Shown: piece by piece, positions 1-44,070 of the stretch
Position numbering within the stretch: position 1 is the stretch's first letter
How the letters are laid out: every line of letters begins with the position of its first letter
Source: Campylobacteraceae bacterium
GTDB lineage: Bacteria; Campylobacterota; Campylobacteria; Campylobacterales; Sulfurovaceae
Direction: 5' to 3'
Assembly (NCBI GenBank): GCA_027014605.1
Contig: JALWDJ010000026.1
Span: forward strand, 1-44,070
Length of the DNA: 44,070 nucleotides
The notes under the pieces: model-generated
What the model was told of the DNA's origin: nothing
Database searches by the model: none
Seen by the model: only the letters and a program-made list of their open reading frames with translations
Translations under genes and position numbers: made by a program

Positions 1-53
1 GCCTCTTCTAAATTAAAATCTTCATTTCCAAAATATCCCACAAATCCACACAT
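1..53 (-). CDS. Asparagine synthetase-like glutamine amidotransferase, N-terminal fragment
   Basis: The minus strand opens with ATG at 53-51 and reads MCGFVGYFGNEDFNLEE before the window ends. Cys2 directly after Met, followed by GFVGYFG, is the signature of class II (Ntn-type) glutamine amidotransferases of the asparagine synthetase B family, in which Cys2 is the nucleophile that releases ammonia from glutamine. The ATG shares one base with the stop codon of the upstream gene (TAATG), so the two are translationally coupled. Given the neighbouring glycan genes, an AsnB-like enzyme amidating a surface sugar is as likely as true asparagine synthesis. Only 17 codons are visible, so the synthetase domain is inferred. 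Confidence 0.7.
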   Translation of the reverse strand, partial: MCGFVGYFGNEDFNLEE

Positions 54-1510
54 TAAATATCCTCTATCTTAAACTCTCTTTTTAATATATCTTCTACTAT
101 CTTTTTACTATTACAATCTTTAGAGGAGTAATACTCTATAAGTTTTCTATCTCTTACTCTATTTTTAGAGATATTTTCAATATCTTCTATTTTATCTTTT
201 AAATCTCTAATACTATTTACTAATATAAAGAGTTTACTCATATCATTTAAAATACTCTTATCTATAACTATCTTCTCATCATTAAATATTAAAATATCTC
301 TCTTATAGTGTAAATCTCTATTAACAAACTCTGAAGATATATAGTCACTAATTATATATCTTGAACTCTCAATTAGACTATTAATAGGTCTGAAAAACTC
401 TATCTCTATATTTTTATACTCTCTACTTAACTCTATTAATGGAGCATACATCATACTCTCTACTACTCCATATTGAGCTTTTATTACTAACTTTTTATCT
501 TTTAACTCTTTTCCAAAAAGCTCTATTACTCCCTTATGTCGTCTATATATATTATCTCCATCAATAGATAGACTATTTAATTCAGAGAATATCTGAAGCC
601 CACTATATCCATAAGATGTGCAGTAGAGTATATATAAAAAATCATACTCTTTTTTTCTCTCTTTAATTGCTCTATTAAAATTAATACTCCCTACACTATA
701 TACTCTCTTAGCACCTCTATTCTCAAATAGCCTCTTTGTAAAATCATTAAATACAAAATTTATAGTGGCTGGATATATCTCATTATATTTTAAAAATATA
801 TTCTCTTGTATATAACTCCCATGTTGCATAAAAACTCTTTGGATAGATTTCTCTCTATATTCTAAAATATCTAAATAGTCTCTACTTGTAGATAGAAATG
901 TAAATGGGCGAATATTAATTTTTTTATATATCTCTTTATAATTTATATTATCATAGTTTAACTCAATATGATTTTTATTTAATCTATTATATACTTTAAT
1001 AAATATATCTTTTCTCTTTAATGTATAAAAAAGTTTATAGAGCTTATATTTTCTATAAAAAATATTATCTCTACTATCTATTTTTATAACTTTATCTATA
1101 GATTTATAAGAGTATATATAACTATAACTATTATTACCTATCTTAAAACTATTAGACTCTATGGCATCTGTAATATATACTATCTTATATCTGTTAAAAA
1201 ATTTAAATAGATTTTCTATATATATCTCGAATGTTTTAACCTTTGCAAAATCTCTAAATAGAAATGAGTAGTCTATATTTTTTTTAAAAAACTCCTCTAA
1301 TATAATATACTTCTCTAAAACTAACTTTTTAAAATCATCTATAGAGATAATATCATGATATGTAGCATAGTCTAATCCATTTAAATCTAATAGGTAGCTA
1401 GAGTATGGAGTTAGTGATAAAATCTTGCCACTCTCTTGTATATAATCTAATAGATTAATATCTCTCTGTTTAAATCTTATATCAATAACATATAGTAAAT
1501 CTTTTTTCAT
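53..1510 (-). CDS. Putative GT-B-fold glycosyl/glycerophosphate transferase for surface glycan
   Basis: A 485-residue protein with no signal peptide. The middle holds FMQHGSYIQEN, and the C-terminal third has ISDYISSEFVNRD. This layout (a QHG loop, then a later S-D-Y-S/I-S motif) recalls CDP-glycerol glycerophosphotransferase/TagF-like and related GT-B surface-carbohydrate enzymes. The N-terminal third is divergent and I recognise no family in it. It overlaps the ligase gene by four bases (ATGA-type) and the amidotransferase gene by one, so all are probably co-transcribed. Together with pseI this suggests assembly of a pseudaminic-acid-containing or phosphorylated surface glycan. The family assignment is inference from short motifs; donor and acceptor are unknown. 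Confidence 0.45.
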   Translation of the reverse strand: MKKDLLYVIDIRFKQRDINLLDYIQESGKILSLTPYSSYLLDLNGLDYATYHDIISIDDFKKLVLEKYIILEEFFKKNIDYSFLFRDFAKVKTFEIYIENLFKFFNRYKIVYITDAIESNSFKIGNNSYSYIYSYKSIDKVIKIDSRDNIFYRKYKLYKLFYTLKRKDIFIKVYNRLNKNHIELNYDNINYKEIYKKINIRPFTFLSTSRDYLDILEYREKSIQRVFMQHGSYIQENIFLKYNEIYPATINFVFNDFTKRLFENRGAKRVYSVGSINFNRAIKERKKEYDFLYILYCTSYGYSGLQIFSELNSLSIDGDNIYRRHKGVIELFGKELKDKKLVIKAQYGVVESMMYAPLIELSREYKNIEIEFFRPINSLIESSRYIISDYISSEFVNRDLHYKRDILIFNDEKIVIDKSILNDMSKLFILVNSIRDLKDKIEDIENISKNRVRDRKLIEYYSSKDCNSKKIVEDILKREFKIEDI

Positions 1511-2304
1511 CTAACCCTTAAAAAAACAGGAAATCTCGGTTTCCCATATTTTGTAAACTCTTTATATTTAAATGTAACAATAGAGCCAATAGGTGGTGGA
1601 TTTTTCCTCTCTTTTAGGCTAAATCCACTACCTATTTTAAAAGTTATATTATTATCTAATTTACAAGTAATTGAACCTAAAACCTTAGAGAATTTTCCAT
1701 GTCCTCTATTATGTCCTATAACTCTACACTCACTATCCAGAAAACTCTTAACTTTTAATGCTCTATTGCTTCTTCCAGTTATATATGGTGCATTTGGGTC
1801 TCGAACAACTACACCCTCACCACCCTTTCTTTCAACCTCTTTTAAAAATTTCTTTAAATCTTTCTTAGATTTAACTTTAAATTGAGGAATTATTTTTATA
1901 ATTCTACTCTCATAAGCTTTAACTTTGGATAATCTCTTAAAGAGTCCACCTTTAGCATTTGGAACTTCAAAGATATTATATGTAATTCTATCCCAATCTT
2001 CAGGATATACAGTTCCACTTTTTCTTATAACAGAGGATATATAGTCAAACTCACCTCTTTTACTCCAAAGTTCACCATCAAGCTCAAATGGAGGGAATTT
2101 TTCTGTAAACCAAGATGGTGCATAAATAATATTTCCATTTCTTGTCAAAAGCATTTTACCATTCCAATATGCCCTTATCCCATCAAGCTTTTCACTCATA
2201 ACCCAACCAGTAACATTTTGGTCTCTATATACTTTTAGAAGTAGAAGTTTAGGCTTTTGTGCGAATAGTATAAGTGGGAGTAGGAGTAGTAGTAGTTTTT
2301 TCAT
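1507..2304 (-). CDS. ligE: Periplasmic ATP-dependent DNA ligase (LigE type)
   Basis: A 265-residue minimal ATP-dependent DNA ligase. The N-terminus is a classic signal peptide: MKK, then a run of leucines, ending LILFAQ, so the enzyme should be exported to the periplasm. Motif I is EKLDGIRA with the nucleophilic lysine at residue 39. Further nucleotidyltransferase motifs are ELDGELW (about 75), YNIFEVP (motif III), GGEGVVVRDP (motif IV) and LKVKSF (motif V), followed by an OB-fold ending in FPVFLRVR. Size and signal peptide match the Lig E class known from Neisseria, Haemophilus, Vibrio and Campylobacter, which lacks extra DNA-binding domains. ATP supply in the periplasm is an open question for the family. 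It overlaps pseI by four bases and is downstream of the Pel operon on the same strand. Confidence 0.88.
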   Translation of the reverse strand: MKKLLLLLLPLILFAQKPKLLLLKVYRDQNVTGWVMSEKLDGIRAYWNGKMLLTRNGNIIYAPSWFTEKFPPFELDGELWSKRGEFDYISSVIRKSGTVYPEDWDRITYNIFEVPNAKGGLFKRLSKVKAYESRIIKIIPQFKVKSKKDLKKFLKEVERKGGEGVVVRDPNAPYITGRSNRALKVKSFLDSECRVIGHNRGHGKFSKVLGSITCKLDNNITFKIGSGFSLKERKNPPPIGSIVTFKYKEFTKYGKPRFPVFLRVR

Positions 2305-3320
2305 AAACTAAACCTCTCTCCAAACTTATAATTCCTTTTAGCTATTTTACCTAAAATATTATCTAAATATTTAGGGTGCATTCCATAATAGGGTCGAACA
2401 CTCTTTATATTCTCTCTTGTAAACACTTCACCCTTTTTAATATCTTTTGCTACATATAGACTTCTAGCAAAAACTCTTCCTTTTGATTTATCCATATTAT
2501 ATTTAACTTCACCTAGTAGCTTTTGGGTATCTCTTACAGCTTTTACCATATTGGCAAACTCATCTCTATCCATGGAAAAATCTGCATCAGCTCCACCAAT
2601 AGATTTATCTAGTATAAAGTGTTTCTCAATAACCTTAGCACCTAAAGTAGTAGCCACAATTGGAGCAATTGAGCCAATAGTATGGTCTGAAAATCCAACC
2701 TCTACTCCAAATCTCTCTTTTAATTCTGGTATCATCTTTAAATTTGCATCTTCTAATGGAGCTGGATATGATGAGGTACATTTTAGAAGAACAATATTGT
2801 TATTTCCAACCTCTCTACATATATTAACCACATCATAAATCTCCTCTATTGAGGCTACACCTGTAGAGATTATTATCGGTTTACCCTTAGAGGCACTATA
2901 TCTTATAAGGTCATAATCTGTTATCTCAAAAGATGCTATCTTATAGGCAATAGGATTAAACTGTTCTAAAAAATCGACTGCACTTCTATCAAAAGGTGAT
3001 GAGAATATATCTATGCCTATCTCTTTTGCATAATCAAAAAGCTCTCTATGCCACTCCCAAGGAAGATACGCCTCCTTGTATAAATCATATAGTCTTTTAC
3101 TATCCCATAGAGTACCACCTTTTATTATAAAATCTTCTCTATTACTATCTAAAGTAATAGTATCAGCTCTATATGTCTGAAGCTTAATAGCATTAGCTCC
3201 AATCTCTTTTGCTACTCTAATGCTCTCTTTTGCAATATTAATATCTTTTCCATGATTTGCAGAGAGTTCAGCAATAATATATACTCCATCTTTTTCTAAA
3301 TTAAAACTACCTATTTTCAT
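2301..3320 (-). CDS. pseI: Pseudaminic acid synthase
   Basis: A 339-residue NeuB-family enzyme that condenses phosphoenolpyruvate with 2,4-diacetamido-2,4,6-trideoxy-L-altrose to give pseudaminic acid. The TIM barrel (about 1-260) starts with IIAELSANHG and contains IKLQTY, IFSSPFDRSAVDFLE, KIASFEITD, GVEVGFSDHT and VIEKHFILD. A C-terminal SAF/antifreeze-like domain (about 285-339) contains RSLYVAKDIKKGE and VRPYYGMHPK. The segment LYKEAYLPWEWH, and YYGMHPK rather than the forms seen in sialic or legionaminic acid synthases, favour PseI. No other pse genes are in the window. It begins 17 bases after pelB ends, has no strong Shine-Dalgarno, and has a consensus -10 box immediately upstream, so it may be read from its own start site as well as from the Pel transcript. 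Confidence 0.9.
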   Translation of the reverse strand: MKIGSFNLEKDGVYIIAELSANHGKDINIAKESIRVAKEIGANAIKLQTYRADTITLDSNREDFIIKGGTLWDSKRLYDLYKEAYLPWEWHRELFDYAKEIGIDIFSSPFDRSAVDFLEQFNPIAYKIASFEITDYDLIRYSASKGKPIIISTGVASIEEIYDVVNICREVGNNNIVLLKCTSSYPAPLEDANLKMIPELKERFGVEVGFSDHTIGSIAPIVATTLGAKVIEKHFILDKSIGGADADFSMDRDEFANMVKAVRDTQKLLGEVKYNMDKSKGRVFARSLYVAKDIKKGEVFTRENIKSVRPYYGMHPKYLDNILGKIAKRNYKFGERFSL

Positions 3321-3326
3321 TTTGGA

Positions 3327-3332
3327 ATTATA
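3327..3332 (-). promoter_or_regulatory. Candidate -10 box for pseI (possible leaderless start)
   Basis: On the minus strand AATGGTATAATTCC lies between the pelB stop and the pseI ATG, with a perfect TATAAT and the TG extension. Only six bases separate the TATAAT from the ATG, so a start about seven bases downstream would fall on or next to the A of the start codon. The same string TGGTATAATTCC lies upstream of cobT. No start-site data are available to confirm it. Confidence 0.5.
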
Positions 3333-3337
3333 CCATT

Positions 3338-6300
3338 TTAAAATCTATACTCTAAATTAATTCCATAATATGGGTATGCAATTAAATCAATACCTTGTGA
3401 GTAGTCAAAAGAGAAATTAAGTATATCTTCTCCCATTAACTCTCCTGATAATCCTAAACTTAGACTACTTCCTATTTTATTTTTATTATCAATTGATACT
3501 CCAAAACTACCATAAGGTCTTAAATCTCTATGAATACTATTTTTTCCACTATTTCCTAAAGTAATCATTGAACCAAACTCTGTATGTTTTTTTAATTTAG
3601 CATTCTCTTTTACATCTCTAAATCTACTTATTAAAAGATAGGTATTGATTTTTATATCAGGATAACCTGTTTTAACTATATAACTTGCATTAAACTTTAG
3701 CTTTTTTAAATGCCCTTTATTTTTTACACCTCTTATCTTATATCTACTATCTCTATAGCTTACTCCAACTAATGCTCTATTTGATATATGCTCTTTTACT
3801 CCAACCTCTACGGAGTCTTGGATACCTAACATTCTAAGTTTAGTTGTTCTTTTTGCTCTACTATTTCGTTTAATCTCTATATTAAATTCACTACTATCTT
3901 TTTTATATTTTATCTTAGCATTTGAACTTATAGATGGTCTTCGTTTAGTAAAATAGTTCTCTAACTCAAAACTCCATATAAGCTCTCTACCACTATTTAA
4001 GATAGAGACTCCAAGAGTATTATCAATATAATCTCTATGGCTACCTTTCATATATCTATATTGATTAAAAGATACTCTCCCCTCTAATCCTCTATATAGA
4101 TGCCATCTATGCTCTATTTTACTCTCTATAGCTAATATATCTTTAGATATCTGCTTATAATTTATTTCAGCTTTACTTTTAGGGTAATCACTATTTATCA
4201 TATCTTGATAAATCTTATATAAATCAACATCTCTACTATTATCTTCCATTCCCTTAAAAGCTAGACTATAAGCTCCTGCTCTATCTCCAATATCATTAGA
4301 TGCTGTTACTCTATCTCTAAATGCTAATATATCTTTATCTTTTTTTAGTAGTTTCTGCTTTTTAGTACTATCTCCTCTACTCATAGCTAGATACAAATCT
4401 AACCATGCTAAATTCATATTATATTTCTCTTTTAAATATTTTACCTCATCACTACTCTGAATATAACTTTTCCAACCAATCTTCATCTCCATAAAATCTT
4501 TTTTCTTAAAGAGTGGTCTTAATTTTCTAAAATATCTTCTCTTCTGCCTTGGTGAGCCATATATAGATATTAATCTTAGATAGATTCTTGCAAACGATTT
4601 ATCTTTTAGAAGCTTAGGGGATTTTTCTATCATTTGATTTAATCTTTTAAATAGTTTTAATCTTACTTTTTTAGCTCCCTCTACTCTATCTTGAAGTTGT
4701 AAAATATCACTATATACCACCTTATACTCTAAAGAGTTACTGTTTTTTAGTAGAGGTCCTAACCAACTTAGGGCTAAGTCACTCTTTTGAAACATTAAAG
4801 CAGTTACAATAGATGGAAAGCCTACCTCTTTTTGTAGTTTAGGATTTTTCTTTAAGAGTTTTAATTCCCTTCTTAAGAATTTGATAAACTTATTATCTAT
4901 AATAAACCATATATATGTTTGATGTATATTTGAATTTTTAGGATATTTTTTTAGAAGAGATTTAAAGATATTTAGAGCCTTTTTAGGTTTTGATATAGAT
5001 ATATAGTAGTTTGCTAAAGTTAGATTAAAGTTAATATCTTTTTTAAGTTCTTTTTTTAATTTTGGGCTTAAAGTATCATATAGAGCTTTAAACTTTTTGT
5101 ACTCCATATTTTGATTATATATTGATAGTAATGCTTTTAAATATATCTCTTTTTTTGTCTTTTTATATAGCTTTTTATATAGATATGGTAATTTTCTTCC
5201 TTTATTTATCTGCTCTTCCAATAAAAGTAACTTATTATAATTATAATATTTTAACTCATTAAATTTATCCTCTTTTAAAAGTATTCTATATAGATATTTA
5301 TAATCATGAAGTATCCAACCTAAATCTATAAGTTCTTTATATAGGTCAAATTTCTGCTCTATTTTTAGATGTGCTAATAATTTAGTTAATCTTTTATCAT
5401 GCTTCTCTAGTTTCTCTAATCTTTTTAATATTCTATATGCTTCTTTATATTTTTTTTGAGCAAATAGAATATTTACAAAACTCTGTTGTAAAGGTTTATC
5501 TACACTATATCTTTTCTTATATATTTCATATAGATTTAGAAATTTATTAAAATGTCTATTTCTATATGCAAACTCTATAAGAGCTTTTAGAACTTTTTGA
5601 CTATTTCTTCTTTTGTATAGATTTTCAAAATATAACTCTCCATCTTGAGGTTTTCCTATATAGTTATAATACTCTATAATCTTATCTATATTTCCATTCT
5701 TTTTATATATCTCTCCTAAAGCTTGATACGCACTATTTAGAGTAGTCTTCTCTTTTAAATACTTCTCATACTTTTTATCTTTATATTTTTTTAATCCTTT
5801 TTCATTTAGAATTACTGCATTTTGCATTTTACCTTGCCATATAGAGAGTTTTATACTCTCATCTAACCATTTAGGTTTATTAAATCTCTTTTCTGCAAAT
5901 AGAGCAATCTTTAGTGCTGGTTTTAACTCTTGGTTATATACTAAACTATCAATAGCTAATTTTGTACTATTCTCATCAAACTCTTTAGGGTATTTTTTAA
6001 ATGACTCTTTTGCAAATCGACTTGCCTCTTTTAGATAACCTGTCTTTAGAAGATTATCTAAAATATATGATATATTATAAGCTTTTATCTCTCTACTATT
6101 CTCATAACTACTAATTAATTTTCTTATATTATTTGTACTATTACTCTCCTTATCTATTAAAGCAGTAGCATATAGTGCTATATTAAAATAGTTTTCTACT
6201 CTCTTTTTATCTTTTGCCTTTAAAAATAGTTTTGTTGATAACTCAATAGCCTTTTTATACTTTTTACTATTAAGTAGTGAAAAGAGTACACTATCTTTTA

Positions 6301-6952
6301 GTGTACTATTTGCATCTTTAAAATCTATAAGTTTAAAAAGATATTTTTCTGCTTCATCTTTATATCCTAGTGATGAAGATAGATAATATGCCTCTTTTAT
6401 TAAATTAAAATCTGCTATCTTGGGATTTTGTCTCATTAAACCTTTTAAAGAGATATATTTTAATTCTTTAAAATCCATCTGTGTTGCTTCTCCTAGAAAG
6501 AACATATAATCTCTCTCTTTTTTTTTAAATTTAAAATAGTTATAGAGTTTATCTTTTATTAAACCTATAGTTACATTATTCTCTTTTTTAAAAAATTCCT
6601 CCTTAAGTAGTCTATATTGTGTTAAATATAATTCATCTAAAATTTCTCTATCTTTTGTTTTTTTTAGGAGTTCATCTATTAATTTAAGTGCCTTTTTAAT
6701 TTTTCCACCACTATCATACTTTTTTAAAAGTAACATTTTAAGTTTTATATTATCTGGATAATAGAGTATCATGCTCTCTATATAATTTATAGAGAGATTT
6801 GTATTTTTACCCTTAGTCTCTATAATTTCATCTATATCATTTTTTGGAAAAAGAAGATATAGAAGAAAACTAAAAACTATAATAATAGCAATAATCTCTT
6901 TTATAGATAAAATAGATGTAGAGGTATTATTATCATTTGCACTTAAACCCAA
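3338..6952 (-). CDS. pelB: PelB: TPR scaffold and outer-membrane beta-barrel exporter of Pel
   Basis: A 1204-residue protein. Residues about 17-38 form one inner-membrane anchor (IIAIIIVFSFLLYLLF). A very long helical-repeat region (about 45-930) of lysine-rich TPR-like units follows, for example KALNIFKSLLKKYPKNSNIHQ. The last about 250 residues alternate polar and aromatic residues and end NLEYRF, with a terminal Phe as in outer-membrane beta-barrels. This matches Pseudomonas PelB (about 1190 residues), whose TPRs bind PelA and PelC in the periplasm and whose porin passes Pel across the outer membrane. The start overlaps the end of pelA by 20 bases, so translation is coupled. It is the last pel gene. 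Sequence identity is low-complexity; the call rests on architecture plus operon position. Confidence 0.88.
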   Translation of the reverse strand: MGLSANDNNTSTSILSIKEIIAIIIVFSFLLYLLFPKNDIDEIIETKGKNTNLSINYIESMILYYPDNIKLKMLLLKKYDSGGKIKKALKLIDELLKKTKDREILDELYLTQYRLLKEEFFKKENNVTIGLIKDKLYNYFKFKKKERDYMFFLGEATQMDFKELKYISLKGLMRQNPKIADFNLIKEAYYLSSSLGYKDEAEKYLFKLIDFKDANSTLKDSVLFSLLNSKKYKKAIELSTKLFLKAKDKKRVENYFNIALYATALIDKESNSTNNIRKLISSYENSREIKAYNISYILDNLLKTGYLKEASRFAKESFKKYPKEFDENSTKLAIDSLVYNQELKPALKIALFAEKRFNKPKWLDESIKLSIWQGKMQNAVILNEKGLKKYKDKKYEKYLKEKTTLNSAYQALGEIYKKNGNIDKIIEYYNYIGKPQDGELYFENLYKRRNSQKVLKALIEFAYRNRHFNKFLNLYEIYKKRYSVDKPLQQSFVNILFAQKKYKEAYRILKRLEKLEKHDKRLTKLLAHLKIEQKFDLYKELIDLGWILHDYKYLYRILLKEDKFNELKYYNYNKLLLLEEQINKGRKLPYLYKKLYKKTKKEIYLKALLSIYNQNMEYKKFKALYDTLSPKLKKELKKDINFNLTLANYYISISKPKKALNIFKSLLKKYPKNSNIHQTYIWFIIDNKFIKFLRRELKLLKKNPKLQKEVGFPSIVTALMFQKSDLALSWLGPLLKNSNSLEYKVVYSDILQLQDRVEGAKKVRLKLFKRLNQMIEKSPKLLKDKSFARIYLRLISIYGSPRQKRRYFRKLRPLFKKKDFMEMKIGWKSYIQSSDEVKYLKEKYNMNLAWLDLYLAMSRGDSTKKQKLLKKDKDILAFRDRVTASNDIGDRAGAYSLAFKGMEDNSRDVDLYKIYQDMINSDYPKSKAEINYKQISKDILAIESKIEHRWHLYRGLEGRVSFNQYRYMKGSHRDYIDNTLGVSILNSGRELIWSFELENYFTKRRPSISSNAKIKYKKDSSEFNIEIKRNSRAKRTTKLRMLGIQDSVEVGVKEHISNRALVGVSYRDSRYKIRGVKNKGHLKKLKFNASYIVKTGYPDIKINTYLLISRFRDVKENAKLKKHTEFGSMITLGNSGKNSIHRDLRPYGSFGVSIDNKNKIGSSLSLGLSGELMGEDILNFSFDYSQGIDLIAYPYYGINLEYRF

Positions 6953-9668
6953 TAGTTATCTCCCTCTTTTTATATAAAATAGATAAATTATTTTCTCTAT
7001 AACTACTCTTTAACCCTTTAATAGAAGTTAATTTACATGATTTTGGAACAAAAAAATTTGCATCTATACTCATATTGCTTTTTAATTTAAATCTAAAAAT
7101 ATTATTTTTAACTATAACTTTCTCTACCCACCCTTCACTATCTATTAAATAAGGAGTATCTATATTATTAGCAAGTTTTATAATATGTCTATCTCTTTTA
7201 TCTAATGTAATATATGTAGTATCACTTTTATAGTTAAATCCAGCTACACCTACACTCTTCTTTAAATCAACTTTTACTCTTCTATCAACTCTAACTGTTC
7301 TTAAATATCCCTGATTTCTAACTTCATATCTATTATTATCTAGTTTAGCTATTGAGGTGTGGTAAAACCCTTTTCCTTTTCTTATATATTGAGAAGCATA
7401 TAGTTTAGATGTCTTTTTAGTTAAGGCATAAGAGTAAACATCATCTAAAGCTTGAAGTGATGCTACTCTTGAGCCTGAATAGAGGTGATAATATATATCC
7501 ATAGCCTTTAATCTTTTTGGGTTTTCAGTTCTTTTAAATGTCTCTATTACATGTCTAAATCCCCAAAATGGTCCTGTCCACTCATTAGTATAGATATTTT
7601 CATTCTGTTGAGCTGTATATATCTGCCAATACTCCTCTCTTTGAAGTCCAAATGGTGCAATATGGTCTAACCAAGGTTCTAAATCACTTATGGTTGTATC
7701 TCCACCATTCAATCCTAAAATATGGTGCTTTTCTATATATGCGAGAACCTTTTTAGGTGGAAGACAATCTCCACTCCAAAAAAGAATTTTTTCTTTTCTC
7801 TTATATTTTGGTGCAAATGAGAGAGCAAAATTAATACTTCCAATAGTCTCTTGTCGTAAGCTAAAATGATAATTTGGAATATTTAAATGGTAATCTTTCC
7901 CAGCTTTAGGTGAAGCATTTTGGGGCTGTATAACCTTATTCCAAAAAAATGGGTGAGAGAAGCTATGACTTGCAGGTTCAATCCAAGGGATTGAGTATAA
8001 CTCTTTTGCAATTTTTTTCATATATGGACTAAGTTTTGGAAACATCCCAATAGTATCAACTTCACCTTGAATAATAGATACAGATTGAGGTATTTTAAAT
8101 TTTTTATATATATATTTTATAAGCATCTCAGGAGAGAGTCTTTTCATATCTGTTCTAACTCTCTCTACAAATCCATCACCATCAACATGTGCAAATAAAA
8201 TTCTTCTACCAGCTTCTGTTGTTGGATCTGGCACAAGAGTATTGTTTAATCTTAAAGTATCTTTTAAAAATTTAAATATATCAATAGTTAAAAAATTCTT
8301 ATCTGCTACACTTACCAATAGAGAGTTATCTAACGCATATCCACCCCAATGAGTAATAGTAATAGGTGTATCTATTTGAGAATTTTTATACTTTACAGTT
8401 ATAATCTTTTTCCCATCTATCGGATTTATAAAACTATCTTTATACTCAACAGGAAACTTTATCTCAAATGGTTTATATGGTTTATGGTATAGTACTCTAC
8501 TCTTATCTAAAATTGAGTTTCTATTTTTTTCTATTTTTAATCCAAACTCTTTTAGCCTCTTTTTAGTTGGATTAAAGACAAAATTGTTAATAAATAAAAC
8601 CTTTATACCTCTCTTTTTTATTTTTTTAACCCACTTATATATCTTTTTATTATTTTTAGTATATCCAGAACTCCAAATTAATACTGCATGATATCTATCC
8701 TCTACACTTTTTGGCAACTCTTTAGTTGATATATCATATAATCTTGGAATATATCCATAATACTCTATTGGCATAGATGTTATTAAATGGACATCAGAAT
8801 ATACCTCATTCTTATCTTTAAATGATGAGGCATTAAATAATATAAGTATATTTCTTCTAATCCTCTTTATATCACACTCACCTTGCTCTTTTAGTAGTCC
8901 ATCTGTAACATATGGGATTATCCCTAAAGCTCTTATCTTTTTAGCTATCTCTCTTCTGCCTTTCTCTCCTTGATTACTATAATCAATAGAAATTGCATCA
9001 AGTCCATACTCTTTTACCTTTTTTAAATTGGAAAGTATCCACTCTCTATCTTTTTTAGATATTTTTCCATAACTTTTATTATTATGATTATATTTTCCAA
9101 ATAAACTCTCAACAGCAACTGCTGATATATCATTGTGTATCTTATCTAATATCTCAAATCCTCTATTTGTTATGATTTTTGCTTTAGGATATTTTCTATG
9201 TAATCTGTGGACAAACTCTATAAGTCCATTTTGAAGTTTTAAAAAGAGCCTTTTATCTTTAGATGTTATATGATAAGCATCCATAGTATCTAAAAAGAAG
9301 TTTCTATATCCCATCTTATATAACTCTTCTGCTCTATTTAGTAGAAACTCTTGATACTCACTACTACTAATATCAGCAATAAGTGAGTTCCAAGTCTTGT
9401 TTTTAGATATAATCCAACTCTTTTTATATATCTTTTTTCTCCATTTCTCAATCTCACCTACACTAATATAGGCTACCATCTTTTTAGGGTATCGAAAAGC
9501 ATATATATCATCAACTATATCAGCATCAACTACAATTTTATCATAGAAATTTATAAATGTATCATCTATATTTTTACTATAGATAAAGGCATACCTACTA
9601 TCAGCAAAAAGTATATTTGATAAGATAACTACTAAAAATAGTAGTCTATTGCAACATAAAGGTTTGAT
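6933..9668 (-). CDS. pelA: PelA: bifunctional Pel hydrolase/deacetylase, apparent non-ATG start
   Basis: A periplasmic enzyme that deacetylates Pel (a GalNAc/GalN polymer) and can hydrolyse it. The GH114-like TIM barrel starts YAFIYSKNIDD, has IVVDADIVDD and MVAYISVGE, and ends near residue 270. A middle domain follows, then a CE4-like deacetylase with HVDGDGF (metal-binding Asp at about 496 and 498) and EPASHSFSH (His 568 and 572). The first ATG (9479) falls inside the barrel. The frame is open further upstream to a TAG at 9674-9672 and encodes a signal peptide (LLFLVVILSNILFADS), yet that stretch has no ATG, GTG or TTG. AGGAG at 9680-9676 is followed by ATT (four bases) and ATC (seven bases); I chose ATC at 9668, giving 911 residues against 948 in Pseudomonas. 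A one-base sequencing error is the alternative. It overlaps the 3' end of pelG. Confidence 0.85.
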   Translation of the reverse strand: MKPLCCNRLLFLVVILSNILFADSRYAFIYSKNIDDTFINFYDKIVVDADIVDDIYAFRYPKKMVAYISVGEIEKWRKKIYKKSWIISKNKTWNSLIADISSSEYQEFLLNRAEELYKMGYRNFFLDTMDAYHITSKDKRLFLKLQNGLIEFVHRLHRKYPKAKIITNRGFEILDKIHNDISAVAVESLFGKYNHNNKSYGKISKKDREWILSNLKKVKEYGLDAISIDYSNQGEKGRREIAKKIRALGIIPYVTDGLLKEQGECDIKRIRRNILILFNASSFKDKNEVYSDVHLITSMPIEYYGYIPRLYDISTKELPKSVEDRYHAVLIWSSGYTKNNKKIYKWVKKIKKRGIKVLFINNFVFNPTKKRLKEFGLKIEKNRNSILDKSRVLYHKPYKPFEIKFPVEYKDSFINPIDGKKIITVKYKNSQIDTPITITHWGGYALDNSLLVSVADKNFLTIDIFKFLKDTLRLNNTLVPDPTTEAGRRILFAHVDGDGFVERVRTDMKRLSPEMLIKYIYKKFKIPQSVSIIQGEVDTIGMFPKLSPYMKKIAKELYSIPWIEPASHSFSHPFFWNKVIQPQNASPKAGKDYHLNIPNYHFSLRQETIGSINFALSFAPKYKRKEKILFWSGDCLPPKKVLAYIEKHHILGLNGGDTTISDLEPWLDHIAPFGLQREEYWQIYTAQQNENIYTNEWTGPFWGFRHVIETFKRTENPKRLKAMDIYYHLYSGSRVASLQALDDVYSYALTKKTSKLYASQYIRKGKGFYHTSIAKLDNNRYEVRNQGYLRTVRVDRRVKVDLKKSVGVAGFNYKSDTTYITLDKRDRHIIKLANNIDTPYLIDSEGWVEKVIVKNNIFRFKLKSNMSIDANFFVPKSCKLTSIKGLKSSYRENNLSILYKKREITIGFKCK

Positions 9669-11046
9669 AATCTAACTCCTGTAAAATATTATTTAGTGTA
9701 TTTATACTTGCTACAAATAGTATTAGTAGAGCTATACTAAATCCATATCCATAAAAGTATGGACCTAACTGTACAGTTATCCAAGTAAGAAGAGCATTTA
9801 ATAGTACAAAGAGAGCTGTATAGATTAATGCCTCTTTTTCTCTATCTAAATAGTACAAATATGCTAAAATAGCCATAAATCCAAGTTGAAGTTGAACACC
9901 AATTACATCAATATAAAATAGTGGGAGATATAGTTTAGGTAACATAAATATCTCAAACAACTTTTGAGAACTTAAAAATAGTAAAATATTAAACATTCCT
10001 TGGATAAATAGAACCTCTTGAATACTTCTTTTTACTCCATCTATCATACTCTGTTTATATTTTCTAATCTGTTCTAGTGTTCCATGTTTATTGATAGCAT
10101 GATAAAATCTTGCATAAGAGTATGCAAAATCTGCTTCTAATCTATAAAAGAATATTGCCATACCAGGTATAATAGATAGATATGCTAAAAATATTGGAAA
10201 ATCATAAACCATAGACGCATGAAGTCTATCTATAACAGCATATCCAACTATTGGACTAAACCAAAATATTACCTTATCTATCCAAATGGAGATATTATAT
10301 AACATACCAGACCAACCAAGCTTCCAATAGAATTTTCCATAGTTTTGCTTAAACATATCAAATCTAATAAATTTCCTATTATTTTTATTTGATGATGGAT
10401 AGTAGTAGATAATACCTAAAAATAGTAGAATGAAAAGAATACTATTACCTATAATAAATGAGATAAGTAGTCCAATAAGTTGATACTCTCTTAAAAATAT
10501 AAAACAGATATATATAGATACATAGCCTAAGAGATAAAATAGAATAACCAATCTATATAATTTCAAACTAGCGGCTAATATATTAGCAATCCATACAACA
10601 CTCAAAACTACAAATAGAGTAATATATAATATAATAAATAGATTTGTTTGTGAATAGAATATAGATATAGATAGAATTGTAGCTACAACTGCACTAACCC
10701 CTATAGTTACAACTATTGTACCTAAAAAGTTAGGTAGAACTAAATAATGTCTCTTCTCATACATTCTATCAGCCACAAATCTAGTAAATGGAAGTTGTAA
10801 AAAACCAGTTAATATTGAGCTTATAGCTAAAGCAGAGACATAGGTAACTGATGATTTTAATATAATATCATTAGGGTCTTTTGTTTGAAAAAAATATATA
10901 TTAGTTAAACCAATTCCAAGTATTATAATCATAGATATAACCCAAGGTCCACTACTTAAAACAGCAGAGTATCCAAAAGTCTTAACAACAGAGGTTAGTG
11001 TTCTCTCTTCAAGAATTTTTTTTAACTGAAAACCTATTCCTGCCAT
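9646..11046 (-). CDS. pelG: PelG: inner-membrane Pel synthase/transport subunit
   Basis: A 466-residue polytopic protein with about 12 hydrophobic segments, close in size to Pseudomonas PelG (456). It starts MAGIGFQLKKILEERTLTSV, the conserved PelG N-terminus, and contains SSGPWVISM and the WSGMLYNISIWIDK stretch near residue 245. The family belongs to the MATE/Wzx-like flippase superfamily. With PelD, PelE and PelF it forms the inner-membrane complex that polymerises and translocates Pel. It follows pelF with a three-base gap, and its last codons overlap the putative pelA start region, which contains AGGAG. Confidence is high from the N-terminal motif and from its neighbours. Confidence 0.93.
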   Translation of the reverse strand: MAGIGFQLKKILEERTLTSVVKTFGYSAVLSSGPWVISMIIILGIGLTNIYFFQTKDPNDIILKSSVTYVSALAISSILTGFLQLPFTRFVADRMYEKRHYLVLPNFLGTIVVTIGVSAVVATILSISIFYSQTNLFIILYITLFVVLSVVWIANILAASLKLYRLVILFYLLGYVSIYICFIFLREYQLIGLLISFIIGNSILFILLFLGIIYYYPSSNKNNRKFIRFDMFKQNYGKFYWKLGWSGMLYNISIWIDKVIFWFSPIVGYAVIDRLHASMVYDFPIFLAYLSIIPGMAIFFYRLEADFAYSYARFYHAINKHGTLEQIRKYKQSMIDGVKRSIQEVLFIQGMFNILLFLSSQKLFEIFMLPKLYLPLFYIDVIGVQLQLGFMAILAYLYYLDREKEALIYTALFVLLNALLTWITVQLGPYFYGYGFSIALLILFVASINTLNNILQELDYQTFMLQ

Positions 11047-11049
11047 CTA

Positions 11050-12588
11050 TTATTCACCTGCTCTATTTAATATATCCCTATATACTTCTTTATAATTATT
11101 TAAAAATATATCTTGTGTATAAAACTTATTTACTCTCTCAATAGCACTCTTTTGTGCTTTTAGCCACTCCTCCTCATTAGTTAATAACTTAATATATCCA
11201 TCTGCTAACTGCTTTACATTTGCTATTTCACATACAACTCCAGCTTCTCCTAATGCTCTATCTTCAGGATTTTCGCCACCATATATAAGCTCTTTACAAG
11301 AACCAACATCAGTACTTACACATGGAACTCCTGCTGCAAACCCCTCTAATATAACCAAAGGCATACCTTCACTAATAGAAGTTAATGTTAATATTCCACT
11401 TTTGGGTAGAATATCTACAATATTTTGAAATCCCAAAAATTTAATATTCTTTTTTACATCTAATATATCTATTAAATCTCTACACTCACTAGCATACTCC
11501 TTCTCTTCATCATCAGGACCAACTATCCAAGCCTCGACATCAGGGATAATATCAGCAGTAACTCTAATTGCTCTAATAAAGGTTTTTATATCTTTTATAG
11601 ATACGACTCTTCCAATAAGTGTAATAACCTGTGGAACTCCTTTTGGTCTATTTTTAAGGGTTGCTCCAAGTCTCTTAATATCAACTCCATTTGGAATTAC
11701 TCTACATAGCTTAGGGTCTGCTCCATATAAAATTTGAGTCTGTTTTGCTACACCAAAGAGTGAAAGAATTGGATTTGCTCTACTATAACTCATCTTTCCA
11801 ATTCCTTCAAAAAATCTAACCCACATACCTTGAATATAGTTGTCCTCTGCTGACTCTCTAAATAGTTCAATTTTCTTATATAAACTCATGGAACTAGAAA
11901 TGAGGTCAATCTTTCTCTCTTTAGTATATATCCCATGTTCTGTTAATATAAAAGGTTTTCCTGTATCATTAGATATAAGTGCTGATAAAAATCCTGCATA
12001 GCCTGTTGATGGAGAGTGGATAATTTTACCCCTTAGTTTAATAAATTCAGCAAGCTTTGCCATTTTCCATACAGGAATTAAGATACTTCTAACAGTCCAA
12101 AAATAGTCTAAAAATGGTATCTCTGGACAATTTTCACTATTTTTATTAGTAGTAAAGTACCATGACTCTCTACTATATAAAAATATCTCTTCACTTATCT
12201 TATTTAAATAAAAATCTAAACTCATTGCCTCTTTTGGAAATGGAATATTACTATCTCTATTAACAAACCAATAATATAACTCTTTTACAACTTCAAAACT
12301 CTTCTCATCTCCATCTATATCTCTAATTGGAGGTTTATTTGCATCTTCAAACATAAAAGTCTCTACCATAAATACTAAATTATCAGATAACTCGTATAGA
12401 GGTTTAGATGAGTACTCTTCCATTTTACTTCCAATAAAGACTATTCCAAACTTATACTCTGGCATACCTTTAATAATCTGTGCTATCCAAGATGATACTC
12501 CACCTCTAACATAGGGAAATGTCCCCTCACAAGGTATTATAATATCAGGTTCACCTCTATCAAATACTACTTTCATCTTTTTCTCCAC
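11050..12588 (-). CDS. pelF: PelF: GT4 glycosyltransferase that polymerises Pel
   Basis: A 512-residue cytosolic GT-B retaining glycosyltransferase of family GT4 (Pseudomonas PelF is 507), using a UDP-GalNAc/GlcNAc-type donor. The N-terminal Rossmann domain shows CEGTFPYVRGGVSSW, the PelF hallmark that binds acceptor and donor. ILTEHGIYTKER lies near residue 215 and VIPNGVDIKRLG near 300. The C-terminal domain has LIGRVVSIKD and the EX7E motif SEGMPLVILE followed by GVPCVSTDVGSC. It overlaps pelE by 16 bases and precedes pelG by three, so expression is tightly coupled. No signal peptide or membrane span is visible, in line with recruitment to the membrane by PelD, PelE and PelG. Confidence 0.95.
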   Translation of the reverse strand: MEKKMKVVFDRGEPDIIIPCEGTFPYVRGGVSSWIAQIIKGMPEYKFGIVFIGSKMEEYSSKPLYELSDNLVFMVETFMFEDANKPPIRDIDGDEKSFEVVKELYYWFVNRDSNIPFPKEAMSLDFYLNKISEEIFLYSRESWYFTTNKNSENCPEIPFLDYFWTVRSILIPVWKMAKLAEFIKLRGKIIHSPSTGYAGFLSALISNDTGKPFILTEHGIYTKERKIDLISSSMSLYKKIELFRESAEDNYIQGMWVRFFEGIGKMSYSRANPILSLFGVAKQTQILYGADPKLCRVIPNGVDIKRLGATLKNRPKGVPQVITLIGRVVSIKDIKTFIRAIRVTADIIPDVEAWIVGPDDEEKEYASECRDLIDILDVKKNIKFLGFQNIVDILPKSGILTLTSISEGMPLVILEGFAAGVPCVSTDVGSCKELIYGGENPEDRALGEAGVVCEIANVKQLADGYIKLLTNEEEWLKAQKSAIERVNKFYTQDIFLNNYKEVYRDILNRAGE

Positions 12589-13538
12589 ATAGAAATTAGA
12601 GGCTTAAGTCTTAAATCTAAATTAAATTGCTCTTCTAAGATAAAATTAGATACCTCATTATACTTTCCTAATCCATATTTAATTTCTGCTAAAAATGTAG
12701 ACATAGCCTCTTTAGGGATACCCAAATCTATAGCTTTTAAAAATGCTTTTTCTGCCTCTTCATATTCTCTATTAAAAATGTGAATTTTACCTAAAAGTAT
12801 AAAAGCACTAGAGTTTGATTTTATCTCTTTTAATATATTTTCAATCTTTGTAGTATAAAATCCTGATAACTGTTCATCTGCTACACCATGAAATATAAAC
12901 TGCCAATAGGTATTGGCTAACTCAAAATTATATTTCTCTAATCTATCACCTTTTGCAAATTTAATCTTATTATAAAGTTCAGTAATTCTATCATTTAATT
13001 TCTTTTCAAATGAGGATACTAATGCAAAAGCATATAACCTTGTCTCATCAGAACTATCAGATAGAAAATGTTTTATCTTTCCAATATTTCCTTGTGCATT
13101 ACTATCATATAAAATTTTTAATGATTTTATCTTATCATCACTACTTATCTCTTCTCTATTTCTACCCTCCATAGTTAAAACTCCCTCTTGAAATTTACTA
13201 TATACAATAGGAAATTTTGCAACTTCATCTTCAAAATCAATACTCTCATAGGTGGGATGGCTAACTCTATTTGTTGCCCAAGAGAGTCCAAATGCAATCA
13301 TTATAAAGGTTAAAATAATCCCAATAAATAGTAATCCTGCATTAATAACTACAAAAAATATAAATATCTCTTTTCTATACTCTTTATATTTTTTAGGTAA
13401 AAATATAATCAATATTAAAGATAGTATACTCCATACAACTATCTCTACTAGTAAAATAAGAGCTATCTCTTTTGGATTATTTGTATGTTCTAATAGAGTA
13501 ACAAGTAGATTATAGTTAATATTACTAAACACAACCAT
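12573..13538 (-). CDS. pelE: PelE: membrane-anchored TPR protein of the Pel synthase
   Basis: A 321-residue protein with two strong N-terminal membrane spans (about 25-48 and 57-85), followed by a soluble helical region. Near the end ILLGKIHIFNREYEEAEKAFLKAIDLG is a clear TPR unit (shown here as one helix pair). Pseudomonas PelE has the same two-span plus TPR layout and connects PelD with PelF and PelG. It overlaps pelD by 14 bases and pelF by 16, consistent with stoichiometric production of the complex. The protein diverges from characterised PelE, and the assignment rests on architecture and operon position. Confidence 0.85.
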   Translation of the reverse strand: MVVFSNINYNLLVTLLEHTNNPKEIALILLVEIVVWSILSLILIIFLPKKYKEYRKEIFIFFVVINAGLLFIGIILTFIMIAFGLSWATNRVSHPTYESIDFEDEVAKFPIVYSKFQEGVLTMEGRNREEISSDDKIKSLKILYDSNAQGNIGKIKHFLSDSSDETRLYAFALVSSFEKKLNDRITELYNKIKFAKGDRLEKYNFELANTYWQFIFHGVADEQLSGFYTTKIENILKEIKSNSSAFILLGKIHIFNREYEEAEKAFLKAIDLGIPKEAMSTFLAEIKYGLGKYNEVSNFILEEQFNLDLRLKPLISMWRKR

Positions 13539-14868
13539 ACTCCTGTAGCAGATTGTAAAATAGTTTTACGCTTATATGTTTTTTTCTTAAACCTTCAAAA
13601 CTTTTTGAACTTAAATGATACTTCAATCCATCTTCTAACATCTCTACTCTAAGTCTGCTCTCTATCTCATCAAGCTCCTCATCTAAACTTTTAGCTTTTG
13701 AGTGAAGATTAGGGAGTGATACAAATGGAAATAGAATAAAATGTATATATCTATTTTTGCACTCTATAGATATATATTGATCTAAAATTTCAAATAGCTC
13801 ATTTTGATATAAAAAATCTTTAATTTCTCTATCTAAATATACATTTTTAGTATATATAGCATATATCCTACTATCAATATTATATCCATTTAAAATATTC
13901 GTAAGTCTCTCTACTTCTATTTTAAAATCTATAATATTCTGTCTTTGATGTCTATCTTTCTTAATAGAAGGAAGTTTTTTTCTCTTCTGAACTTTAAGTA
14001 GAGATGCTCTCTTTTTATACTCTGTCCAAATATAGTTAAATGCTACATTGATTTTTAATATAGTATCTTTATTATAAAATAGAAAAGGTATATCTTGAAT
14101 AATTAAGATAGCTACAACTATGTCTCTCTTATCTAAAAAAGGGATAGCATATAGATAATCTGTCTGTTCTCTATCTTCTAAATCATCTAAATAGATTGCT
14201 TTTTTTTGTAAAATTGACTCAGATATAAGCTTATCTCTCATAGTTGGTTCTTTGTCTATATGACCAATAGATGCAAATCTCTCTCTTATAGTATCTCTTT
14301 TAACTCTATATATCATTGCAGAGTTAACTCCAAAAAACTTTTTTAAAATTTGTAAGGTATTATTGGCACTCTCTTTTGGTGTAGCATGTTCATTACTCTC
14401 CAAAATTTCAGAAATAACAAACCTAATAGACGCTGGTTGAATAATATATATTGACTCTAGTTTATCATGTGAAATTTTTAGTGTAAAAAAAGCATTCGTC
14501 AACTCTTTTAATCTAAGTTGTAGATATTGAGTTTTTATCTTATATTTATCTATCTCACTATGTAAATTTGAGAAAAATAGTCCAAATAGAAATACAAAAA
14601 AAAGATTTTCTAAAAGAGTAGAGATAAATATAGGGTCATCTATATAAACCAAAGATGAAACTATAGCAAATCCTACCCACATAACTATCCCCATACTTAA
14701 TCCATAAAATAGAGTAATTATTGCTAACCATAAGATTAAAAAACTAAAATGATAATGGATTAAAAGAGGGTCTTTTTTATCTATAAAATATCCAATAGAA
14801 GCAATTATAGCTGTAATTATTACAACTTCAAAACCTTGAATTAGTGGTGATTTCTTCTCTAACGTCAT
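13525..14868 (-). CDS. pelD: PelD: GAF/degenerate GGDEF regulator of the Pel synthase, no RxxD motif
   Basis: A 447-residue protein (455 in Pseudomonas). Four membrane spans fill residues about 10-105, then a coiled linker (LQLRLKELTNAFFTLKISHDKLES), a GAF-like domain (about 140-290) and a C-terminal GGDEF-like fold (about 305-440) without a GGDEF signature. Pseudomonas PelD binds c-di-GMP through an RxxD inhibitory site on the degenerate GGDEF domain and so switches on Pel synthesis. Reading every arginine here I find no RxxD anywhere; the nearest are DREIKDF and RVEMLED. Either c-di-GMP binds through different residues, or control works otherwise. It follows pelC by nine bases and overlaps pelE by 14. 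Confidence 0.88.
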   Translation of the reverse strand: MTLEKKSPLIQGFEVVIITAIIASIGYFIDKKDPLLIHYHFSFLILWLAIITLFYGLSMGIVMWVGFAIVSSLVYIDDPIFISTLLENLFFVFLFGLFFSNLHSEIDKYKIKTQYLQLRLKELTNAFFTLKISHDKLESIYIIQPASIRFVISEILESNEHATPKESANNTLQILKKFFGVNSAMIYRVKRDTIRERFASIGHIDKEPTMRDKLISESILQKKAIYLDDLEDREQTDYLYAIPFLDKRDIVVAILIIQDIPFLFYNKDTILKINVAFNYIWTEYKKRASLLKVQKRKKLPSIKKDRHQRQNIIDFKIEVERLTNILNGYNIDSRIYAIYTKNVYLDREIKDFLYQNELFEILDQYISIECKNRYIHFILFPFVSLPNLHSKAKSLDEELDEIESRLRVEMLEDGLKYHLSSKSFEGLRKKHISVKLFYNLLQEYGCV

Positions 14869-14877
14869 TTTTTATTT

Positions 14878-15393
14878 TTATAAAATAAATTTAGGTATAA
14901 GACTATTAGCTATCTCTTGAGCTACAACACCTATAGATTTATGTCCCCAACCACTTTTAGCTCCAACACCATTAAACGCTATACTACCATCTTTCAAATC
15001 TATTACTCTAATACTATAGCTAACTACAGGCTCTCCATCAATTCCTGTCTTATATCTCCACTCTTGAACAGAACCTAATATTATATAATCTGCATTTAAT
15101 TTTTTTGCTTGATTAATCTTTTTTTTAATAAAACTCTCTTTACTCTTAACACTCTCAATCTCATTTTCACCACCAATTAAAGAGATAGTTTTAACTCCTT
15201 TATTTGATAAAACACCATCAATAATAGTTGAAGCTCTAAAGCCTGCCATAGGAGTCTCTGTATAATTCCAAAATGTACTAACTGCATATATTCTATCTTT
15301 AGGTAGAGTTGTACTACTCCTACTAATAGTAGATGAACAGTTTGTAAAGAGAAATATAAAAAAAATTAAAATTAACCTCTTATGTTTTATCAT
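14878..15393 (-). CDS. pelC: PelC: outer-membrane lipoprotein of the Pel exporter
   Basis: A 171-residue lipoprotein (172 in Pseudomonas). The signal sequence MIKHKRLILIFFIFLFTNC ends in an imperfect lipobox (FTNC) with the lipidated Cys at 19. The body has STFWNYTETPMAGFRASTIIDGVL, KLNADYIILGSVQEWRYKTG and AFNGVGAKSGWGHKSIG, typical of PelC, which forms a dodecameric ring on the inner face of the outer membrane and guides the cationic polymer to PelB. It is the first gene of this pel operon instead of the third. GGAG lies eight bases before the ATG, and a candidate -10 box is about 35 bases upstream. Confidence 0.9.
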   Translation of the reverse strand: MIKHKRLILIFFIFLFTNCSSTISRSSTTLPKDRIYAVSTFWNYTETPMAGFRASTIIDGVLSNKGVKTISLIGGENEIESVKSKESFIKKKINQAKKLNADYIILGSVQEWRYKTGIDGEPVVSYSIRVIDLKDGSIAFNGVGAKSGWGHKSIGVVAQEIANSLIPKFIL

Positions 15394-15427
15394 ATTATAA
15401 GCTCCAGATATATATATTCTTAAGCTT

Positions 15428-15433
15428 ATTGTA
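15428..15433 (-). promoter_or_regulatory. Candidate -10 box of the pel operon
   Basis: On the minus strand TATACAATAAGC lies in the 59-base gap between the small membrane-protein gene and pelC; TACAAT at 15433-15428 is a fair -10 box, and the upstream side is a T-rich stretch. There is no clear -35 element, which is normal for this phylum. I saw no regulator site such as an FleQ or CRP dyad in the gap. Confidence 0.35.
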
Positions 15434-15452
15434 TAATATTAATCTTAATTTT

Positions 15453-15644
15453 TTAGAAAAACTCTAAAAAAATTCCTATGAATAGAGACAATATAATAGT
15501 TATAAAGATTAAGATAAAGTTTTCTATTTTTTTTGATAAATTTATGTTTTTTTTTATAAAATCAACTATTTTCATAGCAGGAAATGCCATAAATAGGAGC
15601 ATAACAGAAGAGAATACTAAAATCATTAATATATGATGTGACAT
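15453..15644 (-). CDS. Small two-span membrane protein, unknown
   Basis: Starting at the ATG at 15644 the product is MSHHILMILVFSS and onward, 63 residues with two hydrophobic helices (about 5-25 and 42-60) joined by a Lys-rich loop (KKNINLSKK). GGAATATAGT precedes this ATG with suitable spacing; the frame also has upstream ATGs at 15656 and 15677 that overlap the preceding gene, so the start is uncertain. The stop of the 124-residue gene lies immediately before it, implying coupling. I recognise no family. Its position between the pseudopilins and pelC makes a membrane accessory to one of those systems possible but unproven. Confidence 0.5.
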   Translation of the reverse strand: MSHHILMILVFSSVMLLFMAFPAMKIVDFIKKNINLSKKIENFILIFITIILSLFIGIFLEFF

Positions 15645-15645
15645 A

Positions 15646-16020
15646 CTATATTCCATAATATTTATGAATAAATTCAATATCTCTTTTTGATTTAAAAGGT
15701 ATGATTTTAATAGTTAAATTTTTATCTACGATTTTTAGACTATTATTATCTATATCTATCTGTAGATGTTTTTTACCCCACTCTTTTTCTAATTTTTCAA
15801 AACGGTGAAAAATTTCCATATTATTTGGTTTTTCTTTAAAATCTCTATCTTCTCTATTTAAAATTTCTAAACCTCCAAATCTCTTATCTAAGTAGTATGG
15901 AGAGTATTTTTTAATCTCTTTATATATTGCTGCTTTTGTAGTAGGTTTTGCATCTTGATAGGCATTGAATGCAAGAAGTAAAAAACCTACCCCTAAAACT
16001 AAAACTAAATAGTCTTTCAT
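15646..16020 (-). CDS. Hypothetical protein with N-terminal membrane anchor
   Basis: A 124-residue protein starting MKDYLVLVLGVGFLLLAFNAYQ, an uncleaved anchor or a signal peptide cut after a small residue. The remainder is charged and probably periplasmic, with short motifs KKYSPYYLDKRFGGLEIL and LKIVDKNLTIKIIPF. I do not recognise the family. It follows the pseudopilin gene by 17 bases on the same strand and runs directly into the small membrane gene, so it probably belongs to the transcription unit that starts at gspG. A role as a T2SS accessory is inference from position alone. Confidence 0.6.
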   Translation of the reverse strand: MKDYLVLVLGVGFLLLAFNAYQDAKPTTKAAIYKEIKKYSPYYLDKRFGGLEILNREDRDFKEKPNNMEIFHRFEKLEKEWGKKHLQIDIDNNSLKIVDKNLTIKIIPFKSKRDIEFIHKYYGI

Positions 16021-16037
16021 ATCTTTCCTTTTTTTAA

Positions 16038-16439
16038 TTATCTAAAATTATAATATCTTGCAGGATATTTTCCCTTTAATAAAACTTCATTAGTATAAAA
16101 TGTAAATATAGGTTCACTCCCCTCTTCAATGGATATTGGAATATCTTTATCTTCTGTAATATTAATCTTTTTAGTTATCTTTTTTAAAACTTCTCTACTA
16201 TCATCATTTTTGATATTAAACTCATCTCTAACCAACTCATAAGCACTTTTTTCACTCTTATTATATCTATATACTTTAGTAGTTAAAAATAGAGAGTTAT
16301 CTAACTCACTACTACCTCTTTGTTGTATATATATTGCCATATCTCTATTTCTATCTTGCAATTTCATAGCACCCATTACAACAATAGATACTATAATTAC
16401 AGACATAATAACTTCAATCAGTGTAAATGCTTTTCTCAT
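16038..16439 (-). CDS. Type II secretion minor pseudopilin (GspH/I/J-like)
   Basis: A 133-residue protein starting MRKAFTLIEVIMSVIIVSIVVMGA, a type III prepilin signal: a short basic leader, a cleavage site before FTLIE, Glu at +5 and a hydrophobic helix. Alanine is at -1 instead of the usual glycine. The C-terminal domain has no recognisable motif; in size and with the early TLIEVIMSVIIVSI helix it most resembles GspI. It overlaps the preceding pseudopilin gene by one base (TAATG). With gspG on the same strand and gspK divergent, it is one of the tip subunits of the T2SS pseudopilus. Confidence 0.8.
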   Translation of the reverse strand: MRKAFTLIEVIMSVIIVSIVVMGAMKLQDRNRDMAIYIQQRGSSELDNSLFLTTKVYRYNKSEKSAYELVRDEFNIKNDDSREVLKKITKKINITEDKDIPISIEEGSEPIFTFYTNEVLLKGKYPARYYNFR

Positions 16440-16963
16440 TAATAATAGTTCCCACTATCTCTTAAATTTAAATCCTCTTTTAACCATAACTCTTTAGCCT
16501 TATCTAAATCATCTAACTTTATAGGTTTTCCAAAATAACTTGGTAGATAATAGACTCCACTATCGTTAGATAATATCAACTCAGTAGAACTTCCATTTTT
16601 ATATAGACTATATCTCAAACATATCTTCTCATCTTTTATTCTACCAAAATTATCTATTTTTACTAATTGATTATTTTTATCTATTTTATAAACTTCTAAA
16701 TTACTCCCTAAATTGATATTTCCCTTTAATGGTAAAATATCAGCTCCTTTTGCAATATAACAGTCTCTACAGTTTTGGATACAAAAAAACTCCATATCTT
16801 CGTTATATGGAAACTCTTTTTTAATTATAGATTTAAGATTTAAGGGAGTTATAGCATCAGGTTTCTTAGTCTCTCGGACAGCCTCTGAAAAGACTAAAAA
16901 ACCCATTAGAGATATGAGCATAACAACAATAATAAGTTCAATTAATGTAAAAGCTCGTCTCAA
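16439..16963 (-). CDS. Type II secretion minor pseudopilin with a cysteine cluster (GspH/J-like)
   Basis: A 174-residue protein starting MRRAFTLIELIIVVMLISLMG, a prepilin leader and helix with Glu at +5. An unusual feature is CIQNCRDC at residues 61-68 (Cys 61, 65, 68), with a further Cys in EKICLRY. Cys-x3-Cys-x2-Cys clusters are not typical of minor pseudopilins; they could form periplasmic disulfides or bind metal. The rest is beta-rich, as in GspH and GspJ. It lies five bases downstream of gspG and overlaps the next pseudopilin by one base. Which of H, I or J it equals cannot be settled by reading. Confidence 0.78.
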   Translation of the reverse strand: MRRAFTLIELIIVVMLISLMGFLVFSEAVRETKKPDAITPLNLKSIIKKEFPYNEDMEFFCIQNCRDCYIAKGADILPLKGNINLGSNLEVYKIDKNNQLVKIDNFGRIKDEKICLRYSLYKNGSSTELILSNDSGVYYLPSYFGKPIKLDDLDKAKELWLKEDLNLRDSGNYY

Positions 16964-16968
16964 TTTAA

Positions 16969-17430
16969 CTATTTATCACTACATTTTGGAAACTCAATAT
17001 CTGCATCTTGCCCAGTCCCACCCTCTGCTCTATCTGGACCTAAGCTAATTATTTTAAAATCTTTACCTGTCTTAATATATGTAAAATATTTTCCCCATGG
17101 ATCTTTTGGCATTTTCTCAAGATATGGTGAACTTGAATAGTTTGGATACTTATCTGGATTTGGATTTTTTATAAGAGCCTCTATACCCTCATCTGTATCT
17201 GGATATTTTCCATTATCCAATTTAAACATCTTCAAAGCCTCTTTAATACTTCCCATCTGTGTACATGTTAATTTTATCTGTGCTTGTGTACCCTGTCCAA
17301 TAACTTTTGGTGCAACAAGTCCAACTAACAGACCTAATATCAAAATAACAACCAACAGTTCAATTAGTGAGAAAGCTTCTCTTCTTCTTATCATCTCTTT
17401 TTTTACGCTTATATCGTAAACTTTACTCAT
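16969..17430 (-). CDS. gspG: GspG, major pseudopilin of type II secretion
   Basis: A 153-residue protein with prepilin motif REAFSLIELLVVILILGLLVGLVAPKV, Glu at +5, then the GspG body QAQIKLTCTQMGSIKEALKMFKLDNGKYP with TDEGIEALI, PYLEKMPKDPWGKYFTY and the calcium-loop region SLGPDRAEGGTGQDADI. These are textbook GspG features. The leader is long (about 19 residues). I keep the ATG at 17430 because AAGGA precedes it, whereas the internal ATG at 17394 has no spaced Shine-Dalgarno. It heads the minus-strand unit and is divergent from gspK. Alanine replaces the usual glycine at -1 of the cleavage site, as in the two neighbouring pseudopilins. Confidence 0.93.
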   Translation of the reverse strand: MSKVYDISVKKEMIRRREAFSLIELLVVILILGLLVGLVAPKVIGQGTQAQIKLTCTQMGSIKEALKMFKLDNGKYPDTDEGIEALIKNPNPDKYPNYSSSPYLEKMPKDPWGKYFTYIKTGKDFKIISLGPDRAEGGTGQDADIEFPKCSDK

Positions 17431-17494
17431 ATTTAAAATTCCTTAGTTAATTTTAGTTATAATAATAGCGATTTTACTTGAATTGAGCTTTATA
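17431..17494. promoter_or_regulatory. Divergent promoter region between gspG and gspK
   Basis: The 64 bases between the gspG ATG (minus) and the gspK ATG (plus) must drive both halves of the T2SS locus. On the plus strand TTATAAT gives a TATAAT at 17458-17463, about 30 bases before the gspK start. On the minus strand TATTATTATAAC faces gspG. The two -10 candidates overlap, so the two directions may compete. Confidence 0.5.
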
Positions 17495-18424
17495 ATGGAT
17501 AAAACAAAAAGAGGTATTGCCCTTTTTATTACACTTTTGATAATTGCATCTATTTTGTCCATAGTTGCTGTATCATTTTCATATCTTGAAAAGGTACAAA
17601 TAGATGCTTCAAGAGTATCTGCAATTATACAAGGAGATGTTTTATATAAGGATACAACAGAGATTTTAAAAAGAATTTTTCCAAAAGGAAAAGCAGATGA
17701 AAAAAAATTAAATATGATATATACTCTACCACTTATGATTAGTGAACCAAAAAGTGGACTTAACATAAATCTAAAATGTGAACCTCTATTAAGAGGCATA
17801 CCTATAAAATGGCTAGATGAGAAGTTTACAGAGAAAATACCTCAAAGATTAGAGTTAGCTAAAAAGGTACTCTCATCTATTTTAGAAAAATTTGATATAA
17901 AAGAGCCAAATAGATTAGAGGAGCTTATAATATCTAACTTAAAAGGTAAAAATATAGAAGATATAGATTATATCCATAGATTAGATATGGCTAAAAATAT
18001 TGTATCTAAAGAGCAATTTTATAAAATCTTATTAGATTATAGATTGCAATATGATGATGATAATGTTTTTAAAATATCTTGGGATAGATATTTTGTATTT
18101 GTAGATGTAACACAAAAAGCTCTTATAGATGGAGCTTACATAACTCCAGAACTTATATCTATGGCATTTGATATTCCTATAGAGAGTGTTAAAGATGATT
18201 GGATAGAGAGTAACAATATAGATGAAAATGAGGATAAGATAACATTGAAAAAATTTTTGACACAAAATAGTATAGATGGTTTTGATGATAAACTCTTTTC
18301 AGATGGAGGATTAAATGCTATGCATTGTGAAGAGAGATTTGCATATAGAGAAAATTTTTATAGTTTTAGTTTTGATTATTCAAATGAGAGGAGTCTGAAT
18401 TTTGAGTTTAATGGGAAAATCTAA
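17495..18424 (+). CDS. gspK: GspK-like pseudopilus tip protein
   Basis: A 309-residue protein (from the ATG at 17495; a TTG at 17483 would add four residues). It starts MDKTKRGIALFITLLIIASILSIV: the basic leader, Gly at -1 and a hydrophobic segment without Glu at +5 are exactly the GspK pattern. The body contains LIISNLKGKNIEDIDYIHRL and other helical stretches like the GspK alpha-domain, which caps the pseudopilus with GspI and GspJ. Cysteines are scarce. GAG lies seven bases before the ATG. It overlaps gspL by 23 bases and begins the seven-gene plus-strand operon. Confidence 0.82.
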   Translation: MDKTKRGIALFITLLIIASILSIVAVSFSYLEKVQIDASRVSAIIQGDVLYKDTTEILKRIFPKGKADEKKLNMIYTLPLMISEPKSGLNINLKCEPLLRGIPIKWLDEKFTEKIPQRLELAKKVLSSILEKFDIKEPNRLEELIISNLKGKNIEDIDYIHRLDMAKNIVSKEQFYKILLDYRLQYDDDNVFKISWDRYFVFVDVTQKALIDGAYITPELISMAFDIPIESVKDDWIESNNIDENEDKITLKKFLTQNSIDGFDDKLFSDGGLNAMHCEERFAYRENFYSFSFDYSNERSLNFEFNGKI

Positions 18425-19322
18425 TAAGAGATTATTAGTCCATAAAGATATGCCAAATATAGATATTAATGGGCATATTGATATAATACTTTCTCCACAA
18501 TTTTATACTTTTTTAAGAGAAGAGTTAGGTATAAAATTTGCATATCAAGCTAAACAGATAGCACCATCTATTTTAGATGATTATTTAGAAGATAGTCAAA
18601 ATTATCAATTTTTTGTATATAAATATGATGGCTATTGGTACTTTTTTGCATATAATATTGATGAGATTAGTACATTTTTAGAAGAGAAAGGAGTTAAGAA
18701 ATATCAAATTAATAAAATATTTTTTGCTCAAGAGTTAAATAAATATTTAGATAATAAGACGATAAGTTTAGGTGATAAAAGCTTTTTAATAGATATTGAT
18801 AAGATAGTTACAGTTGTACCTAAAAAATTAATCAAAGATAAAGTCGAAAATTTAAATCTAAAAAATATGCAACTAAAAGAGGGAGTCTCTATTAGTAGTT
18901 CATTTGGTTCTATAATACCATTTAAATATACTCTAATATTAACAACTCTTCTATTTATATTGGGTGGAATTTTTGTAGCAGAGGGGAATAGAGTTAAAAA
19001 CTCTATTAGAAATGATGAAGAAAAATTAGATTTACTACTACAAAGAGATACAAAATTAAGCTCAAAAAGAATTAGAAAGAGCATTTTAGCTCAATATGAA
19101 CCAATAGATAAGATAGAGAGATTAAAAAGAGATATATTAGTAGATATATCTAAACTCCTATCTACTCATACTAGATTAAAAGAGCTTAGACTTGATGATA
19201 AAAAAATATCAGCTATAATTAAGACAGATAATATCAATAGAGTATTAAGAGAAGCTTTAAAGAGAAAATTTAAAAGTAGAAAGCTAAATGGAAAAGAGAT
19301 TAGAGTAGAGAGGTCTTTATGA
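18402..19322 (+). CDS. gspL: GspL-like inner-membrane assembly platform protein
   Basis: About 306 residues. The cytoplasmic part (1-175) is actin-like in GspL proteins and binds GspE; here it contains IDIILSPQFYTFLREELG and HKDMPNIDINGHI. A single membrane span follows (about 182-202, TLILTTLLFILGGIFVA), then a periplasmic ferredoxin-like part. AGAGGAG at 18387-18393 sits eight bases before a TTG at 18402, better spaced than the ATG at 18411, so I take the TTG. Similarity to GspL is weak and the call leans on topology and on its place between gspK and gspM. It ends with an ATGA overlap into gspM. Confidence 0.72.
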   Translation: MSLMGKSNKRLLVHKDMPNIDINGHIDIILSPQFYTFLREELGIKFAYQAKQIAPSILDDYLEDSQNYQFFVYKYDGYWYFFAYNIDEISTFLEEKGVKKYQINKIFFAQELNKYLDNKTISLGDKSFLIDIDKIVTVVPKKLIKDKVENLNLKNMQLKEGVSISSSFGSIIPFKYTLILTTLLFILGGIFVAEGNRVKNSIRNDEEKLDLLLQRDTKLSSKRIRKSILAQYEPIDKIERLKRDILVDISKLLSTHTRLKELRLDDKKISAIIKTDNINRVLREALKRKFKSRKLNGKEIRVERSL

Positions 19323-19735
19323 ATTTAATAATATTAAAAAGATTTAGAAATGAACTTATTATACTTGGTGCTACTCTATTTACTATATTAACATTTTCAT
19401 ATAAACACTCCATAGATACCACTATAGAGCAAAAAAGAGAAAATATTAAAAACTCAATCAATGAGATTAATAGGGTCTTAGAGCTTAAAAAGATATGGAA
19501 AAGCAAATATATATCAAAAAAAGTTAATTTATTAAAAATTATAGTTGCTAAATCTAAGATAGGTTCATTTAAAAAAAGAGGTCAAAAGGTTATTGTAAAA
19601 TATAGAGGAGTTAATATAAAAGAGTTAAATAGCATTATAAAAACAGTTATGAATAACCCTTTTCAGATTGTGAAATTAGATATAAAAGATATTGGAAAAG
19701 AGAGATATAATATGGAGTTAATATGCAGATGGTAA
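19319..19735 (+). CDS. gspM: GspM-like inner-membrane protein
   Basis: A 138-residue bitopic protein. A short cytoplasmic N-terminus is followed by one span (about 14-28, LIILGATLFTILTF), a helical periplasmic coil (KHSIDTTIEQKRENIKNSINEINRVLELKK) and a small C-terminal domain with VKYRGVNIKELNSIIKTV, fitting the ferredoxin-like fold of GspM. In the T2SS, GspM pairs with GspL to hold the assembly platform. Sequence similarity is minimal, as is usual for this subunit; size, topology and operon order support it. It overlaps both neighbours (four bases with gspL, 13 with the next gene). Confidence 0.7.
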   Translation: MNLIILKRFRNELIILGATLFTILTFSYKHSIDTTIEQKRENIKNSINEINRVLELKKIWKSKYISKKVNLLKIIVAKSKIGSFKKRGQKVIVKYRGVNIKELNSIIKTVMNNPFQIVKLDIKDIGKERYNMELICRW

Positions 19736-20250
19736 AAAAGATAATTATGAGCATTATTAGCTCATTTATAATACTTTTAGCTCTTTTAATCTTTGCTCCA
19801 AAACATGAACTATATTATAAATTAGAAAAAGAGTTAGAGAAAAATGGAGTTGTAATTAGTGATGAAAAATTTACTGATACCATTTTAGGTATAAAGATAG
19901 AAAATGCAGATATCTATGTAAAAGGTATTAATGTAGCACATATAAAATCAATTAATTTAAATATATTTTTTCTATATGATAAGTTAACTATAGATGGTGT
20001 AACAACAGATAAATCTATACAGAATTTTGTTCCAAAATCTATAAATCATGCAGAGGCTATTTTTAGTATATTAAAACCATATAAAATCTCAATAGATGCT
20101 AATGGCTCTTTTGGAGAGATTGTTGGTGGATTTTATATTAATATGAATAAGATATTTATAAGAGTACCAAATCCTAAAAATATTCATGCTTTTAGAGGGT
20201 TCTTAAAAAGAGATGCAAAAGGGTTATATTATGAAAAATTTTTTAAGTAA
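19723..20250 (+). CDS. GspN-like type II secretion protein
   Basis: A 175-residue protein with one N-terminal span (about 8-25, SIISSFIILLALLIFAP) and a periplasmic beta-rich body: ILGIKIENADIYVKG, DKLTIDGVTTD and ISIDANGSFGEIVGGFYINMNK. Repeated short strands and the G-S-F-G-E-I-V-G-G pattern resemble GspN, an accessory that some T2SS loci encode next to gspC. GspN is usually about 250 residues, so this one is short. GGAG sits five bases before the ATG. Its position between gspM and gspC supports the call, but GspN-like is the limit of what can be said. Confidence 0.55.
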   Translation: MQMVKKIIMSIISSFIILLALLIFAPKHELYYKLEKELEKNGVVISDEKFTDTILGIKIENADIYVKGINVAHIKSINLNIFFLYDKLTIDGVTTDKSIQNFVPKSINHAEAIFSILKPYKISIDANGSFGEIVGGFYINMNKIFIRVPNPKNIHAFRGFLKRDAKGLYYEKFFK

Positions 20251-21094
20251 TAAATTTCTAAAAACTCTCATATATATTTTATCTATTATAGTTTTTGTAA
20301 AATTAACATGGACTATTATAGCCTATCTATTTTTACCAACTTCAGGGGTAGAACATATTAAAAATGCAAAACTAAAACCTCTATATTATCGTATAAAGTT
20401 AGCTAGAAAACTACCTCATAAAAAAGAGCCTCAAAAAGTTGTTAAGATAGTCAAAAAAGCTCCCTCCCCTGTAGTTAGTATGAGAGGAATAAAACTCTTA
20501 GCAATATATAACTCTAAAGAGATTTTAGTCGTTACTGTTTCAAAAAATAGAAAAAGTAAAGTTCTATCTAAAGGTGAAGATATTGATGGGTTTAAATTAG
20601 TATCAGCTGGAAGAGATTATGCAATATTTAAAAAAAATAATAGAGAGTTTAAACTCTCTATAGAGGGGAGTAAGATAAAAAATCCAAGTTCAATTAAAAT
20701 TGTTAAAGAGAGACACAATAGAAATTATAAAAATCATAGCAATAATAAAAATAGAAAAATAATTAAGAGAGATGATGGTGAAAGAGTAATCTCTAAAGGA
20801 TTATTAACCTCTTATACCAAAGATATAGATAAAGTGTGGAAAGATATTGGTATTGGAGAACATAAAAAAAATGGTGTTTTGGATGGATTTATAGTTAATT
20901 TTGTAAAAAAAGGTAGTGATTTTGATAAATTAGGTCTAAAGAGAGGAGATATTTTAAAATCAATAAATGGAGAAGAGTTAAATAGCTATAATTCAGCTTT
21001 CTCTTTTTATAAAGAGATTGAAAATATAGATAGCTTAACATTAGGAATAATAAGAAATAATCAGGAGATGGAGTTAGAATATGAAATTAACTAA
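20231..21094 (+). CDS. gspC: GspC: inner-membrane clamp protein with PDZ domain
   Basis: From the ATG at 20231 (AAAAGGG precedes it by seven bases) the product is about 287 residues: MKNFLSNKFLKTLIYILSII. One membrane span lies at about 10-34. The homology region (about 85-155) has GIKLLAIYNSKEILVVTVS, SKVLSKGEDIDGFKLVSAG and YAIFKKNNREFKLSI, as in GspC, which contacts the secretin N0 domain. A basic linker (RNYKNHSNNKNRK) leads to a C-terminal PDZ domain with GFIVNFVKKGSDFDKLGLKRGDILKSINGEELNSY. GspC joins the inner-membrane platform to the GspD channel. It overlaps gspD by 14 bases. Confidence 0.88.
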   Translation: MKNFLSNKFLKTLIYILSIIVFVKLTWTIIAYLFLPTSGVEHIKNAKLKPLYYRIKLARKLPHKKEPQKVVKIVKKAPSPVVSMRGIKLLAIYNSKEILVVTVSKNRKSKVLSKGEDIDGFKLVSAGRDYAIFKKNNREFKLSIEGSKIKNPSSIKIVKERHNRNYKNHSNNKNRKIIKRDDGERVISKGLLTSYTKDIDKVWKDIGIGEHKKNGVLDGFIVNFVKKGSDFDKLGLKRGDILKSINGEELNSYNSAFSFYKEIENIDSLTLGIIRNNQEMELEYEIN

Positions 21095-23357
21095 AAGAGT
21101 ATTAATAATATTTATTATATTAAATCTTTTTGCTAATGCAGAAAAAGTCAATGTAAATTTTAAAAATTTAGAAATTAAAGATTTTATCAGAATGGTTGCT
21201 AAAATTACTGGTAAAAATATATTAATAAATGGAGATGTAAAAGGAAAAGTAAATTTTATCTCAAATAAACCTATTGATAAGAGAGAGTTAATACCATTAG
21301 TAAATGCGATTTTAGAAAGTAAAAAGATGACTCTTATCAAAAGAGGTGATTATTATCAAGTAGTAAGAAGTCCAGAAGCAGCAGGAGAGGGATTACCTGT
21401 TAAGAGTAGCCGTAGTATAAATCGAAATAGTAATGGAACTATGGAAACAGTTATATTTAAATTAAATAGAGTGAACTCTGCTGTTATTAGAACAAAAATA
21501 AAACCTCTTCTTCATAGAAGTGCAAAAGTTGTATCATTTAAAAACAATAATCTATTAGCAGTTACTGCTTATCCTAGGACTCTAAAATCTATAAAAAAAC
21601 TAATAGATAAGATAGAACATGGTGAGAGAAAAAGAAGTAAAATTATTACATTGCAAAATGCATATGTAAAAAATGTCTATCCAAATATTCAAATGATGGC
21701 AAAGAGTCTATTTCCACAAGATATTATAAGCGAGAGAGTATCTGTTATGAAAGATGAAAATAGTAACTCAATTATATTGGTAGGAAATAGTAGAAATATA
21801 GAGAAACTTACTAGATATATAAGAGAACTTGATGTTAAAGGTGAAGATGAAGATAGACAAAAAATGTATGTTATACCTCTTAAAAACTCAAATGTTGAAG
21901 AGATGGAGAAGATTTTGTCTAAACTATTACCACAGATGACAGGAAATCTATCAAGTGGCTCTATACATGCCATAGTAAAGGGTGCAAAAGTTCCAATTAG
22001 AAGAAACTCTCCAATTCTAAGAAGAAATAAAAAAGTTCAAAAAGCAGTTATTGCTAGTGATATAGAGAGAAATGCTCTTATAGTCTTAGCAAATCCAGCT
22101 CAAATAGCAAATATTAGAGAGACTATAAATGCTTTAGATATTGAGAAAGCTCAAGTCTATATTAGAGCAAAAATTGTTGAAGTTAATACAAATTTAGCTG
22201 AAAGCATAGGAGTAAAATATGGATTTAACGGTGGTGCAATTACATCAAAAGGAATTTTTTCTATTTTATCAAGTTCAGGTGCAGCACCTCTTGCAATATC
22301 TAGTGAATTGATGAGTTTTTTAAATCAAGGTGGAACAAAAACTATATATAATGAAGCAGGAAATCCAATAGGTACAGAGACTACCAATAATTTCTCATTT
22401 GATTCAGGAATTAAACAGATTTTCTCTATGGGAGTTAAACTTGATTTATTAAAACAGAATGGAGCAGCACAAATCTTGTCAGAACCATCTGTATTAAGTA
22501 CAAATAATAAGGAGTCAACCATATATGTAGGAAGAACTCAATCAATCTTAACACAGTCTCAACAAAGTACTCAAGGTTCGTCAAATATATTAAACAATTA
22601 TAGTAGAGAGGATATTGGTATAACGCTAAAGGTTAAACCTAGATTATCTAGTGATAATAAAGTAGCACTTGAGGTGGAGACAACTATTGAAGATATACTA
22701 CCAGGTTCTAGTGCTTCGGCAGATAGACCAACAACTACAAAAAGAAAAATAAAAACAAATGCTATAGTAAATAATGCAGAGACTATCATATTAGGTGGGC
22801 TTATTAAGACATCAACAGGAAAGAGTTCAACTAAAGTTCCTATTTTAGGGGATATCCCAATTTTAGGTAAACTGTTTACCTCTCAAGGAAATGCAAAAAG
22901 TAAAGTAAATGTTGTTATATATCTTACACCATATATAGTTAAAAAGAGTACAGACTTAGTGACACTTAGAAAAAATTTAGATGAATTAGACTCTATTCAA
23001 GAGAAGTTTAATAGAATAGTTCTTAATGCATTAGAAAAAAAGAGACTTGGAATAGAGGAGGAGAGAACACATACTACATTTGGAACAAGGTCTCAAAATT
23101 TCTTTTTAACAACTAAAAAAGATAATTCTATTCAAGAGAACTATAACTCAGTGCCATATATTGAAGCAGAAGAGAGTAGTGATAATGGAGATGTCATATA
23201 TAGTGAAAATATAGATAATGGTGATAATATAGATGATGGAAATGTGATAAGAAGCGAATCTATATTAGATGCAATTGAACAACCTAAAAAGAAGATTAAT
23301 TTAGAGCAGATTGATACAGGCATAGAGTATAATGAGGGAGCAACATTTAGTGATTGA
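21081..23357 (+). CDS. gspD: GspD: type II secretion secretin
   Basis: A 758-residue outer-membrane secretin. The signal peptide is MKLTKRVLIIFIILNLFANA. The N0 domain starts VNVNFKNLEIKDFIRMVAKITGKN; N1-N3 domains follow (about 105-350) with INTLRE-like repeats VIALKNS and IVLANPAQIANIRETINALD. The secretin core shows QVYIRAKIVEVN, LDLLKQNGAAQILSEPSVLSTNNKES, DIGITLKVKPRLS, KTNAIVNNAETIILGGLI and VPILGDIPILGKLF. The last about 110 residues are Asp/Asn-rich and may be an S-domain-like or disordered tail. No lipobox is seen. GGAG lies seven bases before the start codon. It overlaps gspE by 26 bases. Confidence 0.96.
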   Translation: MKLTKRVLIIFIILNLFANAEKVNVNFKNLEIKDFIRMVAKITGKNILINGDVKGKVNFISNKPIDKRELIPLVNAILESKKMTLIKRGDYYQVVRSPEAAGEGLPVKSSRSINRNSNGTMETVIFKLNRVNSAVIRTKIKPLLHRSAKVVSFKNNNLLAVTAYPRTLKSIKKLIDKIEHGERKRSKIITLQNAYVKNVYPNIQMMAKSLFPQDIISERVSVMKDENSNSIILVGNSRNIEKLTRYIRELDVKGEDEDRQKMYVIPLKNSNVEEMEKILSKLLPQMTGNLSSGSIHAIVKGAKVPIRRNSPILRRNKKVQKAVIASDIERNALIVLANPAQIANIRETINALDIEKAQVYIRAKIVEVNTNLAESIGVKYGFNGGAITSKGIFSILSSSGAAPLAISSELMSFLNQGGTKTIYNEAGNPIGTETTNNFSFDSGIKQIFSMGVKLDLLKQNGAAQILSEPSVLSTNNKESTIYVGRTQSILTQSQQSTQGSSNILNNYSREDIGITLKVKPRLSSDNKVALEVETTIEDILPGSSASADRPTTTKRKIKTNAIVNNAETIILGGLIKTSTGKSSTKVPILGDIPILGKLFTSQGNAKSKVNVVIYLTPYIVKKSTDLVTLRKNLDELDSIQEKFNRIVLNALEKKRLGIEEERTHTTFGTRSQNFFLTTKKDNSIQENYNSVPYIEAEESSDNGDVIYSENIDNGDNIDDGNVIRSESILDAIEQPKKKINLEQIDTGIEYNEGATFSD

Positions 23358-24867
23358 GTTACCATTTATTGAAAATATTGATTTAGAGCCATTTTGGAAT
23401 GATGATATAAATAACTCTCTAGCAATGAAACATCATCTTCTATTTGCATTTATACAAGATAGAAGATGTAGTGTTATAGAGAGAGATACTATGGCAATGG
23501 CATTGAATTATCTATCTAAATTAGATATAGATTATCCTATTATAGAGGTTGATAAAGATAGCTTTAAGAGATTAGAGAATAAATTTTTAGAGATTAAGAC
23601 AGGTAGTGAATTTGACTCTATTGCTACTGATAGTAGTGATGATATTATTGAGGTTGAATCTGATTTATTAGATTTTATACGAAACTCTCAAGATTTACTC
23701 TCAAATGAGGAGTCAGCACCTGTTGTAAAACTTGTAAACTCTCTATTTTTTCAAGCCATAAAAAAAGGTGCTAGTGATATCCATATAGAGACACTTGAAA
23801 AAAAAGGTGAAGTTAGATTAAGAATTGATGGAGCATTAAAAAAACATCTTGATATAGATAAGAATATTACAGGATTAGTTATATCAAGAATTAAGGTTAT
23901 CTCAAATTTAGATATATCAGAAAAGAGAGTTCCACAAGATGGAAGAACACAAGTTACAATTGCAGGAAAAAGTTTAGATATTAGAGTATCTGTACTTCCT
24001 ACCTATTATGGAGAAAGAGTTGTTATGAGAATGCTTATGCAGAGTGAACATATCCCAACTCTACAGAGTCTCGGATTTTCAAAAGAGTTAACAGAAGATT
24101 TAAATAGACTCTTAACTCATCCTCATGGAATGATACTTGTAACTGGTCCTACAGGCTCAGGAAAATCAACTACACTTCATGCTTGTCTGCAACATATTGC
24201 AACTCCAGATAAAAATATTATTACAGTAGAAGATCCTGTTGAGTATAATGCCCAAAATGTAAATCAAATCCAAGTAAATACAAAAGTTGGATTAACATTT
24301 GCAGCAGGACTCCGTTCAATACTTAGACAAGACCCAGATATTATTATGGTAGGAGAGATTAGAGATAGTGAGACAGCAGATATTGCTCTTCGCTCTGCTC
24401 TAACAGGTCACCTTATGCTCTCTACTCTACATACAAATGATGCAACCTCTGCATTAAGTCGTCTAATGGATATGGGAATTGAAGAATTTTTGATATCTTC
24501 TACACTATTAGGAGTATTAGCTCAAAGGCTAACAAGACAACTATGTCCTACTTGTAAAGAGCCAACAGAGTTATCCCCAACTATTATAGATGAGCTATCT
24601 CTACCAATTAATAGTACATTTTATAAAGCTAAAGGATGCAAAGAGTGCGACTATACAGGATATAAGGGTAGAAGAGCAGTTGGAGAGCTTTTTATTATGA
24701 ATGATGAGGTTAAGAGTATGATGAAAGATGGCTTAAATGACCATCAGATTAGACAGAGAGTAAAAGAGAATGGAATGGTAACTATTGCAGATAAGTTAAG
24801 AGAGATGTTAATTAGTGGAGATACATCTTATGAAGAAGCTGTTCGTATTGGAATTATGGAGGATTAA
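23332..24867 (+). CDS. gspE: GspE: type II secretion ATPase
   Basis: A 511-residue hexameric secretion ATPase that powers pseudopilus growth. The N-terminal region (1-115) binds GspL. The nucleotide domain has RLRIDGALKKH, Walker A GPTGSGKST (272-280), the Asp box VEDPVEY, Walker B IIMVGEIRDSETADIALRSALTGH and the His box LSTLHTNDA. Near residue 395 onward a zinc-binding tetracysteine motif occurs: LCPTCKEP and then KGCKECDYTGYKGR. All features are those of an active GspE. The ATG at 23332 is listed, but a GTG at 23350 has an AGGGAG nine bases upstream and may be the real start. gspF, the usual next gene, does not follow. Confidence 0.96.
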   Translation: MREQHLVIELPFIENIDLEPFWNDDINNSLAMKHHLLFAFIQDRRCSVIERDTMAMALNYLSKLDIDYPIIEVDKDSFKRLENKFLEIKTGSEFDSIATDSSDDIIEVESDLLDFIRNSQDLLSNEESAPVVKLVNSLFFQAIKKGASDIHIETLEKKGEVRLRIDGALKKHLDIDKNITGLVISRIKVISNLDISEKRVPQDGRTQVTIAGKSLDIRVSVLPTYYGERVVMRMLMQSEHIPTLQSLGFSKELTEDLNRLLTHPHGMILVTGPTGSGKSTTLHACLQHIATPDKNIITVEDPVEYNAQNVNQIQVNTKVGLTFAAGLRSILRQDPDIIMVGEIRDSETADIALRSALTGHLMLSTLHTNDATSALSRLMDMGIEEFLISSTLLGVLAQRLTRQLCPTCKEPTELSPTIIDELSLPINSTFYKAKGCKECDYTGYKGRRAVGELFIMNDEVKSMMKDGLNDHQIRQRVKENGMVTIADKLREMLISGDTSYEEAVRIGIMED

Positions 24868-24884
24868 TTTAATAGTTAAAAAGA

Positions 24885-24890
24885 TATAAT
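24885..24890 (+). promoter_or_regulatory. Candidate -10 box
   Basis: AAAGATATAATATT lies between gspE and the next plus-strand gene, with a perfect TATAAT 35 bases before that gene's ATG. The gap of 58 bases breaks the overlap pattern of the gsp operon and suggests a separate transcription start. No -35 element is apparent. Confidence 0.4.
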
Positions 24891-24925
24891 ATTATTCAAA
24901 TTAAACAATTTAGGCAAATATAATT

Positions 24926-25486
24926 ATGCAACTTTTAAAATTTTTATTTGGTATCATTTTAGCTCAAATAACAACTGTATCATTAGTACTATTAGCACCA
25001 AATGACTATACAACAATAGGAGTTCTTCGTCTAGTAATCCCTCTACTATTTATGGCTCTAATTATAGCTTTTTGGTTTACTACAATGTCTAAAGCGTATA
25101 GTAAGGATGCAATAAATAAAGTAAAAGAGAGTTTTGCAACTGAGAGAGAAAAAATTCGTCTAAGTGCAGAAGAGGCAAAAAGGCGTATAGAAAAAGAGGC
25201 TCAAAAAGAGGCTCAAAGAAGTATCGTTAAAGAGGCAACATCAACACATGCAAAAGCCAATTTTAAAGTAGGAGTTGCATTTGCAGGAGTTCTTGGTATT
25301 GGTGCATTATTTGTATTTGCTCAAATGGTAACAGTTGGACTACTTGCAATGAGTGCTACAGGTGGGGCTATTGGTGGATATTATCTAAGAGGTAGAAAAG
25401 AGTCCAAATTAAAAGAACTATCTAACAATTCTAATATAAAAGTTATTGATAGTATAAAAAAACCTCCACAGATAGAAAAAAAGTAG
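24926..25486 (+). CDS. Hypothetical membrane protein with central coiled coil
   Basis: A 186-residue protein. Two N-terminal spans (about 3-23 and 31-52, including LVIPLLFMALIIAFWFT) are followed by a charged coiled coil with KVKESFATEREKIRLSAEEAKRR and an Ala/Glu/Lys heptad-like run (90-112). Two more hydrophobic segments follow (about 117-150), rich in glycine (GVLGIGALFVFAQM, SATGGAIGGYYLRG), then a Lys-rich tail. The glycine-zipper-like GGAIGGYY is notable. I do not recognise the family. It is the last intact plus-strand gene before a decayed region, and its link with the T2SS is only positional. Confidence 0.6.
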   Translation: MQLLKFLFGIILAQITTVSLVLLAPNDYTTIGVLRLVIPLLFMALIIAFWFTTMSKAYSKDAINKVKESFATEREKIRLSAEEAKRRIEKEAQKEAQRSIVKEATSTHAKANFKVGVAFAGVLGIGALFVFAQMVTVGLLAMSATGGAIGGYYLRGRKESKLKELSNNSNIKVIDSIKKPPQIEKK

Positions 25487-25488
25487 TA

Positions 25489-25796
25489 TATTACTCTTAT
25501 CAAAAGCTTCAAAAGAACCACAAACTTTATATAAATAATTTTGCAGTCTCAAAACCTCTTGATGGAGAACAACTTTTAGCAAATCTGTTCAATTTGAAAA
25601 AATATTAAAAGCACTTTAAAAAAAACAGTCAAGAATAGATATAAAAACTAGAAAAACAAAGAGAAAAGGGACGAAAACTATTAAAAAAACTCAAAGAAAA
25701 ATTAACAAATTAAAAAAACAACAAAGTAAAAGAGTAAACAAAATAAATGGTCAAGTAACTGTTACAGAAAATCTTATATTTTCTAAAAAAATCTAA
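25489..25796 (+). pseudogene. Possible remnant of a response-regulator receiver gene
   Basis: From 25489 one frame reads YYSYQKLQKNHKLYINNFAV, then SKPLDGEQLLANLFNLKKY, and stops at TAA (25606-25608). The S-K-P-L-D-G-E-Q-L-L pattern resembles the end of CheY-like receiver domains (beta5 K-P motif, then alpha5). The same frame goes on after the stop as a Lys-rich stretch to 25796 (about 62 codons). No start codon or Shine-Dalgarno fits. I read this as a decayed gene end, with low confidence; chance similarity is possible because the fragment is short and the composition is biased. Confidence 0.3.
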
Positions 25797-25839
25797 TATA
25801 TTTCAACATTTTTTAAGATATTTATATATATAATTCTAC

Positions 25840-25863
25840 TTAGAGAGTTATAAAACTCTCTAA
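25840..25863. terminator. Perfect 10-bp hairpin, possible bidirectional terminator
   Basis: TTAGAGAGTT, a four-base loop ATAA, then AACTCTCTAA: a perfect 10-base-pair stem. The plus-strand side is followed by AAATGTAATTTT and the minus-strand side by GTAGAATTATATATAT, so neither has a strong U-tract. It lies between the last plus-strand gene and the convergent cobU unit, where a terminator is expected. Confidence 0.5.
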
Positions 25864-26206
25864 AAATGTAATTTTAAATGATATTTTATCTCTTTTTTAC
25901 CTAATGAACTTAAAGGCGTTCGAGGTAATTTAAATATTTGACAGAATTACATTAAAATTTTGGGTGGATTATGTCTTGTATATTAAAAAAGTGCTAACGA
26001 GTTCCTTCTATTTATTATAGAAAGCTTCAAAATATAGTTTAATAGTGACTTTTTTGAAGTGGAATAGTGATGCAGGTAAAGAGTAGTTGTTAAATACTAC
26101 TCAAACGATAAAGTAGAGATTTACAGATTTCTTAATACTATTTTATAGATTTTTGTAGGTTTTTCTTGTCGGGATTGAACTCTTTTTAGCTAGGGAGCCT
26201 CTAGCT
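25864..26206. other. Gene-free stretch before cobU
   Basis: I find no credible gene in these 343 bases on either strand; frames are interrupted by stops every few dozen codons. Structures seen are GAGTAGT/ACTACTC around an eight-base loop (26081-26102) and an imperfect hairpin AGCTAGGGAG/CCTCTAGCT (26188-26206) directly after the cobU stop. The segment CTTAAAGGCGTTCGAGGTAA (25909-25928) is less A+T-rich than its surroundings, and its minus strand reads a short protein-like run (LPRTPLSSLGKKEI) that I cannot place. Together with the upstream fragment it looks like an eroded locus. Confidence 0.4.
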
Positions 26207-26701
26207 CTATTTCAATCTCTGTGCAATTCCTAATTTAACATCATAAACTTCATCAGACATAGAAGCTATTTTTTGTCCTATTAATCCTGTTAAGTCAACA
26301 AATTTTCTACTATCTTTAGTTAATGGGACTATTCCTTCTCCCACACTATTTAAAACAAATACAATATTTGTATCTATATTGTTTAATTTATCTATATAAG
26401 ATATAAGCTCTTTTTCACTCTTAGTAAGTAAGTTTAATATCCACATAGAGATACAATCTATTAAATAGGTATTGTCTTCTTTTATATATTTAATAAAATC
26501 AAAGCTCTCCTCAATAGTTATAAAACTATCAGCTCTTTTTAATTTATGTTTTAATACTCTACGCTCCATTTCACTATCAATATATAAATTATTATACGTA
26601 GCTATATAGTATGGTTTTTTATCTCTTGCTAAACTTAAAGCTCGTTTTTCTGCTAAATGACTCTTTCCAGATTTTTGTCCTCCATAATATAAAATTTTCA
26701 C
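26207..26701 (-). CDS. cobU: CobU: adenosylcobinamide kinase/guanylyltransferase
   Basis: A 164-residue P-loop protein. It phosphorylates adenosylcobinamide and transfers GMP to it, giving adenosylcobinamide-GDP for cobalamin assembly. The P-loop is GGQKSGKS (7-14) within the CobU-style start MKILYYGGQKSGKSHLAEKRA. Then PYYIATY, EMERRVLKHKLKRADSFITIEE (the family R-x-R-H-x-x-x-R region appears here as R-R-V-L-K-H-K), YLIDCISMWILNLL and VLNSVGEGIVP follow. It is somewhat shorter than the usual 180 residues. The start is GTG, overlapping the TAG of the preceding gene (TAGTG). Its cobT partner is two genes upstream, so the pair serve lower-ligand attachment; CobS is not in the window. Confidence 0.88.
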   Translation of the reverse strand: MKILYYGGQKSGKSHLAEKRALSLARDKKPYYIATYNNLYIDSEMERRVLKHKLKRADSFITIEESFDFIKYIKEDNTYLIDCISMWILNLLTKSEKELISYIDKLNNIDTNIVFVLNSVGEGIVPLTKDSRKFVDLTGLIGQKIASMSDEVYDVKLGIAQRLK

Positions 26702-27048
26702 TATTTTCTTTTCCCCTTATATCTTCGTCTTCTCTTAAATTTTATATTGGTATTATATGTAGTAATAAGACTATCCCCCATAATGACTAATGTAACCCCA
26801 CCCTTATCTAAAATTTTTAAGATAATAGAGCGAGATTTTCGTAAATTTTTAATATGAATAGTATCTTTTAATGCTCTAGCTTTTTTATAAAAAAAATCCA
26901 ATCTTACTAAAATACTTTTACATCTCTTTCTATTTAAAATGACTTTATCTTTCTTAACAACACCATATATTAGAACTACATCTAGTAAATCTTTATGGAT
27001 ACCTCTTTGAGACATCTTCTCTTTAATATGCCGTGTTAATTTTACCAT
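26701..27048 (-). CDS. Small basic protein, DUF4258-like
   Basis: A 115-residue protein starting MVKLTRHIKEKMSQRGIHKDLLDVVLIYGVV. The H-x-x-x-K-M-x-x-R-G-I opening followed by a helix ending in G is the pattern of DUF4258-like proteins, which share a fold with some RelE/BrnT-type toxins. The middle has GGVTLVIMGDSLITTY, and the tail is extremely basic (KFKRRRRYKGKRK), suggesting RNA or DNA binding. It sits between cobT and cobU and overlaps cobU by one base. No antitoxin-like gene is adjacent, so a toxin role is not supported. Its presence inside a cobalamin unit is unexplained. Confidence 0.55.
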   Translation of the reverse strand: MVKLTRHIKEKMSQRGIHKDLLDVVLIYGVVKKDKVILNRKRCKSILVRLDFFYKKARALKDTIHIKNLRKSRSIILKILDKGGVTLVIMGDSLITTYNTNIKFKRRRRYKGKRK

Positions 27049-27114
27049 TGATATTCCATTTAATTTTTAGAGATATTATCTAAATATGTTTAATAATTAG
27101 ATAATAGATAATTT

Positions 27115-28173
27115 CTAAATTAAAAAAGTCTCAACTTTATTGGTAATCATCTTTTTATTTAGTCCATTAAGCATTCCATAAACTAAAGCTCCACCAGCTC
27201 CAACTCCCTCTTTAGCCTCTCCTTTATCATATAATTTAAGTGCAGGATGGTCTGTTAGAGAGAAATCAAAATCAGCAAAATATCCATTTATAGGAAAATC
27301 TAACATCTCTAAAAGAGCTTTTATATCACTATTTTCATCCTCTACTACCCATTTTGTAGTAGCTAGTGCTAGATTAGAACTATCTATCTCTCCTTCCATT
27401 TCTCTTAATATACTATTTACAATAAGTAATACTCCTGCCATCTGTGTGCCACCTGCTAAGATTAAAGGAGTTTTTCCATTAAGTCCCAATATAAATCCAG
27501 CATTAAATATAAGCATATTATCAGCTACTTTTCCTAAAATATCAAATATATTATCACTCTGCTTTATATTTGAGAGTGCCTTTTTTATAGTCTGCTCTTT
27601 TATACTATTTGGAACATTTTTAAAACTACTACTAAAATAGTCTTTTGCATTATATCCTAGTGCTAGAGCTGTAGCATTTGCTGTAGTTGTTCCACTTGGT
27701 ACAGACTCACCTAAAATGATATAGTCACTATTAGGCTTATACTCTCTCCCAAACTTTAAACCCTTTTGAAAGATACTCTCTGCATCAATATCTGCTCCCT
27801 TATCAATAGAGCCACTAGGTTTAATATTAAAACTATACTGTTTAAAATATTTTACTTTTGGAATTACCTCTAAACCTAAATTTAAAAACTCAATCTCCCT
27901 AAATGGTTTTAGTAGATGAACTGCTCTACTAATAAGTGCAGGAGTTGGAACACCTTTTGGAGTCTCTGCAATATTATCAAGACATCTAACTTTACCAATG
28001 CTCATAAATTCAGCATCTAATGTTGGAGTTAAATGTATGAAATTTGGAATACCAGCTTGTGTAATCCCTTTTATATTAATGGTTTTACTATTGCTAAGTG
28101 CTAAGACAAAAGATGTACTCTTACCTCTTAAAGACTCAATAAAATCTATATCGCCTATAATACTTTTTATCAT
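27115..28173 (-). CDS. cobT: CobT-family phosphoribosyltransferase for the cobalamin lower ligand
   Basis: A 352-residue enzyme of the nicotinate-nucleotide:dimethylbenzimidazole phosphoribosyltransferase family, which activates the lower-ligand base as its alpha-riboside phosphate. The motifs VLALSNSKT (near the start), IILGESVPSGTTTANATALALGY (about 150-173) and PLILAGGTQMAGVLLIVNSI fit the longer archaeal/cyanobacterial-type CobT group better than the Salmonella type. The C-terminus has GVGAGGALVYGML. AGGA lies eight bases before the ATG. A strong promoter candidate lies about 26 bases upstream. It heads a unit with the DUF4258-like gene and cobU. Confidence 0.85.
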   Translation of the reverse strand: MIKSIIGDIDFIESLRGKSTSFVLALSNSKTINIKGITQAGIPNFIHLTPTLDAEFMSIGKVRCLDNIAETPKGVPTPALISRAVHLLKPFREIEFLNLGLEVIPKVKYFKQYSFNIKPSGSIDKGADIDAESIFQKGLKFGREYKPNSDYIILGESVPSGTTTANATALALGYNAKDYFSSSFKNVPNSIKEQTIKKALSNIKQSDNIFDILGKVADNMLIFNAGFILGLNGKTPLILAGGTQMAGVLLIVNSILREMEGEIDSSNLALATTKWVVEDENSDIKALLEMLDFPINGYFADFDFSLTDHPALKLYDKGEAKEGVGAGGALVYGMLNGLNKKMITNKVETFLI

Positions 28174-28198
28174 TAAATTTTCCTTTTTTAAAAAAGGA

Positions 28199-28204
28199 AT
28201 TATA
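28199..28204 (-). promoter_or_regulatory. Extended -10 box of the cobT unit
   Basis: On the minus strand AGTGGTATAATTCC carries TATAAT at 28204-28199 with the TG extension, followed by TTTTTTAAAAAA and the Shine-Dalgarno AAGGA. The 26-base distance to the ATG suits a short leader. I see no cobalamin riboswitch: the leader is too short to hold one. Confidence 0.55.
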
Positions 28205-28252
28205 CCACTTTTTATATTTTAAGTTGTGTAGGAAGTAAAAGAGAGAGATATT

Positions 28253-28277
28253 AAAGAGAGAATTAAAAACTCTCTTT
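28253..28277 (-). terminator. Hairpin after rplQ
   Basis: Reading the minus strand just past the rplQ stop: AAAGAGAG, nine-base loop, CTCTCTTT, then AATATCTCTCTCTTTT. The eight-base-pair stem ends the alpha operon before the cobT promoter. The U-tract is weak, so read-through into cobT is possible. Confidence 0.5.
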
Positions 28278-28287
28278 TTATATATAA

Positions 28288-28635
28288 TCAAACTAGCTCA
28301 ATAATTGCCATTGGAGCTGCATCACCTCGACGCATTCTTGTCTTAATAATTCTAGTATATCCACCATTTCTATCTTTATACTCTGGTGCAATTTCTGTTA
28401 CAAGTCTATTTGTAGATACTTTATCTTGAAGTAGTGCAAACACTGTTCTATGTGCATTCTCTCCACTTAAAGCTTTTGTAATTAATTTTTCAAAATATCT
28501 ACTTAACTCTTTTGCTTTTGGTAAAGTAGTCTCAATTCTACTACTCTTGATTAAAGCTATAGAGAGATTTTTAAGTAGAGCAGCTCTATGAGCAGAAGTT
28601 CTACTCAATCGTCGATATCCGTGCTTATGTCTCAT
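28288..28635 (-). CDS. rplQ: 50S ribosomal protein L17
   Basis: A 115-residue protein starting [24 protein letters not shown], the invariant L17 N-terminus. FEKLITKAL and KYSLSG-equivalent stretches ([17 protein letters not shown]) and the C-terminal [25 protein letters not shown] complete the family pattern. L17 binds 23S rRNA near the exit tunnel. It is the last gene of the alpha operon, 12 bases after rpoA. Length is normal for this phylum. Confidence 0.98.
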
Positions 28636-28647
28636 TTTTAATCTCCT

Positions 28648-29658
28648 TTATTTTGAGCTCTCTTTTAGTTGCTCGATTTTTTTAATAAGAGAAGCTCTTG
28701 TACTATCTGGTAGTTCAAAATCTTCACCATAACCTAAATTATCTAAACATTCAGCTATCTCATCAAGTGATTTTCTACCAAGATTCTTAATATTTTTTAT
28801 CTCATTTGCACTCATTAATACAAGCTCACCAATATACTGTATTCCTGAACGGTCAAGTGAATTAAATGACCTAGCAGAGAGTCCTAATGAGTCTATCTGT
28901 TCTAAATATGGTTTAAGTTCACTATCATCTGTTGTTCTTTTTACAGGAGTAGCATTTATCTCAACATCTAAAACACCATTAAATACTGATAGCTGTTTAT
29001 ACATAGTCTCCAATGCATTTGTAAATGCATCAACTGGTGAAATTTGTCCATCTGTCTCTATGTCAAATATAATCTTCTCATAGTTTGGATTATCCTCAAC
29101 TAAAACATTATCTATTCTATAGTTAGCTTTTTTTACAGGGGTAAAAAAGGCATCTAATGCAATAGCATCACTATCTATTTCATCTATTAAATCTTCACTC
29201 TGAACATAACCTAAACCTTTTGCAATAACAACAGTAAAATTAAGCTCTGCATCTTCGTTTAGCGTTGCTAAAAATGCATTAGGATTAACAACATCTACCT
29301 CATCAGTAATTAAGTCAGATGCAATAATATCTCTATTTCCAGAAAATTTATAGTTTAATTTAGCTCTCTGTACACCTTTTGGGAGTTTAAATCTAATATT
29401 TTTAAGATTAATAATAAATACAGCTACATCTTCGTGCATTCCACGAACACTATCAAACTCATGAGATGCACCCTCAATCTTTACAGAGATTGGTGCATAT
29501 CCCACAGAAGAGCCTAAAATAAGTCTTCGTAATGGGTGTGCTAGAGTAATAGCATAACCACTCTCAAAAGGATAGGCAATAACTTCACTTCTATTTTCAC
29601 CAATCTCATTTACCTCAACATATTCAGGAAGAGATGGTGCTACTTTAATTTTTTTCAT
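28648..29658 (-). CDS. rpoA: RNA polymerase alpha subunit
   Basis: A 336-residue alpha subunit. The N-terminal assembly domain has PFESGYAITLAHPLRRLILGSSVGYAP, FDSVRGMHEDVAVFIINLK and NTLETMYKQ-like NALETMYKQLSVF. The C-terminal domain (about 255-336) has LGLSARSFNSLDRSGIQYIGELVLM and IKNIKNLGRKSLDEI, the residues that contact UP elements and activators such as FNR/CRP. It follows rpsD by 26 bases and precedes rplQ by 12. Nothing unusual is seen. Confidence 0.98.
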   Translation of the reverse strand: MKKIKVAPSLPEYVEVNEIGENRSEVIAYPFESGYAITLAHPLRRLILGSSVGYAPISVKIEGASHEFDSVRGMHEDVAVFIINLKNIRFKLPKGVQRAKLNYKFSGNRDIIASDLITDEVDVVNPNAFLATLNEDAELNFTVVIAKGLGYVQSEDLIDEIDSDAIALDAFFTPVKKANYRIDNVLVEDNPNYEKIIFDIETDGQISPVDAFTNALETMYKQLSVFNGVLDVEINATPVKRTTDDSELKPYLEQIDSLGLSARSFNSLDRSGIQYIGELVLMSANEIKNIKNLGRKSLDEIAECLDNLGYGEDFELPDSTRASLIKKIEQLKESSK

Positions 29659-29684
29659 TTTTTGCCTCTGTTATCTATTACTTA

Positions 29685-30311
29685 CTATTTAGAGTAAAGC
29701 TCAACAATTAGTCTCTCTTCAACAGGTATATTAATCTCTTCTCTAGCAGGAACTCTACTGAAGATACCAAATAGTTTATCTTTTTCAATATCTACCCACT
29801 CAACAATACCTGTTTGATTAGTGAGCTCCATAGCTCTAGTTATTTGAGAATTTGTTTTACTTTTCTCTTTAACCTCAATCTTTTGACCAGCCTTTACTCT
29901 ATATGATGGAATATCAACTCTTTTACCATCAACTAATATATGTCCATGGTTTACAAGTTGTCTTGCAAATCTTCTAGTTGTTGCAAAACCCATTCTATAT
30001 ACTACATTATCTAGTCTCTGCTCAAGAAGTTGAATAAGAATAGCACCTGTATTTCCCTCTTTTCTATTAGCTTCTTTAAATAGAGTTCTAAACTGTTTTT
30101 CACTTACACCATACATAAATTTAGCTTTCTGCTTCTCTTGAAGTTGTTCAGCATATTCACTAATTTTTGTTCTTCTTTGACCATGTTGCCCTGGTGGGTA
30201 TGGTCTCTTCTCTAAAGCCGATTTACCTGCAAGTCTTCTCTCACCTTTTAAGCCGAGATCAACACCAAGTCTTCGCTCTAGTTTTTCAACTGGACCTCTA
30301 TATCTTGCCAT
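29685..30311 (-). CDS. rpsD: 30S ribosomal protein S4
   Basis: A 208-residue S4, an early assembly protein that binds 16S rRNA. It starts [59 protein letters not shown] and the S4 RNA-binding domain [48 protein letters not shown] (here referenced by its [12 protein letters not shown] core) are standard. In Escherichia coli S4 also represses the alpha operon through a leader structure; the long structured leader before rpmJ makes the same control possible here. Confidence 0.98.
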
Positions 30312-30347
30312 TATATTACCTTTAAATTATTATATTTATGTGAGCTA

Positions 30348-30722
30348 TTAAACTCTTCTCTGCTTAGGAGGACGACAACCATTATGAGGTAGTGGAGTAA
30401 TATCTTTTAACCATGTTACTCTAATACCTTCAGTTGCACCGATTGACTTAACAGCAGTATCTCTACCAGAACCTGGTCCTTGTACTTTGATACCAACCTC
30501 TTTAATACCATGCTCCATCGCTTTTTTCATAGCATCAGCTACTGCTTCTGTTGCTGCAAATGGAGTTGATTTTTTACTACCTTTGAAACCTAAAGCCCCT
30601 GCACTGCTCCATGCAAGAACATTTCCCATCTCATCAGTTACTGTAATTACTGTATTGTTAAAGGTAGCCGCAACATATACTACACCTTTAGCAATATTTT
30701 TTTTTGCTTTTTTCTTAGCCAT
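30348..30722 (-). CDS. rpsK: 30S ribosomal protein S11
   Basis: A 124-residue S11 starting [24 protein letters not shown], with [49 protein letters not shown] and the conserved C-terminus [16 protein letters not shown] (G-C-R-P-P). S11 lies on the 30S platform near the mRNA exit. It is slightly shorter than the common 129-131 residues because of a short N-terminal tail. It lies 13 bases downstream of rpsM. Confidence 0.98.
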
Positions 30723-30735
30723 ATATTATTACCTC

Positions 30736-31098
30736 TTATGCTGCACCAACAGTTTTTCTTTTACCCTTACGAGTTCTAGCATTTGTTTTTGTCTTTTGAC
30801 CTCTAACAGGAAGACCTCTTCTATGTCTTAATCCTCTATAGTTACCTAAATCCATTAAACCCTTAATGTCCATAGTAACTTTTTTTCTAAGATCACCCTC
30901 AACCATAAAGTTTTCATTAATCTCATTACGGATTAATGCTGCTTGTGTATCTGTTAACTGATACACTCTAGTATTATAATCAATACCTGTTGCATCAAGA
31001 ATCTTTCTTGAACTATATACTCCAATACCATAAATATAAGTTAAAGCATACTCTATTCTCTTTTTTTTAGGTAAATCAACACCTGCAATCCTTGCCAT
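30736..31098 (-). CDS. rpsM: 30S ribosomal protein S13
   Basis: A 120-residue S13 starting [26 protein letters not shown], with [11 protein letters not shown], the helix pair [27 protein letters not shown] and the basic C-terminus [23 protein letters not shown]13 contacts the 50S subunit and P-site tRNA. It starts two bases after the rpmJ stop, so the two are coupled. Confidence 0.98.
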
Positions 31099-31100
31099 GT

Positions 31101-31214
31101 CTATCCTTGTCTCTGTTTATGTTTTGGATTTTTACAAATAACTCTAACGATACCTTTTCGCTTAATTATTTTGCAATCATCACACATTTTTTTTACTGAT
31201 GGTCTAACCTTCAT
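31101..31214 (-). CDS. rpmJ: 50S ribosomal protein L36
   Basis: A 37-codon gene reading [20 protein letters not shown], then [17 protein letters not shown]. The C-x2-C (11, 14), a further Cys (27) and His (32) form the zinc site of the C+ type L36. AGGAG lies six bases before the ATG. It is the first gene of the alpha operon here. infA, which usually precedes rpmJ in this phylum, is absent; instead a long leader and slt lie upstream. Confidence 0.97.
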
Positions 31215-31310
31215 TGGTGACTCCTAGTGTGGTTTTATACACCTATAGATGCGTCTGGTTAACTGATGTTAAAAAATTAACCAACTCTTATATAATCGGT
31301 GCTTATTATA
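31215..31310 (-). promoter_or_regulatory. Promoter and structured leader of the alpha operon
   Basis: On the minus strand TTTATATAATAAGCACC contains TATAAT at 31310-31305, which would give a leader of about 85-90 bases before rpmJ. The leader holds TGGTTAA and TTAACCA (31277-31283 and 31256-31262 in plus coordinates), and a third complementary copy, GTTAA, lies between them (31268-31272). The first arm can therefore pair either with the nearby copy or with the distant one. Such mutually exclusive hairpins would suit autogenous control by S4, known for the alpha operon of Escherichia coli; binding itself is inference. Confidence 0.45.
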
Positions 31311-31323
31311 TAAAAATTCTTCA

Positions 31324-31355
31324 CGCAGTATCCTAAAATCTAATTTAGGTCGCGA
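31324..31355. repeat. Hairpin between slt and the alpha-operon promoter
   Basis: CGC-AGTAT-CCTAAA-ATCTAA-TTTAGG-T-CGCG forms a six-base-pair inner stem (CCTAAA/TTTAGG) with a short outer CGC/GCG helix. It lies upstream of the candidate -10 box, so it is not in the rpmJ leader from that start. It may end the slt transcript, although no U-tract follows on the minus strand. Confidence 0.35.
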
Positions 31356-31408
31356 ATTTTAACCAATTTTTGATTATATACTACTAAAAATTATAATTTA
31401 AAAAAAAT

Positions 31409-33001
31409 CTATCTAAATTTATCTGTCTTTAAAGGTTTATCTAATTGTTTTAAAAGAGTAGTAATCTTGGTTTTAACTCCTAAAAGATTTAGATATACTA
31501 CATAATTTGTTAAAACTTTTTTTCCATACTCTTTACTCTCTACATAATCAATAAGCTCCATACTTAAATATGGTTCATATCTTCCTCTCTTAAACATATT
31601 ATCTTTTCTAAGAGTTCTCTTTGTAAATCCTATACCACCATTATATGCATAGGCTAGAAATAGAGGGTGATATAGAAATCTATTTAGATAGTCTAAATGT
31701 CTATTAGCATAATCAATAGCTACAAAAGGGTCAAAAATATCATCTAAATCAATATTCTCTTTTTTCTGTTTTGCTATATGTTTAATAAGAAATGGCATAA
31801 TCTGCATCATACCTAAAGCGTACGATGGAGATACAGAGGCTGGTACAAATCTACTCTCTTGTCTCGCAATTGCATATATTAATGCTACTCTTTTTACATC
31901 TTTCCCAATCATTGCTTCTCTATATGGCATTGGGAAATATTGTTCTTTATAGTTTGATGCTTTCTCTTTTAGATAACAATAAACTCCTTCTGTTATGGTA
32001 CTTCTATAGTTATCTGCTAGAAACTCCATAGTCTCTGGGTGTTCTCTCATTTCTACTTTTACTCTCTCCCAATCTATTGGACTATATGGGTTAAAATACT
32101 CTATTAGATGTAGTCCTAAATTTGGTGTAATAACTTTAGGATATGGTTTATGTAATATATCTCTAGCTCTAAGTGTAAATAGATTAATTTGACTACTATT
32201 TAATAATAATTTTAAATAACTTCTATCTTTAGTTAAAAGATAGAGCCAAAAGTTACATTTATCATGAACTGACTGTTTTTTATTTTTCTCTTTTGCTCTT
32301 TTAATATAATAGATTGCCCTATCTATTTTATTAAATTCAACTGCATTCATAGCAAGTAGAAAAGTACTCTTATATGGTAGAGTCTCTGTAGGTGTATTGA
32401 GTAGAGATTTTTTTAGTTTATCTAAAGCAGGAGTAGTAATTATCTTAAAAAGAGTTAATCTAAACTGCTTCTCTAAAACCAATTTTTCTAACTGCTCTTT
32501 AGAGAAGGGATAGTTAAAGTATCTTTTTCTATATTTGGTTTTACATCTATTAAAAATATAACATTGAGTTTTAGGTGATACACTTTTTAGTGCTTTAAAA
32601 GGATTATCATTAGCCATTACTTTTAATACATCAGAGTGTTGTCCTCTCTTTAATATCTTTTGGTAGAGTTTTTTGAGACTACTTTTACTCTTTTTAATTG
32701 CCACCTCTGGATAAATAATAAAATTAGATGGGTCTTTTTGAATTTTAATTTTTTTATCTGGAACATACCCAATAACCTTTTTAATAGCTTTTTTTATCTT
32801 ATAGCTTTTTCTTTTTGCTAAATTATAAGCCTCTAGTGCCTCATCTCTATTTGGTTTTGTCTCATTTAGAAACCTCCAAATATAATAGTCTCTACTATAT
32901 GAGGAGGGCATCTTTTTTATCTCTTCTAAAGAGAATACCTTAGCATATATAACAGTAGTAGTTAATATAAAAACTAAAATAGCTTTTATTAAAAAAGTCA
33001 T
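31409..33001 (-). CDS. slt: Soluble lytic murein transglycosylase
   Basis: A 530-residue periplasmic enzyme that cleaves peptidoglycan glycan strands to 1,6-anhydro products. The signal peptide is MTFLIKAILVFILTTTVIYA. A long alpha-helical region (about 25-350) resembles the superhelical U/L domains of Slt70. The C-terminal SLT domain (about 360-500) has IYAIARQESRFVPASVSPSYALGMMQIMP, with catalytic Glu in ARQESRF, and YANRHLDYLNRFLYHPLFLAYAYNGG. It starts one base after the yggT gene ends. The gltX-yggT-slt order is one I recall from Campylobacter. Confidence 0.93.
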   Translation of the reverse strand: MTFLIKAILVFILTTTVIYAKVFSLEEIKKMPSSYSRDYYIWRFLNETKPNRDEALEAYNLAKRKSYKIKKAIKKVIGYVPDKKIKIQKDPSNFIIYPEVAIKKSKSSLKKLYQKILKRGQHSDVLKVMANDNPFKALKSVSPKTQCYIFNRCKTKYRKRYFNYPFSKEQLEKLVLEKQFRLTLFKIITTPALDKLKKSLLNTPTETLPYKSTFLLAMNAVEFNKIDRAIYYIKRAKEKNKKQSVHDKCNFWLYLLTKDRSYLKLLLNSSQINLFTLRARDILHKPYPKVITPNLGLHLIEYFNPYSPIDWERVKVEMREHPETMEFLADNYRSTITEGVYCYLKEKASNYKEQYFPMPYREAMIGKDVKRVALIYAIARQESRFVPASVSPSYALGMMQIMPFLIKHIAKQKKENIDLDDIFDPFVAIDYANRHLDYLNRFLYHPLFLAYAYNGGIGFTKRTLRKDNMFKRGRYEPYLSMELIDYVESKEYGKKVLTNYVVYLNLLGVKTKITTLLKQLDKPLKTDKFR

Positions 33002-33280
33002 CTATATAGCCATTACCGAACGCATTAAGAGTGTATCTATAAACTGTAACCCAAATATAATTACAATTGGCGATAAATCAATACCTGAAAATACAACAAA
33101 AGGCATCTTTCTTCTTACAAAAGCAAAAGCTGGTTGAGTAAGACGGTTTAATACATCAACAATAGGATTTCTTGGGTCTGGCTGGACAAAAGAGAGTACA
33201 GCAGCTATAATAATAACCCAAATATATAGACTAATAACTGAATGTATTAGTTGAACAATAGCAAAAATTAGTGCATTCAT
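33002..33280 (-). CDS. yggT: YggT-family membrane protein
   Basis: A 92-residue protein with two membrane regions (about 5-33 and 68-90). It matches the YggT family: VISLYIWVIIIAAVLSFVQPDPRNPIVDVLNRLTQP is the conserved core, with S-F-V/D-P-x-N-P and L-T-x-P motifs. Function is not established; in other bacteria yggT lies near cell-division or cofactor genes. It overlaps the upstream gltX-like gene by four bases and abuts slt. Confidence 0.92.
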   Translation of the reverse strand: MNALIFAIVQLIHSVISLYIWVIIIAAVLSFVQPDPRNPIVDVLNRLTQPAFAFVRRKMPFVVFSGIDLSPIVIIFGLQFIDTLLMRSVMAI

Positions 33281-34461
33281 GAAGCAACCTCCAAAATATA
33301 AGATTTAATTAGTAGATATATATCACTAAGTTCAGGGCTATTTTCTCTCCCTGTTAATAAAATCTGTAGTGGTTTAGATAAGCTCTCACCCTCTAACCCA
33401 CTTTTAACTCTAATATACTCTTTAAACTCATCAAAACTCTCAATCATAGGACTATCTAAAATAATACTCTCTATAATCCTCATCTCTCTAGCCCATTGAT
33501 TGTTAAAATTTTTTGGCTTAAATATACTCTTAATCCTACTCTCTAACTCATTGAGGGTAGTAGCCTCATTTAGATATAACTTAGCAAGTTTTCCAATAGA
33601 GCTATCTGAAAATCCAAAGACTTTAGATAACTCTTTATTATCCAATCTCTTTAAATGCTCCCTATTTATATATCTAAGTCTATCTATATCAAACTTATAA
33701 GAGTTGGAGATTTGATTTAAATCAAACCACTCAATAGCCTCTGGAAGAGTAAATATCTCCTTAGGTGGATTTTTATATCCCAAAAGAATTAGATAATTTA
33801 ATATCGCATCTGCAATAAAACCTTGCTTAAATAGAGCTTTAATAGTTATATTATTCTCATTTTTATTATAGATATGTATATATTTAGTATCTTCTAAATA
33901 GTCTAAAGACTCTTTTATATATATCTCTTTAGGGGTTCTATCTTCCTCCTGCTCATCTCTAATAATAAGATTTATACCACTAATCATATCATCACAGGCT
34001 GAGGCAAATATATCTGTGGGAGTTCCATCTGACTTTAAGATTATAAAATCTCTAATTTCATCTAAAGGTGTTATAACTTTACCTTTTATAATATCACTAT
34101 AGATAATATCTTTTTTAGGCTTTTTAATAGCAATAAAACTCTCTTTAGTTTTCTCTTTAATCTCTTCTAAATTGGAGTTACAGATAAAGGCATCTCCCTT
34201 TTTTAGAACTCTAAATGCTAAACTCTGATAGATATTGAGATGTTCACTCTGATGATATACTAAATCATGTTTAATAGCAAATTTTTCTAAAATCATCATA
34301 ATTTCACTATCTTTGCCTTTAATATCTTCTCTATTGATAGTAATATCATCTATACGCACTAAAAATCTATCTTCTCTCTGTTGTGCAACAATATAGTTTA
34401 ATATAGCAACTCTAAGAGAGGCTATATCCATATCTATTGGCAATGAGGCAAATCGAAGCAT
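33277..34461 (-). CDS. Glutamyl-tRNA synthetase homologue lacking HIGH and KMSKS motifs
   Basis: A 394-residue full-length open frame, alignable by eye with GluRS (usually about 430-465) from MLRFASLPIDMDIASLRVAILNYIVA through the anticodon-binding domain (KPLQILLTGRENSPEL at the end). Where active enzymes have H-I-G-H/N, this has DIAS (12-15). The P-S-P-T-G before it is L-P-I-D-M. I-E-D-T-D is IDDIT (37-41), R-G-E-D-H is RDEQE, and the whole G-K-K-M-S-K-R segment is missing at about 198-206 (NKNENNITIKALFKQG). ATP binding and adenylate formation should be impossible, yet the frame, a good AGGAG and the syntenic position with yggT-slt are kept. It could be a regulatory or tRNA-binding paralogue, or a decaying gene. 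Confidence 0.82.
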   Translation of the reverse strand: MLRFASLPIDMDIASLRVAILNYIVAQQREDRFLVRIDDITINREDIKGKDSEIMMILEKFAIKHDLVYHQSEHLNIYQSLAFRVLKKGDAFICNSNLEEIKEKTKESFIAIKKPKKDIIYSDIIKGKVITPLDEIRDFIILKSDGTPTDIFASACDDMISGINLIIRDEQEEDRTPKEIYIKESLDYLEDTKYIHIYNKNENNITIKALFKQGFIADAILNYLILLGYKNPPKEIFTLPEAIEWFDLNQISNSYKFDIDRLRYINREHLKRLDNKELSKVFGFSDSSIGKLAKLYLNEATTLNELESRIKSIFKPKNFNNQWAREMRIIESIILDSPMIESFDEFKEYIRVKSGLEGESLSKPLQILLTGRENSPELSDIYLLIKSYILEVAS

Positions 34462-34531
34462 TAACTCTCCTATAAATTATTGTCATAATTATAATCTATT
34501 TTATCAAAATATCAAATATTATTATAAATTT

Positions 34532-35332
34532 TTACTCAACTATAGCTCTAATTGCCTCAATCTGCTCTATTAGGTGATTTAATTTATCTAATCTAATCAT
34601 ATTTGCCCCATCACTTAAGGCTATCTCTGGATTGAAGTGTGTTTCAAAAAAGAAGCCATCAACTCCAACAGCACTAGCTCCTCTTGCTAGGTACTCAATC
34701 ATCTCTCTATCTCCACCACTAACTGCACCTCCACTTGCAGGTGCTTGAACAGAGTGAGTTGCATCAAATATAACAGGAGCAAAATCTCTCATAATCTTTA
34801 ATCCTCTCATATCAACAACTAAATTTCCATATCCAAAAGTAGTGCCTCTCTCTGTTAACCATACACCATATTTGCTAGACTCTTTATATATAGACTCACC
34901 ACTAAATCCTCTTGTTTTTAAAACCTTTTCTACAGAGTGTCTCATAGCTTGTGGAGCTAAAAACTGCCCCTTTTTAATATTAACTATAGCATTAGTCTTA
35001 GCAGAAGCTACCAATAAATCAGTCTGACGAGATAGAAAAGCTGGAATTTGAAGAACATCTACAACCTCTGCTACTGCGTTTGGTTGAGTAGCATCGTGAA
35101 CATCAGTTAATAGTTTATATCCAAACTGCTCTTTAACCTCTTGTAACATCTTTAACCCCTCATCAATCCCCGGCCCTCTAAAGGAGTCTAAACTTGTTCT
35201 ATTTGCTTTATCAAAACTAGCTTTAAAATAGAAATCTTTAGTACAATCTTTATGATAAACCATAAGCTCTTCAGCAATTCTCATAACTCTATCTCTACTC
35301 TCTAAAACACAAGGTCCTGCAATTAGTATCAT
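34532..35332 (-). CDS. kdsA: 3-deoxy-D-manno-octulosonate 8-phosphate synthase
   Basis: A 266-residue TIM-barrel enzyme that joins phosphoenolpyruvate and arabinose 5-phosphate to make KDO-8-phosphate for the inner core of lipopolysaccharide. It starts [20 protein letters not shown], with [84 protein letters not shown] and [15 protein letters not shown]. No Cys-type metal site is evident at the N-terminus, where N replaces the metal Cys (ANRTS region), suggesting the metal-independent class. AAGGA precedes the ATG. Confidence 0.96.
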
Positions 35333-35380
35333 ATAATATCCTTAATAATTTTTCTGGAAGTTTAACATAACTATTTTAGT

Positions 35381-37321
35381 CTAAAACATATCAGGAAATT
35401 CCTGTTCTGTAGATGTCTCTGCCCTTGATGGAAGAGGTGATGTCTCTGTATATAATTCAGTTATGACACCATCTCTTGAGTTATATACACCATCTGGTAC
35501 TTTAAACTTTCTTGGTAAATTTGGATATATTTGATATAATTTTTTAAAAAAATATGCAAAAGCAGGAGCAGATACAGCCCCACCTGTAGCACCTCTGCCT
35601 ATCGGTCTATTATTATCTCTTCCCATCCATACAATTACCTCTTGAGCTGGAGAGTATCCACAAAACCATGCATCTACATTTCTATTTGTTGTTCCTGTCT
35701 TTCCTGCAACTTCTACACCTTTTACTTGTGCATTTCTACCTGTTCCTCTAATAATAACATCTTTTAATATATCAGTCATTAAATATGCTTGTTCTGGTTT
35801 TGTAAAATCTCTAATCTCTTGATTTTTAGCTTCATATATAACAGTTCCATCTTTTGATACAACTTTAGAAATGAGGCGAGGTTCTATCATATGTCCACCA
35901 TTTGCAAATGCAGAGTATATCTCTGCCATCTTAACAGGACTAAGTCCCAAATTTCCTAAGGATATGGACATATCTTGTGGAATATGAGGAATTTTTAAAG
36001 GTTTTAACTTCTCTAAAATTCTATCAACACCAATCTCTGTTACAAGATTAATAGTGGCTAGATTTCGTGAATGGACAAGTGCATCTCTTAATTTAATAAA
36101 TCCTACAAAGTTACTCTCATAATTTTTAGGTCTCCAAATTACTCTTTTCCCATCTTTATAGTATTGAAATGTTCTTGCTACATCTGTAAGCTCTGTTGCT
36201 GGATTATATCCTAAATCTAAAGCTACTTGATATATAAATGGTTTAAAAGCAGACCCTGGCTGTCTCTCCATCATTGTAGCTCTATTAAATGCACTTTTTC
36301 TATAATCAACCCCTCCAACCATAGCTTTTATATCACCTGTACTATTATCAACAACTAAAATTGCACCATTAAATTTATCTTTTTTATATTTTCTTAATGC
36401 TCTTCTATAAGCATATCTTAAAGCCTCCCTTGCAATTTTTTGCTCTTTCATATCTATTGTTGTATAGATAGTATATCCACCTGTCTTAATATCTGGAAAC
36501 TCTTTCTTTAATCGTCTAACAACCTCATCAGTTACATAGGGTGCAATATTTTGAGTAAGAGTATCATGATATATTGTTGGTGTCTCTTTTATAGCTTTTA
36601 GATAATCATCTTCTCTTATCCAGCCAAGTTTTCTCATTCTACTCAATATTGTATTTGCTCTTTTTAATGCCCTATCGAGATGCTTTACAGGATTAAAATA
36701 TGACGGAGCATTTGGAAGTCCTACCAAAAGTGCTGCCTCTTTTAGAGTTAACTTATCTAGCTCTTTATGAAAATATCCTTTAGATGCTGTTCTTACACCA
36801 AAATATCCTCTACCAAAAGATATTTCATTTAAATATCTCTCCAATATCTGTTCTTTTGTTAATTCCTGCTCTACCTTTATAGCTAAAATTGCCTCTTTCA
36901 GTTTTCTTGTATAACTCTTTTTAGGAGATAGTAAAATCTTTTTGACTAACTGCTGAGTTATAGTACTTCCCCCCTCAACCTTTTTACCAGCTTTATAATT
37001 TCTTAAAAATGCTCTAATAATTGCATCCGGATTAACTCCATTATGCTCAAAAAATCTAGTATCTTCAATAGCAACTAATGCCTCTATTAAATAACTCGGC
37101 ATATCATCATATTTTGCATATAATCTATGTCGACCTTTCATAATATTGGAAATTTTATTACCTTTGTAATCTAAAATTACAGAAGATATTTTAGGATGAT
37201 AATTAACAATCTTATCCATATCAAGTTGTATTTCATTATAGGCATATATAAATGCAGTAATCAATGCTATAATAAATATTATTACTAGCATTATTGAACC
37301 TTTAATTAATTGGCTAATCAT
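35381..37321 (-). CDS. mrcA: Class A penicillin-binding protein 1A
   Basis: A 646-residue bifunctional peptidoglycan synthase. An N-terminal anchor (about 10-30, MLVIIFIIALITAFIYA) is followed by the GT51 glycosyltransferase domain: ALVAIEDTRFFEHNGVNPDAIIRA, GGSTITQQLVKK and RKLKEAILAIKVEQELTKEQILERYLN. The transpeptidase domain has the active-site serine in PGSAFKPF, the SxN motif HSRNLATI and KTGTTN. The C-terminus is short (about 640 residues against 700-850 in enterobacteria), as usual for the phylum. Its neighbours kdsA and slt also serve the envelope. Confidence 0.95.
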   Translation of the reverse strand: MISQLIKGSIMLVIIFIIALITAFIYAYNEIQLDMDKIVNYHPKISSVILDYKGNKISNIMKGRHRLYAKYDDMPSYLIEALVAIEDTRFFEHNGVNPDAIIRAFLRNYKAGKKVEGGSTITQQLVKKILLSPKKSYTRKLKEAILAIKVEQELTKEQILERYLNEISFGRGYFGVRTASKGYFHKELDKLTLKEAALLVGLPNAPSYFNPVKHLDRALKRANTILSRMRKLGWIREDDYLKAIKETPTIYHDTLTQNIAPYVTDEVVRRLKKEFPDIKTGGYTIYTTIDMKEQKIAREALRYAYRRALRKYKKDKFNGAILVVDNSTGDIKAMVGGVDYRKSAFNRATMMERQPGSAFKPFIYQVALDLGYNPATELTDVARTFQYYKDGKRVIWRPKNYESNFVGFIKLRDALVHSRNLATINLVTEIGVDRILEKLKPLKIPHIPQDMSISLGNLGLSPVKMAEIYSAFANGGHMIEPRLISKVVSKDGTVIYEAKNQEIRDFTKPEQAYLMTDILKDVIIRGTGRNAQVKGVEVAGKTGTTNRNVDAWFCGYSPAQEVIVWMGRDNNRPIGRGATGGAVSAPAFAYFFKKLYQIYPNLPRKFKVPDGVYNSRDGVITELYTETSPLPSRAETSTEQEFPDMF

Positions 37322-37385
37322 CTCCCATATATCCTTATATTATATTTTTTCTATTATTTTTAACATTTTTTATATTATAAAATCT

Positions 37386-40301
37386 TTAACTACTCTCTTC
37401 ATAATGAAGCTGTAATCCCTCACTACTCATCATAAATCCACTGATATAGATTTTACCACTATGTACTAACTTATGGTGTCTTTTACATAATGGAATAAGA
37501 TTATATTTATGATTTTTATTAAAACTATTCTCTTTTTGAGGAGTTATATGATGAATATCCTCTGCCATCTCATTACATAAAGCACATTTTGTTATATATA
37601 GATTTTTATTATATCTACTTCTCTTTTTATTCTTTATACTCTTTAATTCAGATTGATTTTCAATAATAGACTCTCGTATCCTATAGGCATTTTTTAAAAA
37701 GCTCTTATCCATATGTAGAGATTTTGCAAACTCTAGCCCATATAGTGAACTTCCCATACCAAGTTGTAATTCTCTATTATATATTAATTTATCACTGTCC
37801 TCATCATATTTTACCCCAAGATGTAAAAAGATAAGCTCTTTAATATCTTGAAGTTCATTAATATTTTTTAGTTGATGTAGATGTGTTGCAAATATAAATG
37901 TGGCTTTCAGCTCTAATAGTTTTAAAATTGCTCCTGATACTATAGCAACACCTGACTCTGTCTCTGTACCTTGTGAGATTTCATCTCCTAAGATAAGGCT
38001 ATTTGAGGTTGCACGATTAAAGATATTTTTTAGCTCCATCATCTCTACTGAAAATGTAGATAACCCCTTATATAGATTATCTTTAGATACAATTCTAGTA
38101 AATATCTTATCGTACATACTAAATTTAAGCTCAACTGCTGGAACAAAAAAACCTGCTTGAGCTAGAATTACAGCTAAGCCAATACTCTTCATAAGTGATG
38201 ATTTCCCTGACGAGTTAATCCCATATAGTAAAACTCCACTAACTCTCTTTCCACCACTAGCATTTAGTGTAATGTGGTTATGAGTTGTTTTAATCCCATC
38301 TCCTAGATATATATCATTTGGAACATATATTCCACTCTTCTCATTAGCTTCAATAATTAGGTGTCTAAGTCCAATAGCCTCAAACCCTTTTCCCTCTTTG
38401 GTAATAATTGGTCTAGTTAGATTTAACTCTTTTGCAGACTTTGCATTAGATACTGCCACATCAATATCGGCAATAAATGAGATAATATCATCAAGTAGTC
38501 GTGAAAATCTTTTATCTAACTCATCTAAGCTATCTATATATCTACTCTTTACAAGGGCGACTAACTTTACCTGATTACTATCATGGTTTTGTGTTATCTC
38601 TTCAAATAGAGGTGAGTTTATCTTTACACTATTTTTAAGTATCTTATATCTAAAGTCTTTAAAGAAGTGATGAGTCTTATCAATAGTTACAAAAGATTCC
38701 TTTAACTCTTTCTCTATCATCTTAAATCTATTTTTAGTTAGATTTATAGTAAAACCCTCACTCTCCAAATATCCTATCTCTGCATATACTTTTTGAGAGC
38801 TATTTTTCTTCTCTTTTTGGATAAATAGTTTATCTATATGAGCTATAACCTCTTCTAGTTTTGCAATCTCACTCTTCTGCTTATCTAATAGATTATCTAT
38901 AATAGGGTAAGTTCCCTCTCTAAATATATTATCATCAATCTGGTCTATTCTAAACTTAGCACAGATATTTAAATCAAATCTATCTTTTAAGTAGCTCTTA
39001 AACTCCTCTACACCCTCATATAGCTTATTATCATAATTAATTTTATCTTTAGATAAATCTTTTAGAAGATTAGATATAGCATATAGTGACATATTCATAT
39101 ATGTAAGCTCTATTGGATGTAGTTTTTGTAATTTTATCCTTCTTAATATTCTCTCTAAATCATAGATATTTTTTAGATGAGTCTCATATCTTTGACTATT
39201 TTGCATAAGTTTTGAAGATAAATTATATCTTGCCTCTAATATCTCCTTATCTACGATGGGAGATAGAAGTCTCTCTTTTAGTAGTCTCTTTCCAAATGCT
39301 GTAGATGTTTTATCTATAAGTTTTAAAAGAGTTAGCTCTTTTGTATCTTTTGATATTACTCCTAACTGTTCTAACGCATTATTTCCAAGATATAGATATT
39401 TACTTCCACTTAAAAAAATAGGTCTATTCATCTTCTCAATAATAGCCTCATCATGCTCTATAATAAAATCAATCAATATAGCTAATGACTCTGTAGTATA
39501 TGGATATCTCTCTAAATCCATATACTCAATAGGAGATAGAAATGAATTTATCTGATAAACTCTCTTAAATAATTCATTTTGATAATCTATTTTACATCTA
39601 TTAGAGTTAAAAGATATATGGTATTGATGAAACTCTAAATAGTTACTAATCCACTCCCTATCTATAGATTTATTATCAATAGTAATAATAATCTCAGCTG
39701 TATTATATGTCTGTAGAAGATTAAATAGCTCATCTAATGCATAAGTCTTATCATCTCTAGTTGAGTGCATCTCATTTACTATTGTTTTACCTGTTGTTAC
39801 ATCAATAGCACTATACCCTACTGAATATATTCCAGCATTTTCATCTATAATAACAGATACAATATTATTTTCAGTAACTTCAGTCTGATACTCAAAATTT
39901 GTCCCAGGTGAGATAATATTTGAGATATATCTTGTAATTTTAGGTGGAGTTCCTTTCTGTTTAATCATTACAATAGTATATTTTTTAGTATCTATTAATC
40001 TGGCTATATATCTCTCAATAGATACAGTAGGAACACCTGCAAGTAGTGGATTTTTAATAGAGTTTTTAGCTATTGCTTTATTTTTTCTAGTTAATTGGAT
40101 ATTTAAGAGAGTAGCTATCTCTTTGGCTTTTCCTATTTTTAGTTCATCATTATTTACCTCATATATCTCAAAAAAGCTACCTATCTCTATTAATATAATA
40201 GTATTATTTCCATATTTTTTTTCAAAATATTCTTGAAGTTCAAAATATATCTCTGTAAGTAACTTACCCTTTTGGTTTAAAATTTTTGATACTTTTTCCA
40301 A
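37386..40301 (-). CDS. mutS: MutS7-type MutS with C-terminal HNH endonuclease domain
   Basis: A 971-residue MutS. The mismatch-recognition motif is GSFFEIYE (41-48; Phe43 and Glu45 take the F-x-E role). A connector and a helical lever/clamp (about 290-660) lead to the ATPase: [10 protein letters not shown] (near 695), [21 protein letters not shown] and FATHLHQL. The tail (about 905-947) is an HNH nuclease: [29 protein letters not shown], with Cys 906, 909 and 939 for structural zinc and paired His 917-918. MutS-HNH fusions define MutS7, known from Epsilonproteobacteria, giant viruses and octocoral mitochondria. The fusion could nick DNA without MutL; no mutL is in the window. Confidence 0.92.
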
Positions 40302-40344
40302 AAAATCACCTAATTTTGTAACTACTCATAGAGAGTAGTCTATC

Positions 40345-40641
40345 TTAATCTACAGATTCTATCAATTGAGGTTTATTTATACTTGTACCATCATCACTAA
40401 TATCAACCTCATTTTCAATGTTTTCAATAACAGCATCTTGTAACTTTGACTCTTCAGGTTTAGAAATCTCATTTTTTCTACTTTTAACCTCATTTTTTAT
40501 AACTTTTTCTGTTTTTTTTACACTTTTTTCGACCTTATTTACCTTTTTATCCATATTATTGGTAGGATTAGGATTTGTAGCTAAACAACCTGAAAATATA
40601 AAAGCTAGAACCATGCTACTAAATATAATCTTTTTATTCAT
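40345..40641 (-). CDS. Small Lys/Glu-rich lipoprotein
   Basis: From the ATG at 40641 (AGGAG lies seven bases upstream) the product is 98 residues: MNKKIIFSSMVLAFIFSGCL, with lipobox FSGC and lipidated Cys19. The mature part is a charged helical coil (MDKKVNKVEKSVKKTEKVIKNEVKSRKNE as a repeat of K-x2-x-V/E heptads) followed by an acidic tail. An upstream in-frame ATG (40686) would put 15 odd residues before the signal and is unlikely. It resembles small Lpp-like or antigen-type lipoproteins of the phylum, but I cannot name a family. It ends 43 bases before mutS. Confidence 0.65.
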   Translation of the reverse strand: MNKKIIFSSMVLAFIFSGCLATNPNPTNNMDKKVNKVEKSVKKTEKVIKNEVKSRKNEISKPEESKLQDAVIENIENEVDISDDGTSINKPQLIESVD

Positions 40642-40706
40642 ATAAAATCTCCTAAGAACTATTAAAACTATGTTTGTGTAAAACAAATCATAACATGAAA
40701 TTGCTT

Positions 40707-40712
40707 ATTATA
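40707..40712 (-). promoter_or_regulatory. Candidate -10 box of the lipoprotein gene
   Basis: On the minus strand AAGATTATAATAAGC has TATAAT at 40712-40707, about 65 bases before the lipoprotein ATG at 40641. The FNR-type dyad of the divergent operon lies 23 bases further upstream, at about -35 to -55 relative to this promoter, so one regulator could affect both directions. Confidence 0.45.
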
Positions 40713-40734
40713 ATCTTGAATGGATTTTTATAGA

Positions 40735-40760
40735 TATTTATTGACATAAATCAATAAATA
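40735..40760 (+). promoter_or_regulatory. FNR/CRP-type operator in a class II promoter
   Basis: A perfect 10-base inverted repeat, TATTTATTGA and TCAATAAATA, with a six-base spacer CATAAA. Its core TTGACATAAATCAA differs in one position from the FNR consensus TTGAT-N4-ATCAA. A -10 box GATAAT lies at 40775-40780, giving a start near 40788 and placing the dyad centre (40747.5) at about -40 to -41, the classic position for class II activation. The controlled genes are the fmdE-like to MIP18 cluster. Which CRP/FNR-family protein binds is not shown. Confidence 0.72.
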
Positions 40761-40807
40761 TTAAATTTAAAAAGGATAATATTACTCCTATTTAAAAAAG
40801 GAAAAAT

Positions 40808-41401
40808 ATGAAATATCCAGATTTTTTTAAAGACATAGAGACAATTAAACTTCAAGATAGGTTATCGGCTTTTTTAGGTACATTTGAAGATGGAATTATT
40901 GAGTTTGGTTATCTAGATGTAGTAAAGAGTGCAGGACACAGTTGCCCAACTGTAGCAGGTGCATATCTATCTACACTATATGGATTAAAAGCATTATATA
41001 AAGATGAGATACCTCAAAGAGGTAACATTAGAGTAGATTTCAAAGAATCCCAAATAGAGGGTGTTACTGGAGTTATTGCTTTAGTAATTACTAATATCAC
41101 AGGAGCAACTACAGATTTTGGATTTAAAGGTATTGGTGGCAATTTCAATAGAACTAATTTAATGTTTTTTAATCAAAATATAAAATCCTCAGTAAGATTT
41201 ACAAGATTAGATAATAATAGAAGTGTGGATGTAATCTATAATCCAAACTCTATTCCTCCATTAGAAATTCAACAACCTCTTATGCAAAAAATTATGCAAG
41301 GTATTGCTACTCCTAATGAAAAAAAATCTTTTGGAGAAGCTTGGCAAGACAGAGTTCGAAGAATTTTTAAAAAAAGTAGTAGTGTTATTAGCACTATTTA
41401 A
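40808..41401 (+). CDS. FmdE-family protein
   Basis: A 197-residue soluble protein. The core FLGTFEDGIIEFGYLDVVKSAGHSCPTVAGAYLSTLYGLKALY (shown by its G-H-S-C-P-T-V-A-G-A-Y centre, His44 and Cys46) is the FmdE domain, named after a formylmethanofuran dehydrogenase operon protein but widespread in bacteria without that enzyme. His and Cys probably bind metal or haem. RVDFKESQIEGVTGVIA and TTDFGFKGIGGNF follow. A C-terminal zinc ribbon, found in longer homologues, is missing. It is the first gene behind the FNR-type operator. GGA lies six bases before the ATG. Confidence 0.75.
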   Translation: MKYPDFFKDIETIKLQDRLSAFLGTFEDGIIEFGYLDVVKSAGHSCPTVAGAYLSTLYGLKALYKDEIPQRGNIRVDFKESQIEGVTGVIALVITNITGATTDFGFKGIGGNFNRTNLMFFNQNIKSSVRFTRLDNNRSVDVIYNPNSIPPLEIQQPLMQKIMQGIATPNEKKSFGEAWQDRVRRIFKKSSSVISTI

Positions 41402-41453
41402 GCTATTAAACTTATAATTCTAATAATTTTTAATTATAAAAAAGGAGATAAAA

Positions 41454-41795
41454 ATGTCAGAAATAGAAAAAAAAGAGATAGAAGTAGCAGGAGCTACAGT
41501 ACCATTCTTTACATATACAATAGAGGAGACTCAATATTATGAGTTTGATACATCAAAATGTGGACCTCCAGAACCAATGGTAAATGCAATGGCAGGTCTA
41601 AAATTTATTGATGCTCCAAATAAAAAACTAGTTATGATAAATCACAAGTTTCCAGCAGGTCTTATTGACAAAATAGGAGAAAATTATAATATTGCAAAAG
41701 AGAATATGGAAGATGGTAGAGTAAAAATTATCTTTTCTTATAAAAAAGGTGAGAGTGAAAATGCTGATTTAACACAGACTAGTTGTCATGGATAG
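41454..41795 (+). CDS. DUF2249-like small protein
   Basis: A 113-residue protein. The core YYEFDTSKCGPPEPMVNAMAGLKFI and KKLVMINHKFPAGLIDKIGENYNIAKENMEDGRVKIIFSYKKG follows DUF2249 (TusA-like fold): a beta strand, C/L-x-P-P-E-P, a helix, L-V-x-x-N-H-x-x-P, then a C-terminal E-x-x-x-D-G-x-V/W-K-I strand. Cys36 precedes PPEP, and a second Cys lies in the tail TSCHG. DUF2249 proteins occur beside NO- and denitrification-related genes in other bacteria. AAAAAGGAG is well spaced before the ATG. It lies between the FmdE-like gene and the membrane protein; a role in metal or sulfur transfer is inference. Confidence 0.62.
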   Translation: MSEIEKKEIEVAGATVPFFTYTIEETQYYEFDTSKCGPPEPMVNAMAGLKFIDAPNKKLVMINHKFPAGLIDKIGENYNIAKENMEDGRVKIIFSYKKGESENADLTQTSCHG

Positions 41796-41798
41796 TTT

Positions 41799-43037
41799 AT
41801 GTTTGCTATATCTAAAGATTTTGCACCTCCTCTAAAACTTATTGCCCCTTTTTTTAAAATTGGGGTAACCTTCTACCTTATTGCCATAATAGCACTAATG
41901 TTTTTTAATAGCTCTTTCTCATATCAAGAGATGCAGATTGCAGGTTGGATACATCTATTTTTACTTGGATTTGTTATGGTTATTATATTTGGAGCTATGG
42001 CACAACTTATTCCTGTAGTCTTAGAGGTTGGACATGCTGTAGTTGATTTATATTATGTAATTCTACCTCTTTTAGCTATTGGTACAACTCTTATGGTATT
42101 TGGCTTTTGGGTTGAACCATATCTAATATCTTATGGTGGAGTATTGGTTTTAATATCTATGGTTATCTTTGCTACAGAAGCATTCGCAACACTAAGAAAA
42201 ACTAAAATAGATACTATTACAGTAAAGACTGTAGCTTTTAGTAATACTTTTTTACTACTTGGCATAGTAACAGGATTTATAATAGCTTTAGGGCTTGGTG
42301 GAGTAGTTAGCGTTGATATTGCAAGTATGCTTAAAGCTCATGTATATCTAGTTTTAGGTGGATTTGTACTTTTGACTATTATGGGTATATCTCTAACTTT
42401 AATTCCTATGTTCTCTTTAGCTCATGGATTTAGTGATAGAACCATTAAAATAGGATTTAATTTAGTCTCCATTGGTGTTATAGGGGTAGCTATTGGTTCT
42501 ATATCTCATACTGTGTTACTTGAATGGTTAGGATATATTATAACACTTATTGGTATTGGATTTTATATATATCAGGTATATATAATATATCTTTTGACCG
42601 TTAGAAAAGAGTTAGATATTTGGGCAAAATCTATGATATTTGGATTTAGTTCACTTATCTTATCTCTAATATTGGGATTAGTTTATTTTTTACCTAATAT
42701 GAGTGAGAGTTGGCTACATAGTGCTATATGGTTTCTTATTTTAGGGTTTATTGGATTTTTAATTAATGGACATCTATATAAGATAGTTCCATTTTTAGTA
42801 TGGTTTGAGAGATTTTCTCCATTAGTAGGAAAGAAAAAAGTTCCAATGCTTCATGAAATGTATCCAAAGGCACAAGCTACGGCTATGTTTTGGTATAGTG
42901 CTATTGGTGTATTTTTAAGTGGTATTGGACTCTTAATAGAGCATGATTTTCTATTTAAAGCAGGAGTATCTTTTATGATAGTTGGAGCTATATTTTTATA
43001 TACCTCTATGGTAAAAATGTTAAATTATGGAAAATAG
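41799..43037 (+). CDS. Polytopic membrane protein, NnrS- or haem-copper-oxidase-I-like
   Basis: A 412-residue protein with about 12 membrane spans. Histidines sit inside or beside spans: AGWIHLFLLGFV (about 54), EVGHAVVD, KAHVYLVLGGFV, FSLAHGF, SISHTVLLEW and NGHLYKIVPFLVWFER. The first, with G-F-V-M-V-I-I-F-G-A-M-A-Q, resembles the haem-binding second helix of haem-copper oxidase subunit I and related NnrS-type proteins. The H-x3-Y and H-H copper-site motifs of true oxidases are not evident, so oxidase activity is doubtful. It starts three bases after the DUF2249-like gene. With the FNR-type operator it fits an NO-response or anaerobic haem protein; family assignment is tentative. Confidence 0.55.
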   Translation: MFAISKDFAPPLKLIAPFFKIGVTFYLIAIIALMFFNSSFSYQEMQIAGWIHLFLLGFVMVIIFGAMAQLIPVVLEVGHAVVDLYYVILPLLAIGTTLMVFGFWVEPYLISYGGVLVLISMVIFATEAFATLRKTKIDTITVKTVAFSNTFLLLGIVTGFIIALGLGGVVSVDIASMLKAHVYLVLGGFVLLTIMGISLTLIPMFSLAHGFSDRTIKIGFNLVSIGVIGVAIGSISHTVLLEWLGYIITLIGIGFYIYQVYIIYLLTVRKELDIWAKSMIFGFSSLILSLILGLVYFLPNMSESWLHSAIWFLILGFIGFLINGHLYKIVPFLVWFERFSPLVGKKKVPMLHEMYPKAQATAMFWYSAIGVFLSGIGLLIEHDFLFKAGVSFMIVGAIFLYTSMVKMLNYGK

Positions 43038-43045
43038 GAGAGAAT

Positions 43046-43351
43046 ATGTGTAAGATAACAAAAGAAGATGTATATAAAGCAATATCAACAGTAATTGACC
43101 CAGAGGTTGGGTTTAATCTGGTTGAGATGGGTTTAATTTATGATGCTACTATTGATGAAAGCTGTAATGTAAAGGTTACTATGACCCTATCTACTAGAGG
43201 GTGTCCTTTACATCAAATGATTACAACATGGGTAAAAGAGGCAGTTTTAAAGTTAGATGGTGTTGGAGAGGTTGATGTAGAAGTTGTTTGGGAACCTGCT
43301 TGGAATATCTCTATGGCAGATGATAATGTTAAAAAAGCTTTAGGATTTTAA
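43046..43351 (+). CDS. MIP18/DUF59-family Fe-S assembly factor
   Basis: A 101-residue protein of the MIP18 (DUF59, SufT/PaaD-like) family. KEDVYKAISTVIDPEVGFNLVEMGLIYDATID is the conserved N-terminal half (D-P-E-x-G-x-N-L-V-E-M-G-L-I-Y). VKVTMTLSTRGCPLH carries the reactive Cys53. VEVVWEPAWNISMADDNVKK is the conserved W-x-P-x-W end. Members help deliver Fe-S clusters to target proteins. GGAGAG lies before the ATG. It is the last gene of the FNR-type operon and suggests that the cluster repairs or matures Fe-S or haem proteins under low oxygen or nitrosative stress. Confidence 0.85.
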   Translation: MCKITKEDVYKAISTVIDPEVGFNLVEMGLIYDATIDESCNVKVTMTLSTRGCPLHQMITTWVKEAVLKLDGVGEVDVEVVWEPAWNISMADDNVKKALGF

Positions 43352-43360
43352 AAAATTTTG

Positions 43361-43396
43361 TCCATACTTTTCGAAAAGGAGAAAGAAAAGTATGGA
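43361..43396. terminator. Strong hairpin between convergent genes
   Basis: TCCATACTTTTC, a 12-base loop, then GAAAAGTATGGA: a perfect 12-base-pair stem ending the MIP18 operon. On the plus strand TTATAAAATATA follows; on the minus strand CAAAATTTTTTAAAA follows, a better U-tract. It probably stops transcripts from both sides, since the Ser/Asn-rich gene converges on it. Confidence 0.75.
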
Positions 43397-43430
43397 TTAT
43401 AAAATATAGTGTATGTTTTAAGTTTAAATT

Positions 43431-44070
43431 TTATCTTCTATCGAAATTTCTCATACCTCTTGTTTGTGAAGTATGACTACTACTTTCTGAACTGTTTGAT
43501 GAACTACTAGAACTATCACCTTCACTACTATTGCTTTGAGAATGAGAAGATGAGCTATCTGAATGTTCCTGCTCCTGACTGTTAGAAGAGTTATTATTTC
43601 TCATATTAGAAGATCTATTTTCTGCCGATGGGGTAGATGAATTATTACTACTATTATCTTGTAGAGATGAACTATTTAAATGTCCTTCTCCTCCATTAGA
43701 AGAGTTACTATTCCCCATATTAGAAGAAGTATTTGTTACTGATGGTGTAGATGAGTTATTACTACCATTATCTTGAGATGATGAACTACCTGAATGTTCT
43801 TGCTCTTGACTATTAGAAGAATTGCCATTTCCTACTACTGGCATAGATGAATTGTTCCTACTATTATTTTGTGAAGATGAATTATTTGATTGTTCTTGTC
43901 TTTGATTATTATTATGAGAATTTATATCTCCTTTGCCTCCTCTCATATCTTCAACACCATTATTATCTGTATCTATAGAAGAATTATTATGAATAGTCTC
44001 ATTTGCATCTCCTCTATGAGTATCTACTCTATTATTATCCATAGGAGAATTATTATGAATAGTCTCATTT
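43431..44070 (-). CDS. Ser/Asn-rich low-complexity repeat protein, N-terminus outside the window
   Basis: The frame is open through the right window end; at least 213 residues are visible. Ser and Asn dominate, with Gln, Glu, Gly and Asp and nearly no hydrophobic residues, so it is predicted disordered. Two kinds of repeat are seen: ANETIHNNS recurring every 22 residues at the visible N-terminal side, and longer units of about 40 residues built on NSSNSQEQEHS, SSQDN, NNSSTPS and SSNM. The end is a poly-Ser tract, then TRGMRNFDRR. D-A-N-E-T fits the bacterial N-glycosylation sequon D/E-x-N-x-S/T. Such proteins are often secreted or surface-bound, but no signal can be seen here. Function unknown. 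Confidence 0.6.
   Translation of the reverse strand, partial: NETIHNNSPMDNNRVDTHRGDANETIHNNSSIDTDNNGVEDMRGGKGDINSHNNNQRQEQSNNSSSQNNSRNNSSMPVVGNGNSSNSQEQEHSGSSSSQDNGSNNSSTPSVTNTSSNMGNSNSSNGGEGHLNSSSLQDNSSNNSSTPSAENRSSNMRNNNSSNSQEQEHSDSSSSHSQSNSSEGDSSSSSSNSSESSSHTSQTRGMRNFDRR
43981..44070. repeat. 66-bp tandem repeat inside the Ser/Asn-rich gene
   Basis: The 24 bases at 43981-44004 recur exactly at 44047-44070, so the period is 66 bases (22 codons). The window ends within the second copy; more copies may follow. Because the period is a multiple of three, copy-number change would keep the frame. Confidence 0.75.

Follow-up and report, generated by a model that had tools for sequence, protein, structure and literature searches.

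The window, by which we mean the whole stretch of DNA that was analysed (44,070 nucleotides), carries on its reverse strand the three genes of a conserved locus: gltX2 (33277..34461), which encodes a 394-residue orthologue of the second glutamyl-tRNA synthetase, GluRS2, judged non-catalytic from its motifs; yggT (33002..33280); and, as the third gene, slt for a lytic transglycosylase (31409..33001). The gltX2 frame starts with ATG, TATAGGAGAGTTA stands immediately 5' of it, and a Shine-Dalgarno-like AGGAGAG lies upstream at 34465..34471 on the same strand. Among the orthologues, 47 of 52 degenerate ones and 50 of 52 that are intact or less altered have such a core ahead of the GluRS2 start. 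At the other end, the yggT ATG overlaps the gltX2 stop codon (ATGA), and the yggT Shine-Dalgarno sequence, GGAGGT (33287..33292, reverse strand), sits within the last gltX2 codons. This overlap with its embedded Shine-Dalgarno sequence is found in most loci, with intact and degenerate orthologues alike.

In profile searches the protein matches the bacterial GluRS family TIGR00464 (1.5e-59, 202.1 bits, under the curated cut-off of 289.95) and Pfam tRNA-synt_1c (1.2e-27), and the class I signatures of TIGR00464 (HIGH, KMSKS) are missing from it. Against the YadB profile it scores 76.5 bits, below the cut-off of 276.7, and its C-terminal half is present, which places it outside GluQ-RS. Its best-matching orthologue and the gltX2-yggT synteny assign it to the Campylobacterota GluRS2. 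A scan of genome contigs with a single-sequence query matched one locus. The original prediction, an intact and complete frame of the GluRS family with a good ribosome site at a gltX-yggT-slt locus, agrees with the profile matches, the start region, and the orthology of the locus by sequence and gene order.

Only three PF00749 proteins are encoded in the genome: GlnRS-YqeY (753 aa), GluRS1 (464 aa, with intact HIGG, EDTD, RGDDH and KLSKR) and the protein in the window. The count of gltX and glnS genes that had been proposed therefore gives two GluRS, the second paralogue being expected, and in addition a GlnRS that the earlier reading did not contain. Since GlnRS is present, the window gene is the GluRS2 of an organism able to charge tRNA-Gln directly, and its catalysis could be lost for that reason. 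Where AsnRS is absent, Asn-tRNA is made through GatCAB. No AsnRS match above the family cut-off was found in the genome and GatB is present, which presumably leaves Asn-tRNA dependent on GatCAB.

Lost motifs and retained constraint

Every class I catalytic motif is gone from the window protein. On the reverse strand, the HIGH position reads DIAS (residues 12-15, 34417..34428; HIGN in intact orthologues), the EDTD position DDIT (residues 38-41, 34339..34350) and the RGEDH position RDEQE (residues 168-172, 33946..33960); after N199 the KMSKS loop is missing (around residues 197-200, 33862..33873), and RFAPSPTG has become RFASLPI with one residue missing. These are the changes that had been named beforehand, the altered P-S-P-T-G loop included, and from them the paralogue can be read as non-catalytic, as proposed.

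To what extent is the rest of the protein kept? Six families, each compared in its active and its degenerate state, indicate which residues are lost and which are retained. Among the positions conserved in at least 95% of active enzymes, P6, T9, H13, G15, N16, R45, R116, R174, Y181, N182, G200, D202, H203 and the KMSK loop are mostly lost, as are K389, K399, K401 and F404 of the anticodon domain. In contrast, 81 positions, about half of them polar, are kept at 85% or more in the degenerate set, including R3, R18, N23, R37, D40, C94, C96, C121, D188 and D189 and, further along, N263, N308, H311, K336, K359 and K428. The ATP site (HIGH, KMSKS) is lost, as are conserved anticodon-domain residues and parts of the pocket for glutamate and the tRNA end; the scaffold and the helical domain remain under purifying selection. 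The expectation that the anticodon-binding half would be better preserved is borne out for the helical region 278-300, where the segment LSKVFGFSDSSIGKLAKLYL (278-297, 33571..33630, reverse strand) has a family-weighted conservation of 0.58 in degenerate against 0.59 in active proteins. It does not hold further on, where E357, E359, S362 and Q366 of the window protein replace K399, K401, F404 and R408 (active-enzyme numbering), residues that we take to be tRNA contacts. The region around 321-340 is equally conserved in dead and active proteins; an apparently higher conservation of 320-340 in the degenerate set gave way to this equality after family matching. The extreme C-terminus (E433, Y430) is more conserved in degenerate proteins, for E433 at least because the yggT ribosome site sits there. 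A structure prediction from two sequences had a mean pLDDT of 41 and was discarded as too poor for surface mapping.

The frame is not decaying freely. Between window gltX2 and its 85% identical orthologue in the sister genome G015 there are no indels, dN is 0.077 and dS 0.287, and the ratio is 0.27 (CI 0.19-0.39; here and below, Nei-Gojobori estimates with bootstrap limits, not codon-model likelihoods). For the same two genomes the ratio is 0.08 for yggT, 0.14 for slt, 0.15 for GluRS1 and 0.20 for GlnRS, so that constraint on the dead enzyme is relaxed less than twofold relative to the active synthetases. Ten pairs in which both members have lost the motifs give 0.16-0.36, with upper limits of at most 0.50. 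By comparison, neutral simulation at matched dS yields mean ratios from 0.9 to 1.8, with open frames in at most 0.7% of cases, whereas nearly all degenerate GluRS2 frames are still open, at full length in dozens of species. The gene therefore shows none of the marks of a pseudogene (dN/dS near 1, stops, frameshifts). The original prediction had set a ratio near one, or frameshifts in sister strains, as the sign of plain decay and neither is seen; the very recent decay that it allowed for is contradicted by the low dN/dS of pairs already sharing dead motifs. In its lost residues and purifying selection the protein resembles a synthetase-derived pseudoenzyme of the HisZ kind, with the fold assigned by sequence homology only. 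Low dN/dS is constraint on the protein and points to no particular function, and selection against misfolding of the translated protein could contribute to it.

GlnRS and the state of GluRS2 across the order

The search for glnS and GluRS2 covered 60 relatives and, across the order, a sample of 160 genomes (completeness at least 95%); partial glnS matches counted as present, and 16 catalytic positions were scored in the GluRS2 orthologues retrieved. In genomes with glnS, 60 of 65 orthologues score 12/16 or less and all but one (64 of 65) reach no more than 14; the median is 8, and scores spread continuously from 16 down to 2. In genomes without glnS, 47 of 48 score 14-16 (median 16); these orthologues were a non-random choice that included the best matches together with several of the lowest-scoring ones, taken on purpose. 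Fisher tests give p of about 1e-24 to 1e-28 depending on the threshold, values that kinship inflates, and for this reason (INDEPENDENCE) genera were counted instead. Ten genera hold both states (g1, g4, g7, g19, g26, g29, g43, g51, g59 and g60), and each of the ten has at least one member with an intact GluRS2 and no glnS, and at least one with glnS and a degenerate GluRS2 (sign test, p 0.002). On a GatB tree of 33 genomes the state changed at least 7 times, and the starred branches give 5 independent pairs, none of them contrary; a tree of the GluRS2 C-terminal half has 13 changes for catalysis, 13 for glnS and no contrary pairs; both trees are approximate, with long branches, and on the starred branches alone the sign test of the second, with few pairs, does not reach p <0.05. 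The active site has apparently been lost many separate times in glnS-bearing lineages, a number that recombination swapping a dead copy for an intact one would reduce. Degenerate GluRS2 also occurs in single-contig genomes (for example G039, G101, G107, G145, G150 and G156) and is thus not an assembly artefact.

A few genomes depart from this pattern. G148 (L057) has an apparently intact GlnRS beside a fully motif-bearing GluRS2 (HIGD), perhaps through recent acquisition. G130 (L092), 96% complete in roughly 480 contigs, has a degenerate GluRS2 (5/16) and no glnS was found in it; a contig may be missing, or the exception may be real. G026, degenerate and at first without a detected glnS, was dropped as an exception, as the GlnRS-YqeY tail is present in a fragmented assembly. 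In G019 (L054) glnS matches come in pieces, in different frames and with gaps between them, which would come from errors in the assembly or else from decay of glnS, and GluRS2 is only mildly altered (13/16). Three nearly complete genomes of the order sample (G049, G052 and G056) matched neither glnS nor GluRS2; their single GluRS may be non-discriminating.

Once GlnRS is present, gltX2 can also be lost. GluRS2 is gone from 9 of the 52 glnS-bearing genomes of the order sample (G034, G041, G044, G064, G075, G077, G090, G147 and G185), about 83% keeping the gene. It is shortened in G072 and G164, and in G006, of the same genus as the window genome, what is left is a small remnant, followed by an intact yggT that has a GGAGG of its own. 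These nine losses and the remnant imply that some backgrounds, at least, can do without the role of gltX2. In 21 of 45 glnS-bearing genomes glnS adjoins gltX2, the two genes sharing a strand or lying on opposite strands depending on the family, and in G185 the glnS-YqeY frame is followed directly by yggT. In G009, G013, G034 and G075, which have glnS and lack GluRS2, yggT was not found (two of these genomes have a completeness of 95% or less), a hint that the locus can be lost as a unit.

Possible roles of the retained protein

In relatives lacking glnS, GluRS2 should glutamylate tRNA-Gln, after which GatCAB amidates the product. We think it probable that GlnRS replaced this charging and that the dead protein was retained for a non-catalytic role: GlnRS would have taken over tRNA-Gln, making the GluRS2 reaction redundant and releasing the constraint on catalysis, and a job independent of charging would have kept the protein. 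Most likely the protein would bind or regulate a partner by means of the scaffold and helical domain that it has kept, with GatCAB, GlnRS and the yggT and slt products as candidate partners. Of the new role envisaged in the original prediction, the constrained non-catalytic protein stands, while tRNA binding is weakened as a proposal, anticodon-domain residues being lost with the catalytic ones. A further step, that the Campylobacterota GluRS2 always had a second, non-charging function which the gain of GlnRS exposed, leading to a parallel turn to a pure pseudoenzyme in many lineages, is one we hold tentatively and short of probable; if true, the active GluRS2 of glnS-lacking relatives would be bifunctional.

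The protein might instead still bind tRNA or glutamate without catalysis, as a tRNA chaperone, glutamate sensor or GatCAB adaptor. R3 (99%) and E39 (84%), presumably glutamate-pocket positions, are conserved in the degenerate set, as are C94, C96 and C121, which resemble a zinc knuckle (97-99%). However, K399, K401 and F404 of the anticodon domain and Y181, N182, G200 and D202 are mostly lost, and the window protein has D38 for E39 and no knuckle (S96, C121 deleted), so we consider such a role rather unlikely. We also regard it as improbable that the frame serves only as a translated leader for yggT and slt, its product useless and perhaps obliged only to fold harmlessly. With the yggT ribosome site embedded in the last part of gltX2, an upstream stop or frameshift would lower translation of both downstream genes; the overlap is conserved at most loci in both states, and even the 299-codon gltX2 of G164 ends in the same kind of overlap. 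Coupling may therefore help to keep the frame open, but it is insufficient alone, as avoiding stops would leave the amino acids free to change: neutral simulations, with scoring limited to stop-free codons, give dN/dS of about 1 against the observed 0.16-0.36, about 40 polar positions are kept across families, and yggT survives without gltX2, with its own Shine-Dalgarno sequence, in G006 and others. Plain slow decay, in which GluRS2 is a pseudogene in the making whose stops are still to come, would fit the continuous scores of 16 to 2 and the shortened, lost or remnant copies, yet it is highly unlikely given ratios far below 1 in lineages already sharing dead motifs, essentially no open frame in neutral simulation at the observed dS, and full-length frames in dozens of species. 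On dN/dS, plain decay and coupling alone were each rejected as a sufficient explanation.

The preferred reading, replacement by GlnRS with retention of a non-catalytic protein, bears on published work. The epsilonproteobacterial GluRS2 of the H. pylori type is tRNA-Gln-specific, and a 2014 survey noted six epsilonproteobacteria with both GluRS2 and GlnRS, where GlnRS was possibly non-functional, as argued from GluRS2 always being present (PMC3927822); the catalytic residues argue against that view and point the other way. The window protein is orthologous to the H. pylori type by sequence and locus (gltX2-yggT-slt) and has the same domain order by alignment, but differs in lacking all catalytic motifs and in the presence of GlnRS. 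Thermotoga maritima GluRS2, as cited in PMC3927822, is reported to be inactive and to charge neither tRNA-Glu nor tRNA-Gln. As far as that citation describes it, it is likewise a GluRS paralogue without charging, a loss that we read from sequence for the window protein; it differs in belonging to another lineage with a duplicated catalytic domain, whereas the ancestor here was of the H. pylori type and inactivation has repeatedly accompanied GlnRS. Among duplicated synthetases, a 2022 review lists HisZ and others and, for GluRS, YadB (PMC9437257). HisZ and other synthetase-like paralogues are non-catalytic regulators (PMC9437257), and the window protein would likewise be a synthetase scaffold without aminoacylation; it differs from HisZ, which has HisG as its known partner, in that the change here is parallel in many genera. 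GluQ-RS/YadB is also a GluRS paralogue with profile similarity, but it is catalytic and without an anticodon domain, whereas the window protein keeps the C-terminal half and has lost catalysis. In the open-access literature we found no earlier description of parallel GluRS2 inactivation with GlnRS. The order would offer many parallel natural experiments in which Gln-tRNA came to be made by another route and the former enzyme stayed on without its chemistry, and whether an aminoacyl-tRNA synthetase has a hidden second role becomes directly testable.

Elsewhere in the window, 37386-40301 on the reverse strand encodes a MutS-like protein of 971 aa; its C-terminal part contains an HNH-like segment (CALCNEM...HHITP...CKRHHKLVH). 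The matches to Pfam MutS_I, III and V are strong, those to HNH_2 and DUF968 weak, and we take the protein to resemble the MutS7 type of epsilonproteobacteria and octocoral mitochondria.
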